Below are positions 1 through 64,000 of a stretch of DNA of 64,000 nt, piece after piece. The translations under genes and the position numbers were made by a program. Location of the stretch: positions 1 to 64,000 of the forward strand of contig JAHBYK010000005.1 of assembly GCA_019635965.1 (NCBI GenBank), read 5' to 3'. The notes under the pieces are model-generated. The model had not been told where the DNA came from. It saw only the letters and a program-made list of their open reading frames with translations, and did no database searches. Within the stretch, counting starts at the first letter, position 1; each line of letters opens with the position of its first letter. The DNA comes from Parvibaculum sp. GTDB lineage: Bacteria; Pseudomonadota; Alphaproteobacteria; Parvibaculales; Parvibaculaceae.

Positions 1-1
1 G

Positions 2-604
2 ATTGCGAAAGTCATGGCCTATGTCGAAAAGCGCGGCTGGGGCGACGATGTCGATGTCGTCTTCACCACAGATCACGGCGAGTTTCAGGGCGAATTCGGC
101 CTGCTCTTCAAGGGCCCCTATCACGTTGATGCGCTGATGCGCCTGCCCATGATCTGGCGCCCCGCGAAATCGGCGAAGGTCTCGCCCACGACCGTCGCCC
201 GCCCCGTCGGCCAGGTCGATCTCGCGCCCACCTTCTGCGAGATCGCAGGCCTCCCTGTGCCCGAATGGATGCAGGGCAAGCCCATGCCGAAATCGGAAGC
301 CGAAGCCGAAAGGCAGAAGCGCGAGCGCGTTTTCACCGAATGGGACTGCCAGCATGTCGATGGCACGACCGTCGGCCTGCGCACCATCTACCGCGACGGC
401 TACACCATCACCGCCTATCTCCCCGGCACCATCTATGACGGCACGGAGGGCGAGCTTTACGATCACAGGGAAGACCCGCAGCAGTTCCGCAATCTCTGGA
501 ACGACCCGGCCTATGCGAAACTCAAATCCGACCTTCTCGCCGACCTGAGGGACGCCGAGCCCCCCGCCCGTACGCCCCGCCTCGAATGCGTCGCGCCGGT
601 CTAA
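2..604 (+). CDS. Sulfatase-family hydrolase, C-terminal part (5' end outside window)
   Basis: The open frame runs from the window edge (codons from base 2) to TAA at 602-604, so about 200 C-terminal residues are visible. The segment VFTTDHGEF near the start matches the metal-binding Asp-His-Gly of the alkaline phosphatase/sulfatase fold. FKGPYHVDALMRLPMIW is the usual following segment, with a Lys-Gly-Pro before a conserved His. The tail GELYDHREDPQQFRNLW is the typical sulfatase C-terminal Leu-Tyr-Asp...Asp-Pro...Asn-Leu pattern. The catalytic Cys/Ser that becomes formylglycine would lie upstream of the window, so true sulfatase activity cannot be confirmed. A phosphonate or phosphoester hydrolase of the same superfamily is the alternative. 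Confidence 0.85.
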   Translation: MAKVMAYVEKRGWGDDVDVVFTTDHGEFQGEFGLLFKGPYHVDALMRLPMIWRPAKSAKVSPTTVARPVGQVDLAPTFCEIAGLPVPEWMQGKPMPKSEAEAERQKRERVFTEWDCQHVDGTTVGLRTIYRDGYTITAYLPGTIYDGTEGELYDHREDPQQFRNLWNDPAYAKLKSDLLADLRDAEPPARTPRLECVAPV

Positions 605-611
605 AACAATA

Positions 612-701
612 TGTCATCCCGGGGCTTGTCCCCGGGACCCACTCGCCCTTCTTCTTGCCGCAGCTGCCAATGGACCCCCGGGAATGAATCCCGGGGGGCC
701 A
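612..701. repeat. Intergenic twin-palindrome repeat, copy 1
   Basis: Two palindromes face each other. The first is GTCATCCCGGGG-cttgt-CCCCGGGACCCA and the second is TGGACCCCCGGG-aatgaat-CCCGGGGGGCC. A second copy with the same layout is at 3816-3905. Such GTCATCCCGGG...CCCGGGACCCA elements are common dispersed repeats between genes in alphaproteobacteria. It lies just after the sulfatase stop and could also form a transcript-end hairpin. Confidence 0.8.
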
Positions 702-775
702 TTTTTGATCGGTTGCCAGCACCCCGCCCCGCCTGTATCCCAGTCGGCAAGAGCAACACCGGCTGGAACAGACCT

Positions 776-1576
776 TTGACCATCCTCTCCCCCACGCCCC
801 GCATGATCGCCCGCAAGGACGGTGCGATCGGCTGGATGATCTTCAACAATCCCGAGCGGCTGAATGCCGTCAGCCTCGACATGTGGGAGGCCGTCCCCGC
901 CATCGTCTCCGCCTTCGATGCCGACCCGGAGATCCGCGTCATCGTGCTCACCGGCGCGGGCGAGCGCGCCTTCGTCGCGGGCGCGGATATTTCGCAGTTC
1001 GGCGAAAGCCGCTCCACGGCGGAAGGCATCCTCGCCTATGAGCAGGCGACCGAGCGTGCCTTCAACGCCATTGCCGAAGCGCAGAAGCCCACCATCGCCA
1101 TGATCTCCGGCTTCTGCATCGGCGGCGGCCTTGGCATCGCGCTCTCCTGCGACATGCGCATCGCCGCCGAAGGTTCGACCTTCGGCATCCCCGCCGCGAA
1201 ACTCGGTCTCGCCTATGGCGCTTCCGGCACCGGCCGCCTCGTCAATGTCGTCGGCCCCTCCTTCGCCAAGGAAATCTTCTTCACCGCCCGCCGTTTCACG
1301 CATGACGAGGCGCTCTCGATGGGCCTCGTAAACCGCGTGACAACGAAAGAGGCGCTGGAAAATTTCGTCCGCGATTATTGCGCCCTCATCGCCGAAAACG
1401 CGCCCATGACCGTCAACACCGCCAAGCAGGTGGTGGATGAATTCACGAAGGCGCCCGCCGGCTTCGACAGCGGAAAATGCGACGCCCTCATCGCCCGCTG
1501 CTTTGCGAGCGACGACTACAAGGAAGGCCGCGCCGCCTTCATGGAAAAGCGAAAGCCCGTTTTCAGGGGCAAATAA
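776..1576 (+). CDS. Enoyl-CoA hydratase/isomerase (crotonase) family protein
   Basis: This is a crotonase-fold protein acting on acyl-CoA thioesters, with FNNPERLNAVS near the N terminus. The oxyanion-hole segments are AFVAGADISQF and FCIGGGLGIALSCD. The position that usually holds the first catalytic Glu (P-E-x-x-L-G) reads PAAKLGL here, so classical hydratase chemistry is doubtful and another crotonase reaction may apply. The start is uncertain: TTG at 776 has a weak GGAA 7 bases upstream and gives a normal-length N terminus, while ATG at 803 lacks a ribosome site. The SDR gene follows 23 bases after the stop, which suggests co-transcription. Confidence 0.85.
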   Translation: MTILSPTPRMIARKDGAIGWMIFNNPERLNAVSLDMWEAVPAIVSAFDADPEIRVIVLTGAGERAFVAGADISQFGESRSTAEGILAYEQATERAFNAIAEAQKPTIAMISGFCIGGGLGIALSCDMRIAAEGSTFGIPAAKLGLAYGASGTGRLVNVVGPSFAKEIFFTARRFTHDEALSMGLVNRVTTKEALENFVRDYCALIAENAPMTVNTAKQVVDEFTKAPAGFDSGKCDALIARCFASDDYKEGRAAFMEKRKPVFRGK

Positions 1577-1599
1577 AAATACAAACAGGGAGAAACATC

Positions 1600-2463
1600 A
1601 TGGGACGTCTCGACGGCAAGGTCGCCATCATCACCGGCGGCACCAGCGGCATCGGCCGCGGCACGGTCGATCTCTTTCTGAAGGAAGGCGCGAAAGTCGT
1701 CGCCGCCGACCTGCAGGATCACAAGGGCGAGGCGATGGAGCGCGAGCTGGGTGCCGCCTTCTCCTATTGCCGCACCAATGTCGCCCATGAAGACGAAGTG
1801 AAGAACCTCGTCGATCACACCGTGAAGAAGTTTGGCCGCCTCGACATCCTGTTCAACAATGCGGGCTATGGCGGCGTCGGCGGCGAACTCGCCGAAATCG
1901 ACATGAACGGCTTTGACGAAACCGTCGGCGTGCTGCTGAAAGGCGTCGTCCTCGGCTACAAATATGCCGTGCCCCACATGAAGGCGCAGAAATCCGGCTC
2001 GATCATCTCGACCGCCTCCGTCGCCGGCCTCCAGGCAGGCTATGGCCCGCTCGTCTATTCCGCCTGCAAGGCGGCGGTGCATCACTTCTCGCGCTGTGCC
2101 GCGCTCGAGCTTGCGCCCTTCTTCGTGCGCTCCAATGCGATCTGCCCCGGCGGCATCGCCACCTCGATCTTCGGTTCGGGCCTCGGCCTCGGCACGCAGG
2201 TGGCGGACCAGTTCGCCGAAGTGATGAAACAGCATCTGGCGAAAATCCAGCCGACGCCGCGCTCGGGCCTGCCCGAAGACATCGCCAATGCCGCCCTCTT
2301 CCTTGCCAGCGACGAATCCACCTTCGTCAACGGCCAGACCATCGCCGTCGATGGCGGCCTGACGGCGGGGCCGATGGCGACGCTCGGCAAGCGCATCGAC
2401 TTCGAAAAGGTGATCGGCGAATTCCTCGCTTCCCTGCCGGAAGACCAGAAGAAGCCCGCCTAG
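1600..2463 (+). CDS. Short-chain dehydrogenase/reductase (SDR)
   Basis: This 287-residue classical SDR is predicted to be an NAD(P)-dependent oxidoreductase of an alcohol or ketone. The cofactor motif TGGTSGIG is near residue 12, NNAG near residue 87, the catalytic Ser lies in STASVAG and the catalytic YSACK follows at normal spacing. NAICPGG marks the usual post-catalytic turn. The start ATG is preceded by AGGGAGA. It sits directly behind a crotonase gene, so a role in breakdown of an acyl-CoA or cyclic compound is plausible, but the substrate cannot be read from the sequence. Confidence 0.93.
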   Translation: MGRLDGKVAIITGGTSGIGRGTVDLFLKEGAKVVAADLQDHKGEAMERELGAAFSYCRTNVAHEDEVKNLVDHTVKKFGRLDILFNNAGYGGVGGELAEIDMNGFDETVGVLLKGVVLGYKYAVPHMKAQKSGSIISTASVAGLQAGYGPLVYSACKAAVHHFSRCAALELAPFFVRSNAICPGGIATSIFGSGLGLGTQVADQFAEVMKQHLAKIQPTPRSGLPEDIANAALFLASDESTFVNGQTIAVDGGLTAGPMATLGKRIDFEKVIGEFLASLPEDQKKPA

Positions 2464-2531
2464 GCGCCTCCGGTCCGCGTCAAGGATTTGGCAATCTCCC
2501 GCCTCTAGCCTGCAAGCCGGAGGCGCAGACC

Positions 2532-2897
2532 ATGGCCATACCGTCCGAAGCCGGACCGGAAAACCCTCAGGAAAATCAGACGGAAGCGGAACGCCGCCGC
2601 TTCCGCCGCATTGCCACGCGCATCGAGGGCCGGATCGTCTTTGCGGGCGTCGATGCCGAATGTCTGATCCATGAAATGTCCGCCACCGGCGCCATCGTGG
2701 AAACCTCGCCTCTCCCCGCCATCGGTGCGGATGTGGCGCTTGAAGTGCCGGGCGTCGGCTTCGCCCGCGGCCGCGCCATGCGCCATGACGGCCCGACAGT
2801 CTCGATCGACCTCGACACGCCGCCCGCCCGCCGCGACCGGCTGAACGACCGGCTGATCCTCGCCGCCTTCCGCAATCCGCCCCTCGCTGACGAATAG
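2532..2897 (+). CDS. PilZ domain protein
   Basis: This is a 121-residue single-domain protein. The N-terminal ERRRFRRIATR provides the Arg-rich switch (RxxxR) and HEMSATGAIVE matches the second PilZ motif (D/N-x-S-x-x-G), with Glu in place of the first Asp. A beta-rich body follows. PilZ domains bind cyclic di-GMP, and stand-alone forms usually act as effectors of motility or envelope processes. The changed first residue of the second motif may reduce binding. The neighbouring SDR genes suggest no function. Confidence 0.85.
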   Translation: MAIPSEAGPENPQENQTEAERRRFRRIATRIEGRIVFAGVDAECLIHEMSATGAIVETSPLPAIGADVALEVPGVGFARGRAMRHDGPTVSIDLDTPPARRDRLNDRLILAAFRNPPLADE

Positions 2898-2985
2898 TCG
2901 GAAGCGCCGTCTCCTTCCGATCTCCGTTTGGGATCGGGCCTCGCGCCCGCTACACTCCCCGCAAATCGCAACAGGGGAGAACACC

Positions 2986-3777
2986 ATGTCATCGCTCAAG
3001 GGCAAGGCCGCCATCGTCACGGGCTCCGCCACCGGCCTCGGCGCCGCCGTCGCGCTGCAACTCGCGGACAAGGGCTGCAACGTCGTCATCAACTATACGA
3101 AGAGCGAGAAGGAAGCGAAGGAAACGCTCGCCGCCTGTCAGGCGAAGGGCGTCGAGGCGATCCTCGCCCAGGGCGATGTCGGCGAGGATGCCGATTGCCG
3201 CCGCATCGTCGATGAGACGGTGAAGAAATGGGGCCGCGTCGATGTGCTGGTCAACAATGCGGGCGGCACGAAATTCGCCAATCATGCCGAGCTTGACGAG
3301 CTGAACGCCGAAGACTTCCTCTGGATCTACAAGGTCAATGTCGTCGGCGCCTATCAGATGATCCGCGCCTGCGCGCCGCATATGCGCGAGGCGGGCAAGG
3401 GCTCGGTCGTGAATGTGTCGTCCATCGCCGGCGTCACCGGCATCGGCTCCTCGGTCGCCTATGCCGCGTCGAAAGGCGCGCTCAACACCATGACGCTTTC
3501 GCTCGCCCGCTCGCTCGCGCCGAAGATCCGCGTCAATGCTGTCTGCCCCGGCTTCATCGGCACGCGCTGGTTCTCCGACCGTTTCGGTCAGCAGACCTTC
3601 GAGGGCATCAAGCGCCAGCAGGAACAGTCGACGCCGCTCGGCCGCGCCGGTACGCCGGAAGACATCGCCACCGCCGTCGTTTTCTTCTGCGGCGAAGGTT
3701 CCGATCACATCACCGGCGAAACGCTCATCACCGATGCGGGAATGCATCTCGGCTTCGCCCCGCTGACGGCGCGCTGA
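2986..3777 (+). CDS. Short-chain dehydrogenase/reductase (3-oxoacyl-ACP reductase-like)
   Basis: This is a 263-residue SDR. Cofactor binding is TGSATGLG near residue 12, the structural motif NNAG is near residue 90, the catalytic Ser is in VNVSSIAG and the Tyr/Lys pair is in YAASK. The C-terminal GRAGTPEDIATAVVFFCG and ITGETLITDAGMHL are typical of FabG-like tetrameric SDRs. GGGGAGAACACC precedes the ATG. It is not close to fatty-acid synthesis genes, so a catabolic ketoreductase is as likely as FabG. Confidence 0.92.
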   Translation: MSSLKGKAAIVTGSATGLGAAVALQLADKGCNVVINYTKSEKEAKETLAACQAKGVEAILAQGDVGEDADCRRIVDETVKKWGRVDVLVNNAGGTKFANHAELDELNAEDFLWIYKVNVVGAYQMIRACAPHMREAGKGSVVNVSSIAGVTGIGSSVAYAASKGALNTMTLSLARSLAPKIRVNAVCPGFIGTRWFSDRFGQQTFEGIKRQQEQSTPLGRAGTPEDIATAVVFFCGEGSDHITGETLITDAGMHLGFAPLTAR

Positions 3778-3815
3778 CCTTCCCGGATTTCGTTGGCACC
3801 AGCCACAACCAAAAA

Positions 3816-3905
3816 CGTCATCCCGGGATTTATTCCCGGGACCCATCGGCTTCGCCAATTTTTCGGGGGATCGGTTGGACCCCGGCAACAAGTGCCGGGG
3901 TGAAG
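3816..3905. repeat. Intergenic twin-palindrome repeat, copy 2
   Basis: This has the same layout as the element at 612-701. GTCATCCCGGG-atttatt-CCCGGGACCCA is followed, after a short spacer, by TTGGACCCCGGC-aacaagt-GCCGGGGTGAAG. It lies between two convergent genes, the SDR and the hydrolase, where it could also act as a bidirectional terminator. Confidence 0.8.
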
Positions 3906-3933
3906 CTTTTGTTGTTCGTGCAGCGGGAAAATC

Positions 3934-4683
3934 TCATTCCGCCAGAAATTCCAGCACCGCTTCCTTGTAGGCCCGGTCGCCCACCGTTTTCATATGGTCG
4001 CGCTTCGGCACGGTGAAGGCCCGCGCGGCCGGTATGCGCGCGGCAAGCGGCGCCGCCTCGCCCGCCTGCACATCCGTTTCGCCCGCGACCACAAGCACCG
4101 GCCGCCTGATCGCTGCGAGACCCTCCACCGGAAAGGGCGCGCGCACCGCCTCGAAACAGGCGGCGAGCGCCTCTCGGTCCTGCCCGTTCTGATCGGCGAA
4201 CACGCGGAAGAGCAGCGCGCCCTTGTTCGTCACCGTCGAGGGATCGTCCGCCAGCAGCGCCTCGACCACCGGCCCCGGATCGCGGTCCGGATCGAGCAGC
4301 CGCGCGCCGACGCCCGCCGCGATGATCCGGTCGAAACGCTCCGGCGCTTCCATCGCCGCGACAAGCGCGACCATCGCGCCCATCGAATAGCCCATCAGGT
4401 CCGCCCCCGGCTCGCCCAGATGATCGAGCAGCGCCACGAGATCGCCCGCCATCGCGGAAAGCGTGTAGTCCGCCCTGTCGTGGCTCCTGCCGCTTTCCCC
4501 ATGCCCGCGCATGTCCGGCATGATGACGCGGTATCCCGCCTGAACGAGCGCCTTCGTCCAGCCCGTCGCCACCCAGTTCACCCGGTGCGTCGAGGCAAAG
4601 CCATGCGCAAGCAGCATGGCGCTCCCCTCGCCCTCCACCGCATAGGCGATCTTCATGCCGTCATCGGAAACGAAATGATCCAC
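3934..4683 (-). CDS. Alpha/beta hydrolase
   Basis: This 249-residue alpha/beta-fold hydrolase has LLAHGFAST (oxyanion region), the nucleophile elbow GYSMGA, a catalytic Asp in GETDVQAG and a catalytic His in KRDHMK. The GTG start at 4683 is preferred because GGAG lies 7 bases upstream; an in-frame ATG at 4728 would add 15 residues with no family match. It is a clear paralogue of the hydrolase at 8887-9642: both share VEGEG, WVxTGW, DxRGHG and LLDHLG. The natural substrate is unknown; small esters or lactones are typical for the family. Confidence 0.9.
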   Translation of the reverse strand: MDHFVSDDGMKIAYAVEGEGSAMLLAHGFASTHRVNWVATGWTKALVQAGYRVIMPDMRGHGESGRSHDRADYTLSAMAGDLVALLDHLGEPGADLMGYSMGAMVALVAAMEAPERFDRIIAAGVGARLLDPDRDPGPVVEALLADDPSTVTNKGALLFRVFADQNGQDREALAACFEAVRAPFPVEGLAAIRRPVLVVAGETDVQAGEAAPLAARIPAARAFTVPKRDHMKTVGDRAYKEAVLEFLAE

Positions 4684-4811
4684 TGTCAGACTCCGCAGGC
4701 CCCGGCCATGCTCACAATAGCGAGCCATTTCCCGCCGCGCGACCCGCGCCCCGGTGGAAATCCCCCGGCGATAGGGCTACGCTTTTGGCAAAACACCGGG
4801 GAGAGAGAACC

Positions 4812-6068
4812 ATGACCGATGCCGCCGCCCTGAAACGCGAGGTCTGCAACGCGATCGACGCGATGTCGGGTGAACTTCTCGCCATCAGCCACGAGATTCA
4901 TGCCAAGCCGGAACTTGCCTTCCACGAGCATGAAGCGGTCCGCATCCTCACCGCCGCGCTCGACCGCGCGGACCTTCCCGTCACGCGCGGCGCCTTCGGC
5001 CTTCCCACCGCCTATGCCTCGAGCTTCGGCAACAAGGGCGCCGAAGTCGCCATCCTCTCCGAATATGACGCACTGCCCGGCATCGGCCATGCCTGCGGCC
5101 ACAACATCATTGCGACGACGGGCCTCGGCGCCGCGCTCGCGCTGGCGAAGCTCGGGGGCCGCCTTCCCGGCCGCGTCCGCTATCTCGGCACGCCCGCTGA
5201 GGAGCAAGGCGGCGGCAAGGAACTCATGGCCCAGGAAGGCGCCTTCGACCGTCTCGACGCCGCCATGATGGTTCATCCCGCAGGCGTCGATCTCGTCACC
5301 ATGCCCTGCATCTGCGTTTCGGAAGTCGCCGTCACCTATCACGGCCGCTCGGCACATGCCTCCGCCATGCCGCATATGGGATTGAACGCGCTCGATGCGC
5401 TCATCACCGCCTATCAGGCGATTGCGCAGCTCCGCCAGCACATCCGTCCGACAGAGCGTATCCACGGCATCATCAAAAAGGGCGGCATGGCGCCCAACAT
5501 CGTGCCGGACGAAACCATGGCGCTCTTCTATGTCCGCGCCGCCAATGCCGAAGATCTCGCGCCGCTGAAGAAGCGCGTCCAGGCCTGCTTCGAGGCGGGC
5601 GCGCTGGCAAGCGGCTGCACTGCGGAAATCAAATGGGCGAAAGCCGATTATCTCGACCTCAAGACCAGCATGCCGCTGGCGAACGCCTATGAGGCGAACG
5701 CGAAATCTCTCGGCCGCGATTTCTTCCCCCTGTCGAAAATGCCGGCGGGTTCGTCGGGCAGCACCGACATGGGCAATATCAGCCACCGCGTGCCCTCGAT
5801 CCATCCGATGATCGCCTCCGCCCCGCCCCATGTCGTGATCCACAACCCGGAATTTGCGCGATGGGCGGCGTCCGATCTCGGCGACAAGGCCTGCATCGAC
5901 GGCGCCAAGGCGCTCGCCATGACGGCAATCGACTTCATGACGGATGAAGGAATGCGCGCGCAGGCAAAGGCCGATTTCGCGGCCACGGCGGAAGCCTCCG
6001 CCCGCTCCGTCGCCGCCGCCTACGACCCGAACGGCCTCGCCCATATCGGCGGCTGCGGCTGCTCGTAG
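4812..6068 (+). CDS. M20 family metallo-amidohydrolase (AbgB/HipO-like)
   Basis: This 418-residue protein is predicted to hydrolyse amide bonds of N-acyl amino acids or amino-benzoyl-glutamate-type substrates with two metal ions. Visible metal and catalytic motifs are GHACGHN near residue 98, GTPAEEQGGGK, and DAAMMVHPAG. A dimerisation domain begins at VTYHGRSAHASAMPHMG, and the last metal-binding His region is the C-terminal part with PSIHPMI. The start ATG follows GGGGAGAGAG. The C terminus HIGGCGCS ends in an unusual Gly/Cys-rich tail. It is divergent from the hydrolase at 3934-4683 across about 130 bases. Confidence 0.92.
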   Translation: MTDAAALKREVCNAIDAMSGELLAISHEIHAKPELAFHEHEAVRILTAALDRADLPVTRGAFGLPTAYASSFGNKGAEVAILSEYDALPGIGHACGHNIIATTGLGAALALAKLGGRLPGRVRYLGTPAEEQGGGKELMAQEGAFDRLDAAMMVHPAGVDLVTMPCICVSEVAVTYHGRSAHASAMPHMGLNALDALITAYQAIAQLRQHIRPTERIHGIIKKGGMAPNIVPDETMALFYVRAANAEDLAPLKKRVQACFEAGALASGCTAEIKWAKADYLDLKTSMPLANAYEANAKSLGRDFFPLSKMPAGSSGSTDMGNISHRVPSIHPMIASAPPHVVIHNPEFARWAASDLGDKACIDGAKALAMTAIDFMTDEGMRAQAKADFAATAEASARSVAAAYDPNGLAHIGGCGCS

Positions 6069-6081
6069 AAGTGCGGGGTGA

Positions 6082-6870
6082 TCAAAGAAGCAATGAGGAC
6101 TGAGGTTCTTCGTCGATTCTAATTATGCCGACAAGTAACCACGTCTTTGGATACCGAGAGTGGGTGCCCATCGCAAATGCCATTCCTTTGCTCGGGTAGG
6201 TAACCTCAAAGGTTTCCTTCATCATGGCGAGGGCCTTGCTCTCGCCATAGAGCCGCCGAAATTTGTAAAACATCGCTGCAGTCTCCCAATCATCGCTTGT
6301 AGCCTGATGGGAACGACCATCTGAAGACTCGTAGCGAAAATTGAACGCATATGGACAGGGCTCCAGAGCCCGAAGCTCATCGTCTAAAAATGATGACTGC
6401 GCAGCCGCTGCAGCATATGCGCGTTTTTCAAAGTCCATATCTTGTAGAGATTTTTTCGTTGCCGAAAATTTGACGCGTGTCGGCCGTATTAAAGCAAGTG
6501 TCTGTCCTCGATCAGCCGCCTCATTCACAGAGGAAACAATTACACGGCTAAGAAACTTTGCTCTTTCAGCCGATCTTAGCGTCCCAGCAATTTTGATTGT
6601 GTGTTCTTGCAATCTGCGACTCTCTGGTCGCTTGTCCTTCGGGTAAGCGGTCCGCCACTGAAACTCGATCCAGTTCCACCTCTTGAACTTGTTGTCCAAA
6701 CGCCGGAACGGCACCGGAAATAACCGTCTCCACTCTCCATCAATGGTAACACCTGCACAACAGACGGTTTCGCCGTGTTCTTTACCTACGTGCGGCAGCG
6801 CCTTGACCAACACCAAGACGCGGTCTCGTCCTTCCCTTTGAAGCGTCACGCGCCAATCCCTCCGGCACAC
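6082..6870 (-). CDS. Conserved protein of unknown function, partner of DUF488
   Basis: This protein is up to 262 residues long. I do not recognise a named family, although the pairing with DUF488 looks non-accidental. Visible traits are ALPHVGKEHGETVCCAGV near the N terminus, RLFPVPFR, FKRWNWIEFQW, and a C-terminal part with C-P-Y-x-F, HQATSDDWE, Y-G-E and a final hydrophobic WLLVGIIRI. The longest start (GTG 6870) overlaps the DUF488 gene by 89 bases. TTG 6816 or GTG 6813 just before VLVK, behind AAGGGAAGG, is more natural and leaves a short overlap, which implies translational coupling. Base composition is clearly lower in GC than the flanks. Confidence 0.7.
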   Translation of the reverse strand: MCRRDWRVTLQREGRDRVLVLVKALPHVGKEHGETVCCAGVTIDGEWRRLFPVPFRRLDNKFKRWNWIEFQWRTAYPKDKRPESRRLQEHTIKIAGTLRSAERAKFLSRVIVSSVNEAADRGQTLALIRPTRVKFSATKKSLQDMDFEKRAYAAAAAQSSFLDDELRALEPCPYAFNFRYESSDGRSHQATSDDWETAAMFYKFRRLYGESKALAMMKETFEVTYPSKGMAFAMGTHSRYPKTWLLVGIIRIDEEPQSSLLL

Positions 6871-7300
6871 CCAAATGCTTTATGGAAAGATTCAGTATAT
6901 TAGAAAGATCACTGGCAACAATAGTCCTGTGGCATTCACTTGGACTACGTTCGTAACACATTAGGCAAACTTTCTGGGAATGCGCCCTATTACTCGCAAT
7001 CTCAAGTCCCGACTTGTATTCAAGTGACTTTTTATGGGCATTGAACACGCGTCGGAACTCGTCCATACGGCCAGCGCGAGCGGCCTCGCGACCCGCCTTC
7101 GGGTCGCCCAACCCCTTGATGTGGACGTATTCGATTCCAGCTTCACTAAGGCGAACGGCCAGTTTGTTCTTGGAAAAGCCTTTTCGGCGGGAAATAGGAA
7201 GTTCCCTAACATCGAGGAGAACCGCAATCTCCGCCATCTTTAGCGCTGCTACGAAGTCTTCCAAATCGGACCCCTCGTATCCAATCGTGCAGATCGTCAT
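6782..7300 (-). CDS. DUF488 family protein
   Basis: This 172-residue protein carries the family hallmarks TIGYEG at the N terminus, DVRELPISRRKGFSK, HIKGLGDPKAGRE, and the Cys-rich CLMCYERSPSECHR near residue 120. No biochemical role is firmly assigned to the family. The start ATG follows AGAGGGGG. It is the first gene of a two-gene unit with the overlapping downstream gene ending at 6082. A TTAA-N7-TTAA site lies 46 bases upstream. GC content is lower than in neighbouring genes, which suggests horizontal acquisition. Confidence 0.88.
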   Translation of the reverse strand: MTICTIGYEGSDLEDFVAALKMAEIAVLLDVRELPISRRKGFSKNKLAVRLSEAGIEYVHIKGLGDPKAGREAARAGRMDEFRRVFNAHKKSLEYKSGLEIASNRAHSQKVCLMCYERSPSECHRTIVASDLSNILNLSIKHLGVPEGLARDASKGRTRPRLGVGQGAAARR

Positions 7301-7346
7301 CTCGGCCCCCTCTGAAGCTGCAACCCGGACTATCGAGCGCGAACGG

Positions 7347-7361
7347 TTAATGCCACGTTAA
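7347..7361. promoter_or_regulatory. CtrA-type box upstream of DUF488 gene
   Basis: The site TTAATGCCACGTTAA fits TTAA-N7-TTAA exactly and is followed by CCAT, giving the extended TTAACCAT half-site described for CtrA in Caulobacter. It lies 46 bases before the DUF488 start codon. Binding by CtrA is inference. Confidence 0.55.
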
Positions 7362-7421
7362 CCATTCTGCCGCAATCGAACACTTTCCAATACCCCACAG
7401 CGCAACGCTTGCCTGGCGCTT

Positions 7422-8837
7422 TTACGGCAGGTTCGGCAGCCGCTCCGTCTGTTCCACTTCCTCGACGAAGCGTTCGTCGAGCTTGCGGCGCAGTTCCTCC
7501 TGCTCCCTGAGCCCGATGGGGAACTTCCACATGATGAGCGCGACGATCCCGTTGCAGATCATCGGCGTCGCCACAAAGACGATGGAAAGCCCGGTCAGCG
7601 TCGCCGGTGAATTTTCGCCCTGCGGGTCGAAGCCGATCAGCGCCAGCGTCCAGAACACGACGCCGACGGCAAAGGCCCCGCCGAGCTTCTGCGTCAGCGT
7701 GAGCAGCGCATAGAAAAGCCCCGTCCGCCGCTGCCCGGTTTCCAGCTCGTCGATATCGGCCACATCCGCCATGATCGAGCGGTAGAGCGTCGTTGTCGTG
7801 CCGACATTCACCCCGAGGAACAGCAGCACCAGTGCCGCGATGTAGTAGTTCCCCTCGGGAATGAGAAAGATGACGGGCGGGAAGACCACATTGAACAGCC
7901 CCGCCATCACCACCGTCATGTGCTTGCCGAAGCGGTAGGAGAGCTTCAGCACCACCGGAATGAAGATGATGCCGCCGAAGAAATAGAGCAGCAGCAGGAA
8001 ACTTGCGACCGAGCCGATTCCCCACACATAGGTCGCCTCGTAGATATACATCGAGGCAAGCGCCGCGCCCGCGAAGCCCGACAGGAAATCCGCCGCGAGC
8101 AGCCGCCGCAGCGGCACATTGCGCAGGATCGCCTTCACCGCCGCACCAAGCTGCACCGGCGGCTGCGGCTTCGCCTTGCGCTCCGGCACGAAGAGAATGT
8201 TGATGCCGACCGCGATGGGCAGCGTGATGACGATGAACCAGCCGATGGCGGCCACGCGCGCCGACTCCATGTTGTCGGCGCCGATCTGTTCGATGATCGC
8301 CGGAATCAGCAGCACCAGCGGCACGCCGAGAAGCTGGAACGCCTCGCGGTAGCCCTGGATGCGCGAGCGTTCATTGTAGTTCTCGCTCAGCTCCGCCGCC
8401 CATGCCATGTGCGAAATGGTCAGCATGGTCCAGCCGATATAGAGGAAGAACATCCAGCCGATGAGATAGAGGCTCGACACCGGCGCCGTCGGCACGAACA
8501 CCATATAGGCGCAGCCCATCAGCAGGGGCACGGAGAGCACGAGCCAGTGCCGCCGCCGGCCCCAGCGCGAGGGATACTTGTCGGACAGCACGCCCATCAT
8601 CGGATCGGTGACGACGTCCCAAAGCCGCGCCAGCATGAAGATCGTGCCGACAGCGGCAAGCCCGAGCCCCATCGGCCCCGCATAGAATTGCGGCAGATAG
8701 ACGCCGATCGGCAGCCCCAGCGCGGCGATGGGAATGGCGGGGCCTGAAAAGGCGGAAAGCCGCCAGCCGGAAAGCCGTCCGCCATTTCCCGCGGCATTGT
8801 TCGCGGAACTGTCCGAAGAAGTCATTTGTCCTGCCAT
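7422..8837 (-). CDS. GPH-family (glycoside-pentoside-hexuronide) MFS permease 1
   Basis: This 471-residue membrane protein has about 12 hydrophobic segments. The first-loop signature is ARLWDVVTDPMMGVLSDKYPSRWGRRRHW, given here in parts as WDVVTDPMMG, LSDKY and WGRRRHW. It is typical of cation:sugar symporters related to MelB and XynP and of related transporters of other small solutes. The C-terminal half starts after a short basic loop (PERKAKPQPPVQLG). It is the last gene of a minus-strand series after the hydrolase (49-base gap) and a second permease of the same family. The substrate is unknown. Confidence 0.92.
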   Translation of the reverse strand: MAGQMTSSDSSANNAAGNGGRLSGWRLSAFSGPAIPIAALGLPIGVYLPQFYAGPMGLGLAAVGTIFMLARLWDVVTDPMMGVLSDKYPSRWGRRRHWLVLSVPLLMGCAYMVFVPTAPVSSLYLIGWMFFLYIGWTMLTISHMAWAAELSENYNERSRIQGYREAFQLLGVPLVLLIPAIIEQIGADNMESARVAAIGWFIVITLPIAVGINILFVPERKAKPQPPVQLGAAVKAILRNVPLRRLLAADFLSGFAGAALASMYIYEATYVWGIGSVASFLLLLYFFGGIIFIPVVLKLSYRFGKHMTVVMAGLFNVVFPPVIFLIPEGNYYIAALVLLFLGVNVGTTTTLYRSIMADVADIDELETGQRRTGLFYALLTLTQKLGGAFAVGVVFWTLALIGFDPQGENSPATLTGLSIVFVATPMICNGIVALIMWKFPIGLREQEELRRKLDERFVEEVEQTERLPNLP

Positions 8838-8886
8838 GTACCGAAAGGGAAAACGAAACTGTCAGATGGGGTGCCGCGCCAGGGCT

Positions 8887-9642
8887 TCAACTGTAGCCGG
8901 TGAGGAAATCCATCACCGCGCCCTTGAACATCGGGTTCGGCAGCGCGAACATGTGATCCGTACCGGGAATGATTTCGGCGCGCGCATTCGCCATCAGCGC
9001 CGCGAGCGTATTCGGGTCGCCCGCGAGATCGTCCCGCGCCCCTGCAATCACGAGCGTGCGGTTGCGGATCAGCGGCACGAGATCGGCGGCGCTGCCCTCG
9101 CGCGGCGCCCGCGCGCAGGCGGCGATGGATTTCAGATCCTGTCCGAGATTTTCCGCATAGAGCCGGAAGGCCTTGGCGGTGCGGTCCTCGATCGTGTCCG
9201 GGTCGGCCGCTTCGAGCGCGTCGGCCGTTTTCGTGCCGAAGGAGGAGGCAGGCTCCAGCGCCCTGCCGCCCACGCCCGCAAGCACCACGAGCCCGAAGCG
9301 GCTGCCATGTTCCGCCGCGAGCCGCATGGCGATCCCCGCCCCCATGGAAAAGCCCATCAGGTCCGCTTCCGCGATGCCGAGATGGTCGAGAAGCGCCAGC
9401 GCATCGCCTGCATGTTTCGCATGGCCGTAACCGGCCGGATCGTGCAGCTTGCCGCTCCTGCCATGGCCGCGCAGATCGTAGGTGATGACCTTGAAGCGCG
9501 CGCGGGTGAGCGCCTGCACCCAGCCCGTCCGCACCCAGTTGTCATGCGCCGTCGCCGAGAAGCCGTGGATCAGCAGGATCGGCCGCCCCTCGCCTTCCAC
9601 ATCATAGGCGATCGGCACGCCGCCCGAAACGAACTCGCCCAT
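8887..9642 (-). CDS. Alpha/beta hydrolase between two GPH permeases
   Basis: This 251-residue protein has LLIHGFSAT, DLRGHGRSGK, nucleophile elbow GFSMGAG, acidic residue in GARDDLAG and catalytic His in GTDHMF. The start ATG at 9642 was chosen because it aligns with the paralogue at 3934-4683; the open frame continues far upstream only because the antisense of the next gene lacks stops. It starts 5 bases after the stop of the upstream permease gene, so the two are almost certainly co-transcribed. A role in hydrolysing an ester or lactone taken up by the permeases is inference. Confidence 0.92.
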   Translation of the reverse strand: MGEFVSGGVPIAYDVEGEGRPILLIHGFSATAHDNWVRTGWVQALTRARFKVITYDLRGHGRSGKLHDPAGYGHAKHAGDALALLDHLGIAEADLMGFSMGAGIAMRLAAEHGSRFGLVVLAGVGGRALEPASSFGTKTADALEAADPDTIEDRTAKAFRLYAENLGQDLKSIAACARAPREGSAADLVPLIRNRTLVIAGARDDLAGDPNTLAALMANARAEIIPGTDHMFALPNPMFKGAVMDFLTGYS

Positions 9643-9647
9643 GCCCG

Positions 9648-11102
9648 TCAATCCGCCGGCACGCCGGAAGATTGCGCATCGGAAGGATGGGCCGTGCGTG
9701 CCGCAATGGCGGTGGCGGCGGCTTCGATCTCGATCCGCTCCAGACCGCGCCGCTCGAGAATTTCGCGGTTCTCGCGCTGCTTGTTCTCGTCGATCGGATA
9801 GAACCAGAGAATGGCCGCGACGCCGATGCTGATGATGCAGGCCGGCCAGACATAGACGGCGCGCAGCGCATCGAGCACGGCCTGCGAATTCTCGCCGCGC
9901 GGCACGAAGCCGATCATGTCGAGCATCGTATAGGCGCCGAAGATCGCCACGGCCACGCCGATCTTGTTGGTCATGGTCAGCATCGAATAGAAGAGCCCCG
10001 TGCGCTGCTGCCCGGTGCGCACCGTGTCGTGATCGGCGACATCGGCCATGATCGAGCGGAACAGGAACGGCCCCGCCGCCATGTTCACGCCGCAGAGAAT
10101 CCACACCGCCATCGCCGCCCAGGCATTGCCCACCGGCACCAGCAGGATGAGCGGCACGGATGCGGCGTTGAACAGCGCCGAATAGGCGGCCGTGCGATGC
10201 TTGCCGAATTTCCGGCTGAGCCAGAGCATCACCGGAATGAAGCTCACGCCCGAGATGAAATAGCCGAGCAGCATCAGGCTCGAATAGCGGTGAAGCTGAA
10301 GCGCGTCCTCGGCGAGGAAGATGAACATGGAGGCGACGAGGCCGCCGGAAATGCCGGAAATGAGATCGGCGGCGAGCACGTTCTGCAGCGGCTTGCTGCT
10401 GACCAGCGCGCCGATGGCCTCGCGCATCGGCACATGGACGGGCGGCGGCGTCGGCCGCTCCGGCACTTTCCACACCGCAAGGCCGACGGCGATGGGCAGC
10501 AGGATCAGCACGAACCAGCCCATCGAGGCGACGCGCGCCGAGGCCGGGTCTTCCGGCGCCGTCATTTCGATCAGGATGGGCAGCGTCAGCACCAGCACCA
10601 TGCCGAGAATGAGCGCCACCTCGCGCGCGCCCTGCACGCGCGATCTTTCGTGATAGTCGGGCGTGAGTTCCGCGCCCCAGCTCATATGCGAGATGGTGAG
10701 CAGCGTCCATCCGACATAGAGCACGAACAGCCAGCCGATGAGATAGAGCGCGCTCACCTCGCCCGGCGGCATGAAGATCATGTAGACGGAGAGCATCATG
10801 ATCGGCACGGCGATCACGATCCAGTGCCGCCGCCTTCCGAAGCGCGTCTCGTATTTGTCGGAGACGATGCCGAGCACCGGGTCCGTGAACACGTCCCAGA
10901 AGCGGGCGAACATGAAGATCGTGCCGACCACCGCAAGGCCGAGCCCCAGCGTGCCGGCATAGAAGGGCGGCAGATGAACGGCGAGCGGCAGCCCCATGGC
11001 CGATATGGGCGCTGCGGGCAGCGCAAAGGCAAACAGCGTCCAGCGCGAAAGGGGCCGGCGCGCCTCGCGGGCGTCCGGGCCGGTTGCGGCCGCATCCTTC
11101 AT
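9648..11102 (-). CDS. GPH-family MFS permease 2
   Basis: This 484-residue membrane protein with about 12 hydrophobic segments is a paralogue of the permease at 7422-8837: MGLPLAVHLPPFYAG, FARFWDVFTDPVLG and SDKYETRFGRRRHW correspond position by position. The start ATG at 11102 follows a strong GGAGGAGGAA; an upstream in-frame start at 11159 is unlikely. It heads the permease-hydrolase-permease unit and is preceded by an intergenic region with two palindromes. The C-terminal tail is long and charged (REILERRGLERIE). Confidence 0.93.
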   Translation of the reverse strand: MKDAAATGPDAREARRPLSRWTLFAFALPAAPISAMGLPLAVHLPPFYAGTLGLGLAVVGTIFMFARFWDVFTDPVLGIVSDKYETRFGRRRHWIVIAVPIMMLSVYMIFMPPGEVSALYLIGWLFVLYVGWTLLTISHMSWGAELTPDYHERSRVQGAREVALILGMVLVLTLPILIEMTAPEDPASARVASMGWFVLILLPIAVGLAVWKVPERPTPPPVHVPMREAIGALVSSKPLQNVLAADLISGISGGLVASMFIFLAEDALQLHRYSSLMLLGYFISGVSFIPVMLWLSRKFGKHRTAAYSALFNAASVPLILLVPVGNAWAAMAVWILCGVNMAAGPFLFRSIMADVADHDTVRTGQQRTGLFYSMLTMTNKIGVAVAIFGAYTMLDMIGFVPRGENSQAVLDALRAVYVWPACIISIGVAAILWFYPIDENKQRENREILERRGLERIEIEAAATAIAARTAHPSDAQSSGVPAD

Positions 11103-11161
11103 ATGGGTTCCTCCTCCCGAAAGCCGGCTCGGGCTCTTGCGGCCCGCTCCCAACCCCATGA

Positions 11162-11174
11162 TGACATTACGTCA
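11162..11174. promoter_or_regulatory. Palindrome TGAC-N5-GTCA upstream of permease operon
   Basis: TGACATTACGTCA lies 60 bases before the permease start codon and is a candidate operator. A related, longer palindrome is at 11292-11306. The regulator is not evident in the window. Confidence 0.4.
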
Positions 11175-11291
11175 ATTATACTGACCGCCCCGCGCGCTCC
11201 AAGCGGCATCGGAAGGGCGAGTCTCACATTTTCGTAAGTTTGAATGAAGTTTGCAGGGAATTCCGTCGCTCATGACGCCCGTGACGGCGCC

Positions 11292-11306
11292 CATGACAAT
11301 GTCATG
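11292..11306. promoter_or_regulatory. Perfect palindrome CATGAC-N3-GTCATG
   Basis: CATGACAATGTCATG is a perfect 6+3+6 inverted repeat in the intergenic region upstream of the permease operon. It shares a TGACA core with the site at 11162-11174. This is the expected form of a dimeric repressor operator; which regulator binds is unknown. Confidence 0.45.
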
Positions 11307-11356
11307 ACGCCAAACTGACCGCGCGTCCGGCCGGCGGGGGTGGGGTCGCGCCTGCC

Positions 11357-14300
11357 TCAAATGCCGATTTCAGCTTCTGTATCCCCGGCCTTGAGCGCGT
11401 TCATCCAGGCAAGGCAGAGGTCGCGCGAGCGGAAGCTGCCATAGGCCTCCATCTCCTCCCGCTCCACGATGGGGAAAGTCGAATAGATATAGCGGATGTC
11501 GTCCCGGTCCGTGATGCCATAAAGGTTGAAATAGATCGCGTCGAGCTTCGCCCGCAGCTTCAGCCGCCGCTCCTCGTCCCATGTGAAGGGCGGCAGCACC
11601 TCGCCCTTGCCGTCCACATGGCCCATGTCCCTGGCAAAGGGCGCCATGTCATGTGCCGTATAGGTCAGCTCCAGCACTGCCTCGCGGACAAGCTCTCCGG
11701 CGGTCTTCTTGCCGAACTTCACCTTCTCATAGGTGTCAGGCGGCACGACCGGAAGCTGCTCGACAATGTACCAGTTGAGATGGGTACTTTGAGCTTTCTG
11801 CCTGACAACAAAATCGAAAATCAACGCATTTAGGTTAGAAAGCCAAAGGCCACCTTGCAGCTGGTATTCACTGACCTCCTCAGGCCAAAAAGCAGGAGCT
11901 GTGTTCCCAAGTCCGACTTTCGGGACAGCTGAAGCTATCATCGTCCTTGCGTCGGTCGCTCTCGCAATATCGCGAAAACAGATCACCCAATGGAGCTTGG
12001 GCGGATACTCGACGTGCTCCCCAGCTATCCAAAATTGAGGTGTCGGACTGAAGATGGTGTCGCGTTTCTGTTCCTCTGAAACGCTGTCGCTCAACGCCGC
12101 ATTGTGAAGGTTCTCTTCATTCACAACAACCGATGCCGCGCGATGGTCAAACTGATGGATCATTCGCCCAACATAGAGCGGCAGCCACTCGCCCTTCTTG
12201 CTTTTCCAGCGATTGCCGCCTGCCGGCCACGCGCCTTCCTTTTCCTCAAGCTCCTGCCTCGTGCGGAACAGGCCGGAATCGTTGGTCATATCGAACATGC
12301 GCACATATCGCACAGGCCATGTTTTCCGCTCCTCCCCGCCCGAGCGGTCCACCAGCACAGGCAGGCGGCCATAGATCGCCGTCGTCAGCGCCGCATCGCG
12401 CCTTGTACGGAAGATCGGCGCCGTGCCGGTGTTCGGATTGACGCGCGCGAAGTCCGCCGCCGTCACCGGAAAGCATCTTTCCGGGTCGCCAAGCTCGGAT
12501 ACATGATGCACGTAGAAAGCGCATATCGCCTTGTCGAACGGACGCGCAGGGCTCACGACCATAACGCAGAATTTGAAAGATGCATGAACGTCAGGGAAAA
12601 AGACTTTCTTGTTTTCAAAGTCGTAAAGCGCCTTCAGCCGTCCGCCGGTCGCCACACCTTTGAAGAAAGCGGATGCCGTCTTGTCGGATGCAATGCCCGA
12701 AGGCGTCAGCAGGCCAACCACGCCCTTGGGCTTCACAAGAGCAAGCGCCCGCTCAACAAACAGCGAATAGAGATTGACGTCGCCGCCGGACAGCAGCGGA
12801 TAGTCGCCGCCGTCGCGCGCCACGCGGGCGCCCGCCTCGGCCCGCGCGCTCGCCTTCTCATAGTCCGCCGCCAGCGGGTCCTTCGCCTTTTCGAGCTTCT
12901 TTATCATCTTCTTGCGGTCGTCCGCGCGCTGCGCCAGCGCGATTTCGCGCCGCCGCACGGCAAACCATTCGACCTCTTGCAGCTTCATCCGGTCCCAGGG
13001 CGGATTGCCGATCACCGCATCGAAACCGCCCTTGCGCTCGCCGCTCTCCCAGTCGGACCAGACGCCCGGAAAGGCGACCTGCCAGTTGAGGAACCGCTCC
13101 TCCTCGATCAGTTCGCGCGCCTTTGAGCAAATCTCGCTGAAGCGCGTGGCGATTTCATGGGGGCTGTAGCTTTTCTTCTTCTGCTTGGCCTGTTTGGCCT
13201 TCTCGATCTCGGAAAGAGGCGGAGGTGCAGGCGGAATGACGATCTTCTTCCGCCCCGTGGCCACGGCCACGACATCGCCGAACCCTTCCTTCAGCCATTC
13301 CTGAATGGCTGCCATGTCGGCCTTGTCCTTGATCCCGAGCCACTCGATCGCATGAACCATCGACAGCAGCGTATCGAGTGGGCGCGTCACCTCGACGATC
13401 CCCTCGAAAATATCGGCGGAGCGATGTGCTTCCGCGATTTCCGCATCCGTCAGCCCCTCGATGGTCTGCATGGACGCCGCCGCGGTTCGCGCCTTCGTGA
13501 GTGTACCGTGAAGAAGAAGCCCGCTGCCCCAGTCGGCAAGCTTGTCCATTGCCGGACGGACCCACGATCCGAACAATGAATCGCCGCAGCGCAGATGATG
13601 GTCGAGGAAGGAGAGCGGCGCGCCTACGGTGAACGTGTGAAGCCAGAGCGAGACTTTTGCGAGTTCCACCGCCATCTGGTTCTTGTCCACGCCATAGACG
13701 CAGCGTTTCAGAACCATCCGGCGAACGATATGCCTGTCGTCGAGCTGCGCCGCGTCGACGGTCCAGCCCTTCTCCTCCGCATTGTGAAGGATCGTCTGTC
13801 GAATCTTTTCGATGCGCTCGCCAAGCGGCGAAATATAGGGCATGTCGTCCGCCGCCCATTCGACGGCGGTTTCCGCTTCCGCCATGGCCGCAATCACATT
13901 GTCGGTCAGATAGTCGACCAGCGACACGAGGAAGTGCCCCGATCCCATCGCAGGATCGCATATACGCAGTTCGAGCAGCTTCTCCGCCGGATCGATCTGT
14001 TTCAATGCGCCAAGCCGGTATTCGGCTGGCCGCTTGTCCTTCGCCAGTTCCGCGGCCTTGCCGCGAAACGCATCCATCCTTTCGTCGATGAGCGGCTGCA
14101 AGGTCTCGTTGATAATCAGGCGAACGAGATCGTCCGGCGTGTAGTAGCTGCCCGAACCCTTGCGCGCGAAGATGTTGGGCCGGATGGTGATCTCATCCCC
14201 TTCCCTGCGAACTTCATGTTCCAGCAGCCGCTCATAGATCGAGCCAAGCTGCTGCACACTCAAATCGCGATAGTTGATGTATTTACGGCCATCTTTCGTC

Positions 14301-15517
14301 TGCTCGAAGGAAAGCCGGTCGATGACATCCGCCATCACATCGTCGGGAATGCGCACCTTCTCGAGCAGCGGTGTACGCAGCGCATCGAAGAGCCCGCCAT
14401 TATAGGGGGGCAGACCGATCGAGGCGTCGCCCTTGTCGATCGCGCGGGACAGATCCTGAATGGCGCCCCAGTAGCGTGATGCCGATGTCGAGAAAACATC
14501 CCCCTTGTCCTTCCGCCGTCCGACATCGCCGCGTACGCGCTCTCGCAGGCCGTAATCGTCATAGCGGCTTTCGCGGACCGGCAGCAGGTCGCGGTCTTCC
14601 GCATAGAGAAGGAAAAGCAGCCGATAAAGCAGAACCAGAGCCGCGTTCCGGACTTCATCGAGCGGTGCTGAAGGCTCCGATTTCGCGATAGCCCGGACAA
14701 GCTCGGGGAACACCTGCTCGAATACGAGCGAGGACAGGCTTTCCGCCACCCGCTGTTCGTAAAAACGGCCTTCATCGATCGCGCGCTGATGGAAGCTGCG
14801 CTTGTCCGATGGCCTTGGAACAAACGATTCCCTGCCGAAAACCAGCATGAAGACGCGCAGGGCATGGCGCTTCTCATCCTCGTCCAGCGAGAACAGCCCA
14901 TCGCCGATACCATCGAGACCGAGAACGGCGGCAAGGTCGATTTCGAAGAACTGCTCGGAAACGGAGCGGGCGCCCTGATAATAGAGACGCCATGTCGCGC
15001 CATTGGTCAGGATGCCCCAGCGGAGCCCGCCGGTCGTTAGGTCGTCGACACGTCGCAGATAGCGGAGCATCTGCGTCGAAGGTGCAAGCTCCTCTCCGAG
15101 CTTGCCAGAACGCCTGTCGAGCGGGCGCCGCCAGCGTTTCGACTCCACCAGCGCCAGCCCGTGCTCGTACCTCTTCCATTGTTCAGGGTGGGCATTCGCC
15201 CTTTCCTTGGCACTGTCATCCTCGAAGAGAATGCCGTCGGGCACGTCGTCCCTGCCCTTTGCCGCAAGATTCTGCTGCCGTAGCGTTGCGGTCCATCCGA
15301 GCCGTTTTAGAACGGGCCAGATCAGGTCGTCTTCGGTCTGGCTTTCGTTTGTCGCCTTGTCCTGGGGGAAGCGGGAAAATATGGCATCAATATCCGCCCG
15401 AAAGGCGTCCACCTCAGTGCCGCTGATGGCATTCCATTCAGGCAAGGTGCGGATCGCTTCGCCCAGAAAATCGAGCGAAAACAGACTGCCCCTGAATACT
15501 ATTCCCTTATCGGCCAC
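11357..15517 (-). CDS. Single-chain restriction-modification enzyme (type IIG-like, N6-adenine methylase)
   Basis: This protein of about 1386 residues has an N-terminal nuclease-like part: DVPDGILFEDD followed by LALVESKRW near residue 123, a plausible PD-(D/E)xK site. The methylase core has motif I ICDPAMGSGHFLV near residue 514 and motif IV GNPPWDRM near residue 835, typical of N6-adenine methylases of the Eco57I/PglX type. The C-terminal part, presumed to recognise DNA, has lower GC in places (about 11760-12140 and 12500-12700). The GTG start at 15517 has AGGGGAAGG just upstream; a TTG at 15538 is the alternative. No separate specificity subunit or BREX genes flank it. Confidence 0.85.
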   Translation of the reverse strand: MADKGIVFRGSLFSLDFLGEAIRTLPEWNAISGTEVDAFRADIDAIFSRFPQDKATNESQTEDDLIWPVLKRLGWTATLRQQNLAAKGRDDVPDGILFEDDSAKERANAHPEQWKRYEHGLALVESKRWRRPLDRRSGKLGEELAPSTQMLRYLRRVDDLTTGGLRWGILTNGATWRLYYQGARSVSEQFFEIDLAAVLGLDGIGDGLFSLDEDEKRHALRVFMLVFGRESFVPRPSDKRSFHQRAIDEGRFYEQRVAESLSSLVFEQVFPELVRAIAKSEPSAPLDEVRNAALVLLYRLLFLLYAEDRDLLPVRESRYDDYGLRERVRGDVGRRKDKGDVFSTSASRYWGAIQDLSRAIDKGDASIGLPPYNGGLFDALRTPLLEKVRIPDDVMADVIDRLSFEQTKDGRKYINYRDLSVQQLGSIYERLLEHEVRREGDEITIRPNIFARKGSGSYYTPDDLVRLIINETLQPLIDERMDAFRGKAAELAKDKRPAEYRLGALKQIDPAEKLLELRICDPAMGSGHFLVSLVDYLTDNVIAAMAEAETAVEWAADDMPYISPLGERIEKIRQTILHNAEEKGWTVDAAQLDDRHIVRRMVLKRCVYGVDKNQMAVELAKVSLWLHTFTVGAPLSFLDHHLRCGDSLFGSWVRPAMDKLADWGSGLLLHGTLTKARTAAASMQTIEGLTDAEIAEAHRSADIFEGIVEVTRPLDTLLSMVHAIEWLGIKDKADMAAIQEWLKEGFGDVVAVATGRKKIVIPPAPPPLSEIEKAKQAKQKKKSYSPHEIATRFSEICSKARELIEEERFLNWQVAFPGVWSDWESGERKGGFDAVIGNPPWDRMKLQEVEWFAVRRREIALAQRADDRKKMIKKLEKAKDPLAADYEKASARAEAGARVARDGGDYPLLSGGDVNLYSLFVERALALVKPKGVVGLLTPSGIASDKTASAFFKGVATGGRLKALYDFENKKVFFPDVHASFKFCVMVVSPARPFDKAICAFYVHHVSELGDPERCFPVTAADFARVNPNTGTAPIFRTRRDAALTTAIYGRLPVLVDRSGGEERKTWPVRYVRMFDMTNDSGLFRTRQELEEKEGAWPAGGNRWKSKKGEWLPLYVGRMIHQFDHRAASVVVNEENLHNAALSDSVSEEQKRDTIFSPTPQFWIAGEHVEYPPKLHWVICFRDIARATDARTMIASAVPKVGLGNTAPAFWPEEVSEYQLQGGLWLSNLNALIFDFVVRQKAQSTHLNWYIVEQLPVVPPDTYEKVKFGKKTAGELVREAVLELTYTAHDMAPFARDMGHVDGKGEVLPPFTWDEERRLKLRAKLDAIYFNLYGITDRDDIRYIYSTFPIVEREEMEAYGSFRSRDLCLAWMNALKAGDTEAEIGI

Positions 15518-15971
15518 GCCTTCCCCTTCGAATCGCAATTTTCAGCCCTCCAAACTAGCCAGTCGGGACACCCAATGCATCCCTTCGGCAGGCTGGTTCG
15601 ATTCCGACCCAAAAAACCGGGGATAAGTTTTTTTCGTCTCTCTGCGGCTCTGCGCCTCTGCGTGCCCTTCCTGCATCGCGCGAATGACGCGCCGGACGGG
15701 GCGGGTGCCATGCGGCCAATCGATCAGCCTACGGATGATATGAAGTCCACGCCTGAGCGGGGCATGCCGGAGGCGGCGCGCGGGCCTCATGACAGAATGA
15801 TGACATTCCGGTGACAGAATTTCGGGCCGGAGGCCGCTCCCAATGAAATCAAGGGCTTGGCACCCGGCGCACTCGTAACGGTACCGGAACGGATTTGCCG
15901 CCGCGCCCCCTTGCCCTTGAGCGCCCGCCCCTCTAGTTTCGCCCCATCCCCGGAGCGATGGAGTTGTGAAT
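15518..15971. other. Intergenic region without a convincing gene
   Basis: This 454-base stretch lies between the divergent restriction-modification and zinc-finger genes. It holds a pyrimidine-rich tract around 15628-15665 with repeated CTCTGCG units. The 9-base direct repeat TGACAGAAT occurs near 15789 and 15811, with a TGACATTCC between. No open frame here has family features or a good ribosome site. It presumably contains the promoters of both flanking genes. Confidence 0.6.
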
Positions 15972-16226
15972 ATGGCGGGCGGCAAAACACCGGAATTCTG
16001 CAATGAAGCGGGCGTTCGCGAGATCCGCATCGGTGTGAAGGAGTTCGAGTGCATCGGCGCGGCGCCGCCCTTCGATCATCCGCATGTCTTTCTCGACATG
16101 GGCCGCGACAGCGAGATCGTCTGCCCCTATTGCTCCACGCTCTACCGCCATGATGCGGGGCTGAAGGCGGATGAAAGCGTCCCCGCCGAGGCGCTCTGGC
16201 ACGAGCCGCGCAAGCAAGCCGTCTGA
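15972..16226 (+). CDS. Zinc-finger (zf-CHCC type) protein
   Basis: This 84-residue protein has HPHVFLDMG followed by EIVCPYCSTLYRH, matching the CHCC zinc-finger family related to the NDUFS6 accessory subunit of complex I; the ligands are a His and the C-x2-C pair plus an upstream Cys. Small stand-alone members are widespread in alphaproteobacteria, with an unproven role. ATG at 15972 is chosen because GGAG sits 9 bases upstream; a GTG lies two codons earlier. Confidence 0.85.
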   Translation: MAGGKTPEFCNEAGVREIRIGVKEFECIGAAPPFDHPHVFLDMGRDSEIVCPYCSTLYRHDAGLKADESVPAEALWHEPRKQAV

Positions 16227-16288
16227 GAAATTACTGAAAAATCAAGCCGTTATGGCCTGCCATCCGGCGCCCCCGAAAGGGCGGAGGA

Positions 16289-16375
16289 TGGTGGCCCCTG
16301 CGGGACTCGAACCCGCACTCCCTTGCAGGAAGCGGATTTTAAGTCCGCTGCGTATACCAGTTTCGCCAAGGGGCC
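16289..16375 (-). tRNA. tRNA-Leu (anticodon UAA)
   Basis: On the minus strand the gene reads GGCCCCTTGGCG at its 5' end. The anticodon arm is GCGGA-CTTAAAA-TCCGC, with anticodon TAA. A variable arm CTTCCTGCAAGGGAG follows, then a T arm GCGGG-TTCGAGT-CCCGC and acceptor strand AGGGGCC-A-CCA. The acceptor 5' GGCCCCT pairs with 3' AGGGGCC, and the CCA end is encoded. The extended variable arm fits a class II leucine tRNA. Confidence 0.97.
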
Positions 16376-16445
16376 CCTGCGCTCGCTTCAGCCTTACCTA
16401 TGCCTGCTTGGTCCGTCCTTCGCAAAAGGAAATGCTGAAAAGAGA

Positions 16446-16471
16446 AACGGCGGCCCCTGGGGACCGCCGTT
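16446..16471 (-). terminator. Rho-independent terminator after the small secreted protein gene
   Basis: The hairpin AACGGCGG...CCGCCGTT has additional C/G pairing in the middle. On the minus strand it is followed by TCTCTTTTC. It lies 27 bases past the stop of the 16498-16746 gene. Confidence 0.75.
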
Positions 16472-16497
16472 CCGAAATCCGCTTGAGCGGGAATGGC

Positions 16498-16746
16498 TTA
16501 GCCTTCGAGGCCCTGCCAGACCGGCCAGCAGTTGTTGCCGGCCGAAGCGGCGAGCGCCGCCTGGGCTTCCTTCGCGTTCGAGCCCTGCTGGCTCGCTTCG
16601 CGATCCGGGCCGCCCGTGCACCAGACATAGAACTTGTGGTTGCCGGCCTTCGACATCGCGTCGAAGCTCGAGTCGAGAGCCTGCGCGCCGCTCGAGAGCA
16701 TCATCGCACCTGCCACAAGGCCAAGAATTCCGATGGTCTTCTTCAT
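16498..16746 (-). CDS. Small secreted protein of unknown function
   Basis: This 82-residue protein has an N-terminal signal peptide (MKKTIGILGLVAGAMMLSS, cleavage probably after AQA). The short mature part is about 58 residues with two Cys residues (WCTG and NNCW) that could form a disulfide. An Ala-rich helix (KEAQAALAAS) lies between them. A ribosome site GGAGGGAGAAACGAC precedes the ATG, and a terminator follows the gene. I do not recognise a family. Its own transcription unit, with strong signals at both ends, suggests an abundant periplasmic protein. Confidence 0.8.
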   Translation of the reverse strand: MKKTIGILGLVAGAMMLSSGAQALDSSFDAMSKAGNHKFYVWCTGGPDREASQQGSNAKEAQAALAASAGNNCWPVWQGLEG

Positions 16747-16996
16747 GTCGTTTCTCCCTCCGGGTCACATGACCCCAATTTTGTTCTCAGGCCGATCAGG
16801 TCGGAGCCTGTTATCCCCCTCTGCCGGGCCCCTCGCGTCTTCGCGCTTGGCTGCGACCGTCAGACCTTCATGCTGGAAACTGTAATCGGTCCGCTGGAAA
16901 TTGTATCGCGCGGAAATCGCGGAAATGCTGAAACTTTCGTAATGTTGGGGCGATCTGTTGCAGATATGCGACAAAAGCCCCGGTTTCCGCCGTTTT

Positions 16997-17779
16997 TCAG
17001 GCCGGATCGCCCATGACGGGCTCCACACCGAACGCCCGCATGAGCGCCGCCACTTCATCCGCCACACGGTCGAGTTCGCTCGAATCGACGCCGCGCATGA
17101 CGATGCTCGTGCCGAAATTCCGGCCCCGGTAATAGGGATAGCTGCCGATCCCCACATCGGCATGGCGGGCCTGCAATTCGCCCAGCTTTTCGGCGATTGT
17201 CCCCTCCCCGATCTGGCCTGATACGGTGCGGCTCAGCATCGTCGCCCCGCCTTCGAGGCGGTCCGCCAGGCTGTCCATCATCACCTGCATGACGGCCGGC
17301 ACGCCCGCCATCACGAAGACATTGCCGATCTGGAAGCCCGGCGCCTTGCTCACCGGATTGTCGATCATGCTGGCGCCGTGAGGCAGCCGCGCCATGCGCT
17401 GGCGCGACGGGGTGAATTCCGCCCCCGTCTGGCGGTAATGCGCTTCGAGAATCTTCATCGCCTCCGGGTGGTGGGAGATGCCCACGCCAAAGGCCTTGGC
17501 GACCGCATCCGCCGTGATGTCGTCATGCGTCGGGCCGATGCCGCCCGTGGTGAAAACATAGTCGTAGCGGGCGCGGACCTCGTTCAGCGTATTGACGATC
17601 ACCTCCTCCACATCGGGGATCACGCGGGCCTCGCGCACCTGGATGCCGATCCGGTTCAGATAGGTGGCGATATAGGCAAGGTTCGCATCCCGCGTCCGCC
17701 CGGAGAGGATTTCATCGCCAATGGTGAGAACGCAGGCGGTAACGGTTTTCGGGCGCGCGGGCGCCGCTTGGTCGGCCAT
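16997..17779 (-). CDS. CinA-type molybdopterin-binding domain protein
   Basis: This 260-residue protein has the MoCF-biosynthesis fold: TIGDEILSGRTRDANLAYI at the N terminus, TTGGIGPTHDDIT near residue 90, and NVFVMAGVPAVM later. It lacks the C-terminal nicotinamide-nucleotide amidase domain of full-length CinA, as is common for alphaproteobacterial paralogues annotated as competence/damage-inducible protein A. The role of the stand-alone domain is unclear; a nucleotide pyrophosphatase activity on ADP-ribose-like compounds is known for related proteins. It is divergent from map. Confidence 0.9.
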   Translation of the reverse strand: MADQAAPARPKTVTACVLTIGDEILSGRTRDANLAYIATYLNRIGIQVREARVIPDVEEVIVNTLNEVRARYDYVFTTGGIGPTHDDITADAVAKAFGVGISHHPEAMKILEAHYRQTGAEFTPSRQRMARLPHGASMIDNPVSKAPGFQIGNVFVMAGVPAVMQVMMDSLADRLEGGATMLSRTVSGQIGEGTIAEKLGELQARHADVGIGSYPYYRGRNFGTSIVMRGVDSSELDRVADEVAALMRAFGVEPVMGDPA

Positions 17780-17907
17780 GAAACTTGTCCCCGGGTCATG
17801 AGAGTGAGTGAGAATAGCGCCCGGCGCCCGGCTTTCAAATGCCGTCCGCCCGCTCTATGTTAGCTCCAACGGAAAAGCCGCCATTTCGCGAAAGTCCCGA
17901 CGTTCCC

Positions 17908-18729
17908 ATGAGTTATACCGACGCCATCGAAGCCCCGGACCGCAATACCGGCCGGATCAAGATCCACGACGCCGAGGCCTTCGAAGGCATGCGCCGCGTC
18001 GGGCGCCTTGCCGCCGCCGCGCTCGACATGCTGGTGAAGGAAATCAAGCCCGGCATCACGACCGATCACATAGACCGGCTGGTGCATGATTTCGGCCTCG
18101 ATCACGGTGCCTATCCCGCGCCGCTGAACTATCGCGGCTTTCGCAAGTCCTGCTGCACCTCGATCAATCATGTGGTCTGCCACGGCATCCCCGGCGACCG
18201 CGTGCTGCGCGAGGGCGATGCCGTCAATGTCGACGTCACCTACATCCTCGACGGCTGGCATGGCGACACGAACCGAATGTATTTTGCAGGCGAAGCCCCC
18301 CGCAAGGCGCAGCGCCTCGTCGAAGTCACCTACGAGTCGCTGATGCGCGGCATCGCCGCCGTGAAACCCGGCGCGACATTGGGCGATATCGGCCACGCCA
18401 TTCAGGAACATGCCGAGAGCCAGCGCTGCTCCGTCGTCCGCGAATTCTGCGGCCACGGCCTCGGCCGCGTCTTCCACGACGCGCCGAACGTGCTGCACTA
18501 CGGCCGCAAGGGCCAGGGCGCGACGCTCAAGGAAGGCATGTTCTTCACCATCGAGCCGATGATCAATCTCGGCAAACCCGGCGTGAAAATTTTGTCGGAC
18601 GGCTGGACCGCGGTGACGCGCGACCGCTCGCTGTCCGCCCAGTTTGAACATTCGGTCGGCGTCACCGCCGATGGCTGCGAGATTTTCACCAAGTCCCCCG
18701 CGGGCCTCGATTGCCCGCCCTACACCTAG
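17908..18729 (+). CDS. map: Methionine aminopeptidase, type I
   Basis: This 273-residue enzyme removes the N-terminal Met from nascent proteins. Its pita-bread fold metal ligands are visible: VNVDVTYILDGWHGDT (two Asp), GHGLGR (His), FTIEPM (Glu) and QFEHSVGV (Glu), with substrate His in CHGIPG. The N-terminal extension of about 25 residues before HDAEAFEGMRRVGRLAA is common in this clade. ATG 17908 is chosen although the ribosome site is weak; the open frame extends upstream to 17839. radC follows at once, in the same direction. Confidence 0.95.
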   Translation: MSYTDAIEAPDRNTGRIKIHDAEAFEGMRRVGRLAAAALDMLVKEIKPGITTDHIDRLVHDFGLDHGAYPAPLNYRGFRKSCCTSINHVVCHGIPGDRVLREGDAVNVDVTYILDGWHGDTNRMYFAGEAPRKAQRLVEVTYESLMRGIAAVKPGATLGDIGHAIQEHAESQRCSVVREFCGHGLGRVFHDAPNVLHYGRKGQGATLKEGMFFTIEPMINLGKPGVKILSDGWTAVTRDRSLSAQFEHSVGVTADGCEIFTKSPAGLDCPPYT

Positions 18730-18743
18730 ACGGGCGGCAGCGC

Positions 18744-19430
18744 GTGGCGGCGGATGAGGAGAAGCCCCACTATACAGGCCATCGCGAGCGGCTCCGCGCG
18801 CGCTTCCTGAAAGCGCCGGAAACACTGCCCGACTACGAGCTCCTCGAACTCGTCCTGTTCCGCGCCGTGCCCCGCCGCGACGTGAAACCGCTGGCGAAGG
18901 AACTGATCGCAAAATTCGGCGGCTTCGCCGAAGCGATCAATGCCGAGCCCGCGCGGCTCCGCGAAGTGAAAGGCGTGTCGGACGCCATTATCACCGAATT
19001 CCGCATCGCCCGCGAAACCGGCCTCCGCCTTGCGCAAGCCAAGGTGATGAAGAAGGAAGTGATCGGCTCATGGAACGCGCTCATCGATTACTGCGCCGCC
19101 TCCATGTCGCATAATCCGGTGGAGCAGTTCCGCATCCTTTTCCTCGACCGCAAGAACGTGCTGATTGCAGACGAAGTGCAGCAGAAGGGAACGGTCGACC
19201 ACACACCCGTCTATCCCCGCGAAGTGGTGAAACGCGCGCTGGAGTTGAATGCCTCCGCCCTCATCCTCGTCCACAATCACCCTTCGGGCGACCCGACACC
19301 GTCCAGCGCCGATGTCGAAATGACCCGCCAGATCGTCGACACCGCAAAACCCCTCGGCATCGAGGTCCACGACCACCTCGTCGTCGGCAAAGGCCGCCAC
19401 GCAAGCTTCAGATCGCTTGGGCTGATGTGA
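18744..19430 (+). CDS. radC: RadC family protein (JAB/MPN domain)
   Basis: This protein of about 228 residues has an N-terminal helix-hairpin-helix-like part (PDYELLELVLF, FGGFAEAINA) and a C-terminal JAB domain with the metal motif VHNHPSGDPTPSSADVEMT (E...H-x-H...S-x2-D). The start is either GTG 18744 or TTG 18711; the latter would overlap map by 19 bases. The name DNA repair protein is historical and its function remains unproven. It is probably co-transcribed with map. Confidence 0.93.
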   Translation: MAADEEKPHYTGHRERLRARFLKAPETLPDYELLELVLFRAVPRRDVKPLAKELIAKFGGFAEAINAEPARLREVKGVSDAIITEFRIARETGLRLAQAKVMKKEVIGSWNALIDYCAASMSHNPVEQFRILFLDRKNVLIADEVQQKGTVDHTPVYPREVVKRALELNASALILVHNHPSGDPTPSSADVEMTRQIVDTAKPLGIEVHDHLVVGKGRHASFRSLGLM

Positions 19431-19606
19431 GCGCGCCGGACAAACCACAAGCAGCGGAACGCCTTTCCCACATTGGCTCACCCTGTGTCCGGCCTCGAGG
19501 AGGCACATGCCCGTTTCGCGCCTTCGCACCTTGATTTATCGTGGTAGTGGCACCGGCAGCCGGCGGGATCGGATTCCTTCCGGAGTCTCAAAGTGCAGGA
19601 GGAACC

Positions 19607-20236
19607 GTGGCAACTCGTACGACCAAACGGGTGAGGCGCAGTGTCGAAGCGTCGAAACAGCTTATACTGGATACTGCCGAGCGATATCTGATCGCCGAGG
19701 GACCTAATGGCGTCAAAGTTCAGCGCATCGCGCATGATCTCGGCCTCACCGATGCTGCCGTCCATTATCATTTCGGCAATCGACGAAAGCTGCTGGAAGC
19801 CTTATTGCGTTTCTCCGGCCGACGTTTCGTCGGCGAGTTGATCGCTGCCATTGAGACAGACGATCCTCAATCATTCAACCTCGAAACTGCCACCATACTT
19901 CTCTCCGATTTCTATGGCCGGAAAGGTACGGCGCGTCTGGCCATGTGGCTCAACCTGGAAGGCTGGTCTCCTGAAGGTGCAGGAATGCTAGAGCCGCTCG
20001 TTGACTGGCTCCACAAGGCACGAACGCATCAGGCGAAGGAACGTGGCCGGCCTCTGCCTCGCAAATCCGACGCACGACGAGAGATTGCAGTGCTGAGCGC
20101 GGTCACGTTTTCCCAAGCTCTTGCGGGTGATGCCCTCAGGCGGAGTGTCGGCCTTGGCAAGAACGCCGGGGAATGCCTCGCCATATGGGCAGCGAGACTT
20201 CTGGAGCATGAAAGCCGCGTCTCCTCTCAGACATAG
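19607..20236 (+). CDS. TetR/AcrR family transcriptional regulator
   Basis: This 209-residue protein has the N-terminal helix-turn-helix ILDTAERYLIAEGP...VKVQRIAHDLGLTDAAVHYHFGNR (first part near residue 18, HYHFGNR near residue 53), typical of TetR. The C-terminal ligand domain is not recognisable. The GTG start at 19607 is chosen because GGAGGAACC precedes it directly. Its last 10 bases overlap the convergent SnoaL-like gene, which may be a functional partner. Confidence 0.9.
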   Translation: MATRTTKRVRRSVEASKQLILDTAERYLIAEGPNGVKVQRIAHDLGLTDAAVHYHFGNRRKLLEALLRFSGRRFVGELIAAIETDDPQSFNLETATILLSDFYGRKGTARLAMWLNLEGWSPEGAGMLEPLVDWLHKARTHQAKERGRPLPRKSDARREIAVLSAVTFSQALAGDALRRSVGLGKNAGECLAIWAARLLEHESRVSSQT

Positions 20237-20670
20237 CTCGGGTCGAGTCCCTCTCCCCAGTCTTTCATCCACATCTTGAAAGCGGCACTCGAGCCGGGGT
20301 CGTAGATGTCCACCAGACGTTCGATCGAATTTCCGCGATACGTTGCAATCTCCCAGAGCCGTGAATAAATCGACGGGCTGCCGTCGCGGCTGAACCGGAT
20401 GCCCGAATGGACGAGAACATTCGGGCCTTCCTCGTAAACAACCGAATCTATGCCGACGGTGCGTGTGCACAGCTTGTCGAAACGTTCGACCGAGCGGCGG
20501 AATCCCGCCAGCACGGCATCCTTGCCCTTGATGACGCAATGAAACGGCATGTTCATCACTTCATAGGTGATGTCATCGTGAAAGAATCCACCGAGAGGCT
20601 TCCAGTCACCCGTTTCATAGGCTTTTTCGAACACGCCGCGCTGAGCGATGAACCGTTCAAGCAAGGTCAT
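20227..20670 (-). CDS. SnoaL/NTF2-like protein
   Basis: This 147-residue protein has the NTF2-like alpha+beta barrel pattern: an N-terminal helix (LLERFIAQRGVFEKAYETGDW), FFHDDITYEVMNMPF, then IKGKDAVLAGFRRSVERF and a series of beta strands ending in LVDIYDP. Members include SnoaL cyclases, limonene epoxide hydrolases and ketosteroid isomerases; the catalytic type cannot be decided. A promoter lies upstream at 20701-20728. It converges on the TetR gene with a 10-base overlap. Confidence 0.8.
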   Translation of the reverse strand: MTLLERFIAQRGVFEKAYETGDWKPLGGFFHDDITYEVMNMPFHCVIKGKDAVLAGFRRSVERFDKLCTRTVGIDSVVYEEGPNVLVHSGIRFSRDGSPSIYSRLWEIATYRGNSIERLVDIYDPGSSAAFKMWMKDWGEGLDPSYV

Positions 20671-20700
20671 GGCACCCTCCGTCCTGTACGACTGGTGGCG

Positions 20701-20728
20701 ACTCTATGCCCATACTTAGACTTGTCAA
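20701..20728 (-). promoter_or_regulatory. Sigma-70-type promoter of the SnoaL-like gene
   Basis: On the minus strand a perfect -35 TTGACA is followed after 16 bases by TAGAGT as -10. It lies about 30 bases before the gene start. Confidence 0.55.
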
Positions 20729-20755
20729 TGTAAAAATATCGGTACGAAAAATTGC

Positions 20756-20787
20756 AAGGCCGTCCGCCATTTCTGACGAGCGGCCTT
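20756..20787 (-). terminator. Probable terminator after the amidase gene
   Basis: The inverted repeat AAGGCCG...CGGCCTT has a loop of about 18 bases. On the minus strand it is followed by GCAATTTTTC. It lies 22 bases past the amidase stop. Confidence 0.55.
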
Positions 20788-20809
20788 AACTCAGATCGTC
20801 AAAGGGAAG

Positions 20810-22234
20810 CTACCCCGCAAACACCGGCGGATATTTCTCCGCCCAGGGCCGCGCCTGTTCGAGCTCGAAGGCAAGTTCCAGCAGCACCCGTTCCTGCCCC
20901 GGCAGCGCCGCGAATTGCGAGCCGATGGGAAGCCCTTCCGCGTTCCATGAGAGCGGCACAGACATGGCAGGCGTACCCACCACGTTGTGAAGCGGCGTAT
21001 AGCTCACATAGTTGAACACGCGCTCGTAAAGCGTATCGAAGGGAACGGTCGGCGCCTGCTCGCCGGTCTTCGGCGGCGCGGCGGCGAGCACTGGCGTCAG
21101 CGATACATCGTAATCCGCCATAAAGGCCAGCGTCTCCGCCGTGACCTTCTCGAAATGTCCGAGCGACTTTGCCAGCGTGTCCTTCGGCATCCTGTTGTAG
21201 AGCTCGGCAAGACCGAGCGTCCACGGCTCCAGCACATCTTCGGGTTTGAGGCCCATCTGCGTCACCAGCGCAAGAAGCTCCGCCGGGCCAGACGCCCAGG
21301 CGGCGAGAAACGCATTCTCGAACGCCTCGCCATCGAGCGGGTTGCGCGCCGGCACAATCTCATGGCCGAGCGAGGCGCAAAGCTTCGCCACATCCTCGAT
21401 CGCCGACTTCACATCCGGTGCTGGTTCCTTGCCCTTGTAGTCCATCGTCGCAAAGGCGATCTTGAGCCGCTTCTTCGCCGGTCCCTCAACTTTGCCCACG
21501 GGCGGCAGCACGGAAGCGGCGCCCTTCCGCTCCGTCGCGTCGAGCAGCGTCGCGCTGTCGCGCACGCTCCGGCTCACGCAATGCTGGAAACCGATATCGC
21601 CCGGCAATTGCCGCTCGCCGAGCTCGATGCGGCCGCGGCTCGGCTTGAGGCCGAACACGCCACAGCACGACGCTGGAATGCGGATCGAGCCGCCCCCATC
21701 CGTCGCATGTGCGACCGGCACCATGCCGGAGGCAACCGCCGCCGCCGCGCCGCCCGACGAGCCGCCCGGCGAGCGCGTCACATCCCATGGGTTGTTGCAT
21801 GGGCCCAGCAGCAGAGACTCCGTCGTGCCGAGCAAGCCGAATTCCGGCGTATTGCTCTTGCCGACCATCACGAAACCCGCCGCCTCGCAGCCCGCGATGA
21901 TCGGGTCGGTCTCCGGCGAGATGTTCTGCGCAAGGAAGCGCGAACCGGAGGTGGCCAGCGTGCCCTTCAGATTGTCGAGATCCTTCACGAGATTGGGCAC
22001 CCCGGTGAAGGGCCCCTTAGGCAGCTTGCCCTTCGCCGCCTCGCATGCGCGGTCGTAAAACGTGCTGACCACCGCATTGACCTTGGGGTTCACCTGCTCA
22101 ATTCGGGAAATCCCCGCCTCCACCAGCTCCAGCGCCGTCACATCGCCTTTGGCGACCAGTTCCGCCTGCGCCGTCGCATCGAGCTTCGCAAGCTCCGGCA
22201 TGATGGGCTTCCCACCCTTCAGATTGCTGTCCAT
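20810..22234 (-). CDS. Amidase (amidase-signature family)
   Basis: This 474-residue protein is predicted to hydrolyse amides through a Ser-cisSer-Lys triad. The signature segment starts at [15 protein letters not shown] and continues with [21 protein letters not shown]; the catalytic Lys is in NLVKDLDN near residue 80. The length is normal for the family. ATG 22234 is chosen because GGGGAGGGGG lies directly upstream; the longer frame to 22351 has no family match. The substrate is unknown; neighbours give no hint. Confidence 0.92.
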
Positions 22235-22406
22235 GCCCCCTCCCCTTTGTTCTTTTTCCGTCTCCCAAAGCCTAGCTCCAACTGCCTGCAAGGCGCCATA
22301 CCGCTTCGTATCAGCGCCACTGCAGCCGCCCCTTGAGGGGCCTCCCCCCAAGTGCTAAACCCTGCCCATTCCTTCATGCCTGCCCGCCAACTTTGAGAGG
22401 CGCCTG

Positions 22407-23750
22407 ATGATTCCGCGCTATTCGCGGCCCGAAATGGTCGCCATCTGGGAACCCGACACGAAATTCCGCATCTGGTTCGAGATCGAGGCCCATGCCTGCG
22501 AGGCGTTGGCGGAAATCGGCGTGATTCCGAAGGAAGCCGCACGGAACATCCGCGAGCGGGGCGACAAGGCGGTCTTCGATGTCGCCAGGATCGACGAGAT
22601 CGAGCGCGAGGTGAAGCATGACGTCATCGCCTTCCTGACGCATCTTGCGGAATTCATCGGCGAGGATTCGCGCTTCGTCCATCAGGGCATGACCTCGTCT
22701 GACGTGCTCGACACCTGCCTCAATGTACAGCTTGTCCGCGCGAGCGACATCCTGCTCCGCGACATGGACGAACTTCTCGCCGCCATCAAGCGTCGCGCCT
22801 TCGAACACAAGGACACGGTCTGCATTGGTCGCAGCCACGGCATCCATGCCGAGCCCGTCACCTTCGGCCTCAAAATGGCGGAAGCCTATGCCGAGTTCGA
22901 GCGCTGCCGCGAGCGGCTCGTCAATGCACGCAAGGAAATCGCGACCTGCGCCATTTCGGGTGCCGTCGGCACCTTCGCGAATATCGACCCGCGCGTGGAA
23001 GAACATGTTGCAAAGGCGCTCGGACTCGCAGTCGAACCCGTCTCGACGCAAGTAATTCCGCGTGATCGTCACGCCATGTTCTTTGCGACGCTCGGCGTCA
23101 TCGCCTCCTCGATCGAGCGTGTGGCGACCGAAATCCGACACCTGCAGCGCACCGAAGTGCTGGAAGCGGAGGAATATTTCTCGGAAGGCCAGAAAGGCTC
23201 TTCCGCCATGCCGCACAAGCGCAACCCGGTGCTGACGGAAAACCTGACCGGCCTTGCCCGCCTAGTGCGCGGCATGGCTATACCTGCAATGGAGAATGTT
23301 GCCCTCTGGCATGAGCGTGACATCTCCCACTCCTCCGTCGAACGCATGATCGGCCCGGACGCGACGGTGACACTCGACTTCGCGCTTGCCCGCCTAACCG
23401 GCGTGATCGACAAACTCGTCGTCTATCCCGAAAACATGCAGAAGAACCTGGACAAGCTCGGCGGTCTCGTTCATTCGCAGCGTGTGCTCCTTGCACTGAC
23501 CCAGAAGGGCGCATCCCGCGAAGACGCCTATCGCCTCGTGCAGCGCAATGCCATGCCTGTCTGGCACGGAGAGGGCAATTTCCTCGAACTACTGAAGTCG
23601 GACGCCGACGTGAAGAAATACCTCACTGACGCCGAAATCGAGGAACGCTTCGATCTCGGGTACCATACCAAGCATGTGGACACGATCTTCGCCCGTGTTT
23701 TCGGGAAGGAAGCCATGGCCGCAGCAGCAAAGGGCAAGGCGGCGGAATAG
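22407..23750 (+). CDS. purB: Adenylosuccinate lyase
   Basis: This 447-residue fumarase/aspartase-superfamily enzyme cleaves SAICAR to AICAR and adenylosuccinate to AMP. The signature loop GSSAMPHKRNP is near residue 267. The catalytic His segments are HQGMTSSDVLDT and RSHGIHAEP. N-terminal IPRYSRPEMVAIWEP is typical of the bacterial short type. GAGAGGCGC precedes the ATG. It lies about 5.7 kb upstream of purC with unrelated genes between them. Confidence 0.97.
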   Translation: MIPRYSRPEMVAIWEPDTKFRIWFEIEAHACEALAEIGVIPKEAARNIRERGDKAVFDVARIDEIEREVKHDVIAFLTHLAEFIGEDSRFVHQGMTSSDVLDTCLNVQLVRASDILLRDMDELLAAIKRRAFEHKDTVCIGRSHGIHAEPVTFGLKMAEAYAEFERCRERLVNARKEIATCAISGAVGTFANIDPRVEEHVAKALGLAVEPVSTQVIPRDRHAMFFATLGVIASSIERVATEIRHLQRTEVLEAEEYFSEGQKGSSAMPHKRNPVLTENLTGLARLVRGMAIPAMENVALWHERDISHSSVERMIGPDATVTLDFALARLTGVIDKLVVYPENMQKNLDKLGGLVHSQRVLLALTQKGASREDAYRLVQRNAMPVWHGEGNFLELLKSDADVKKYLTDAEIEERFDLGYHTKHVDTIFARVFGKEAMAAAAKGKAAE

Positions 23751-23822
23751 CCTTCACCTCACCGTCACATTCCGCCCTATACTGCGCGGCAACGACATTC
23801 CGCTTATTCTGAGGATTCCCGC

Positions 23823-24548
23823 ATGCTTCGCACCGCCTTCGACGGCTCCCGCCGCCGCCGCATCTATCTGTTCCGTCATGGCGATGTGTCCTATGTCGAC
23901 GACAAGGGCAACCGCGTGGCGGACTCGACCGCTGTCCCGCTGACGCCCTGGGGACGCGAGCAGGCTGAAATGACAGCCAAGGCACTCGCAAACATCCCGT
24001 TTGATCGCGCAGTGGCATCAGCATTTCCACGGTCGGTGGAAACTGCGGAGATCATCCTTGCAGGCCGTAACCTGCCGGTGGAAAGTCATGCCGATTTCGT
24101 CGAACTGCAGAGCGACCCCTCCTACCGCGACAGGATTCTCGACCTGAATGACATCGCCTACTCCTTCCGCGACGCCCACAAGCCGGGTGCGCGCTACAAT
24201 GGTGGTGACAGCTTCGAGGAAGTGAACACACGCGTGGTGACGGCGCTAGAGCGCCTTATTGCCGAACCCGAATGGGATACGCTCGCCCTCGTCGCACATG
24301 GCGGCATCAACCGGCTGGTCATTGGCTGGGCTTTTGGCACCGGCCTGCAGACCTTTGCCGCCATCGACCAGAACACCTGCTGTCTGAACGTCATCGACTT
24401 CGACGAGCATCCCGAAACGCGCGAAATCGTCCGCAAGTCCGTGCGCGCCATGAACATTGCGGTCTATGACATCGTCAAGGAAGGCAATCACCTTCTGTCG
24501 CTGGAACAGATCGCCATGCGGCTCCGAGCCAAGGAAAGTGCGGCCTGA
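23823..24548 (+). CDS. Histidine phosphatase family protein
   Basis: This 241-residue protein has the phospho-acceptor motif YLFRHGDVSYVD near residue 17, the second Arg in ASAFPRSVETAEII and the second catalytic His in LALVAHGGINRLV. This is the phosphoglycerate mutase-like fold. The substrate may be a phosphorylated sugar or nucleotide; a housekeeping mutase role is unlikely because the family-specific mutase insert is absent. It follows purB by 72 bases and converges on the crotonase gene with a one-base gap. Confidence 0.9.
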   Translation: MLRTAFDGSRRRRIYLFRHGDVSYVDDKGNRVADSTAVPLTPWGREQAEMTAKALANIPFDRAVASAFPRSVETAEIILAGRNLPVESHADFVELQSDPSYRDRILDLNDIAYSFRDAHKPGARYNGGDSFEEVNTRVVTALERLIAEPEWDTLALVAHGGINRLVIGWAFGTGLQTFAAIDQNTCCLNVIDFDEHPETREIVRKSVRAMNIAVYDIVKEGNHLLSLEQIAMRLRAKESAA

Positions 24549-24549
24549 G

Positions 24550-25329
24550 CTAGCGCCTGCCCTTCACGAACTTGTCGCTTTCCTCCTGCGCCGACCTGAA
24601 ATTGGTCGAGAGCTGGCTCTGGTCGGCATCGGCATAGCTCGTCGCCTTGTGCAGCGCATATGCCGTCGCATTGACGGCCTCCTTCACCATCCGTACAGCG
24701 GGCGCCGGCATAGACGCGGCAGTAGCCGCAAGCTCCATCGCCTTCTCGACAACATGGCCATCATCGGCAATTTCGTCGACAAGTCCCCAATCCAGTGCGT
24801 GTGAGGCGCTCATGCGCTCGCAAAGAATGCAGATGCGCTTTGCCCGCGCCGGCCCCACCAATGTGATGAGTCGTGGCAGCGCGCCCCATTGCAGGTTGAT
24901 GCCGATCTTCACTTCCGGCACATAGAGAAATGCATCCTTCCCCATCACACGCCAGTCAAGCGCGAGGGGCAGCGCCACACCGGCGCCTACAGCCATGCCC
25001 TCAATCGCTGCAACGGTGATCTGCGGCATGTCTTCCCAAGCCTGACAAAGTTTCACACCGCGATAATAGACCTGCCGGAGTTCGAGATCGGTTCCCACCG
25101 TCACGGCACGGCTCGCACGCTCCTTCAGGTCGATGCCACCCGAAAAGGCCTCGCGCGTTCCCGTCAGCACCACAGCCTGCGTCTCGAGATCGTCCTGAAA
25201 GCGCCGCGCAACATCCGTCAGCTCGAGGATCGTCTCCTGATTGAAGGCATTCCTCGCACCCTTGCGGTCGAACCGTACCAGCGCCACCGCACCGTGCTTC
25301 TCGATGGTTACGTTCTTGTAGTCGCTCAT
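24550..25329 (-). CDS. Enoyl-CoA hydratase/isomerase family protein
   Basis: This 259-residue crotonase-fold protein has FDRKGARNAFN near residue 20, oxyanion segments AFSGGIDLKE and EGMAVGAGVALPLALDWR, and VPEVKIGINLQWGALPRL, which retains the first Glu but not the canonical second. It may therefore be an isomerase or another acyl-CoA enzyme rather than a hydratase. CGGGGAGACGGCC precedes the ATG. Its stop faces that of the phosphatase gene. Confidence 0.9.
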   Translation of the reverse strand: MSDYKNVTIEKHGAVALVRFDRKGARNAFNQETILELTDVARRFQDDLETQAVVLTGTREAFSGGIDLKERASRAVTVGTDLELRQVYYRGVKLCQAWEDMPQITVAAIEGMAVGAGVALPLALDWRVMGKDAFLYVPEVKIGINLQWGALPRLITLVGPARAKRICILCERMSASHALDWGLVDEIADDGHVVEKAMELAATAASMPAPAVRMVKEAVNATAYALHKATSYADADQSQLSTNFRSAQEESDKFVKGRR

Positions 25330-25403
25330 GGCCGTCTCCCCGCCCTGTTGTTATTGTCGGGTAATTCTGCGGGGAGAGATAACAGAGTTACAAGCGGATT
25401 AGA

Positions 25404-27347
25404 CTATTCTGGCAGCGCATAGGCCATTATGTAGTCGCCGAGCCTGGTACCCGCGCGAGCATGCCCGCCCGCGGCGATGACGACATATTGCTTCCCTTTC
25501 CAGACATAGGTCATGGGCGTTGCCTGTCCGCCCGCGGGAAGACGGCCTTTCCATAGCTCCTCCCCCGAAGCTGCATCGAAAGCACGCAGATAGTCATCCA
25601 TCGCCGCACCGATGAAGACGACGCCGCCCGCCGTCACGATCGGCCCGCCGAAATTCGGTACGCCCCAATTGAGCGGAATGGGAACCGGCGCAATGTCGCG
25701 CACCGTACCGAGGATGCTCTCCCATTTGATCGTGCCGCTGGAAAGATCGACCGCTGTGAGCATGCCCCAGGGGGGCGGTGTGCAGGGAAGTCCGAGCGGT
25801 GACAGCAGCAGCTCGCGCTTCACGGCCCAGCGCGCGGGCGCCTGCGGTGAAATCTCCTCATTGGGCTCCTCCGCCTTCGCTGCCTCGTAATTCTCCGACG
25901 GTATCAGCGTTATGAGATGAGCGGCGCGGTTTGTATTGACGTAAAGCGTCTGTGTCGCAGGGTCATAGGCCACTCCACCCCAGTTCGCTCCACCCGCCGT
26001 GAAGGGATACATGATCGTCCCTTGTACCGAAGGCGGGGTGTAGATGCCTTCCGACCTCGAATTGGCAATCTTGTCGCGGCAGGCCTTGCGGTCCCACCAG
26101 GTCAAGCCCCAGGCCTCATCTGCCGTCAGTGTCTGCGGCACGAGCGGCGGCGGCGCAACGGGAAACGGTTGTGTCGGCGAAAGGAACTCACCTGCCGCAC
26201 CACCCTGCGGCACCGGCCGTTCTTCCACCTCGAAGATCGGTTTTCCCGTCTCGCGGTCGATCACAAAAACGAAGCCCATCTTCGTCACCTGCACCACTGC
26301 GTCGACAGGTTTGCCTCCACGTTGCAGCGTGACAAGGCTCGGCTGCGCTGGCAGATCGTAGTCCCAGACATCATGATGAACTGCCTGGAAATGCCAGCGC
26401 ACCTTGCCGCTCGCCGCCTCGACAGCGACCACGGAGTTGGCATAGCGGTTATCGCCCGCCCGCAGCCCGCCGAAGAAATCCGGTGACGGCGAAGATGTTG
26501 GCAGGAAGAAAAGCCCGCGCCGCTCGTCCGCCGCAATCGGCGCCCATACATTTGCGTGGCCCGTGCGGTCGGCAACGCCGCCACGCGGCCAGCTTTCAGG
26601 AAAATCCTTTGCGCCGCGCGTGACTGGATCAAACTCCCAGATGGGCTTTCCCGTCCGCGCATCGAAAGCGCGCACCGTTCCCTTTGGCGCATCGGCGCGC
26701 CGATTGTCGCTGATCGACGAACCGACCACCACAACACCAACCGCAACAGAAGGCGGCGACGTGATCTGGAATTCGCCCGGCCATTGCAGCTCCATGCCAG
26801 GGTCGATCCAAACTTCGCCGTTTGCCCCGAAATCAGGACAAGGCCGTCCCGTTTTCGCATCGAGCGCGATCAATCGCGCATCGACCGTTCCCATGAATAG
26901 TCGCGAAGCGCAAAGCCCGTCCGGCGCGGCAGCCGCATCGGCCCACGGCGTCACGCCACGGCAGACGAATTGATTGCCCGGCCTGTACCCCGTCTTGATC
27001 TTCGGGTCGTAGCGCCACTTCTCCGCGCCCGTTCCCGGATCAAGCGCAATCACCTCGTTGAACGGCGTACAGAAAACGAGCGATTCCGCGAAAAGGATCG
27101 GCGTCGTCTGAAAGGCGCTGTGCTTCATGTCCTCCGCACGGGCCTCCATGTCGCCCGTTCGGTATGTCCAGACCTCGCGCAGCCGTTTCACATTCTCGGC
27201 GGTGATTTTTTCCGCAGCGGAATAGCGGTTGCCTCCGGCATCACCGCCATAATGAAGCCAGCCGCCACTGGCCCCTGCCCGGAGTGGCGCGCCTGCAGAA
27301 ATCCCTGCGAGAAAAATAGCCAGGGTCACGAACCGGACGCAGCGCAT
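25404..27347 (-). CDS. PQQ-dependent dehydrogenase, periplasmic, glucose-dehydrogenase-like
   Basis: This 647-residue quinoprotein has an N-terminal signal peptide (MRCVRFVTLAIFLAGISAGAPLRAGA, given in parts) and an eight-bladed propeller body. Propeller hallmarks are GGDAGGNRYSAAEKI, ALDAKTGRPCPDFG, WHFQAVHHDVWDYDLPAQP and the closing RLGDYIMAYALPE. The latter two match membrane glucose dehydrogenase catalytic domains, but the five N-terminal membrane helices are absent and no C-x2-C-H haem site is present. It would oxidise a sugar or alcohol in the periplasm. ATG 27347 has GGAGGAG just upstream. A TetR regulator and palindrome lie divergently upstream. Confidence 0.93.
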   Translation of the reverse strand: MRCVRFVTLAIFLAGISAGAPLRAGASGGWLHYGGDAGGNRYSAAEKITAENVKRLREVWTYRTGDMEARAEDMKHSAFQTTPILFAESLVFCTPFNEVIALDPGTGAEKWRYDPKIKTGYRPGNQFVCRGVTPWADAAAAPDGLCASRLFMGTVDARLIALDAKTGRPCPDFGANGEVWIDPGMELQWPGEFQITSPPSVAVGVVVVGSSISDNRRADAPKGTVRAFDARTGKPIWEFDPVTRGAKDFPESWPRGGVADRTGHANVWAPIAADERRGLFFLPTSSPSPDFFGGLRAGDNRYANSVVAVEAASGKVRWHFQAVHHDVWDYDLPAQPSLVTLQRGGKPVDAVVQVTKMGFVFVIDRETGKPIFEVEERPVPQGGAAGEFLSPTQPFPVAPPPLVPQTLTADEAWGLTWWDRKACRDKIANSRSEGIYTPPSVQGTIMYPFTAGGANWGGVAYDPATQTLYVNTNRAAHLITLIPSENYEAAKAEEPNEEISPQAPARWAVKRELLLSPLGLPCTPPPWGMLTAVDLSSGTIKWESILGTVRDIAPVPIPLNWGVPNFGGPIVTAGGVVFIGAAMDDYLRAFDAASGEELWKGRLPAGGQATPMTYVWKGKQYVVIAAGGHARAGTRLGDYIMAYALPE

Positions 27348-27369
27348 TGACTCCTCCATAAAATTTGAC

Positions 27370-27384
27370 TGAATGAATCATTCA
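27370..27384. promoter_or_regulatory. Palindromic operator between PQQ dehydrogenase and TetR genes
   Basis: TGAATGA-A-TCATTCA is a perfect 7+1+7 inverted repeat in the 110-base divergent spacer. It lies 23 bases from the dehydrogenase start. Its form and place are those of a TetR-family autoregulatory operator. Confidence 0.75.
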
Positions 27385-27457
27385 TTTATAATCTAAAGTC
27401 AATACGATTTGCGCTGCTTCACGTGAAACGCCGAAAACCTGAAGGAGATGCCGCCTC

Positions 27458-28183
27458 ATGGCCCGCAAGCGAGCCGAAGGAAAACTCGAGGAAATCGCAG
27501 ATGCCGCAGTCGCCTGCTTTTCCGAACTCGGCATCAGGCGTACCGAGATGGCCGATGTGGCAAAGGCGGCGGGCGTCTCCGCTGGGACGCTCTACCTTTA
27601 TGTCTCCAGCAAGGAGGCCTTGCTGCACCTCGCCATATTGAGGGTTTGCGCCCGCCCGCTCGCCAGCCTCACCCTGCCCCTCGAAGACCCCGGCATCGGG
27701 GCAACGGTCGAAATCTTTGCCGCGCGCGTGAAGGAAGTCCGCCACTGGCCCACTTTCGATGCGGCCCTCGCCGGGAGTGTTTCAATCAGCATGGACGTGC
27801 TCAGCGCTATCGGACGCGAACTCTACGACATGCTGCATGAAGCCCGCCGTGCCATATGGCTGGTCGATCGCTGCGCCAGGGAAGTCCCTGCATTCGAGCA
27901 GCTTCACGCACTGGACCTGCGCGCGCGCCACCGCGATCAACTGGCCGAAATAGCTCTTAAATTGGCCGGGGTCTCAAGTGGTCCCTCGCCGGAACAAAAA
28001 CTGGCGGCACGCCTCGCCATCGAGACGGTCGCCTGGGCCGCAATGCACCGGCTTCGCGAATCCAGCACCAATGCGATTGCAGGACTTGGGGATGATGGTG
28101 CGCGTGAAACCGCGGCGGAGAGTTTTGCTGTCACCTTGTCGACCGCAGCGATGCGCTCACGCAGAAACAGGCCCGATATTTAA
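27458..28183 (+). CDS. TetR/AcrR family transcriptional regulator, divergent from PQQ dehydrogenase
   Basis: This 241-residue protein has the TetR DNA-binding domain: IADAAVACFSELGIRRTEMADVAKAAGVSAGTLYLYVSSKEAL, seen in parts from residue 13 (IADAAVACFSELG) to LYLYVSSKEALL near residue 46. The C-terminal domain is a helical ligand-binding part without clear family match. AAGGAG lies 12 bases before the ATG. It most probably binds the palindrome at 27370-27384 and controls itself and the dehydrogenase. Confidence 0.93.
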   Translation: MARKRAEGKLEEIADAAVACFSELGIRRTEMADVAKAAGVSAGTLYLYVSSKEALLHLAILRVCARPLASLTLPLEDPGIGATVEIFAARVKEVRHWPTFDAALAGSVSISMDVLSAIGRELYDMLHEARRAIWLVDRCAREVPAFEQLHALDLRARHRDQLAEIALKLAGVSSGPSPEQKLAARLAIETVAWAAMHRLRESSTNAIAGLGDDGARETAAESFAVTLSTAAMRSRRNRPDI

Positions 28184-28194
28184 CAGCTTGTTAT
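28180..28194. promoter_or_regulatory. Weak CtrA-type box upstream of PAS_5 gene
   Basis: TTAACAGCTTGTTAT fits TTAA-N7-TTAA with one mismatch. It overlaps the TetR stop and lies 68 bases before the PAS gene. Confidence 0.25.
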
Positions 28195-28262
28195 GGCTTT
28201 GCTGCTGACATGGGTAACGGAGGGGCCGGAGGGAAGGCCTCGTTGTTTGCAGGACAGGCCCC

Positions 28263-28781
28263 ATGTTCGTGGAAACCAGGCCCGGAGCCCGCACGACGCA
28301 GGATCGCGCCACGCGGATCGAGACGAATGTCGTCCCGATCGATAAGCCCCTGCACGCACAATCCATCAAGCTCATCAATTTCTGGCAGCGTCACCGCACG
28401 GATGGTCGCCTGCTCAACCGCTCGCAGCTTCCCTGCCGGGAAGCCGCTTCCTTCCTGCCAAGCGTCTTCGTGCTGGAGCCGCTGGACGATGATGGCTATG
28501 ACTGGCGGCTCCGCGTTGTCGGCACGACGCTGACACGCTGGCTCGATTTCGACCCGACTGGCATGACAATCCGGGACATCTATCACCCGTCGACCGTCGA
28601 CAAGGATGCCGGCATCTATCGCATGGTGACAAAGGAAAAGCGGCCCCACATCACGCAGGGCCGCCTGTCCGGGATAAACCGGGACTTCCTCAACCTCGAG
28701 ATCGTTCACTTGCCTATGGAAGGCGCGAATGACCGGGAAATCATGCTGCTGGGTTGTATCTCGATTTTCGCCGAGAATTGA
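28263..28781 (+). CDS. PAS domain protein (PAS_5 type)
   Basis: This 172-residue protein carries the alphaproteobacterial PAS_5 family pattern: NFWQRHRTDGRLLNRSQL near residue 40, REAASFLPSVFVLEPL, then WRLRVVGTTLTRWLDFD and GMTIRDIY. No output domain follows, so it is probably a single-domain sensor or adaptor. The family is often present in many copies and may be regulated by cell cycle or motility signals. ATG at 28263 follows GGACAGGCC. Confidence 0.82.
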   Translation: MFVETRPGARTTQDRATRIETNVVPIDKPLHAQSIKLINFWQRHRTDGRLLNRSQLPCREAASFLPSVFVLEPLDDDGYDWRLRVVGTTLTRWLDFDPTGMTIRDIYHPSTVDKDAGIYRMVTKEKRPHITQGRLSGINRDFLNLEIVHLPMEGANDREIMLLGCISIFAEN

Positions 28782-28784
28782 CCG

Positions 28785-29102
28785 TCAACCCTGAATCTGG
28801 CGGACCGCCTCGTCCATCAGCTCGTCCATGGTGCGGCGAAGCTGGTGGTCGGACTGCTGCACACCCTTGGCGTCGAAATCGGCCCGGATCTTGTCGAAAA
28901 CATCCTGGTCGCCAGCTTCCTTCAGATCGGCTGCGATGACGTCCTGCGCATAGGCTTCGGCCGCATCGCCGGTGAGCCCAAGCTTTTCGGCCGCCCACAG
29001 CCCCAGCAGCTTGTTGCGGCGGGCACTTGCCTTGAAGCGAAGCTCCTCGTCGTGAGCGAACTTCTTTTCAAAACCTTCCTCGCGCTTGTCGAAGCTGGAC
29101 AT
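28785..29102 (-). CDS. F1Fo-ATPase inhibitor zeta subunit (DUF1476)
   Basis: This 105-residue helical protein begins SSFDKREEGFEKKFAHDEEL, the hallmark of the zeta subunit first described in Paracoccus, whose N-terminal region blocks F1 rotation. FKASARRNKLLGLWAAEKLGL and AYAQDVIAADLKEAGDQDVF follow. The start at 29102 is chosen because the family begins with M-S/T-x-F-D-x-R; the longer frame to 29147 is rejected. In many alphaproteobacteria this gene lies beside purC, as here. Confidence 0.93.
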   Translation of the reverse strand: MSSFDKREEGFEKKFAHDEELRFKASARRNKLLGLWAAEKLGLTGDAAEAYAQDVIAADLKEAGDQDVFDKIRADFDAKGVQQSDHQLRRTMDELMDEAVRQIQG

Positions 29103-29457
29103 GGAACCTGGCACTCCGTAATGGGTCATAGGGCGGGGCCCCGGCACGGGGAACTCCCGGAATTGGCCTTAGGCATAGCGGGCCCATCAATTCAAATCAA
29201 CCGCCATCGGCCATCCCTGTACGCCCCGCGTCGAAATGTCTAACCCTATGATTTTCAGACGCTTTTTATGACAGTTGCAACGCAATAGAGCTTCATTGTA
29301 TCGGGCCCTGCCTTGAGTTACCTTGCGCTCGCCGAAGGGCCGATTCCGAAACCGCCCATCCGGCTCTTTTCCGCCGCGAGGCGGCCCTCGACATATGTGC
29401 GGAGCCCCCCGCCAGCCCCGGACCTTCCATCCGGGCTAACCGATTGGAATTCATGAC
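29103..29457. other. Divergent intergenic region between ATPase zeta subunit and purC
   Basis: This 355-base stretch holds promoters for both directions. A small hairpin CCGCC-gcga-GGCGG lies at 29371-29384 upstream of purC. No riboswitch, tRNA or coding frame with family features was seen. Confidence 0.5.
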
Positions 29458-30219
29458 ATGAGCCGGCGCAGACGCGTTTATGAAGGCAAGGCGAAGGTGC
29501 TGTACGAAGGCCCGGAACCGGGCACGCTCGTCCAGCACTTCAAGGACGACACGACCGCCTTCGACGCGACGAAGCGCGCGATCATCGAAGGCAAGGGTGT
29601 CCTGAACAACCGCATCTCCGAATTCATCTTCACGAAGCTGAACGAGATTGGTGTGCCCACCCATTTCATACGCGCGCTCAACATGCGCGAACAGCTGATC
29701 CGCGAAGTCGAAATCATCCCCGTCGAGGTGGTGGTGCGCAATGTTGCCGCGGGATCGCTCTCGAAGAAGCTCGGCATCGACGAAGGCACGGTGCTGCCCC
29801 GCTCCATCATTGAATTCTACTACAAGAATGATGAGCTGCACGATCCGATGGTGTCCGAAGAACACATCACGGCATTCGGCTGGGCGACGCCTCAGGAAAT
29901 CGACGACATGATGGCACTTGCCCTGCGCATCAACGACTTCCTGACAGGCCTCTTCCTCGGCATCGGCATCCGCCTTGTCGACTTCAAGGTCGAGTTCGGC
30001 CGCCTCTATGAAGGCGAAATGGTTCGCGTGGTTCTGGCCGACGAAATCAGTCCCGATTGCTGCCGCCTCTGGGATACGCGCACCAACGACAAGCTCGACA
30101 AGGACCGGTTCCGCCGCGATATGGGTGGCCTCGTCGAAGCCTATCAGGAAGTGGCGCGCCGTCTTGGCGTTCTTGTCGATACGGAGCCGAAGCGTCGCGG
30201 CCCCACGCTGGTGAAATGA
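29458..30219 (+). CDS. purC: SAICAR synthetase
   Basis: This 253-residue enzyme joins aspartate to CAIR with ATP. Motifs are [14 protein letters not shown] at the N terminus, [26 protein letters not shown] near residue 175, and [15 protein letters not shown]. The ATG is five bases after an out-of-frame ATG. It heads the purC-purS-purQ-purL run with short spacings. Confidence 0.97.
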
Positions 30220-30241
30220 GTTACGCGAGAGATAAGGAAGC

Positions 30242-30487
30242 ATGAAAGCGCGCATCAAGGTCACGCTGAAGAACGGCGTGCTGGACCCGCAAGGCAAAGC
30301 AATAGAAGGCGCGCTGGGCTCGCTCGGCTTTTCCGGCGTCGCCAGCGTCCGTCAGGGCAAACTCTTCGAAGTGGAGCTGATGGAAACAGATCCCGCAAAG
30401 GCAAAGGCCGCTCTGGAAGAAATGAGCAAGAAGCTTCTGGCCAACACGGTGATCGAGAATTACGCCGTTGAGCTCGACGAGAAGTGA
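30242..30487 (+). CDS. purS: FGAM synthase subunit PurS
   Basis: This 81-residue protein is the small bridging subunit of the three-part phosphoribosylformylglycinamidine synthase. [25 protein letters not shown] is the family pattern, seen from residue 5 in parts ([19 protein letters not shown]). It ends two bases before purQ. Confidence 0.95.
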
Positions 30488-30489
30488 GC

Positions 30490-31158
30490 ATGAAGTCAGG
30501 CGTCGTCGTTTTCCCCGGCTCGAACCGCGAACGCGATATGCTGATCGCGCTCGAGAAAATCACTGGCAAGAAGCCCGCTTATATCTGGCACGCGGATACC
30601 GAACTGCCTGACCTCGACCTCGTGGTTCTGTGCGGCGGCTTCTCCTATGGCGACTATCTGCGTACTGGCGCCATCGCCGCGCGCGGACACATCATGCCGG
30701 CGATAGCAAGGGCGGCCGGAAAAGGTGTGCGTGTGCTTGGCATATGCAATGGCTTCCAGATCCTCTGTGAAGCGGGTCTCCTCCCCGGCGTACTCATGCG
30801 CAATGCCGGCCTCAAATTCGTCTGCAAGGAAGTGAAGCTCCAAGTTGCCAATGCCGATACCGATTTCACCCGCAAATACCGTCCGGGCGAAATCTGGCGC
30901 TGCCCGGTGGCGCATGGCGATGGCAACTACTTTGCTGACACCGAGACACTGAAACGTCTCGAGGGCGAGGGCCGCGTAGGCCTCCGATATGCGGAAGGCA
31001 CGAATCCCAACGGCTCGCTCAATGACATTGCCGGCATCCTGAACGAACGCGGCAATGTCTTCGGCATGATGCCGCACCCCGAAAACATGATCGAACCGCT
31101 GAACGGCGCGACCGACGGGCGCGCGCTTTTCGAAAGCATTATGGAGGCCGTGGCGTGA
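30490..31158 (+). CDS. purQ: FGAM synthase glutaminase subunit PurQ
   Basis: This 222-residue class I glutamine amidotransferase supplies ammonia to PurL. The nucleophile Cys is in GICNGFQIL near residue 85, and the His/Glu pair is in [13 protein letters not shown] 30490 lies within the purS stop region; its last bases overlap the GTG start of purL. Confidence 0.96.
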
Positions 31159-33374
31159 TACCGAACGATACCAGGATCACGCCGGAACTCGTCGCAGAAC
31201 ATGGGCTCAAGCCCGACGAGTACCAGCGCATTCTCGACCTGATCGGCCGCGAGCCGACGCTGACCGAGCTTGGCATCTTCTCGGCCATGTGGAACGAGCA
31301 TTGTTCCTACAAGTCATCCAAGAAATGGCTGCGCACGTTGCCGACAACGGGACCCCGCGTTATCTGCGGCCCCGGCGAAAATGCCGGTGTCGTCGATATC
31401 GGTGACGGCCAGGCCATCATCTTCAAGATGGAAAGCCACAACCACCCCTCCTATATCGAGCCCCATCAGGGCGCGGCAACGGGTGTGGGCGGCATTCTGC
31501 GCGACGTCTTCACCATGGGCGCGCGCCCCATTGCCGCGCTCAATGCGCTACGCTTCGGCGAGCCGGACCATCCGCGCACGCGTCATATCGTGTCGGGAGT
31601 GGTTGCAGGCATCGGCGGCTACGGCAATAGCTTCGGCGTCCCGACTGTCGGCGGCGAAGTGAACTTCGATCCGAGCTACAACGGCAACTGTCTTGTGAAC
31701 GCCTTTGCGGCAGGCCTCGCCGATGCCGACAAGATTTTCTATTCGCAGGCGAAAGGCGTCGGCCTTCCCATCGTCTATCTGGGCTCCAAGACCGGCCGCG
31801 ACGGTATACACGGCGCCACGATGGCCTCTGCCGAATTTGGCGAAGACTCCGAGGAAAAGCGCCCCACCGTTCAGATCGGTGACCCCTTCTCCGAAAAGCT
31901 TCTGCTTGAAGCCTGCCTCGAATTGATGGCCTCCGGCGCCGTCATCGCCATTCAGGACATGGGCGCAGCAGGACTCACCTGCTCTGCCGTCGAGATGGGC
32001 GCGAAGGGCGATCTCGGCGTCGAACTCGATCTCGACAAGGTGCCCTGCCGCGAAGCCGGCATGACGGCCTATGAGATGATGCTGTCGGAAAGCCAGGAGC
32101 GCATGCTCATGGTTCTCGACCCCGCGCGCGAAAAGGACGCCGAGGCGATTTTCCGCAAATGGGGCCTCGACTTCGCAATCATCGGCAAGACAACGGACGA
32201 TCTGCGCTTCCGTATCAAGCAGCATGGCGAGGTCATGGCCGATCTCCCCATCAAGGAGCTTGGCGACCAGGCGCCGGAATATGACCGGCCCTTTGTAAAG
32301 GCAGCCAAGCCTGCACCGCTGGCGCCTTCCGACGTACCGGCGCCGAATGACATCGCGGAAGTGCTGACGAAGATGCTCGGCCTGCCCGATATGTGCTCGC
32401 GCCGCTGGGTCTGGGAGCAGTATGACCATCTCATTCAGGGCAATACGGCAATCGGTCCGGGCGGCGACGCCGCTGTCGTGCGCATTGGCGATGGACCGAA
32501 AGGCCTCGCTTTCACGCTTGATGTGACCCCACGCTATTGCGCCGCAGATCCGCAGGAAGGCGGCAAGCAGGCGGTCGCCGAATGCTGGCGCAATCTAACC
32601 GCCGTAGGCGCCGAGCCGCTTGCCATCACCGACAACCTGAACTTCGGTAACCCGGAAAAGCCCGAGATCATGGGCCAGTTCGTCGGCTGCATCGAAGGCA
32701 TCGGCGAAGCCTGCCGCGCGCTCGATTTCCCGGTCGTCTCCGGCAATGTCTCGCTCTACAACGAGACCAACGGCAAGGGCATCCTGCCGACGCCCGCCAT
32801 CGGCGCCGTGGGTCTCCTGCCCGACATTGCAGTGCGCACCACCATCGCCTTCAAGGCGGCGGGTGAAGCAATCATTCTTGTTGGCGAGACGAAGGGACAT
32901 CTCGGCCAGTCGATTTATCTGCGCGACATCGCCCGTATAGCCAATGACCGCAGTGCGCCGCCGCCGGTGGACCTCGCCGTGGAACGCCGCAATGGCGACT
33001 TCATCCGCACCGAGATCCGGGGGGGCAACCTGACCGCTGTTCATGATCTGTCAGATGGCGGCGCGCTTGTCGCTGTTGCGGAAATGGCGATGGCCGGCGG
33101 TATCGGTGCGGCGCTCGCACCACAGACCGCCCTTCCCCTCCATGTCTGGGCATTCGCGGAAGACCAGGCACGCTATGCTGTAACCCTTCCGGAAAGTTCC
33201 GCTACCGCCTTTCTCGAGCGGGCCGCAAAGGCTGGCGTTCCCGCCACCCGTATCGGCACGACTGGCGGCGCGGAATTGACACTTGAAGGCGCCAAACCCA
33301 TATCATTGAAGCTGCTTAGGGACGTTCACGAAGGCTGGCTGCCGGCCTATATGGCCGCTGGCGCGGAACTTTGA
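31155..33374 (+). CDS. purL: FGAM synthase subunit PurL (short type)
   Basis: This 739-residue ATP-grasp-independent synthetase of the AIRS/PurM type converts FGAR to FGAM with PurS and PurQ. Conserved parts are [31 protein letters not shown] and [14 protein letters not shown] near residue 115. There is no glutaminase domain, as expected when PurQ is separate. It starts with GTG overlapping the purQ stop by four bases. Confidence 0.97.
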
Positions 33375-33396
33375 AGAGACGCAGGGAGACGAAGGC

Positions 33397-33633
33397 ATGG
33401 CCATGACGGCGTCGGAAATCGAACGGCTCATAAAGGAAGCCCTCCCCGATGCGATCGTCGATATCCGCGATCTCGCTGGCGACGGCGACCATTATGCCGC
33501 CAACGTGATATCCGCCGCCTTCAAGGGGAAGACGCGTGTGCAGCAGCACCAGATGGTCTATGCCGCGCTGAAAGGCGGCATGGGTAACGAACTTCACGCA
33601 TTGGCGCTGCAGACCAGCGCGCCTCAGGATTGA
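33397..33633 (+). CDS. BolA family protein (IbaG-like)
   Basis: This 78-residue protein has [37 protein letters not shown] with the conserved His, and [11 protein letters not shown]. The gene lies next to a monothiol glutaredoxin; BolA-glutaredoxin pairs share an iron-sulfur cluster and act in iron handling. It lies 22 bases after purL. Confidence 0.93.
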
Positions 33634-33662
33634 ACCGCCCATCGAGGCGAAGGAGAGAAATG

Positions 33663-34001
33663 ATGAGCGAGAACCCGGTCTTCGACCGCATCAAAAGCGA
33701 AGTGGCAAGCCAGGACGTGGTGCTGTTCATGAAGGGCACGCCTGTCTTTCCGCAATGCGGTTTCTCGAATGCCGTCGTGCAGGTGCTGACCTATCTCGGC
33801 GTCCCCTTCAAGGGAATCAATGTGCTGGAGGACGAGGAAATCCGCCAGGGCATCAAGGAATTTTCCGATTGGCCGACCATTCCCCAGCTCTATGTGAAGG
33901 GCGAATTCGTCGGCGGCTGCGACATCGTCCGCGAAATGTTCGAACAGGGCGAACTGCGCGACTTCCTCGCACAAAAGGGCATCGAAACGCAGGCGGCATA
34001 A
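33663..34001 (+). CDS. grxD: Monothiol glutaredoxin (Grx4 type)
   Basis: This 112-residue protein has [19 protein letters not shown] with the CGFS active site near residue 30, [20 protein letters not shown] with the glutathione-binding TIP, and a C-terminal helix. It carries or transfers 2Fe-2S clusters with BolA. Two adjacent ATG codons (33660 and 33663) follow GAAGGAGAG; either may serve. Confidence 0.96.
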
Positions 34002-34025
34002 CGCTCTCATCTGCGCCGCAATACA

Positions 34026-34053
34026 AAAAGGCCGCTCTTTCGAGCGGCCTTTT
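34026..34053. terminator. Bidirectional terminator between grxD and rpsD
   Basis: The perfect 12-base stem AAAAGGCCGCTC...GAGCGGCCTTTT has a TTTC loop. It has A and T tracts on both sides and lies between convergent genes. Confidence 0.9.
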
Positions 34054-34109
34054 CATTTCTTGCCCGGCGCTTCCTTTGGCTGCGCGAATAAAATTACCCG
34101 ACACTGCGA

Positions 34110-34730
34110 TTAGCTGCGCGAATAGAATTCGACGACGAGGTTCGGCTCCATCACCGCGGCATAAGGCACATCGGCAAAGGCTGGCGTACGGATGAATTTC
34201 GCGGTCATCTTGTCGTGGTTGACTTCAAGATAGTCCGGCGTGTCGCGCTCGGCCGACTGCGCGGCTTCAAGCACCACCGCAAGCTGCTTCGACTTCTCGC
34301 GCACTTCCACCACATCGCCCTCGCGCACGCGGTAGCTCGGCACGTTGACGCGCTTGCCATTCACGAGCACATGGCCGTGGCTCACAAACTGGCGGGCAGC
34401 GAAAACGGTCGGCACGAACTTGGCGCGATAGACGATCGCATCGAGACGGCGCTCCAGCAGACCGATCAGGATCTCGCCCGTATCGCCGCGCAGACGGCTG
34501 GCTTCCTTGTAGATGCCGCGGAACTGCTTTTCGGAAATATTCCCGTAGAAGCCCTTGAGCTTCTGCTTGGCGCGCAGCTGAACGCCATAGTCCGAGAGCT
34601 TGCCTTTGCGGCGCTGGCCATGCTGGCCGGGGCCATAATCACGGCGGTTCAGCGGGCTCTTCGGACGGCCCCAGATGTTTTCGCCCATCCGGCGGTCGAT
34701 TTTGTACTTGGACTCCTGGCGCTTTGTCAT
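34110..34730 (-). CDS. rpsD: 30S ribosomal protein S4
   Basis: This 206-residue primary 16S rRNA-binding protein begins [21 protein letters not shown]. The S4 RNA-binding domain is [28 protein letters not shown] followed by [15 protein letters not shown], seen from about residue 100. GAGGGAACCGCG precedes the ATG. As is usual in alphaproteobacteria it stands outside the main ribosomal operon. Confidence 0.98.
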
Positions 34731-34857
34731 CGCGGTTCCCTCGAGGTCAAAAGATAAGGAAACGCGCCCTCCTTTGCCTCTCGCCCTTTCGGGGGTCGAG
34801 GCCGACAGGGACCGGCTACAAGCGTCGCCGCCCCCGCGGGTGCGTGTTCAAATGAAG

Positions 34858-34882
34858 CGGGCCCCCGCTAGCAGGGAGCCCG
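34858..34882. terminator. GC-rich hairpin, possible terminator after the fucosidase gene
   Basis: On the minus strand CGGGCTCCC-tgctagc-GGGGGCCCG is followed by CTTCATTTG. It lies about 85 bases past the GH29 stop. The T tract is weak. Confidence 0.35.
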
Positions 34883-34965
34883 TTTCGAGGCGGGTTGTAG
34901 CGCGGGGGACTTCCCCTGTCAAACCGGTGTCATGCCATTGAAAAAACGGCCAAATTCGGTCCGTT

Positions 34966-36429
34966 TCAGTCCGTCCGCAGCTCGATTGCGGGGGCAAAAT
35001 CGCCCTTGGGCGGCAAGCGCAAGGTGAGAACCGTATCCGGTCCTTCCCGCGCGGTCTCGACCGGGCTTCCATCCGCGAGAATCCGCCCTCCAGCAGTAGC
35101 AACCGAAAAGTCGCGGATGACAAGTCTCTGTCCTTGGGGACGCCCGAGCACAATGAGATTGACCTTGCCATCACCCCTTGTGATCCGCACCGGCAGCCCT
35201 TCGGAGGTAATGGCGGACGCCGTCTCCCCCGGTCCGCCTCCGGGCCTCGTCCCGTAGACCGCTTCTCCATTCAGCTTCAGCCACTCACCAAAGAAGCGCA
35301 GCCGCGCAAGCTGCGGCTCCGGGATCGACCCATCGGCGCGGGGGCCTACGTTGAGCAAAAGGTTGCCGCCCTTCGCCACGCCGTCAATGAAATCGGACAG
35401 CAGTCCCGCCGCCGGCTGATAGTCCGCTTCCGTGTCTTCGCGATTAAAGCCAAAGGAATGGCTCATGCCCCGGGTCGCTTCCCATTTCTTCGCCTGCACA
35501 GTGTCGAAGCGGCGATACTCCGGCGTCCTGAAGTCGCTATGCGGTATTTCCTGCGGCAACACGCCTTCCACCGCATCAGGGTGCTTCGCGATGTAGCGTT
35601 TGGCGAAGAAGTCGAGCAGCCGCCGTGCCGGCCTGTAGCGCAGCATCCGCGCCGCGAGATCGAGATGCGGCCACCGGTCATTTACCACGCCGTCGGGCAC
35701 CGCTTTGTAATAGTCCGCAAAGAGCTCCAGCAATGGTCCAAGCGTCGTTGGCCAGGAAATATCATTCCAAAGCACACTCGGCTCGTAGCGATCGATCAGC
35801 TCGCGCACCTGCGCCATCGCATAGGAAGGATAATCGCCGCCCGGCCGCGAGCCCACAAAATCGGCAAAGGTCCGCAAGGGTTCGCGGTTAAAACTCCAGT
35901 CGATACCGCCGGAATAATAGACGCCGAAGCGCATGCCCGCTGCGCACACCGCCCGCGCAAGCTCTCCCACAATGTCGCGCGGGCTCACCCAGCCCGGCTC
36001 ATGCCGGTTTTCGGTAGCGCTAGGCCAGAGACAGAAGCCGTCATGATGCTTCGTCACAAGCACGACATATTTCGCACCCGCATTGCGAAACGTATCTGCC
36101 CAGGCATCAGGATCCCAGTTCTTCAGTCCGCTTAGAAACGGCTCGCGAAAGCTGCTGTAAGGCGCATTGCCATAATGCTTCGCATGGAATTCGGCAGACG
36201 GTGTCCCGGGCACCTTGATGGCATTGGCATACCATTCCGTGTAGGGCGTCATCGCAACGGCGCGTTCGTAATCCTTTTTGAACGCATCCGAAATGCTGCC
36301 GAGCCGCGGAGCGAAGGCCGGGATCGAGAACAGGCCCCAATGAATGAAAATGCCGAACTTGGCCTCGTCATACCATCGCGGCAATTGACGCGCCTTGAGC
36401 GACGCCAGATCGGCCTCAATCCTCCCCAT
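34966..36429 (-). CDS. GH29 family alpha-L-fucosidase
   Basis: This 487-residue glycoside hydrolase starts with the family N terminus RWYDEAKFGIFIHWGLFSIPAF, seen in parts (WYDEAKFGIFIHWG). VLVTKHHDGFCLWPS holds the conserved His pair, and SVLWNDISWP near residue 230 contains the catalytic nucleophile Asp in the L-W-x-D context. LLLNVGPRADGSIPE closes the barrel. A C-terminal beta domain follows. No signal peptide is visible, which implies a cytoplasmic enzyme acting on imported short sugars. It lies 39 bases downstream of trmJ in the same direction. Confidence 0.93.
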   Translation of the reverse strand: MGRIEADLASLKARQLPRWYDEAKFGIFIHWGLFSIPAFAPRLGSISDAFKKDYERAVAMTPYTEWYANAIKVPGTPSAEFHAKHYGNAPYSSFREPFLSGLKNWDPDAWADTFRNAGAKYVVLVTKHHDGFCLWPSATENRHEPGWVSPRDIVGELARAVCAAGMRFGVYYSGGIDWSFNREPLRTFADFVGSRPGGDYPSYAMAQVRELIDRYEPSVLWNDISWPTTLGPLLELFADYYKAVPDGVVNDRWPHLDLAARMLRYRPARRLLDFFAKRYIAKHPDAVEGVLPQEIPHSDFRTPEYRRFDTVQAKKWEATRGMSHSFGFNREDTEADYQPAAGLLSDFIDGVAKGGNLLLNVGPRADGSIPEPQLARLRFFGEWLKLNGEAVYGTRPGGGPGETASAITSEGLPVRITRGDGKVNLIVLGRPQGQRLVIRDFSVATAGGRILADGSPVETAREGPDTVLTLRLPPKGDFAPAIELRTD

Positions 36430-36468
36430 CCCGAATGCCTCCCGGTTCCGAAGGAGGAACTATAGCGC

Positions 36469-37257
36469 CTATTCCGGCGTCCCCTCGCCTTTCGGATGGC
36501 GCCTTGTGAGCGAGGCGACGACGCCCCGGAGCGTGCGAACCTCCTGCTCCGTGAGCTTTGCCCGCTGGAACATGTTGCGCAGGTTCCGCACCATGGAGGG
36601 CCGCTTTTCAAGCGGCTTCAGGAACCCGAAGCGGTCGAGTTCCCCTTCCAGATGTTCAAAAAAGCCGATCAGCTCTTCCTTCTTGGCTGGCCGCGTCTGC
36701 AGATACTCGATCCGCTCGCCCACCGTATCGTCCCCGGCCTTGAACCATTCATAGGCCATAAGCAGCACACATTGAGCGAGATTGAGCGAGGCGAAAGCTG
36801 GGTTCACTGGCACCATCATGATGGCATCTGCAAGCGCCACATCGTCATTCTCAAGCCCCGTACGCTCAGGCCCGAAAAGAAGGCCCGCTTGGCCTCCTTC
36901 GGCAAAGGCCTGCCGCATCTGCCGTGCGGCAGTCTCCGGCGTCAGCACAGGCTTCACCATGTCGCGGCTGCGCGCTGTCGTCGCCACGACATAATCGAGA
37001 TCGGCAATCGCCTCGGCGGTCGTGTCGAACAGCCGGGCCCGCTCGATCACCATATCGGCGCCGGAGGCTGCCGCATTTGCCCGCTCGTTCGGCCAGCCGT
37101 CCCTCGGCCTGACAAGACGCAGGTCCGAGAGCCCGAAATTGAGCATTGCGCGCGCCGCCGTGCCGATATTCTCGCCAAGCTGCGGCGCAACGAGAATCAC
37201 CGCCGGGCCGGGCGCAACCGTAGCCTCCGATTTTTTCGTACGATCCGTTCCGGCCAT
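36469..37257 (-). CDS. trmJ: TrmJ-type RNA 2'-O-methyltransferase
   Basis: This 262-residue SPOUT methyltransferase is expected to methylate the ribose at tRNA position 32. Motifs are GENIGTAARAMLNFGL near residue 28, LLFGPERTGL near residue 135 and NPAFASLNLAQCVLLMAYE, the trefoil-knot SAM site. The C-terminal extension (LEGELDRFGFL...LRNMFQRAKLTEQEVRTL) is typical of TrmJ. It is divergent from icd. Confidence 0.93.
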   Translation of the reverse strand: MAGTDRTKKSEATVAPGPAVILVAPQLGENIGTAARAMLNFGLSDLRLVRPRDGWPNERANAAASGADMVIERARLFDTTAEAIADLDYVVATTARSRDMVKPVLTPETAARQMRQAFAEGGQAGLLFGPERTGLENDDVALADAIMMVPVNPAFASLNLAQCVLLMAYEWFKAGDDTVGERIEYLQTRPAKKEELIGFFEHLEGELDRFGFLKPLEKRPSMVRNLRNMFQRAKLTEQEVRTLRGVVASLTRRHPKGEGTPE

Positions 37258-37443
37258 GCTGCCAATCTGCCGCTTTCCGTTGGGGGAACCATGCCCGCAA
37301 GGGCAGGCAGCCGGTCAATAGGCGATTGGCCGCCTTTAATCAATCGGCCTGCAATGTTATAGGGGTTAAGCTTGTATGTGGCGGCTCGCCGCGCGATTCC
37401 GCCATTTTCTGCCCTATCCCGTATCAGCTTCGAAGGACCCCCC

Positions 37444-38667
37444 ATGCCGAAGATCAAAGTCGCAAATCCCGTGGTTGACCTCGACGGCGACGAGATGACC
37501 CGGATCATCTGGCAGATGATCAAGGACAAGCTGATCTTCCCCTATCTGGACCTGACGCTGGACTATTACGACCTTGGCATGGAGCACCGCGACGCGACCG
37601 ACGACAAGGTGACGGTCGAGTCAGCCGAAGCGATCAAGAAATACGGTGTAGGCGTCAAATGCGCGACCATCACACCGGATGAGGCGCGCGTCGAGGAATT
37701 CAAGCTGAAGAAGATGTGGAAGTCGCCGAATGGCACGATCCGCAACATTCTCGGCGGCACCGTCTTCCGCGAGCCCATCATCTGCCGCAACATTCCGCGC
37801 CTCGTGCCTGGCTGGACGGAGCCGATCGTGATCGGCCGCCACGCCTTCGGCGACCAGTACCGCGCGACCGATATCCGCATACCCGGCAAGGGCAAGCTCA
37901 CCATGAAGTGGGTGTCCGAAGACGGTAAGGAAACCATCGAGGAAGAGATTTTCAACTTCCCCGGCGGCGGCGTCGCCATGGGCATGTACAATCTCGATGA
38001 CAGCATTCGCGATTTCGCCCGCGCCTGCATGAAGTACGGCCTCGATCGGGGTTATCCCGTCTATCTCTCGACCAAGAATACGATCCTGAAAACCTATGAC
38101 GGCCGCTTCAAGAATCTCTTTCAGGAGATTTTCGAAAAGGAATTCAAGGCGGATTTTGACAAGGCCAAGATCACCTACGAACATCGCCTGATCGACGACA
38201 TGGTGGCCTCGGCGATGAAATGGTCGGGCGGCTATGTCTGGGCCTGCAAGAACTATGACGGCGACGTGCAGTCGGACTCGGTGGCGCAGGGCTTCGGTTC
38301 GCTCGGCCTCATGACCTCCGTTCTGCTGACACCCGATGGCAAGATCATGGAAGCTGAAGCCGCACACGGCACCGTCACGCGCCACTACCGCGCGCATCAG
38401 CGCGGCGAGGAAACCTCGACCAACTCCATCGCCTCGATTTTCGCCTGGACGCGGGGCCTGTCGCACCGCGCGAAGCTGGACGGCAACGAGGAGCTGGCAA
38501 AGTTCGCCGCAACGCTCGAAAAGGTCTGCGTCTCCACCGTCGAGTCCGGCTACATGACGAAAGACCTCGCGCTCCTCGTCGGCTCGGAACAATCCTGGCT
38601 TTCGACGGAAGGCTTCCTCGACAAGGTTGCCGCCAATCTCGACAAGGCGCTTGCCAAGGCGGGATAA
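37444..38667 (+). CDS. icd: NADP-dependent isocitrate dehydrogenase
   Basis: This 407-residue TCA-cycle enzyme is of the eukaryote-like homodimeric type: [19 protein letters not shown] at the N terminus, [19 protein letters not shown] near residue 95, [12 protein letters not shown], and [26 protein letters not shown] carries the metal-binding Asp context. ATG 37444 follows GAAGGACCCC. A terminator follows at 38692-38716. Confidence 0.97.
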
Positions 38668-38691
38668 GACCCGCACCTGCAGAAAAACGAA

Positions 38692-38716
38692 AATGGCCCG
38701 GGAAATCCGGGCCATT
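38692..38716. terminator. Terminator after icd (also faces alaS)
   Basis: AATGGCCCGG-gaaat-CCGGGCCATT is a perfect 10-base stem followed by CTCATTTC. It lies between convergent icd and alaS. Confidence 0.8.
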
Positions 38717-38742
38717 CTCATTTCAAGGCTTTGCCGGGAGTT

Positions 38743-41421
38743 TCAGGCTGCGCCCGCCAGAGCGCCAACGGCGCCGCGCACAGCCTCGAGCGCCGCATCG
38801 GCCTTTGCGGCATCCGGCCCTCCGGCCTGAGCCATGTCCGGCCGGCCGCCGCCACCTGAACCGCCCATCGCCGCCGCGCCTGCCTTCACGAGTTCGACCG
38901 CGTTGTATCGAGATGTGAGATCGCCCGTCACGCCGACCGCGATGGCGCCCTTTCCGTCTTCGGAAATGGCAACAAAGGCGACAACGCCCGAACCGATCTG
39001 TTTCTTGCCGTCATCGACAAGGCCGCGCAGATCTTTCGGATTTACCCCTTCGAGTTTGCGCAGCATGAGCTTCACACCGCCCATATCCTCGATCTGCGAG
39101 GCAGCATCGCCACCTGCCCCGCCGCCACCCATCGCAAGCTTCTTCTTCGCCTCGGCAAGCTCCCGTTCGAGGCGCTTGCGCTCCTCCATCAGCGAGACGA
39201 CGCGCGCCGGCAGGTCTTCAGGCGCGATCTTCAGCGCGCCCGCCGCTTCCTTCGCGATACGCTCCTGCTGCGAGAGATAGGTGCGCGCGCCCTCGCCCGT
39301 CAGCGCCTCAATGCGGCGGATGCCGGAGGCGACGGCACTTTCACTCACGATCTTGAAGATGGCTATGTCGCCGACCCGGCGCACATGCGTACCGCCGCAC
39401 AATTCGACGGAGTAGGTACGATTATCCTTCGCATCGTCCACGCCCATGGCAAGCACCCGTACTTCCTCGCCATACTTCTCGCCGAAGAGCGCCAGCGCAC
39501 CGGCGGCAATCGCGTCCTGGGGCGTCATAAGCCGAGTCGAAACTTCCGCATTCTGACGGATAATGCGGTTCACGATTGCCTCGACTTCGGCGATTTCCTC
39601 AGCCGTCATGGGCTTAGGATGGCTGAAGTCGAAACGAAGCCGCTCCGGCCCCACCATCGACCCCTTCTGCGTGACATGGGGTCCAAGAACACGCCGCAGT
39701 GCCTCATGCACGAGATGCGTCGCCGAATGATTCGCGCGCGTCGCGTCACGCAATGCCTTGTCGACCTTCATCTCGACGATGTCGCCAGTCTTGAGGCGCC
39801 CGCGTACAAGCTTGCCGATATGAACATGCATATCGCCGAGCTTCTTCATCGTGTCGATAACCGGAAATTCCGCGCCGTCGGCAGAGAAAATGATGCCGGT
39901 ATCGCCAACCTGCCCGCCCGACTCGCCATAGAACGGTGTCTGGTTGGTGATGACCGCGGCTTCCTGTCCCGCTTCGACCGCATCTACAGGCTGGCCGCCG
40001 ACGAGCAATGCCACGACCTTGCCTTCCGCGACCTCACTTTCATAGCCGAGGAACTCCGTCGCGCCGAGCTTCTCGCGCAACTCGAACCAGACCGCCTCCG
40101 TCGCCTTTTCGCCAGAGCCCGCCCAAGCGGCGCGCGCATCCTGACGCTGCTTCGCCATGGCGGCGTCGAAGCCAGTCTGATCGACGCTCATGCCGCGCGA
40201 ACGCAGTGCATCCTGCGTGAGATCGAGCGGGAAGCCGTAAGTGTCGTAAAGCTTGAAGGCGACCTCGCCAGGCAGCACGCCCTTGCCGCCGAGCTGCTCC
40301 ACTTCATCGTCGAGCAGCTTGAGGCCGCGGGCCAGCGTTTCGCGGAAACGCGTTTCCTCGAGCTTCAGCGTCTCGGTGACAAGAGCCTCGGCGCGGCGGA
40401 GCTCGGGATAGGCATCGCCCATCTGGCGGACGAGTGCCGGCACCAGCCGGTGCATCAGGGGTTCGGCAACACCGACAAGCTGCGCATGGCGCATGGCACG
40501 GCGCATGATGCGGCGAAGTACATAGCCGCGGCCTTCATTTGACGGCATGACGCCATCGGCGATGAGGAAAGAGGACGAGCGCAGATGATCGGCAATCACC
40601 CGGTGGCTCACCGCATGGGCGCCGTCGGGATCGCTTTTCGAGGCTTCCGCCGATGCGACGATCAGCGCCCGCATGAGATCGGTCGCGTAATTGTCATGCG
40701 TGCCCTGAAGAACGGCGGCAATTCGCTCAAGCCCCATGCCGGTATCAATCGAGGGCTTCGGCAAATTCGTGCGTGTACCGTCCGCATGCTGTTCATACTG
40801 CATGAAGACAAGGTTCCAGATCTCGATGAAACGGTCACCATCCTGGTCGGGGCTTCCGGGCGGGCCGCCTGGAATCTTGTCGCCATGATCGAAGAAGATT
40901 TCGGAACACGGTCCGCAGGGGCCCGTGTCGCCCATCGACCAGAAATTGTCGGAAGTAGGGATGCGGACGATCCGGCTGTCGGAAAGCCCGGCAATCTTCT
41001 TCCACAGACCGAAAGCCTCGTCGTCTTCGGCAAAGACAGTCGCCATGAGACGATCCTTCGGAATGCCGAATTCCTGTGTGATCAGGGTCCAGGCAAACTC
41101 GATTGCATCCGCCTTGAAATAGTCGCCAAAGGAGAAGTTGCCGAGCATCTCGAAGAAGGTGTGATGCCGCGCCGTGTAACCGACATTGTCGAGATCGTTG
41201 TGCTTGCCCCCGGCGCGAACGCATTTCTGCGCGCTTGCCGCCCGGACATAGGGCCGCGTCTCCTGTCCGGTAAAGACGTTCTTGAACTGCACCATGCCGG
41301 CATTGGTGAAGAGCAGCGTCGGGTCGTTATTGGGAACGAGCGGCCCGGATGGCACGGCCTCGTGCCCCTGCGCGCTGAAATAGTCCAGGAACTTGCGTCG
41401 GATCTCGTTGAGGCCGGTCAT
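38743..41421 (-). CDS. alaS: Alanine-tRNA ligase
   Basis: This 892-residue class II synthetase starts [15 protein letters not shown]. The aminoacylation core has [20 protein letters not shown]. The editing domain has the zinc-binding [12 protein letters not shown] and [14 protein letters not shown]. The C-terminal DHHA1/oligomerisation part ends with [15 protein letters not shown] 41421 is preferred over the in-frame TTG 41442. It lies downstream of recA, with a recA terminator between. Confidence 0.97.
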
Positions 41422-41598
41422 GGGTCCGCTCTGTCTGCTCAAGGTTTGGGGCCCGCAACGGGTCCCTCCGGCAAGCGGCAGCCAAAGGCTATCCGCCCCG
41501 TTTCATTGATGAATATAGGCTGCCCGCTTTTACCTGTCGCCCGGCAGGCTGTCCAGAAAGCCCCCGCCGCCCGAACCGGAAGGGCCCTGAAACGGAAA

Positions 41599-41625
41599 GC
41601 GGCGCCGGAGGGTACCCGGCGCCGC
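41599..41625 (-). terminator. Terminator after recA
   Basis: GCGGCGCCGG-agggtac-CCGGCGCCGC is a perfect 10-base stem. On the minus strand it is followed by TTTCCGTTTC. It lies about 60 bases past the recA stop. Confidence 0.75.
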
Positions 41626-41684
41626 CCCATGCCCGGCCGGAGGGCCCGAGCTAGAGAAACTTGTCCTGCTCCATCAGGCGGGCG

Positions 41685-42773
41685 TCAGGCGCTCGCCTCC
41701 AGATCGCCATCCTCGACCTCGTCGGGATTGACCTCATCCAGAATCTTCTCGGCAAGGAGACCGGCGTTCTGGCGGATCGCCGCCTCGATCTCGTTCGCCA
41801 TGTCGGGGTTCTCCCGCAGGAACTGCTTGGCGTTCTCACGCCCCTGCCCGATCCGCTGGCTGTTATAGGAGAACCAGGAGCCCGACTTCTCGACGATACC
41901 CGCCTTGACGCCAAGATCGACGAGCTCACCCATCTTGGAAATGCCCTCGCCATACATGATGTCGAACTCAACCTGTTTGAAGGGCGGCGCAACCTTGTTC
42001 TTGACGACCTTGACGCGGGTCTGGTTGCCGACAACCTCTTCGCGCTCCTTGATCGAGCCGATGCGGCGGATGTCGAGCCGGACGGACGCATAGAATTTCA
42101 GCGCATTACCGCCCGTCGTCGTTTCCGGGCTGCCGAACATGACGCCGATCTTCATGCGGATCTGGTTGATGAAGATCACCATGGTGTTCGACTTGGAAAT
42201 CGAGGCGGTGAGCTTGCGGAGCGCCTGGCTCATCAGCCGTGCCTGAAGACCGGGCAGGCTGTCGCCCATCTCGCCTTCGAGTTCGGCCTTGGGGGTAAGC
42301 GCGGCGACCGAGTCGATCACCAGCACGTCGACAGCACCGGAGCGCACCAGCGTGTCCGCAATTTCGAGCGCCTGCTCGCCCGTATCGGGCTGCGAGATCA
42401 GCAGATCGTCGAGCTGCACACCGAGCTTGCGTGCATAGACAGGGTCGAGGGCGTGTTCGGCATCGACGAAGCCGCAAATGCCACCCTTCTTCTGCGCCTC
42501 GGCAATGGTCTGGAGAGCCAGAGTGGTCTTGCCCGAGGATTCGGGACCATAAATTTCGACGATGCGGCCGCGGGGCAACCCGCCAATGCCGAGCGCAATG
42601 TCGAGGCCGAGCGAGCCCGTCGAAACCGCCTCGATTTCCACCACCTGCTCGTTCTTGCCGAGCCGCATGATGGAACCCTTGCCGAACGACCGCTCGATCT
42701 GGCTCAAGGCGGCGTCCAGCGCCTTTTTCTTGTCGGAATCGTCTTTCACGAGGCTCACTACGTTCTTGGACAT
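41685..42773 (-). CDS. recA: Recombinase RecA
   Basis: This 362-residue DNA recombinase has the Walker [10 protein letters not shown] near residue 67, the Walker [11 protein letters not shown], and the signature [14 protein letters not shown]. The acidic C terminus ends with [14 protein letters not shown] 42773 is chosen because AAGGGGAGAACGGT precedes it. An SOS-box-like site lies upstream at 42835-42849. Confidence 0.98.
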
Positions 42774-42834
42774 ACCGTTCTCCCCTTTAACCATCGCCCG
42801 CCGAGTCGCGCAATGCGCGTGTGATGGCTAGAAA

Positions 42835-42849
42835 GTACCCGTTTTGTTC
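42835..42849. promoter_or_regulatory. SOS-box-like LexA site upstream of recA
   Basis: GTACCCGTTTTGTTC matches the alphaproteobacterial LexA consensus GTTC-N7-GTTC with one mismatch (GTAC). It lies 62 bases before the recA start. Confidence 0.6.
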
Positions 42850-42982
42850 TCATTGGCAACTCAAATTTTAACTGATTGAAAAATAACATAAATTCGATAC
42901 ATGTTCCGGAAGCGTTCACCCCGGCAACAGCCGGAGTGTTCCCTTTGACGCACGTAGCTGCGGGAAAAGGCCCGCCCCGGCC

Positions 42983-45511
42983 TCACCTCTTACCCATCAC
43001 GTCCTTCACAGCCGCGGCGAGCTGCTTGAGAGAGAAGGGTTTGGGCAGGAAATGGAATTCCTGGTCCGGGTCGAGGTTCTTGGCGAAAGCGTCTTCGGCA
43101 TAGCCCGACACAAAGATGATCGGCACGCCCGGGAGGATCGTCTTCAGCTCCCGCGCCATGGTCGGACCGTCCATATTGGGCATCACCACGTCCGAGACAA
43201 CGAGGTCGATGCGGCCCTCATGCCCCTTCACGACTTCGAGCGCCACTTCGCCACTTTCGGCCTGCAGCACTTCATAGCCTCGCGTGCCGAGTGCGCGGGC
43301 AGCGAAGGTGCGCACCGCGTCCTCATCTTCGACGAGGAGGATCGTGCCCTTGCCGGTAAGATCCGCGGTCTCGGCGGGCGCCGCGGCGGCAGCGGCTGCC
43401 GCTTCGGCCTCGGCCGCTTTCTCGGCTGCGGATTCGATATAGCGAGGCAGATAGATGCGGAAGCTCGTGCCCTTGCCCACCGTCGAATAGGGGAAGATGA
43501 AGCCGCCCGTCTGCTTGATGATGCCATAGACGGTCGAAAGCCCGAGTCCTGTGCCCTTTGAGGGGTCTTTCGTCGTATAGAACGGCTCGAAAATCTTGCC
43601 CAGATTTTCCTTCGGAATACCCGTGCCCGTATCCGACACCTCAATCAGCACATATTCGGCATGCGGCATCAGCGGATGGTCGAGCGCGCGGCTGTCGGCC
43701 TCCGACACATTGGCCGTGCGGATGGTGAGCCGCCCTCCATCGGGCATGGCATCGCGCGCATTGACCGCAAGATTGATGATGACCTGTTCGAGCTGGTTCT
43801 GGTCGACCTTCACAAGGCCGAGATCGCGGCCATGCACGATCTTGAGTTCGACCTTCTCGGTCAGCAGCCGTGCCAGCAGGTTCTGCAATTCCGCCAGCGC
43901 ATCGGTGAGCGAAAGAACCTTGGGCCGCAGAGTCTGCCGCCGCGAGAAGGCAAGCAACTGCCGGGTCAGGTTCGCGGCACGGTTAGCATTCTGCTTGATC
44001 TGCACGACGTCTGCGAAGGACGGATCGCCTGCCTGGTGGCGTGCCAGCAAAAGATCGCAGAAGCCGATAATCGCCGTCAGCAGATTGTTGAAGTCATGCG
44101 CCACACCGCCCGCAAGCTGGCCCACCGCCTGCATCTTCTGCGACTGGGCGAACTGCATCTCGAGGGACTTCTGTTCCGTGGCATCAATCAGATAGACGAC
44201 GACGGATGCCTCCGGCCCCATATCGACCCGCGCGGCATATAGCTGGCCGACGCGATCCGGGTTGCGCGCGAGCCGTACATCGACCGGCAATCCGGCCGGC
44301 CCGCCCTTTCGCGCCATCTCCACGGTTTCGAGCACCGCCTGGCGGTCCTCTTCCATCAGCAAATCGACAAGCCGCGCCCCCCGCGTCACCTCAGGGCCAG
44401 CAAAGGTCACGAAGGAACGGTTCGCATTGTCGATGCGGCCTTCGCCGTCGATCGTCGCAATACCGACAGGCGCATTATTGAAGAAACGCGCGAAGCGCAT
44501 CTCGGCATCGCGTGCCGTCTCTTCAGCCTTGTCGCCTGTCGTCCGGCTCAGGACCAGCGCAAAGATGCGCGCCGGCCGTCCTGCCGCCTCCGCGACGCGT
44601 GTCCGGAGGATGCGCACAGGCAGAGGCTTTCCGTCGGCCCCACGCAAATCGACATCAAGCGGCGAAAGCTGACCGCTCTGCCCTGCCTCACCGTCGGCAA
44701 GCGCCGGCACCTCGCCGATCACGAGTTCGTCGAGCTTCGTCCGCCTTTCCGTCAGAAGCCTCGGATCGGCACCAAGCCACTCGCCTAGCCGTCCGTTCAT
44801 GAACACGAGACGGCCATCCGCCTCCGCCGCAAAGAACCCGAAAGGCGCATGTTCGATATAGGCGATCGAACGGCTATGCCGCTTCTCGGCCGCCTCGGCG
44901 CGCTCGCGCTCCGCCGTCAGGTCACGGAACAGCCACACCGCCCCGCCCGATGCGCCGCTCAGCGGGCGCACAATGGCCCGAAATGTTCGCGCAGCATTAC
45001 GCGGCCCGATTTCAATATCTTCCTCGGCCGCAAAGCCCGTCCGCGCCGCCTGCGCGAGCCGGAAGGCAATTTCTGCTCCCTCACCCCGCCCCGCAAGCAA
45101 CCGCTCGACCGGCACCGCCCTGTCGCCGTCGAAACCGGCTGTAAGATCACGCCATGCCGCATTCGCAAACAGCACGGCGCCGCGCCGGTCCGTCACATAG
45201 CAAGGGTCGGGCAGCGCCGTCAGCGCCTCGGCCGCCGCGAGCGGCGAGCGGCTGATCGCATCCGCCTGGCTGCCAGAAAGCCCATAGATCGCGCCCCCTG
45301 CGATAGCCGCGAGACCGAAAGCGGTAAGCAGTCCCGGCAGTCCGAAAGCATGAACCGAGAGCGTATCGAGCAGGATGGCGACAATACCGGCCGCCACGGC
45401 CCCGATCACCGCCCTGCGCCGCGTGAGCAAGCGGCGGCCGCCTTCGGCGCCGCTAATGTCATCCCCCATGCCGGGTTCAATGTCGGTGTAATCGGCCGGC
45501 GTCTCGGCCAT
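42983..45511 (-). CDS. cckA: Hybrid sensor histidine kinase CckA
   Basis: This 842-residue hybrid kinase has two membrane helices (about residues 35-76), PAS domains (about 95-450), a HisKA domain with GGVAHDFNNLLTAIIG, a HATPase domain (TGTGIPKENLGKIFEPFYTT, KGTGLGLSTVYGI) and a C-terminal receiver with phospho-acceptor Asp in DLVVSDVVMPNMDG. In Caulobacter CckA, through ChpT, controls the master regulator CtrA. ATG 45511 follows GGAGCAGCCG; a start at 45532 is less likely. It lies 32 bases after flhB, at the end of the flgB-flhB series. Confidence 0.93.
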   Translation of the reverse strand: MAETPADYTDIEPGMGDDISGAEGGRRLLTRRRAVIGAVAAGIVAILLDTLSVHAFGLPGLLTAFGLAAIAGGAIYGLSGSQADAISRSPLAAAEALTALPDPCYVTDRRGAVLFANAAWRDLTAGFDGDRAVPVERLLAGRGEGAEIAFRLAQAARTGFAAEEDIEIGPRNAARTFRAIVRPLSGASGGAVWLFRDLTAERERAEAAEKRHSRSIAYIEHAPFGFFAAEADGRLVFMNGRLGEWLGADPRLLTERRTKLDELVIGEVPALADGEAGQSGQLSPLDVDLRGADGKPLPVRILRTRVAEAAGRPARIFALVLSRTTGDKAEETARDAEMRFARFFNNAPVGIATIDGEGRIDNANRSFVTFAGPEVTRGARLVDLLMEEDRQAVLETVEMARKGGPAGLPVDVRLARNPDRVGQLYAARVDMGPEASVVVYLIDATEQKSLEMQFAQSQKMQAVGQLAGGVAHDFNNLLTAIIGFCDLLLARHQAGDPSFADVVQIKQNANRAANLTRQLLAFSRRQTLRPKVLSLTDALAELQNLLARLLTEKVELKIVHGRDLGLVKVDQNQLEQVIINLAVNARDAMPDGGRLTIRTANVSEADSRALDHPLMPHAEYVLIEVSDTGTGIPKENLGKIFEPFYTTKDPSKGTGLGLSTVYGIIKQTGGFIFPYSTVGKGTSFRIYLPRYIESAAEKAAEAEAAAAAAAAPAETADLTGKGTILLVEDEDAVRTFAARALGTRGYEVLQAESGEVALEVVKGHEGRIDLVVSDVVMPNMDGPTMARELKTILPGVPIIFVSGYAEDAFAKNLDPDQEFHFLPKPFSLKQLAAAVKDVMGKR

Positions 45512-45543
45512 CGGCTGCTCCTGCGTCCTCACTCAAGGCCGAA

Positions 45544-46626
45544 TCACTTCCGGCCGCGACCGCCGGTCATCTTAGCCTTAAGACGCATCACATATCCAAT
45601 CACCTCGGCCACCGCCTTGTAGTGCTCGGGCTTCACTTCCTGATCGATTTCGACAGTTGCGTGAAGCGCGCGGGCGAGCGGCGGGTTCTCGACGATCGGC
45701 ACGTCGTGCTCCTGACCGATTTCGCGAATCTTGAAGGCGACAGCATCGACACCCTTGGCAACCACAACCGGCGCCCCCATGCCCTGTTCGTATTTGAGCG
45801 CCACGGCATAGTGCGTCGGGTTCGTGATGATGACGGTGGCTGTCGGCACGGCGGCCATCATACGCTTCCGGCCGCGTTCCACGCGGATCTGGCGCAGCTT
45901 CGCCTTCACCGTCGGATCGCCTTCCATCTGCTTGTACTCGTCCTTCACCTCCTGAACCGTCATGCGCTGCTTCTTCATCCATTGCATGCGTTCAAAGAGA
46001 TAGTCGAGGACAGCCACCACGGTCATGACGGCGATCACGCCTGCAAACATCTTCAACGCCATGGTCTGAACGACCGGCAGAAGCTGGGCTACGTCCCAGG
46101 TCATCATCAGGGCAAGCCGGTCGCGCTCCGGCCAGACGATCATGAAGGAGACGATGCTCACCACCACGATCTTCACGACACCCTTGGCCAGATTCATCAG
46201 GCTCTTGGTCCCGAACAGGCGCTTGACGCCCTCCTTGAGCGAAATCTTGGAGAGCTTGGGCTTCATGTTTTCGGCAGTGACCACCGGCGCGTGCTGGATG
46301 AGATGTCCGATCAGCGCCGCACCAGCAAGGATGCAAAGCGGGCCGAGGACCGCGCCGAATACATCGGTGCCGATACCGAGCCAGATGCGCCGTAGATGTT
46401 CCGCATCCATCGGTATCGCATTCGGCTGGGCGAGAAAGATTTTCAGCGAGCCCATGATCGAAGATGCGGTTCCCGGCGCGAGCATCGCAATCGAAATGGC
46501 TGCGCCCAGCATCACGAACCAGGTGCTGATTTCCTGGCTCTTTACGATATCGCCCTTCTTTTGGGCTTCCTCTAGTTTTCGGTGTGTTGGTTCTTCTGTT
46601 TTTTCCGAATCGTCCTGATCGGCCAT
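45544..46626 (-). CDS. flhB: Flagellar export apparatus protein FlhB
   Basis: This 360-residue protein has a charged N terminus (DDSEKTEEPTHRKLEEAQKKG), four membrane segments and a cytoplasmic domain with the self-cleavage site TNPTHYAVALKY. It sets the export switch from hook to filament proteins. It follows fliR by 15 bases. Confidence 0.97.
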   Translation of the reverse strand: MADQDDSEKTEEPTHRKLEEAQKKGDIVKSQEISTWFVMLGAAISIAMLAPGTASSIMGSLKIFLAQPNAIPMDAEHLRRIWLGIGTDVFGAVLGPLCILAGAALIGHLIQHAPVVTAENMKPKLSKISLKEGVKRLFGTKSLMNLAKGVVKIVVVSIVSFMIVWPERDRLALMMTWDVAQLLPVVQTMALKMFAGVIAVMTVVAVLDYLFERMQWMKKQRMTVQEVKDEYKQMEGDPTVKAKLRQIRVERGRKRMMAAVPTATVIITNPTHYAVALKYEQGMGAPVVVAKGVDAVAFKIREIGQEHDVPIVENPPLARALHATVEIDQEVKPEHYKAVAEVIGYVMRLKAKMTGGRGRK

Positions 46627-46641
46627 GATGGTGCCTCCGGC

Positions 46642-47403
46642 CTATCCGACGAACACGGACATCGACTGCTCGAAGAACTGCAGGAACCACGTCATCATGG
46701 CCGCCAGCAGGAAGAGCAGAAGCACGAAGCCGAGCATGATGTTTGCCGGCATCGCAATGAAGAAAATCTGGATCTGCGGCATCAGCCTCGAAAGAATGCC
46801 GATACCGACATAAAAGATAAGTCCGAAAACGAGAAACGGCGCCGCAAGCTGCAGGCCGATCTTGAAGGAACCGGAAACGATCTGAACCGCAACCTGCGAA
46901 AAATCGCCCACTGGGATCATCTGCCCCGGCAGAAACAGATTGTAACTGTCGCGCATGGCGGCGATCAGCAGATGGTCGAGATTAGTGGCAAAGATCAGCG
47001 TAACTGCCGTGAGCGAAAGAAAATTGGCGATCAGAACGCCCTGCTGGCCCTGTGTCGGATCGACATTCTGCGCAAAGGCAAGGCTCATCTGAAGCGCGAT
47101 GATATTCCCCGCAACATGAAGCGCGCTCATGATGATGCGCGCGGCGGCGCCGATGAAAATGCCGATCGCTATCTCGGAGACCACAAGAAACACCAGCGCC
47201 GCAATAGTGCCCGGCATTTCGCCATAGGTCTCCGAAACCAGCGGCATCATCACAAAGGTCAGAATCAGCGCAAGAATGAGACGTACATTGGCCGGAATAC
47301 TCGACTCGCCAAGCGCCGGCATCAGCATGATCATCGCCGCAAGCCGCGAAAAGATCAGCATGAAGGTGAACGCCGTTTGCGGCAGATAGTCGATCGTGAT
47401 CAT
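46642..47403 (-). CDS. fliR: Flagellar export apparatus protein FliR
   Basis: This 253-residue membrane protein of the export gate has about six hydrophobic segments. LAAMIMLMPALGE and VRLILALILTFVMMP near the N terminus and QMIPVGDFSQVAVQI in the middle fit the family. It lies between fliQ and flhB. Confidence 0.96.
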   Translation of the reverse strand: MITIDYLPQTAFTFMLIFSRLAAMIMLMPALGESSIPANVRLILALILTFVMMPLVSETYGEMPGTIAALVFLVVSEIAIGIFIGAAARIIMSALHVAGNIIALQMSLAFAQNVDPTQGQQGVLIANFLSLTAVTLIFATNLDHLLIAAMRDSYNLFLPGQMIPVGDFSQVAVQIVSGSFKIGLQLAAPFLVFGLIFYVGIGILSRLMPQIQIFFIAMPANIMLGFVLLLFLLAAMMTWFLQFFEQSMSVFVG

Positions 47404-47422
47404 GGCTGCGCGGTCCGATTCC

Positions 47423-47686
47423 TCAACCGGAAATGATCTTCTGCGAGACCATCACGGTGAAGCCCTGCAGGGCCTGGGCCATGAAAGGCAGCGAGATCAG
47501 CATGGTCAGAAATATGGCGATGATTTTCGGAACGAAAACCAGCGTCATTTCCTGCACCTGGGTCAAGGCCTGCAACAGTGCAATTGCAAGACCGACGGCC
47601 AGCGCCACGAACATCATTGGCGCGGACACGATCAGCATCACATAGATCGCCTGGCGCGCGAGATCGAGAACTTCAGGTCCGCTCAT
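47423..47686 (-). CDS. fliQ: Flagellar export apparatus protein FliQ
   Basis: This 87-residue protein has two membrane helices. VLDLARQAIYVMLIVSAPMM and GLAIALLQALTQVQEMTL are the family pattern. It is the smallest export-gate subunit, forming a complex with FliP and FliR. Confidence 0.96.
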   Translation of the reverse strand: MSGPEVLDLARQAIYVMLIVSAPMMFVALAVGLAIALLQALTQVQEMTLVFVPKIIAIFLTMLISLPFMAQALQGFTVMVSQKIISG

Positions 47687-47712
47687 TCTGGTATGTGCCC
47701 CCGTCGCTGCCG

Positions 47713-48036
47713 TCAGATCGGCATGCGCATGATTTCCTGATAAGCGGTGATGACCTTGTCGCGCACCGTCACCACGGTTTGCAGCGTGGATTCCGCCTCC
47801 GCCACTGCGGTGACAACGTCAACGATATTGCCGCCTGTTCCGCCCGTGACGGCCGCCATCTGCGTTTCACCAGCCTTGGCAGTGTTGATGGCTTCGTTCA
47901 TGGCCTGCTTCAGCATGTCGCCGAAGGCGCCATTTGCCTGTCCTGCGGCGCCGGCCTGTGGCGTCTGCACATTGCCGCCCATGCCCGCTGCGCGCGCATA
48001 AGCGTTGAGTGCCATGGATGCCGGAATGGTGGTCAT
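47713..48036 (-). CDS. fliE: Flagellar hook-basal body protein FliE
   Basis: This 107-residue protein links the MS ring to the rod. FGDMLKQAMNEAINTAKAGE and the closing TVVTVRDKVITAYQEIMRMPI match the family. The Gly/Ala-rich N terminus is disordered, as usual. It lies between flgC and fliQ. Confidence 0.95.
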   Translation of the reverse strand: MTTIPASMALNAYARAAGMGGNVQTPQAGAAGQANGAFGDMLKQAMNEAINTAKAGETQMAAVTGGTGGNIVDVVTAVAEAESTLQTVVTVRDKVITAYQEIMRMPI

Positions 48037-48046
48037 GTATCAGCCT

Positions 48047-48466
48047 CTATTTCCGGAGAATTTCTATCGTCTGCGTGATCATGCGACGCGAGGCCTGAAT
48101 GAGGTTCAAATTTGCCTCGTAGCTGCGCTGCGCTTCACGCATGTCCATGGACTCGACCATGCCGTTGACATTCGGCATCTTCACATAGCCGTTTTCGTCG
48201 GCGCCGGGATGGCCGGGCATGTATTTCAGCTTGAATTCCGTCTTGTCGAATGTAGGCCGCCCGATCGTCACGGTCTGCGCGCCAATTTCGCGGTTGAGCT
48301 TTTGCTCGAAGGTCACGATCTTGCGCCTGTAGGGATCGCCGCCCGGTACGCGCGCGGTCGATTCCGCATTTGCGATATTTTCGGCGATGATGCGCATGCG
48401 CCCGCTCTGGGCCTTGAGACCCGAAGCTGCCACGACCATCGACTTGATAAGGTCCATCGCACTCAT
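48047..48466 (-). CDS. flgC: Flagellar basal-body rod protein FlgC
   Basis: This 139-residue proximal rod protein has the N-terminal rod motif SGLKAQSGRMRIIAENIANAES and the C-terminal DMREAQRSYEANLNLIQASR, both forming the coiled helices typical of axial proteins. It lies 10 bases upstream of fliE. Confidence 0.97.
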   Translation of the reverse strand: MSAMDLIKSMVVAASGLKAQSGRMRIIAENIANAESTARVPGGDPYRRKIVTFEQKLNREIGAQTVTIGRPTFDKTEFKLKYMPGHPGADENGYVKMPNVNGMVESMDMREAQRSYEANLNLIQASRRMITQTIEILRK

Positions 48467-48487
48467 GATGCGTCCTTTCAGTCCCGC

Positions 48488-48916
48488 TCAGCTACGGCCA
48501 AGCGCGATCTTGATGAGACCGAGGCTTTTGGAATAGAGCCCGGTCACTGTCTGATAATCCATCTGCGTCTCGGCGACCTTGATCATCTGGTCTTCGAGCA
48601 CGACCGAGTTGCCGGTTGGTGAGGTTTCGAAGTCTGGCTTCTTGATGACTTCGCCACCCTTGGCTTGCCCCGGATTGAAGCCATGTCCTGCACCCGTCAC
48701 GGGGCTGCCGATATGCGCTGCCTGGGTTGCGACAGGCCGGAGCACGGGACCACTCCGCTTCACCATGTCACCAAAATCGAGTTGCTTCAGATCGCGCGCG
48801 GTGTAGCCCGGCGTGTCGGCATTTGCGACGTTCTGGGCAAGCACCTGCTGCCTTGCGGCAAGCCAGTGCATACGCTGCTTCATCATTCCGATGATGGGAA
48901 GATCGCCAATTGCCAT
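48488..48916 (-). CDS. flgB: Flagellar basal-body rod protein FlgB
   Basis: This 142-residue proximal rod protein has ARQQVLAQNVANADTPGYTARDL near the N terminus and a C-terminal DYQTVTGLYSKSLGLIKIAL. ATG 48916 is chosen because the family starts a few residues before the first helix; upstream in-frame starts at 48955 and 48988 would give an Arg-rich extension. It heads the flgB-C-fliE-Q-R-flhB-cckA series and is divergent from fliO. Confidence 0.94.
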   Translation of the reverse strand: MAIGDLPIIGMMKQRMHWLAARQQVLAQNVANADTPGYTARDLKQLDFGDMVKRSGPVLRPVATQAAHIGSPVTGAGHGFNPGQAKGGEVIKKPDFETSPTGNSVVLEDQMIKVAETQMDYQTVTGLYSKSLGLIKIALGRS

Positions 48917-49027
48917 GTGCCCGCGTGCTCCCGCGATCCGCTCCACACGCTTCATTCTGGGCGCGAGAGAAGGTCGATCCGAAGCCACACATTCCTTGGC
49001 GGCAGGATCAGTCTCACCATCCCGGAG

Positions 49028-49042
49028 TTAACATCCTGCTAA
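49028..49042. promoter_or_regulatory. CtrA-type box near flgB (one mismatch)
   Basis: TTAACATCCTGCTAA fits TTAA-N7-TTAA with one mismatch and lies 111 bases before the flgB start in the flgB/fliO divergent spacer. Confidence 0.45.
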
Positions 49043-49108
49043 CGGGGAAATTTCTGCCGGGCACGTTGAGAAATGGGTAACTAGCCAAGTCCCCGTATCG
49101 ATTGGCTC

Positions 49109-49123
49109 TTAACCCGGCATTAA
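49109..49123. promoter_or_regulatory. CtrA-type box upstream of fliO
   Basis: TTAACCCGGCATTAA fits TTAA-N7-TTAA exactly and lies 70 bases before the fliO start. Confidence 0.65.
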
Positions 49124-49193
49124 GGCTGACGCGGCAAATTCTTCCCATTCTGGGTCGTCGGGCGACGGCCTGTTGGGTGGGAAGCAAGTCAAA

Positions 49194-49580
49194 ATGGACT
49201 TCTCTGAAATCTTCCGCTTCGTCGCGGCACTGGCCTTTATCCTCGGCCTAATCGGGCTTTGCGCCATGCTGGCCAAGCGTTTCGGCCTAGCACCGGGCGT
49301 CACATCGGCGGGCTCCAATCGCCGTGTCGGCATCGTGGAGGTGCGGCCTGTCGATGCAAAGCACCGCCTGCTCCTGATCCGCCGCGATGGCAAGGAACAC
49401 CTGATCCTGATGGGCGGCGAACACCCGCTTCTGATCGAAAGCGGCATTGACGCTCCCGAACAGCCCGCCGCCATGCCTGCCGCAAACGAAGACAAATCGC
49501 CGCGGCCTGCCATCACCGGCCCCGCCCACATTGTCCAGCTTCAGCGTTTCGTCGAATACATCAAGGAGCGCCGCGCGTGA
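49194..49580 (+). CDS. fliO: Flagellar biosynthesis protein FliO
   Basis: This 128-residue protein has one membrane helix (FVAALAFILGLIGLCAML) and the cytoplasmic FliO domain with RVGIVEVRPVDAKHRLLLIRRDGKEH, seen in parts (VGIVEVRPVDAKHRLLLIRR). It assists FliP ring assembly. ATG 49194 is preferred over an upstream start at 49173. It overlaps fliP by four bases, indicating translational coupling. Confidence 0.9.
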   Translation: MDFSEIFRFVAALAFILGLIGLCAMLAKRFGLAPGVTSAGSNRRVGIVEVRPVDAKHRLLLIRRDGKEHLILMGGEHPLLIESGIDAPEQPAAMPAANEDKSPRPAITGPAHIVQLQRFVEYIKERRA

Positions 49581-50359
49581 TCCGCATCACAAAAATCGTG
49601 AACCGTCTGTCCGTGCCTGCGCCGCTCAAGCGCGCCGCCGTGACGCTCGCCCTGGCACTCGTCTTTGCAGGCTTTGCCCTGCCCGCCGGCGCCCAGTCCA
49701 TCCAGATCGACATGGCCGAAGGCCTTGGCCTGACAGAGCGTGTCGTTCAGATCGTCGCCCTCATCACCATTCTGAGCCTCGCGCCGTCGATCCTCATCAT
49801 GGTGACATCCTTTGTCCGCATCATCGTGGTGCTCGGCCTCCTGCGTACGGCACTCGGCATGCAGCAATCGCCGCCCAACGCCGTGCTGGTGAGTCTCGCG
49901 CTCTTTCTGACGGCCTTCGTGATGATGCCGACATTTACCGCCGCCTATCAGCAAGGCATCGAGCCCCTGATGAAGGAGGAAATTTCGGCCGCCGAGGCTT
50001 TCGACCTGACGAGCGGCCCGTTCAAGACCTTCATGCTGTCGCAGGTCCGGGCCGAGGATCTCCGGCTTTTCGTTGACCTGTCGGGCGTCGAAGAGCCTGA
50101 GGAGCCGTCACAGATCGGGCTCCAGGTGCTGGTCCCGGCTTTCATGATCAGCGAATTGCGGCGCGCCTTCGAAATCGGCTTCCTTGTCTTCCTGCCCTTC
50201 ATCGTCATCGACATGGTGGTGGCATCCGTCCTCATGTCGATGGGCATGATGATGCTGCCGCCGGTCATCATATCCCTGCCGTTCAAGCTGATTTTCTTCG
50301 TACTGGTCGATGGCTGGTCGCTGATCGCCGGCAGTCTCGTTCAGAGCTTCGGCACATGA
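49577..50359 (+). CDS. fliP: Flagellar export apparatus protein FliP
   Basis: This 260-residue protein has a cleavable N-terminal signal (ALALVFAGFALPAGAQS) followed by four membrane segments. LGLLRTALGMQQSPPNAVLV near residue 92 and FIVIDMVVASVLMSMGMMM near residue 210 are family signatures. It starts with GTG overlapping the fliO stop and converges on the TPR protein gene with a 24-base gap. Confidence 0.97.
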   Translation: MIRITKIVNRLSVPAPLKRAAVTLALALVFAGFALPAGAQSIQIDMAEGLGLTERVVQIVALITILSLAPSILIMVTSFVRIIVVLGLLRTALGMQQSPPNAVLVSLALFLTAFVMMPTFTAAYQQGIEPLMKEEISAAEAFDLTSGPFKTFMLSQVRAEDLRLFVDLSGVEEPEEPSQIGLQVLVPAFMISELRRAFEIGFLVFLPFIVIDMVVASVLMSMGMMMLPPVIISLPFKLIFFVLVDGWSLIAGSLVQSFGT

Positions 50360-50383
50360 CGGCACTGTGGCGATTGATCGCCG

Positions 50384-53300
50384 CTAGTTGACCAGCGGCT
50401 CGGCGTCGATATTCAGGGACGCGATGAAACGGTCCAGCGTATCGACCGATGCGATCCGGCTTGCCATCTCGCGGAAAGCGACGCCTTGTTTGACGATAGG
50501 CTCCGTGACCACGGCAAAAGCATCGGCATCCGCGCTCCGGCTCATCACATCGCCATATTTGATGCGGAGCCGGGCGAGCCCTTCCTCGTCCTGGGCCAGC
50601 GAATAGGCAATGGCGCCGCGCATGATGAGCAGCCGTGCCTCGGCGTCCGGCGCCTCCTCGTTCTTCCAGCCGTCACCCAGCGCCACCTCGATCGCCGGGC
50701 CTGCTTCCTCCCAACGGCCGCCGGCCCACAGCGTATCGGCCCGAAGCCGGTCGAACAACGGACCGGACTTACCCTCGATCAGGTCGAGTGCATGATCATA
50801 TTGCTTCATGTCGGAAAGGGCGCGCGCCTCAAGCAGCATCCGCCGCTCGGCCAGCGCCTCCGGCAGCAGGTTCTGCCGTGTGGCCCGGAGCGCCGCCAGC
50901 GCCCTGTCCGGCTTCTGGTCAGTGAGGAATATGGCTGCCAGCCTCGCCGCCACCTGCGCCTTGGCGACACCACCATGAAGGCGGTTTGCAACCTGATAGT
51001 CGAGCAGATGGGCCGCCTGCTCCAGCAGATCGACCTTCACAAGCCGTTCGGCCAGATCGCGGATCATTTCGTCGCCGCGCTGGCCTATCGGAGTCAATTC
51101 CTTGAATGCCTCGAAGAAGGCCAGCGCCTGCACGGGTGTCAGATCGTCTACCGACTTGCTCAGGAAATAGTCGGCAAAAATATCCGACATGCGCATGTTC
51201 ATGCGATGCGCTTCGTCGCTGTCGGGGTAATTGTCGGTCGCAGTACGCATCGCCTTGAGTGCCTCCCCAACCTTGCCCTCCGAAAGCCGGAGCTCCGCGA
51301 GCTTAGTCAACACATCGAGTTCAAGCTCGTCGCCACGCCACGCATAGCGCAGGCTTTCAAGCTCCTTGCCGAAAGCCTCGTCGTCCATATCACCCGAGCG
51401 GTGAAGCAGCTGCGCCTTGCCGAACCGCGCACGCGCCACGACCGGCGAATAGCGGCTTTGTATCGCGGCGTCGTAAAAATCCACTGCCTTGTCCTTGCGG
51501 TCGTGCAGGTCGGCAATCATCGCATTGACGAGAAGAATCTGTGCCCTTGCCTTCTGACTTTGCGGGTCACGCGGGAAGCCTGCGGCGTATTGCTCCGCAG
51601 AGGCGATGTCATTGGTCTTCAGCGCGGCAGTCGCGGCAAGCGAGCGGAATTCGGTCTGCAATTCCTCACCGAACGAATCCACGATGGCGCCCGCAAGAGC
51701 GAACTGCGACTTTGCTTCCTCCCAGTGGCCGAGAGACGCCCGCGCAAGTCCACGCCAGGCTGCTGCATGCGGTGAATTGTCAAGACCGGTCCCCGAAAGC
51801 TCCCTGATCGCCTCAACATGACGGCCGCTCAGCACAGATGAAACGCCGAGCGCCGCCCGGAACGCTGGTTCCGTTGCAAGTCGGCTATCGGCCTGGCGCG
51901 CGGCAAGAAACATGGCGCGCGCTTCCTGAGCCAGACCATAGGCCAGCAGGAAGCGGCCATAGGCAAAGCGCAGATCGCCAATTTCATGCGTGCGGGCATC
52001 GCTCAACTGCGCAAGATAATACTGCCGGCGCTCAAAGAAAGTCTCGCCAGGCGCGTCGCGCCACTCGGCAAAGCGCATCTCGGCCGGTGCGGTCTGCTCG
52101 ACAACCGGTGCTTCGTCGCCATCGCGCCATTCGCGGTTGTCGTCCGCCGAAAGCGTCAGTCCATCCTGACGCATCACGAGAACGCTGTCCGGCGCAGCCG
52201 CCACATTCAGATCATCCGCAACCGGGACGATTGCCAGACCTTGCGCTGTGCGCAAAGCCTGAAATTCGACGAAGCTCCGCGGCATCTGCATCGCCTGCCC
52301 GGGACCTGCTGCCGTGACCGCAATGATTTCATCGCCGACGATTGGGTCGCGCAGCCGGACGACCTTGCGCGGCGTGCGCAAATCGAACTCGACCATGCCG
52401 CGCCCGTCCTCGCGCCATTTGCGCGAAATGGCAATCGGGCGGCCTGTCGTCGTAATAGTTTCTCCGGCGGAAATGCGCCAGCTCGCCCCTTCATTCACTG
52501 CACCGATCAGCACCTTTGCGCGCAACGGTATGCTGAGCGCCGCGCCTTCGGAAATCTTGATGGCCTCCGGCATCCCGTAGGGACTTTCCGCAGGATCGGG
52601 CGTCACGAGCTTGTCCATGTCGAGCGGCAAATCCCTGTCGAACACGATCCAGAGCCGGTCCGCCCTTTCGAACACGGCAGCTCCTACAGGCTCGGGCCAG
52701 TCGACCAGCAGATCCATGCCATTGCGTCCCTCCGCGAAGCGGACGACTGCCTTGCCTTCCGGGCGCTTTCCTTCCGGCACAGGGCCAACGGTGACCGGCA
52801 CATCGGCATTTTCCCCGGATGTCTCGCTTGCAGCGGTCCCATCTGAAGCTGCAGCTTCGGTCTCTGCATCCGCTGTTACCGGAGCTGCTGCGGAGGCAGT
52901 ATCTTCCTCGGACGCAGGCACGATTTTGCGCGGCCCGGCTTCCTCTTTTTCGGGACTCGGGGCCAGCGTTGCATGATGCGGCTTCAGATCCACGACGATC
53001 CCGAGATCTTCCCGAAAGTCGGAAACGGCGACGCCGGGCTTCAGCGTCATCACGACCGACAACCGTCCGTCATGCTCGACAGCATTTATGCCCGCCAGAT
53101 AGGCCGGGAGATCGGCACGGATGCGAGAGAGATCGACTTTCGAAGTCCTGTCGAACGTGATCGTCGCCAGCCCTTCGCGGTTCACAAGCGAGTAGAGCAC
53201 TGGCTGGTTCCAGTCGAAAACGATGCGGGTCATGCCGCTACGGGAGGCAACACGCACGGCGAGCGCGGGCGGCGGCGCCTCCGGTTCGACGATGCCTTGC

Positions 53301-53824
53301 GCCTTGGCGGCGAGCTTCGCCTCCTCGGCGGCCTTCTTCGCCTGCCGGGATTCTTCGATCCGCGCCAGCACATCGGCAGGAAGCGGCGGGGGCGCCCCAG
53401 TCCAGCCAGGCGGCAGCAGATCGACGTAAAGGGCGTTTTCCGCCGACTTTGTGTCGAGCGTGAAATCCGTGGTCAATGCGGCACGAACTGAACGGCGATC
53501 GTCCGGCTGACGGACCAGCGCGACGTAGCGCGGCATGGCGCGCAGAAAGGCATCGCTGTCGACCGGAACGCTGCGGCCGAACTCAAGCACGAGAACACCC
53601 GCATTGATGGACGCCCGATATGAGGGAACACCGCCGGAGAAGGTGAAAACGAGGCGGCCATAGCCGTCCTCTTCGCGGAAATCGGTCCGCACATCGCCCG
53701 AGGCCTTGGCCGACAAAGGCAGGGCAAGAAACAGAAAGGCAAGGCACACGACAACGAATGGGCGCAAACGGCCATGAATGCCGCTTGTGCCGTCCGCACA
53801 GCCATGTCGGATGAGCCCGTTCAC
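50384..53824 (-). CDS. Large secreted AMIN-like/TPR protein in flagellar cluster
   Basis: This 1146-residue protein has a signal peptide (FVVVCLAFLFLALPLSAKA, about residues 23-42). The N-terminal half contains two or three beta-rich AMIN-like units (GRLVFTFSGGVPSYRAS, TRIVFDWNQPVLYSLV), separated by Ala/Glu-rich linkers. The C-terminal half is helical repeat (TPR-like) from about residue 640 (AYGLAQEARAMFLAARQADS) to the end. The architecture recalls periplasmic motor scaffold proteins such as Campylobacter PflA, but I do not know an alphaproteobacterial name. It ends the fliL-fliM-DUF6468-motE unit and has its own CtrA-type box at 53903-53917. Confidence 0.8.
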   Translation of the reverse strand: MNGLIRHGCADGTSGIHGRLRPFVVVCLAFLFLALPLSAKASGDVRTDFREEDGYGRLVFTFSGGVPSYRASINAGVLVLEFGRSVPVDSDAFLRAMPRYVALVRQPDDRRSVRAALTTDFTLDTKSAENALYVDLLPPGWTGAPPPLPADVLARIEESRQAKKAAEEAKLAAKAQGIVEPEAPPPALAVRVASRSGMTRIVFDWNQPVLYSLVNREGLATITFDRTSKVDLSRIRADLPAYLAGINAVEHDGRLSVVMTLKPGVAVSDFREDLGIVVDLKPHHATLAPSPEKEEAGPRKIVPASEEDTASAAAPVTADAETEAAASDGTAASETSGENADVPVTVGPVPEGKRPEGKAVVRFAEGRNGMDLLVDWPEPVGAAVFERADRLWIVFDRDLPLDMDKLVTPDPAESPYGMPEAIKISEGAALSIPLRAKVLIGAVNEGASWRISAGETITTTGRPIAISRKWREDGRGMVEFDLRTPRKVVRLRDPIVGDEIIAVTAAGPGQAMQMPRSFVEFQALRTAQGLAIVPVADDLNVAAAPDSVLVMRQDGLTLSADDNREWRDGDEAPVVEQTAPAEMRFAEWRDAPGETFFERRQYYLAQLSDARTHEIGDLRFAYGRFLLAYGLAQEARAMFLAARQADSRLATEPAFRAALGVSSVLSGRHVEAIRELSGTGLDNSPHAAAWRGLARASLGHWEEAKSQFALAGAIVDSFGEELQTEFRSLAATAALKTNDIASAEQYAAGFPRDPQSQKARAQILLVNAMIADLHDRKDKAVDFYDAAIQSRYSPVVARARFGKAQLLHRSGDMDDEAFGKELESLRYAWRGDELELDVLTKLAELRLSEGKVGEALKAMRTATDNYPDSDEAHRMNMRMSDIFADYFLSKSVDDLTPVQALAFFEAFKELTPIGQRGDEMIRDLAERLVKVDLLEQAAHLLDYQVANRLHGGVAKAQVAARLAAIFLTDQKPDRALAALRATRQNLLPEALAERRMLLEARALSDMKQYDHALDLIEGKSGPLFDRLRADTLWAGGRWEEAGPAIEVALGDGWKNEEAPDAEARLLIMRGAIAYSLAQDEEGLARLRIKYGDVMSRSADADAFAVVTEPIVKQGVAFREMASRIASVDTLDRFIASLNIDAEPLVN

Positions 53825-53902
53825 GCGAATACGCCCCTGAAGCTTCTGCCTGCAAATCGCGGCCTTCTGCCGCTGCGAACCATCACTCTAAGGGTGGGGC
53901 GG

Positions 53903-53917
53903 TTAAGTGGGCCTTAA
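53903..53917. promoter_or_regulatory. CtrA-type box upstream of the TPR protein gene
   Basis: TTAAGTGGGCCTTAA fits TTAA-N7-TTAA exactly and lies 78 bases before the start of the 1146-residue protein. Confidence 0.55.
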
Positions 53918-53951
53918 AGGCGAGGCAATTCACATGCCTCAAGGCGGCATG

Positions 53952-54674
53952 TCAGCTTGCTTTTTCGGGTGTCCGGAAAGCCGGATCGGCGCCCGCGCCG
54001 GCCGCCTCGCCGCCTGCGGCCGGGTCCACCGCAAGATTCTCGCCAACGGCGAGTTCGACGGTCAGATCCTGTGCTGCAACCGGGTCCATAGCCGCAAGAA
54101 CGGCGGACAGCTTCCGCGGCTGCATGCGCTTGGCGACTTCAATCAGAACGCCCATATCGAGACGCTCGAAAATCCTCGCGGCATCCTTCGGCTTCATGGA
54201 CTCATACATCGAAACGACGCCCGCGAGCCGGGCCTCGTTCTCCGCGTCCTGAGCCCCGAGACGTGCGTTGATACGCGCCTCGATCTCCTTCAATTCGGCA
54301 ATGCGTTCTTCGACGCGCTTCTCCGCCGCGACAAGCAGCTGCTCGCGCGTATCGAGCGTCTTGGCCCGCCGGTCGAGTTCTTCGCGTCGTGCCGAGAGGC
54401 TTTCGAGCACCGTCGTCTCCGACTGGCTGAGACGCGAGGCAATGCCCTCTTCCGCGCTGGGCTGAACAGGGGCCTCGGCCGCTTCCGGTGTCCCTTCGGC
54501 GGCGGCATCGCCTTCGGGTGCCTCCCCCTCCGCCTTGGCCTCCTGCGCACTCGCCTGGGCCGCGGAAATCGCGTTGCCGCCGCCCGTTGCAATATCAGCG
54601 AGCTTCAGCGTCAACAGCATCGACGCACAGAGAATGACGGTTGGAAGAAGCCGGAGGCGATTGATCATGGTCAT
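53952..54674 (-). CDS. motE: MotE family flagellar motor protein (MgtE-N-like)
   Basis: This 240-residue protein has an N-terminal membrane anchor (LLPTVILCASMLLTLKLAD), an Ala/Glu-rich linker, a coiled coil (about residues 85-140) and the MgtE-N-like helical domain YESMKPKDAARIFERLD...VAKRMQPRKLSAVLAAMD near the C terminus. In Sinorhizobium MotE is a periplasmic chaperone of MotC. The initiation codon may be the first or third codon (MTMINRL). Confidence 0.85.
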   Translation of the reverse strand: MTMINRLRLLPTVILCASMLLTLKLADIATGGGNAISAAQASAQEAKAEGEAPEGDAAAEGTPEAAEAPVQPSAEEGIASRLSQSETTVLESLSARREELDRRAKTLDTREQLLVAAEKRVEERIAELKEIEARINARLGAQDAENEARLAGVVSMYESMKPKDAARIFERLDMGVLIEVAKRMQPRKLSAVLAAMDPVAAQDLTVELAVGENLAVDPAAGGEAAGAGADPAFRTPEKAS

Positions 54675-54689
54675 CGGATTTTCCCGGTC

Positions 54690-55136
54690 TCAGCCGGATT
54701 TCTTTTTCAGGGCTTCGAGAAGCTGATTTGCGGCGCGAGCCGCCGTCGCCGCATCGCGCTGCGAGATCGGCCGCGTCGCGGGCCGCGTGGAGGCAGGAGC
54801 CGCCTGAACAGACCGCTCTGCGCGCCCCAACCGTTCGGCAATGCTGTTGCCGGATTCGAGCATCACCGCGAGTTCGTCGGCGAGCGCCCTCGCCCGCCTG
54901 ATCCGTTCGGCCAGCTCTTCGCCGCTTTCCTCGCTCGCCCGCTTCAGCCCCTCGATCGCGCCGACAGCTCGATGCGTCGCGGCATTGAGGTCGCCGACAA
55001 GCTCGCGCATCCCGTCCTGCCCAGCCCGCATGGCGCGCAACTTGCGGTCGAGAACCGCGCAATAGGCAATGGTCGCCGCAAGAAAGAGGCAAACGATGAT
55101 TTCAAGGACGGTGCTGAATGGAAGTTCACCAAACAT
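54690..55136 (-). CDS. DUF6468-type flagellar cluster protein
   Basis: This 148-residue protein has an N-terminal membrane helix (TVLEIIVCLFLAATIAYCAVL) and a helical, coiled-coil-like body with RIRRARALADELAVMLESGNSIA. The end is Lys-rich. The family occurs between fliM and motE in alphaproteobacterial flagellar clusters; its function is unknown. The DUF number is from memory and should be checked. Confidence 0.75.
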   Translation of the reverse strand: MFGELPFSTVLEIIVCLFLAATIAYCAVLDRKLRAMRAGQDGMRELVGDLNAATHRAVGAIEGLKRASEESGEELAERIRRARALADELAVMLESGNSIAERLGRAERSVQAAPASTRPATRPISQRDAATAARAANQLLEALKKKSG

Positions 55137-55138
55137 GA

Positions 55139-56233
55139 TTACTTTCCTCCGCCCGATACGTTCAGATCCGGAATTTTCGTTTCGGCCGCCGGCATCGCCG
55201 CTTGCTTCCCGTGACGGATGCCCTGTTCGACCCGAACCGCGACATGATTGCCGACCCGGCCCATCCGGCCCGTTCCGAGACGCACACCGCCACAGCGCAG
55301 ATCGATGGTTCCATCCGGTCCGTTGTTGAGCATCAGCGTTTGACCGGGTTCGAAATTCATCACATCGCGAAGCGTCAGCTTCTGCTCGTCGAGCACCGCT
55401 TCGAGCGGTACCCGCGTCGACCAGAGCTCGGTCGCGAGATGGCTTTCCCAGATGGAGTCGCGGCCAAATTTTTCGCCCATGAACATCTGAAGCAGCAATT
55501 CGCGGATCGGTTCGAGCGTCGCATAGGGCAGCATCATCTCGATACGTCCGCCGCGGTCTTCCATGTCGACGCGCAGCCGCACGAGAATGGCCGCATTGGC
55601 CGGGCGCGCAATCGCGGCAAAGCGCGGATTGGTCTCCATCCGGTCGAATTCAAGCGTGACCGGCGACAGCGGCTCGAACGCCGCCTGAACGTCCTGCAGC
55701 ACGACTTCGATCATGCGCTGGACGAGATTGAGTTCGATGGTCGTGTATGGCCGGCCTTCGATGCGCATCGCGGCCGTACCGCGCCGCCCGCCGAGAAGGA
55801 CGTCGACGATCGAATAGATCAGGTTCGAGTCGACCGTGAACATGCCGTAATTGTCCCACTGTTTCGCGCGGAACACGGCAAGAATGGCGGGCAGTGGAAT
55901 TGAATTGAGGTAGTCGCCGAAACGGATCGACGAAACATTGTCGAGCGAGACTTCGACGTTGTCCGACGTGAAGTTGCGGAGTGAAACCGTCATCAGGCGC
56001 ACAAGCCTGTCGAAGACGATTTCAAGCATCGGCAGGCGCTCATATGAGACGAGCGCGGAATTGACGATGGCATCGATGCCATGCCGCTCCGGTACGACAT
56101 CGTCATCCATCTCGAAGCCGAGAAGGCTGTCGATTTCGTCCTGGTTGAGCACGCGTTCCGGCACTTTCGCAGCGGCTTCGGCCGCTGCGGCGAGTGCATC
56201 TTTACCGAAATCCTGCGTATCTGCGGCGCTCAT
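55139..56233 (-). CDS. fliM: Flagellar motor switch protein FliM
   Basis: This 364-residue C-ring protein has the N-terminal CheY-binding motif region VLNQDEIDSLLGF, the middle domain with FTSDNVEVSLDNVSSIRFGDY and the C-terminal SpoA domain with VPLEAVLDEQKLTLRDVMNF. It lies 2 bases before the DUF6468 gene and 24 bases after fliL. Confidence 0.97.
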   Translation of the reverse strand: MSAADTQDFGKDALAAAAEAAAKVPERVLNQDEIDSLLGFEMDDDVVPERHGIDAIVNSALVSYERLPMLEIVFDRLVRLMTVSLRNFTSDNVEVSLDNVSSIRFGDYLNSIPLPAILAVFRAKQWDNYGMFTVDSNLIYSIVDVLLGGRRGTAAMRIEGRPYTTIELNLVQRMIEVVLQDVQAAFEPLSPVTLEFDRMETNPRFAAIARPANAAILVRLRVDMEDRGGRIEMMLPYATLEPIRELLLQMFMGEKFGRDSIWESHLATELWSTRVPLEAVLDEQKLTLRDVMNFEPGQTLMLNNGPDGTIDLRCGGVRLGTGRMGRVGNHVAVRVEQGIRHGKQAAMPAAETKIPDLNVSGGGK

Positions 56234-56257
56234 GACTACCTGTCTGCGACTGAACTG

Positions 56258-56761
56258 TTACTGGACGATGATTTCCCGAAAGAGCACGTCCTTGACGACC
56301 GGCTCCTGCGTCGCCAGGGCAAGACGGCGCATCAATTCCTCGCGGAGATTGAGCATGCCTTGCGACCCCTCGAGATCTTCGGGCCGAAGCTCACGAAGGA
56401 AGGTCTGGAAACCATCAAGAATACGCGGCATTGCAGCCTCGACCATCGGCACCGCTTCCTTGTCGCGCACCTGAAGCGAGACGCGCATCTTGAGATAATG
56501 CTGCGGCGGCGGACCGGCGAGATTCACGAGAAAATCCGGCATGTCATAGTAGACAGGCGCTGCCTCGACCACTGGCTTCTCGGCGGCCTCCTCGCTGCCG
56601 CCAATGATACCGGACATGTAAACGCCAACGCCCGCGCCGATGAGAAGCAGCACGGGTAGCACGACGTAAAGCACGAGAACCTTTCCCGCGAGCCTGCTTC
56701 GCGCAGGCGGCGCGGCTTCAGCTGTATCTTCCTCTGAGAGGTCAGCGTCCACGGCAGCCAT
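56258..56761 (-). CDS. fliL: Flagellar basal body-associated protein FliL
   Basis: This 167-residue protein has one membrane helix (VLYVVLPVLLLIGAGVGVYM) and a periplasmic FliL domain with YYDMPDFLVNLAG near residue 70 and RDKEAVPMVEAAMPRILDGF. It supports stator function. It is the first gene of the fliL-fliM unit. Confidence 0.95.
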   Translation of the reverse strand: MAAVDADLSEEDTAEAAPPARSRLAGKVLVLYVVLPVLLLIGAGVGVYMSGIIGGSEEAAEKPVVEAAPVYYDMPDFLVNLAGPPPQHYLKMRVSLQVRDKEAVPMVEAAMPRILDGFQTFLRELRPEDLEGSQGMLNLREELMRRLALATQEPVVKDVLFREIIVQ

Positions 56762-57083
56762 TTCGATTTCGCCCCAGAAGTTCCGGGAAGCGCGCGGTGC
56801 GCCTCCCCCGAATTACAACCGGATGCTCGCCGACTTTGGTTAACGAAGCGTTGGCGAAGCGGCCTGTGCGCGAATTGTCTTTAAAGAATGCCAAATGCCT
56901 GTCCGTTCCAACCGCCGGGACCGGCAGAAACTGCCCGGTAATCCCTGCCCAAACGGCTGTCCCGGCGTGGCGGGAGTCAGTTAGAGATTTGATTTAATTG
57001 ACATTTTTCTCTGGCACGCGCCCTGCACTCCCTCTGGCAGCGCAATTCTGCGTCCTGACACTCAACCGCTCGCCGGACCCGAT
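56762..57083. other. Divergent intergenic region fliL/flgF
   Basis: The 322-base spacer holds the sigma-54 promoter of flgF (57012-57027). A half-site TTAACG at 56840 is the only CtrA-like sequence and does not have a matching second half. No gene is visible. Confidence 0.6.
57012..57027 (+). promoter_or_regulatory. Sigma-54 promoter of flgF operon
   Basis: TGGCACG-CGCC-CTGCA matches TGGCACG-N4-TTGCA with one mismatch. The invariant GG and GC are exactly 10 bases apart. It lies 57 bases before the flgF start, as in Caulobacter class III flagellar promoters. Confidence 0.85.
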
Positions 57084-57818
57084 ATGGAAAACGCCCTTCT
57101 CATAGGTCTCTCGCGCCAGATGGCGATGGCCCGCGATATGGCGACGATCGCGAACAACATCGCGAACGTGAACACGACCGCGTTCAAGTCGGAAACGATG
57201 ATGTTCGAGCAATATCTGAAGACCGACGCGTCGGAACTGAGCCCCGACAAGCGCATCACCTTCGTTCAGGACGTTGGCCAGTACCGCAATATGCGCGACG
57301 GCGCGCTGCAGACCACAGGCAATCCTTTCGATGTCGCCATCACAGGCGAAGGCTTTTTCCGCATCGAAACGGCAAACGGCGTCCGCTACACGCGCAACGG
57401 GAATTTCTACCTCAACAATGAAGGCCAGCTCGTCACCTCCGCCGGCGACTTCGTGCTGACGGATGCCGGTGCGCCCATCGCGTTCGCGCGCGACGAAACG
57501 GGCATCACCATCGCACGCGATGGAACGATCTCTACCGATCAGGGCCGCCGCGGCCGCCTCGCCATCGTCACCTTCGGAAACCCGCAGGACATGAAGAAGG
57601 CGGGCGACTCGCTCTTCGAGACCGCGCAGCAGGAAGTCCCCGCGCAGAATATCCGTCTCGTTCAGGGTGCGCTCGAAGGATCGAACGTCAATCCGATCCT
57701 CGAAATGACCAACATGATCGAAGTCACGCGCTCCTATGCCAGCGCGCAGAAACTCATCGACCAGGCAGACCAGATGCGCCGTCAGGCCATTCAGCAACTT
57801 GGCACACCCGCGGCCTGA
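57084..57818 (+). CDS. flgF: Flagellar basal-body rod protein FlgF
   Basis: This 244-residue proximal rod protein has the N-terminal rod motif LSRQMAMARDMATIANNIANVNT, here in parts, the D1 domain with VAITGEGFFRIETANGVRYT and the C-terminal MIEVTRSYASAQKLIDQADQ. It heads flgF-flgG-flgA-flgH. Confidence 0.96.
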   Translation: MENALLIGLSRQMAMARDMATIANNIANVNTTAFKSETMMFEQYLKTDASELSPDKRITFVQDVGQYRNMRDGALQTTGNPFDVAITGEGFFRIETANGVRYTRNGNFYLNNEGQLVTSAGDFVLTDAGAPIAFARDETGITIARDGTISTDQGRRGRLAIVTFGNPQDMKKAGDSLFETAQQEVPAQNIRLVQGALEGSNVNPILEMTNMIEVTRSYASAQKLIDQADQMRRQAIQQLGTPAA

Positions 57819-57858
57819 CGCCCGGCGCGCCCGAAACGCAGAGTAAGGAAGTACGCAA

Positions 57859-58644
57859 ATGCAGTCGCTCAGCATCGCCGCCACAGGCATGATGGCCCAG
57901 CAGCTCAATGTCGAGGTGATTTCCAACAACATCGCCAACATGAGCACATCGGGCTTCAAGCGCCAGCGCGCCGAATTCCAGGACCTGCTCTACCAGAACC
58001 TGCGCCGCGTCGGCACCAATTCATCCGATGCCGGCACCATCGTTCCCGCCGGTGTGCAGGTCGGCCTCGGCGTCAAGACCGCCGCCGTCAATCGCATCAT
58101 GACACAGGGCAATCTCGACAACACCGAGAACAAGCTCGACATAGCGATTCAGGGCCGGGGCTATTTCCGCGTCGAACTGCCGAGCGGCGAGGATGCCTAT
58201 ACCCGTGCCGGCTCCTTCCAGATCAGCGCCGATGGACAGCTCGTCACGGCGGATGGCTACACGCTTGCCCCCGGCATCAACATTCCGCCGGAAGCGATCG
58301 ACGTCACCATCAGCCGCGATGGTCAGGTACAGGTCACGCTTCAGGGTGAGACCGCCTCGCAGGTCGTGGGCCAGATCGAACTTGCGACCTTTGCAAATGA
58401 TGCCGGCCTCGACCCTCTCGGCAACAATCTTTTCACCGAAACCACTGCGAGCGGCGCTCCCACCATCGGCACTCCCGCCAATGATGGCGTGGGCAGCGTT
58501 CTTCAGGGCTTTCTCGAAACCTCGAACGTGAATGCGGTCAGCGAAATCACGACCCTCATCACGGCCCAGCGCGCCTACGAAATGAATGCCAAGGTCATCA
58601 CCGCGTCCGACGAGATGATGTCCGTTACCACGAATATTAAGTAA
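57859..58644 (+). CDS. flgG: Flagellar distal rod protein FlgG
   Basis: This 261-residue axial protein has SLSIAATGMMAQQLNVEVIS-NNIANMSTSGFKRQRAE at the N terminus, GYFRVELPSGEDAYTRAGSF in the middle and the C-terminal ITAQRAYEMNAKVITASDEM. The 18-residue N-terminal segment distinguishing FlgG from FlgF is present. It lies 40 bases after flgF. Confidence 0.97.
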   Translation: MQSLSIAATGMMAQQLNVEVISNNIANMSTSGFKRQRAEFQDLLYQNLRRVGTNSSDAGTIVPAGVQVGLGVKTAAVNRIMTQGNLDNTENKLDIAIQGRGYFRVELPSGEDAYTRAGSFQISADGQLVTADGYTLAPGINIPPEAIDVTISRDGQVQVTLQGETASQVVGQIELATFANDAGLDPLGNNLFTETTASGAPTIGTPANDGVGSVLQGFLETSNVNAVSEITTLITAQRAYEMNAKVITASDEMMSVTTNIK

Positions 58645-58656
58645 GCGGTGATCGCC

Positions 58657-59646
58657 ATGATGACACGCACCTTCAGCCGCTTCGCCGCCATCGCTGCCTT
58701 CGTGCTTGCCGCGAGCGCCGCACATGCGGCCGAACTCCGATCCGTCGTTACTGTCTCCGGAGAGACGGTCACGCTCGGGGACATTTTCGACAATGCCGGC
58801 AAGGCCGCCAATGTCGTCGTCGCCAATGCCCCCGCGCCGGGACTTCGGAGCGAAATCTCCATCTCGCGCATTTCGCTGGCCGCTCGCCGAAACGGCATCG
58901 AGTGGCGCAACGATGCGGGCCTCAGCCACATCGTCGTCGCCCGTAGCGGCGTTGCCGTGCCGGATGAAGAAGTTGCTTCTGTGATCGCCGGCGCCATCGG
59001 CGCGCAATCGACAGGCCTTCCCTCCTCCTCGCAGCTTCAGATCGACTTCACCAATGGAACTGCTGGCGTCCAGGTCGCCGGCGATGCGGAGATTTCGGTC
59101 AGCGTCGAACAGATTGCATTCAACCGCCGCAATGGCAATTTCACGGCCATCCTGCGCGCCCCGGCTGGCGATATGCTGAGCCCGGCACACCGCGTGACGG
59201 GCCGCGCCTATCCCGTCACCGATGTGCCCGTTCTCAACCGCGACATGCGTCCCGGCGATACTGTGCGCCATACCGATATCGACTGGATCCGCGTGCCCGC
59301 GAGCCGCGTCGGCCAGAACGTCATCACATCGCTCGATCAGCTTCTCGGCATGTCGCCTCGCTATCAGGCGCGCGCTGGCGAGCCGCTGCGCCTCGCCGAT
59401 ATGGTCCCGCCCCTCGTCGTCCAGAAAGGTGCGCAGGTCGACATGCTGCTCACTTCGGGTGCACTCACGCTGATCGCACGCGGCCGGGCGCTCGAGAATG
59501 GCGCCGTCGGCGACGTCATCAACGTTCTCAACACGCGTTCGAACCGAACATTGCGTGGCGTTGTGGACGGTCCCAACAGCGTCCGCATCGACACGCCGGG
59601 CAGCGCCCGCGCCGTATCTGCAACAACGCAATCGAACAATTCGTAA
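58657..59646 (+). CDS. flgA: Flagellar P-ring chaperone FlgA
   Basis: This 329-residue protein has a signal peptide (FAAIAAFVLAASAAHAA) and the SAF-like C-terminal domain with VPVLNRDMRPGDTVRHTDID, seen about residue 195. It helps FlgI assemble the P ring in the periplasm. The start may be ATG 58657 or 58660. It lies 12 bases after flgG. Confidence 0.93.
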   Translation: MMTRTFSRFAAIAAFVLAASAAHAAELRSVVTVSGETVTLGDIFDNAGKAANVVVANAPAPGLRSEISISRISLAARRNGIEWRNDAGLSHIVVARSGVAVPDEEVASVIAGAIGAQSTGLPSSSQLQIDFTNGTAGVQVAGDAEISVSVEQIAFNRRNGNFTAILRAPAGDMLSPAHRVTGRAYPVTDVPVLNRDMRPGDTVRHTDIDWIRVPASRVGQNVITSLDQLLGMSPRYQARAGEPLRLADMVPPLVVQKGAQVDMLLTSGALTLIARGRALENGAVGDVINVLNTRSNRTLRGVVDGPNSVRIDTPGSARAVSATTQSNNS

Positions 59647-59691
59647 CGGAACCGCCTGGCCCCAGGAGCCAGCACCGGAAAGGTAAAGTCA

Positions 59692-60429
59692 ATGTTTGCC
59701 GGAAATGTTTCCCGCCTTGCCGCCATCGTCCTTCTTGCCACAACGCTTGGTGCCTGCAATGCGCCTGGCCGCCTTTCGAATATCGGAAAGGCGCCGGATC
59801 TCGCACCGATCGGGACGGCAGCGCCCGCCGTCTCCATGCGCATGCCGCAGCCCGAAGAGGTCGTCTATCAGCCGAACTCCCTGTGGCGCTCCGGCTCCCG
59901 CGCCTTCTTCCGCGACCAGCGCGCGGCGCGCGTCGGCGACATTCTGACCGTGAACATCAACATCACGGACAGCGCCAAGGTGAATAATTCGACGAAGCGC
60001 AGCCGCTCCAGCGCCGAAAGTGCCGGCGTGAACAACCTGCTCGGCTACGAATCCTATCTCGGCAAGGTCTTCCCCGACGCTGTCGACAAGTCAAATCTCG
60101 CCGATCTCGGCGCCACAAGCTCCAATAGCGGCGCGGGTTCCGTTGACCGCCGCGAGCAAATCGACCTCACCATCGCTGCCGTCGTGACTGATGTACTGCC
60201 AAACGGCAATCTCGTCATTGCGGGCCGCCAGCAGGTGCGTGTGAACTACGAGGTGCGCGATCTCCTCATCACGGGCATCGTCCGGCCCGAGGACATCAGC
60301 AACGTCAATACGATCCAGCATTCGCAGATTGCCGAAGCCCGCATCTCATATGGCGGCGAAGGACAGATCACCGATGTGCAGCAGCCGCGCTACGGCCAGC
60401 AGCTTCTCGACATCGTGATGCCCTTCTGA
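59692..60429 (+). CDS. flgH: Flagellar L-ring protein FlgH
   Basis: This 245-residue outer-membrane lipoprotein has lipobox LGAC near residue 20. SLWRSGSRAFFRDQRAARVGDILTVNI, seen in parts, and VRVNYEVRDLLITGIVRPED are family hallmarks. AAAGGTAAAGTCA precedes the ATG. A strong terminator follows. Confidence 0.97.
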   Translation: MFAGNVSRLAAIVLLATTLGACNAPGRLSNIGKAPDLAPIGTAAPAVSMRMPQPEEVVYQPNSLWRSGSRAFFRDQRAARVGDILTVNINITDSAKVNNSTKRSRSSAESAGVNNLLGYESYLGKVFPDAVDKSNLADLGATSSNSGAGSVDRREQIDLTIAAVVTDVLPNGNLVIAGRQQVRVNYEVRDLLITGIVRPEDISNVNTIQHSQIAEARISYGGEGQITDVQQPRYGQQLLDIVMPF

Positions 60430-60450
60430 CGATCGGCACGGCAGAAACGA

Positions 60451-60482
60451 AAAACGCGGCTCCGAAAGAGCCGCGTTTTTTG
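60451..60482. terminator. Terminator after flgH (and dksA)
   Basis: AAAACGCGGCTC-cgaaa-GAGCCGCGTTTT is a perfect 12-base stem with a T tract on one strand and an A tract on the other. It serves both convergent genes. Confidence 0.92.
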
Positions 60483-60506
60483 TTTACCGGTCATCAAACC
60501 TTGCGA

Positions 60507-60870
60507 TCAGTCGTCCCGATAGACCTTCTCGCGCCGCTCGTGACGTTCCTGCGCCTCGATCGACAGCGTGGCGATGGGCCGCGCGTCGAGGCGCTTGAGG
60601 CTGATCGGCTCGCCCGTCTCCTCGCAATAGCCGTATGTCCCCTCGTCGATCCGGCGGATCGCCGCGTCGATCTTCGCGATCAGCTTGCGCTGACGGTCGC
60701 GGGTGCGGAGTTCGAGGGAGCGTTCGGTTTCGGAGGAGGCACGGTCGGCAAGATCGGGATGCTGAACCGAGTCGTCCTGCAGATGCTGCAGTGTCTCGCG
60801 GTTCTCGATCAGGATGTCCTCTTTCCACTTCGAGCTTGCGGCGGAAATATTCCTTCTGCCGCTTGTTCAT
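60507..60870 (-). pseudogene. dksA: DksA/TraR-type transcription factor gene with frameshift
   Basis: Codons 1-13 (60870 down to 60832) read MNKRQKEYFRRKL, the alphaproteobacterial DksA start. After four bases (60831-60828) the family sequence continues in another frame from TGG at 60827 to TGA at 60509-60507: WKEDILIENRE, then ASSETERSLELRTRDRQRKL, IRRIDEGTYGYCEETGEP, ARPIATLSIEAQERHERR and EKVYRDD. Family members have two residues where these four bases stand, so two bases are missing or one is extra. No start codon opens the second frame. The finger keeps only its first Cys, as usual in this clade. It is a real frameshift, recoding or a sequencing error. Confidence 0.85.
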
Positions 60871-61082
60871 GAACGGTTTCGTCGTCTGATGGCATCAGTA
60901 GCCCTTTGGGCAAACGCACGGCCATTTAGGCAATCTCGACACAAACCTTCGCCGAAGCGCGCGGAGTATAGGGAGCGGCTTCACGATTCTCAACCGGCCA
61001 TCTCTGGCCAAGCCTGTGAAATATTTGTGGAAATTGCCGAATATCAAGGGCGGGAAAACGGCGGCCCGGAACAGGCCGAAAC

Positions 61083-61517
61083 CTAGACTTTAGTATAGGT
61101 GCCGAACTTCGCCAGCTCCACCCGTGCCCTGAGCTCGATCTGGTCGAGAACATCCTTCAGGCGGGGGTCGCTGAATGCCGCCTGCTGGCGCTCGACCACG
61201 GAAAGAAGGCGCGAGAGCTTGGATTTGGGCAGTTGCCCGGCCAGAAGCGCCAGCTTGATTTCGTCCAGAATATCCAGCATCTCCTCGGCACGGCGGATCG
61301 CCTGGCGTTTCGGCGCATGGAGAGCGTCGTCCGCTGCCGGGGTCTCCTGAAGCGCCAGAAGCGCATCGACCGCCGCCAGCGATGCCGGCCCGGATAGCCC
61401 TGCCGCTCCGCGTGCTGCGGGAGCGCCGCCCAGCGAAAAGCTGCCGCTGCCGCTCCGCGCCGGTGTGGCGCGTGCCGGTCCTGTCTGCGAAGCCGATCTG
61501 CTTTCCCCGATCTTCAT
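61083..61517 (-). CDS. fliX: Flagellar assembly regulator FliX
   Basis: This 144-residue protein has an N-terminal MKIGESRS, a Gly/Ala-rich linker and the conserved C-terminal helical part with RRAEEMLDILDEIKLALLAG and DPRLKDVLDQIELRARVELA. In Caulobacter FliX controls the sigma-54 activator FlbD and couples basal-body assembly to late flagellar transcription. ATG 61517 is chosen because GGAGACGGCC precedes it; the frame extends to 61670 without family match. It is divergent from flgI, as in Caulobacter. Confidence 0.9.
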   Translation of the reverse strand: MKIGESRSASQTGPARATPARSGSGSFSLGGAPAARGAAGLSGPASLAAVDALLALQETPAADDALHAPKRQAIRRAEEMLDILDEIKLALLAGQLPKSKLSRLLSVVERQQAAFSDPRLKDVLDQIELRARVELAKFGTYTKV

Positions 61518-61579
61518 GGCCGTCTCCGGTCGGATTCCAGGCTGGAATTCCTCAATATCTCCAAAATGAACCTGAGGTC

Positions 61580-61594
61580 TTAATGCCCCGTTAA
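61580..61594. promoter_or_regulatory. CtrA-type box upstream of fliX
   Basis: TTAATGCCCCGTTAA fits TTAA-N7-TTAA exactly and lies 62 bases before the fliX start. Caulobacter fliX is a CtrA-controlled gene. Confidence 0.7.
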
Positions 61595-61731
61595 GCCTGT
61601 TGCCGGGCCGGGCAGCATTTGCCGGGAGGCGGCATCTTCTGCTCCCCTGAGGCAATGCTCGCGCCTTCACGCGCCGCGAAGAAACACAATAAAATCAATA
61701 TCTTGAATTATATTCCTCGCATCTTTCTGCA

Positions 61732-61747
61732 TGGCACGGCTTTCGCA
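61732..61747 (+). promoter_or_regulatory. Sigma-54 promoter of flgI
   Basis: TGGCACG-GCTT-TCGCA matches TGGCACG-N4-TTGCA with one mismatch; GG and GC are exactly 10 bases apart. It lies 39 bases before ATG 61787, which supports that start. Confidence 0.85.
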
Positions 61748-61786
61748 AACAAAGGCCTGTATCGCAAGCGATTGAGTGGTCGATCC

Positions 61787-62938
61787 ATGCCCCGTTTGAT
61801 GTCCTGGCTATCCCTGTCCCGCCCCGCGGTTCTGCTGCTGGCGCTTTTTGCTGTCTGCGCCCTGGCGCCGCTGACGGCCGAAAAAGCCGAGGCAAGCTCG
61901 CGCATCAAGGACATCGTCGATGTCGAGGGCATTCGCGACAACATGCTGGTCGGATATGGCCTCGTCGTCGGCCTGAACGGCACGGGCGACACGCTCCGCA
62001 ACGCTCCCTTCACCCAGCAGAGCCTGATCGGCATGCTCGAACGCCTCGGCGTGAACACGCGCGGAACCACGCTGAAGACCGCCAATGTCGCCGCCGTCAT
62101 GGTGTCGGCCAACCTGCCCGCCTTCGCCACCCAGGGCACGCGCATTGATGTCACCGTGAGCGCCCTCGGCGATGCCTCGAACCTTCAGGGCGGCGTCCTT
62201 CTCGTCACGCCGCTGATGGGTGCGGACGGCGAGGTCTATGCGGTGGCTCAAGGGCCCCTGGCAACCGGCGGCTTTGCAGCTGTCGGCGAAGCAGCCTCAG
62301 TCACACGCGGCGTGCCGACCAATGCCCGCATTGCCAACGGCGCCATCGTGGAGCGTGAACTCGACTTCCGCCTCGCGGATCTGCGTACCCTGCGTCTTTC
62401 GCTCCGCAATCCGGACCTGACGACGGCCCAGCGCGTCGCCGGCGCGATCAACACCTTCCTCGGCGCGAATACCGCTATCGCCGACAATCCGACGACCGTC
62501 CAGCTCAACGTGCCGGCCGGCTGGCGGGGCGGCGTCGTCGGCCTTCTCACCGACATCGAGCAGCTTCGCGTCCAGCCCGATCTCGCCGCCAAGGTGGTCA
62601 TCGACGAAGCCTCCGGCGTCATCGTCATGGGTCAGGATGTGCGAATCAGCAAGGTCGCCATCGCCCAGGGCAACCTCACAATCTCGATCAGCGAATCGCC
62701 GCAGGTAAGCCAGCCATCGCCCTTTTCGACGCAGGGCAACACTGTGGTCGTGCCTCGCACCAATGTCGACGTAAATGAGGAAGAAGGCCGCCAGCTTGGC
62801 ATTATCGACGGCAGCATCAGCCTCGCCCAGCTAGTCGACGGCCTCAATGCGCTCGGCGTCAGCCCGCGCGACATGATCACCATTCTTCAGGCGATCAAGG
62901 CCTCCGGCGCACTGCAGGCCGAAATCGAGGTGATGTGA
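61787..62938 (+). CDS. flgI: Flagellar P-ring protein FlgI
   Basis: This 383-residue periplasmic ring protein has a signal peptide (LLLALFAVCALAPLTAEKAEA) and the family start RIKDIVDVEGIRDNMLVGYG, then GLVVGLNGTGDT. The end DMITILQAIKASGALQAEIEVM is typical. ATG 61787 is chosen over the longer frame to 61619 because the sigma-54 promoter lies between. It overlaps flgJ. Confidence 0.96.
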   Translation: MPRLMSWLSLSRPAVLLLALFAVCALAPLTAEKAEASSRIKDIVDVEGIRDNMLVGYGLVVGLNGTGDTLRNAPFTQQSLIGMLERLGVNTRGTTLKTANVAAVMVSANLPAFATQGTRIDVTVSALGDASNLQGGVLLVTPLMGADGEVYAVAQGPLATGGFAAVGEAASVTRGVPTNARIANGAIVERELDFRLADLRTLRLSLRNPDLTTAQRVAGAINTFLGANTAIADNPTTVQLNVPAGWRGGVVGLLTDIEQLRVQPDLAAKVVIDEASGVIVMGQDVRISKVAIAQGNLTISISESPQVSQPSPFSTQGNTVVVPRTNVDVNEEEGRQLGIIDGSISLAQLVDGLNALGVSPRDMITILQAIKASGALQAEIEVM

Positions 62939-63252
62939 TGGAAGCCCTGTCCGCCCTCGCTGCCTACATGCCGGCCGCCACGGTCAAACCGGCTCCAACA
63001 GCGCATGGCGCGCGCGATCCGCGCGCCTGGGAGGCGGCGAAGGATTTCGAGGCACAGTTCACGGCGACGCTGTTCCAGTCCATGTTCGATGGCATGGAGC
63101 AGGAAAATCCCTTCGGCGGCGGCCCCGGCGAAACCATGTTCCGCTCCCTCTTGGTGGACCAATATGGCCGCGAGGTCGCCAAGGCTGGCGGCATCGGCAT
63201 CGCTGACGACATCTACCGCGAAATTCTCAAGCTTCAGGAGGCCGCCCGATGA
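62938..63252 (+). CDS. flgJ: Rod-binding protein FlgJ (N-terminal domain only)
   Basis: This 104-residue protein has the rod-binding domain: AAKDFEAQFTATLFQSMFDGM and ETMFRSLLVDQYGREVAKAGGIGIAD, seen in parts. It lacks the muramidase domain of enterobacterial FlgJ, as usual in alphaproteobacteria. Its ATG overlaps the flgI stop by one base and its end overlaps the next gene by four. Confidence 0.93.
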   Translation: MEALSALAAYMPAATVKPAPTAHGARDPRAWEAAKDFEAQFTATLFQSMFDGMEQENPFGGGPGETMFRSLLVDQYGREVAKAGGIGIADDIYREILKLQEAAR

Positions 63253-63722
63253 GCGATATGCGCCGTACACCCGCCGAGGCGCTCGCTCCGGCTGACCTCG
63301 TCGATCGCATGATCGGCCTGACGATCGAACTGGGCGCCATCATCGCACGCGAAACCGAGGCGCTACGCAGTCGCAACCGCGAGGAACTGGCTGATCTCCA
63401 GCCGGAAAAGATCCGCCTCGCCAATGAATATGCGCTCGATGTCCAGTCCGTGCAGATCCGCAAGGAACTCATCGACCGCGCACCGGCCGACCGCGTCGCC
63501 CGGCTCAAGGCTGGCATGGTCGAACTCGACCGCCTCCTCATCCTCAATGGCGAGGCACTTGCCGCTGCCCGTTCGGTCTCCGAGGGCCTCATCCGCATGG
63601 TCGCCAACGCCATGAGCGAAAAGGCCGCACCGGCCCTAGGCTACGGTGCCAATGCTGCTGCCCCGCGCCGCCCCGCCACTGTCGCGGGCAGTGGCTCGCT
63701 GACACTCGATGCCCGCGTCTGA
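63249..63722 (+). CDS. FlgN/FlbY-like flagellar protein
   Basis: This 157-residue protein is mostly helical, with LVDRMIGLTIELGAIIARETEALRSRN near residue 17 (seen in parts), LADLQPEKIRLANEY and a low-complexity C terminus. The size, position and helical pattern resemble the FlgN export chaperone and Caulobacter FlbY; identity is not certain. It overlaps flgJ by four bases. Confidence 0.7.
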   Translation: MSDMRRTPAEALAPADLVDRMIGLTIELGAIIARETEALRSRNREELADLQPEKIRLANEYALDVQSVQIRKELIDRAPADRVARLKAGMVELDRLLILNGEALAAARSVSEGLIRMVANAMSEKAAPALGYGANAAAPRRPATVAGSGSLTLDARV

Positions 63723-63748
63723 TCGCATCTCTCCATTTCGGTATTTGT

Positions 63749-63763
63749 TAACCCGGTAGTAAC
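63749..63763. promoter_or_regulatory. CtrA-type box upstream of the TPR gene at the window end (one mismatch)
   Basis: TTAACCCGGTAGTAA fits TTAA-N7-TTAA with one mismatch and is followed by CCAT. It lies 59 bases before the next start codon. Confidence 0.45.
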
Positions 63764-63822
63764 CATGCCGGCCCGAAATGGTGCGGACATATCCTTTCCG
63801 CGCCAACCGGGGCACTATCCGA

Positions 63823-64000
63823 ATGTCCACCATGACCAAGCGGCGTCCCAGCAGCGACAGCGACACCGAGCGCAGATTCGCGCAGGGCCAGCGCCTTCAG
63901 GCGCGCGAACGCCATGAGGACGCAGCTGCCCGTTACCGCAAGGTACTTGCCTCGAATCCGGCGCATATGGGCGCGCTCACCGGCCTGACCCAATGCCTGA
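63823..64000 (+). CDS. TPR protein, N-terminal part (3' end outside window)
   Basis: About 59 residues are visible. After a basic, polar start (MSTMTKRRPSSDSDTERR) comes RFAQGQRLQARERHEDAAAR and YRKVLASNPAHMGALTGLTQ, a tetratricopeptide repeat. The frame is open to the window edge. ATG 63823 or 63832 may be the start. Flagellar-locus TPR proteins with a C-terminal glycosyltransferase or methyltransferase domain occur in related genomes, but the rest is not visible. Confidence 0.7.
   Translation, partial: MSTMTKRRPSSDSDTERRFAQGQRLQARERHEDAAARYRKVLASNPAHMGALTGLTQCL

What the first reader, a model, noticed from the sequence alone, without database searches (positions are those of the whole stretch)
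7347..7361. Perfect CtrA-type box in front of the DUF488 module
TTAATGCCACGTTAACCAT is the best match to the full CtrA consensus in the window, and it lies 46 bases before a DUF488 gene far from the flagellar cluster. If real, an apparently acquired, uncharacterised two-gene unit has been placed under cell-cycle control. It could also be a chance AT-rich match.
Basis: partly seen in the sequence, partly recalled or inferred. Interest (0 to 1): 0.5.

Follow-up and report, generated by a model that had tools for sequence, protein, structure and literature searches.

The report
Cell-cycle switch before defence genes
An acquired two-gene unit that looks like a bacterial anti-phage defence carries in front of it a landing site for CtrA, a master regulator of the cell cycle and motility in this bacterial class, and related units in distant relatives often carry the same kind of site, which suggests that this defence may be timed to the cell cycle.

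Summary
The box is real: TTAATGCCACGTTAA at 7347-7361, 46 bases before the DUF488 ATG, inside a 1.35-kb low-GC insert absent from the same site in all 18 congeners where the site is visible. The two genes match PADLOC's candidate defence pair PDC-M19 (A = DUF488, B), so the unit is not wholly uncharacterised.

In 100 nt before 65 distinct module starts, the most enriched 6-mer and 8-mer, found without prior choice, are GTTAAC and GTTAACCA. In 73 Alphaproteobacterial or host-unknown upstream clusters, TTAACC pointing to the gene 35-65 nt before the start occurs in 16 (0.37 expected), and TTAA-N7-TTAA in 6 (0.11 expected). GTTAAC occurs in 0 of 145 upstreams of other genes at the same loci. A second TTAA peaks at the CtrA spacing. 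The genome encodes CtrA.

The box is not universal (51 of 73 clusters lack TTAAC there), the module's two nearest relatives lack it, no -10 was found, and the non-alpha control is weak. Best reading: a mobile candidate defence pair repeatedly placed under CtrA. Binding, timing and anti-phage activity are untested. Phages using CtrA sites are known; my searches found no CtrA-controlled defence.

The parts
7345..7363 (-). CtrA-type box; on the gene strand GGTTAACGTGGCATTAACC; core TTAA-N7-TTAA at 7347-7361; on the + strand TTAA-N7-TTAACCAT (7347-7365)
   Evidence: recurrence upstream of orthologues
7329..7334 (-). weak -10-like hexamer GATAGT (4 of 6 to TATAAT), 10 nt after the box; would put the 5' base of the box about 39-40 nt before a start site (inference)
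   Evidence: read; no sigma-70 promoter found by the scan and no common -10 in orthologues
7306..7313 (-). Shine-Dalgarno-like AGAGGGGG before the DUF488 ATG
   Evidence: read
6782..7300 (-). gene A, DUF488 protein, 172 aa; PADLOC PDC-M19A
   Evidence: Pfam PF04343 E 5.6e-29; PDLC04505 E 4.7e-32, matching only positions 150-293 of a 294-long profile; model pLDDT 93
6082..6870 (-). gene B, 262 aa, GTG start, overlaps A; PADLOC PDC-M19B; OB-fold-like by model
   Evidence: PDLC04508 E 3.2e-38 over nearly the whole profile; no Pfam match; model pLDDT 92.6, OB-fold neighbours
6069..7423 (.). insert that brought in A, B and the box, between the 3' ends of an M20 peptidase gene and an MFS gene
   Evidence: the two flanking matches lie 10-28 bp apart in L024, L025, L026, L030, L032, L035; insert GC 0.513 against 0.655 and 0.634 of its neighbours

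Best explanation
The box is a working CtrA site in the promoter of a mobile candidate anti-phage pair (PDC-M19: A, a DUF488 protein, and B, an OB-fold-like protein, co-transcribed A to B). Phosphorylated CtrA most likely binds the TTAA-N7-TTAA site just upstream and sets transcription of A-B by cell-cycle stage or motility state, together with flagellar and envelope genes that carry the same box in this genome. The pair would then be made mainly in the predivisional/swarmer stage, when CtrA is active and phage-receptor appendages are built. Shown here: the box, the insert, the pair, the CtrA gene, and the recurrence of the site in the module's upstreams by position, orientation and spacing. 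Inferred: binding, activation rather than repression, timing, co-transcription, anti-phage activity, and B recognising nucleic acid while A is the enzyme.
For: (1) De novo k-mer ranking over 65 upstream clusters: GTTAAC 15 (1.10 expected) is the top 6-mer; GTTAACCA 11 (0.14) and TTAACCAT 8 (0.14) are the top 8-mers. (2) Over 73 clusters: TTAACC forward at 35-65 nt 16 (0.37), TTAAN7TTAA 6 (0.11), each reached in 0 of 2000 shuffles. (3) Upstreams of other ORFs at the same loci: GTTAAC 0 of 145, TTAACC 1 of 145, TTAAN7TTAA 0 of 145; GC-matched subset 0, 1 and 0 of 92. (4) All 17 forward TTAACC sites found within 110 nt lie 30-70 nt before the start, while GGTTAA occurs 6 times; at 22 TTAAC sites a partner TTAA (at least 3 of 4) sits upstream at spacer 7 in 8 and at spacer 8 in 7, against 0-2 at every other spacer from 2 to 15. 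(5) Eleven clusters made only of loci from later searches: 4 have it, 0.23 expected, 0 of 2000 shuffles. (7) Perfect boxes in this genome lie beside FlgB/FliP, FlgH/FlgI and further envelope and signalling genes. (8) Site present in prophage (5 of 11) and other contexts (17 of 62 clusters).
Against: 51 of 73 clusters have no TTAAC at 35-65 nt. The two nearest relatives of the window's module (L080, L085; clade 98/90) lack it. Two alphaproteobacterial plasmid modules fetched later (L208, L209), not in the 73, lack TTAAC. No sigma-70 promoter was found by scan and no common -10 at any offset in 22 sites. The non-alpha control is small: of the 11 excluded loci one (L143) has TTAAC in the window, and L171/L172, kept in, look like Nitrosospira modules. 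The 35-65 nt window was chosen after looking at the first 56 upstreams. Many sites are half-sites. The perfect core is only slightly commoner than its reversed control across the genus.
Confidence: 0.73

Rival explanations
1. The recurring TTAACC(AT) element is bound by another regulator with an overlapping motif (SciP, a phage or host repressor, an unnamed factor), and CtrA is not the main actor.
For: Half-sites dominate; the SciP ChIP-seq motif reported as TTAACAT overlaps it (passages of PMC4287350); several modules lie in prophages.
Against: The partner half at the CtrA spacing and six full TTAA-N7-TTAA boxes in 73 clusters fit CtrA's own consensus (passages of PMC11264516); the SciP half-motif given in PMC4287350 is GCGAC.
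Confidence: 0.15
2. The element is a -35-like part of an ordinary sigma-70 promoter (TTAACC as a variant of TTGACA).
For: TTGACA is itself present in 8 of 73 clusters, 2.12 expected, several of them Acetobacteraceae-type modules that lack the box.
Against: A -35 would not need a partner TTAA 7-8 nt upstream nor the CAT extension; no -10 peak at the right distance; no promoter found in the window by the scan.
Confidence: 0.08
3. The box in the window itself is a chance match, even if the motif is functional in other module lineages.
For: Nearest relatives L080 and L085 lack it; chance in the whole insert is 84 of 5000 shuffles.
Against: 7 of 5000 in the 123-nt upstream; it sits at the orthologues' position with the forward TTAACC half 50 nt before the start; it is a perfect full box.
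Confidence: 0.08

Closest known systems
CtrA-controlled promoters of Caulobacter (TTAA-N7-TTAA; full motif n=52, half-motif activator n=107 in PMC4287350; passages read)
   Same: consensus, spacing, half and full forms, place shortly upstream of the gene
   Different: here in front of a horizontally acquired candidate defence pair; no transcription start mapped
CtrA sites in Alphaproteobacteria phages, 'lytic deferment' (PMC9437464; abstract and the first part of one discussion section read)
   Same: a mobile element reads the host's CtrA; independent origins in several lineages
   Different: there phage genes of pili- and flagellotropic phages; here a candidate defence pair on chromosomes and prophages
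PDC-M19 candidate defence system (PADLOC-DB 2.0.0)
   Same: both proteins match M19A and M19B models; adjacent, overlapping genes
   Different: here A and B are co-directional; in three annotated beta/gammaproteobacterial plasmid versions they are convergent (L211-L213). Anti-phage activity unproven; no paper names it in the held library

Membership tests
[quoted passage not shown]
   zero mismatches at 7347-7361
CtrA binding site | host encodes CtrA | tested here: met
CtrA binding site | site recurs upstream of orthologous units | tested here: met
   22 of 73 clusters (1.67 expected); not universal
CtrA binding site | place at about -35 of a transcription start | tested here: inconclusive
   no start mapped; no promoter found by scan, no -10 shared by orthologues
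CtrA binding site | binding by CtrA and effect on transcription | not testable with these tools
   needs EMSA, ChIP-seq or reporter assay
PDC-M19 candidate defence pair | A and B both match the M19 models and are adjacent | tested here: met
   B over nearly the whole profile, A over the C-terminal part of PDLC04505 (150-293 of 294) and of PDLC04504 (91-233 of 234)
PDC-M19 candidate defence pair | protects against phage | not testable with these tools
   needs plaque assays with and without the pair
DUF488 (PF04343) | Pfam score above gathering cut-off | tested here: met
   101.7 bits against 22.2
Rhodanese-phosphatase fold (for A; membership recalled, not read) | fold match to a member | tested here: inconclusive
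   laforin phosphatase domain Z 8.6, SsoPTP Z 8.5, but tied with methyltransferases at 8.2-9.5
OB-fold nucleic-acid-binding protein (for B) | OB fold | tested here: inconclusive
   RecO, Rim1/SSB and telomere-end proteins at Z 8.0-8.6 over residues 9-123; best Foldseek E 2.1e-4 with TM 0.26

The most novel reading that the evidence does not exclude
Cell-cycle-timed immunity: a mobile defence pair is recruited again and again into the CtrA regulon of Alphaproteobacteria, on chromosomes and inside prophages, so that it is armed in the cell type that displays flagella and pili, the entry points of many of their phages. The module would use against phages the same clock that some phages are known to read.
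Probability: 0.4. Interest if true: 0.87.

Novelty: new variant of a known kind. Interest (0 to 1): 0.7.

Why it matters
Defence systems are usually thought of as constitutive, induced by infection or controlled by their own regulators. A defence cassette that carries its host's cell-cycle switch from genome to genome would mean that immunity in these asymmetrically dividing bacteria can differ between the two daughter cells, and it would give the CtrA-reading phages a counterpart. It gives direct experiments in standard laboratory strains, a general search rule (look for CtrA boxes in front of other defence islands in this class), and a first regulatory clue for an otherwise little-studied pair.

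Tried and rejected
Chance match: rejected as the main reading by the orthologue upstreams.

Ancestral intergenic box older than the insert: rejected; none of the 20 congener loci scanned around the MFS gene holds TTAAN7TTAA, and the box lies within the insert.

Box as a prophage trait only: rejected; 17 of 62 clusters without recognised phage neighbours have it.

Non-M19 DUF488 genes of alphas as a control: 0 of 6 (L017-L022) have TTAAC in 100 nt upstream.

Non-alpha control: weak. I first took L155-L158 and L161 for gammaproteobacteria; (the order and the class of G494 return the same 48 genomes) and the identity of L155 with L086 (Magnetococcales) point to Magnetococcia, so they are not a clean CtrA-free control. 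My note carries the error.

GANTC (CcrM/GcrA sites): 34 of 73 against 25.3 expected, 38 of 2000 shuffles reach it; too weak to claim.

First clustering by gapped identity put all 87 upstreams in one cluster; it was replaced by ungapped 60-mer identity of 65% or more.

Rows dropped before counts: L078 and L109 (no A found), L202 (no A found), and 11 loci set aside as non-alpha (L086, L102, L143, L155-L158, L161, L162, L166, L197). L086, L102 and L143 were still among the 65 clusters. L208 and L209 were fetched after the counts and are not in them. The 73 clusters keep some records of unclear host: viral contigs, L105 (titled Gammaproteobacteria) and L127 (titled Exiguobacterium), which group with alphaproteobacterial upstreams.

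Structure search of A gave no clear relative; sequence search of the PDB with either profile gave none.

Literature: 'PDC-M19' 0 papers; CtrA with anti-phage and defense system 4 papers, of which I read only the CtrA passages of PMC13236601, all in its reference list; two further searches found nothing on CtrA-controlled defence. DUF488 papers were seen as a listing only.

Full report
Observation. TTAATGCCACGTTAACCAT stands at 7347-7365. The core TTAA-N7-TTAA (7347-7361) is the only zero-mismatch match to TTAAN6GTTAAC in the window, and TTAAN7TTAACCAT occurs twice in the 2.48-Mb assembly. It lies 46 bases before the ATG of a minus-strand DUF488 gene. In dinucleotide shuffles the core arises in 7 of 5000 for the 123-nt upstream and 84 of 5000 for the whole insert.

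The unit. Gene A (6782-7300) is DUF488 by Pfam. Gene B (6082-6870) has no Pfam match even at E 10. PADLOC names them PDC-M19A and PDC-M19B, a candidate defence pair. A matches only the C-terminal part of the M19A profiles. Both models are confident (pLDDT 93.2 and 92.6). B resembles OB-fold single-strand-binding proteins over residues 9-123 (best rows Z 8.0 to 8.6). A resembles dual-specificity phosphatases and, equally, methyltransferases, so its fold is left open; that DUF488 belongs to the rhodanese-phosphatase superfamily is recalled, not read. Invariant residues of A across 54 sequences include D30, R32, C115, E117, C123, H124 and R125, which would fit an enzyme.

Acquisition. The MFS gene on one side has relatives in 27 of 27 genomes of the genus searched. 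In all 18 loci in which both that gene and the M20 peptidase gene can be seen, the space between the two matches is too small for the pair: 10-56 bp in 11, 113-116 bp in 2 and 225-466 bp of other sequence in 5. The insert is 6069-7423, GC 0.513 against 0.618 for the window. The box lies inside it, and none of the 20 congener loci scanned holds a TTAAN7TTAA. A relative of A was found in 6 of 41 genomes of the first relatives search, the window's own included, at 47% identity or less outside it.

The orthologue test. I aligned eight B proteins and scanned the collection of 84,980 species genomes: 173 relatives, best 80 kept, nearly all Alphaproteobacteria. With the window and eight earlier loci this gave 89, of which A could be placed in 87. 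Their upstreams form 65 clusters. Ranking every k-mer against shuffles, the top 5-mer is TTAAC (25; 8.30 expected), the top 6-mer GTTAAC (15; 1.10), then TTAACC (18; 2.34), the top 7-mer GTTAACC (12; 0.46), and the top 8-mers GTTAACCA (11; 0.14) and TTAACCAT (8; 0.14). The largest z of any 8-mer in 100 shuffled sets was 10.0; GTTAACCA has 24.3. In upstreams of other ORFs at the same loci GTTAAC is in 0 of 145 and TTAACC in 1 of 145; in the GC-matched part 0 and 1 of 92.

Second set. A scan of viral contigs gave 37 loci, and a phylum search a few more. Pooled, with 11 loci set aside as non-alpha, there are 121 upstreams in 73 clusters. TTAACC forward at 35-65 nt: 16 of 73, 0.37 expected; TTAAC there: 22, 1.67; TTAAN7TTAA anywhere in 100 nt: 6, 0.11; none reached in 2000 shuffles. 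The distance window was chosen after seeing the first upstreams, but the k-mer and full-box counts do not use it, and the 11 clusters made only of later loci give 4 against 0.23.

Why CtrA. At the 22 TTAAC sites a second TTAA (at least 3 of 4 letters) lies upstream at spacer 7 in 8 and at spacer 8 in 7, with 0-2 at every other spacer from 2 to 15; four are perfect at spacer 7. The averaged site reads [TG][TA]AA-N6-G-TTAACCAT. The Caulobacter consensus is TTAA-N7-TTAA, usually one site at -35 (passages of PMC11264516); full and half motifs both occur, and in ctrA P2 the full motif starts at -39 (passages of PMC4287350). If the weak GATAGT at 7329-7334 were the -10, the window's box would start about 39-40 nt before the transcript; this is inference, since the promoter scan found none and the orthologues share no -10. 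The genome has a complete CtrA. Perfect boxes in this genome stand beside FlgB/FliP, FlgH/FlgI, a SPOR protein, a PilZ protein, a transglycosylase, an ABC ATPase and histidine kinases, but also beside metabolic genes (genes taken by ORF length, no gene caller; that the former are CtrA-type functions is general knowledge).

Against. 51 of 73 clusters lack TTAAC at that place. On a tree of 83 A proteins the window groups with L080 and L085 (98/90), both without the box; the label needs 16 changes (TTAAC) or 12 (TTAACC), so gains and losses are frequent. I read this as repeated recruitment, but loss from an ancestral site is also possible. Two plasmid modules of alphas (L208, L209) lack TTAAC. 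Some lineages seem to use TTGACA instead. The control from CtrA-free hosts is too small to count: the 'same phylum' loci are probably Magnetococcia. Perfect cores number 464 against 385 reversed controls over the genus (my sum).

Mobility. Relatives of B lie on plasmids, and modules lie in prophages. In the viral contigs where I looked at neighbours, a ParB-like DNA methyltransferase gene or terminase genes stand beside the pair. The box occurs in 5 of 11 clusters with such neighbours and in 17 of 62 without.

Literature. Phages that carry CtrA sites, with binding and regulation shown, are described in PMC9437464 (abstract and the first part of the discussion section on lytic deferment read). 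For CtrA control of a defence system I found nothing in the held library with the searches; subscription papers are mostly absent there.

Verdict. Binding, timing and defence remain to be shown at the bench.

Noticed in passing
window 11357-15538 (-): 1393-aa protein matching PADLOC type IIG restriction-methyltransferase and DrmMI models, about 4 kb from the M19 pair and near a tRNA-Leu (16289-16375): possibly a small defence neighbourhood.
   Followed up: partly
upstreams of M19 modules in the L105/L112/L120/L122/L123/L127/L128/L130/L140/L144/L153 cluster: A conserved GATTC with a second GANTC-like site upstream in several members (for example GAATCAGGGGATTC), the CcrM methylation motif; over all 73 clusters GANTC is only mildly enriched.
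   Followed up: partly
L170, L187, L188, L193, L177, L178: In phage-like contigs the M19 pair seems to occupy a cargo slot near a ParB-like DNA methyltransferase gene and the terminase genes.
   Followed up: partly
L211, L212, L213, L214, L215: Distant M19 pairs on beta- and gammaproteobacterial, Rhizobium and Streptomyces plasmids have A and B convergent, unlike the co-directional order in the window.
   Followed up: no
window 49109-49123, 53903-53917, 61580-61594: Three further perfect TTAA-N7-TTAA cores in the flagellar region; sites with like spacing are seen in congeners G006, G013 and G016.
   Followed up: partly
L028, L029, L027, L031, L033, L036 near the 3' end of the MFS gene: The same intergenic site holds other small genes or sequences in several congeners, so it seems prone to insertion.
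   Followed up: no

Follow-up and report, generated by a model that had tools for sequence, protein, structure and literature searches.

A dksA gene split over three frames in a Parvibaculum draft genome is very probably an artefact of local consensus error

Introduction

The window analysed here, that is, the whole stretch of 64,000 nucleotides from contig JAHBYK010000005.1 of a Parvibaculum sp. draft genome (GCA_019635965.1), carries on its minus strand a dksA gene that cannot be read in one frame. This raises the question of whether the organism has lost DksA, joins the frames by ribosomal slippage, or keeps an ordinary gene that was damaged in the assembly. A sequence-only reading of the window had described a single frameshift after codon 13 and had named a very recent event, programmed slippage and an assembly error as possible causes. 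We compared the locus with dksA in relatives and the draft genome with a close relative.

Results

Re-reading of the minus-strand letters confirmed the arrangement that had been reported. A piece translated as MNKRQKEYFRRKL in frame 2 of 3 (60832..60870, by translation and alignment with relatives) is followed by the four bases GAAG (60831-60828) and then, in another frame, by a DksA body in frame 3 of 3 (60507..60827, 106 codons and a stop, by translation and by profile and structure matches). The body, with WKEDILIENRETL at its front, reads WKEDIL...EKVYRDD* without any internal stop, and its coiled coil, DxxDxA tip and globular domain are intact. That it lacks a start codon was also borne out, as the window ORF list contains no ATG-, GTG- or TTG-started ORF of at least 40 residues ending at its stop. 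The gene sits within a flagellar gene cluster (57084-63722, gene names assigned by eye) and is convergent with a flgH-like gene (59692-60429, also named by eye).

The body scored 133.2 bits against TIGR02420 (cut-off 115.5), and a chance match to DksA can be dismissed because of the E value of 4.6e-39. It also matched PF21157 and PF01258 in the profile search, and residues 1-101, nearly the whole body, could be aligned with the E. coli DksA structure 1tjl. The coiled-coil tip motif is present as DLADRA when the translation is inspected by eye. The C4 zinc finger pattern (CxxC-17-CxxC) was found neither in the window nor in the genus relatives, which both have CEET...SIEA at this place. The C4 zinc finger is not required for DksA function (PMC9239242), and the DksA of the genus, with one cysteine left in its finger region, resembles DksA proteins that work without it.

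The start of the gene is likely to lie at 60925, upstream of the ATG at 60870, judging from alignment of the predicted translations. DksA of the genus relatives has 138 residues and begins with MAVRLPKGYMPSDDEPF-MNKRQKEYFRRKLEKWKEDIL... (in the alignment, MAVRLPKGYMPSDDEPF-MNKRQKEYF...), and its start aligns to the window ATG at 60925-60923. When a 138-aa relative was used as a tblastn query, its residues 1-15 were located at 60925-60878 with 87.5% identity, and the probable true N terminus of the window protein, supported by both tblastn and alignment, is MAVRLPKGLLMPSDDE in frame 1 of 3 (60878..60925, minus strand). The ATG at 60870 corresponds to an internal methionine codon in the relatives, being preceded by 17 residues in 15/15 aligned relatives, and the 128-residue product read straight on from it gave no family match in profile searches. 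Translations, alignment and tblastn agree that the window dksA is split over three frame pieces, with no uninterrupted frame that has a start codon; we judge this split to be an assembly error.

Comparison with two close relatives, G002 and G011, revealed four non-triplet length changes in the first ~100 coding bases: +1 near 60905, +2 near 60896, +1 near 60877 and -2 near 60830. In addition, about 5 bases are lost near 60937, at the purine-rich ribosome-binding region. It is evident from the alignment that these changes (about -5, +1, +2, +1, -2) make up an indel-dense patch on the minus strand at 60830..60940, and that its edges are abrupt: against G002 and G011, no length change was found in the remaining gene or in ~120 bp upstream. 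A conserved promoter-side segment (60955..61040, minus strand) is free of indels up to the patch. Likewise, a terminator-like hairpin with a T run 3' of dksA (60447..60479, minus strand), recognised by eye in the downstream comparison, is intact and kept in both relatives. The break near 60830 described by the sequence-only reading is therefore real, whereas its account as a single frameshift missed three more indels, the ~5-base loss and the start at 60925. The proposal that the gene would be repaired by bases at 60828-60831 was too narrow, because the upstream indels, too, come between the true start and the body. As a side observation, contig 47 of another relative, G021 (L004), starts at its base 1 inside dksA, ~30 coding bases 3' of where the patch lies. 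This may mean that the 5' end of dksA resists assembly, or it may be a coincidence.

The frame of dksA is kept throughout its relatives. Of 109 homologues, drawn from the genus, from other alphaproteobacteria and from public genomes, with one genome per species in the comparison set, 108 have the full-length gene in a single frame, and the last is truncated where its contig stops. A zf-dskA_traR gene is present in 26/27 genus genomes. These data bear on programmed ribosomal frameshifting or slippage, by which the frames would be joined into a full DksA. As such a mechanism would need, the frame of the body is both open and conserved, but a frame change conserved among homologues was not found, since 108/108 complete homologues need no frameshift. 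Moreover, translation from the true start at 60925 would have to change frame twice or more, and inspection of the alignment by eye showed no slippery run where the pieces join. Programmed slippage, which had been offered as one cause of the break, is thus contradicted and is scarcely credible.

Of the differences in the body between the window and each of G002 and G011, 29 are synonymous and 1 is nonsynonymous; all 13 codons of the N-terminal MNKRQKEYFRRKL piece are identical to those of both relatives. This excess of synonymous changes and the identity of the N-terminal codons give no indication of relaxed selection. Amino-acid changes have not accumulated through the gene as in a pseudogene, and an old pseudogene is disfavoured. 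On the other hand, several indels may genuinely and very recently have destroyed dksA in this strain or population, so that it would now be a young pseudogene. The letters stand as assembled, and neither the second full dksA that had been proposed as a search target nor any other dksA/TraR-family gene was found in this draft, which is 75% complete. Against a recent loss, the pieces around the five independent indels contain no more than one substitution that alters an amino acid. A pseudogene that had had time to gather five indels would be expected to carry point changes as well, and the changes would be expected gene-wide, not limited to 110 bp. We consider this loss very unlikely.

The draft consists of 116 contigs, with an estimated contamination of 1.8%. 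Strain mixture is common in such draft genomes, and the assembly could be a mixture in which one strain has a frameshifted dksA allele, in keeping with its fragmentation and estimated contamination. However, variants of a conserved gene between strains would be expected to be mainly synonymous rather than five clustered indels, and such a mixture is so improbable as to be nearly negligible here.

To see the patch in the context of the whole draft, ~1.15 Mb of it was sampled against sampled G002 stretches; ~359 kb were aligned, covering 263 genes and 275 kb of coding sequence, with 84.8% identity in the sampled stretches. The patch screens required third-position bias, as a plain screen for frame changes was swamped by opposite-strand ORFs. 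A second patch lies on contig 57 (L223, about 15100-15600), where 12 indels in ~475 bp break two neighbouring genes, miaB at its 3' end and phoH at its 5' end; the 1007 bp that precede the patch and the 933 bp that follow it have no indel. A third one interrupts an amidohydrolase gene on contig 37 (L207, about 5235-5575): 10 indels fall within ~325 bp, and the preceding 360 bp and the following 1074 bp are free of them; the amidohydrolase on either side of this patch has 120 and 358 clean residues, with 91-92% identity to G002. The G002 orthologues of miaB, phoH and the amidohydrolase gene are all open. The signature at dksA recurs elsewhere in the assembly, in conserved loci unrelated to it. 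The dksA patch consists almost purely of indels, whereas the other two include some substitutions, and we count this difference against an artefact.

Some other candidates were rejected. Those on contig 37 near 3057-3126 and on contig 34 near 445-660 fall upstream of likely gene starts, and those on contigs 95 (L144) and 70 (L139) are intergenic or antisense. Many other screened clusters, not each of which was inspected, look like alignment noise in divergent segments, with high substitution or compensating indels. Separately, contig 130 of the G011 draft (L037, about 7820-8500) shows 17 non-triplet length differences over ~680 bp from the window ORF at 41688-42794, for which no non-triplet length differences are listed against G002; the G011 draft may hold a similar indel patch.

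Discussion

It is very probable, from comparison of the letters with those of relatives, that the break in dksA is an artefact of a local consensus error and not a loss of DksA, slippage or a pseudogene. We infer that the assembly has poor-consensus patches because three unrelated conserved gene sets are broken alike and with sharp edges. An assembly error, which the sequence-only reading had listed among the causes, is now strongly supported by the clustering of five length changes within ~110 bp and by at least two more patches, while its suggestion of DksA loss finds no support. The like patches in miaB/phoH and the amidohydrolase gene also argue against a recent loss. That a real lineage has just lost its only dksA via an indel burst, with wider localised bursts having also struck miaB and phoH, is highly improbable.

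In the case of a consensus error, the ~110-bp contig stretch at about 60830-60940 would have a consensus of poor quality, into which several false insertions and deletions were introduced. It may have originated when a gap between short-read contigs was bridged by uncorrected long-read or very low-coverage sequence. The organism, and the living population from which the draft came, would then very probably keep an ordinary, in-frame DksA of 138 residues at this place in the flagellar gene cluster.

The window dksA should not go on record as a DksA loss. Moreover, the draft has scattered short indel-rich patches, so that single frameshifts in it need to be checked for neighbouring indels before interpretation.

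Compared with alphaproteobacterial DksA (TIGR02420 with PF21157 and PF01258), an RNA polymerase-binding transcription factor, the window body is alike in its full match and its DLADRA tip. The two differ in that the 138-residue protein of genus relatives is intact whereas the window copy is split, and the globular domain of the window protein has one cysteine in contrast to the C4 finger. With regard to the patch, published benchmarking found that hybrid assemblies built from short reads first 'often had clusters of errors', both inside and outside repeats, and that indels made up 91% of all assembly errors, in large excess over substitutions (PMC8442456). Those error clusters and the window patch are both local, dominated by indels and truncate predicted proteins, a likeness by signature only to the errors of short-read-first hybrid assembly (PMC8442456).
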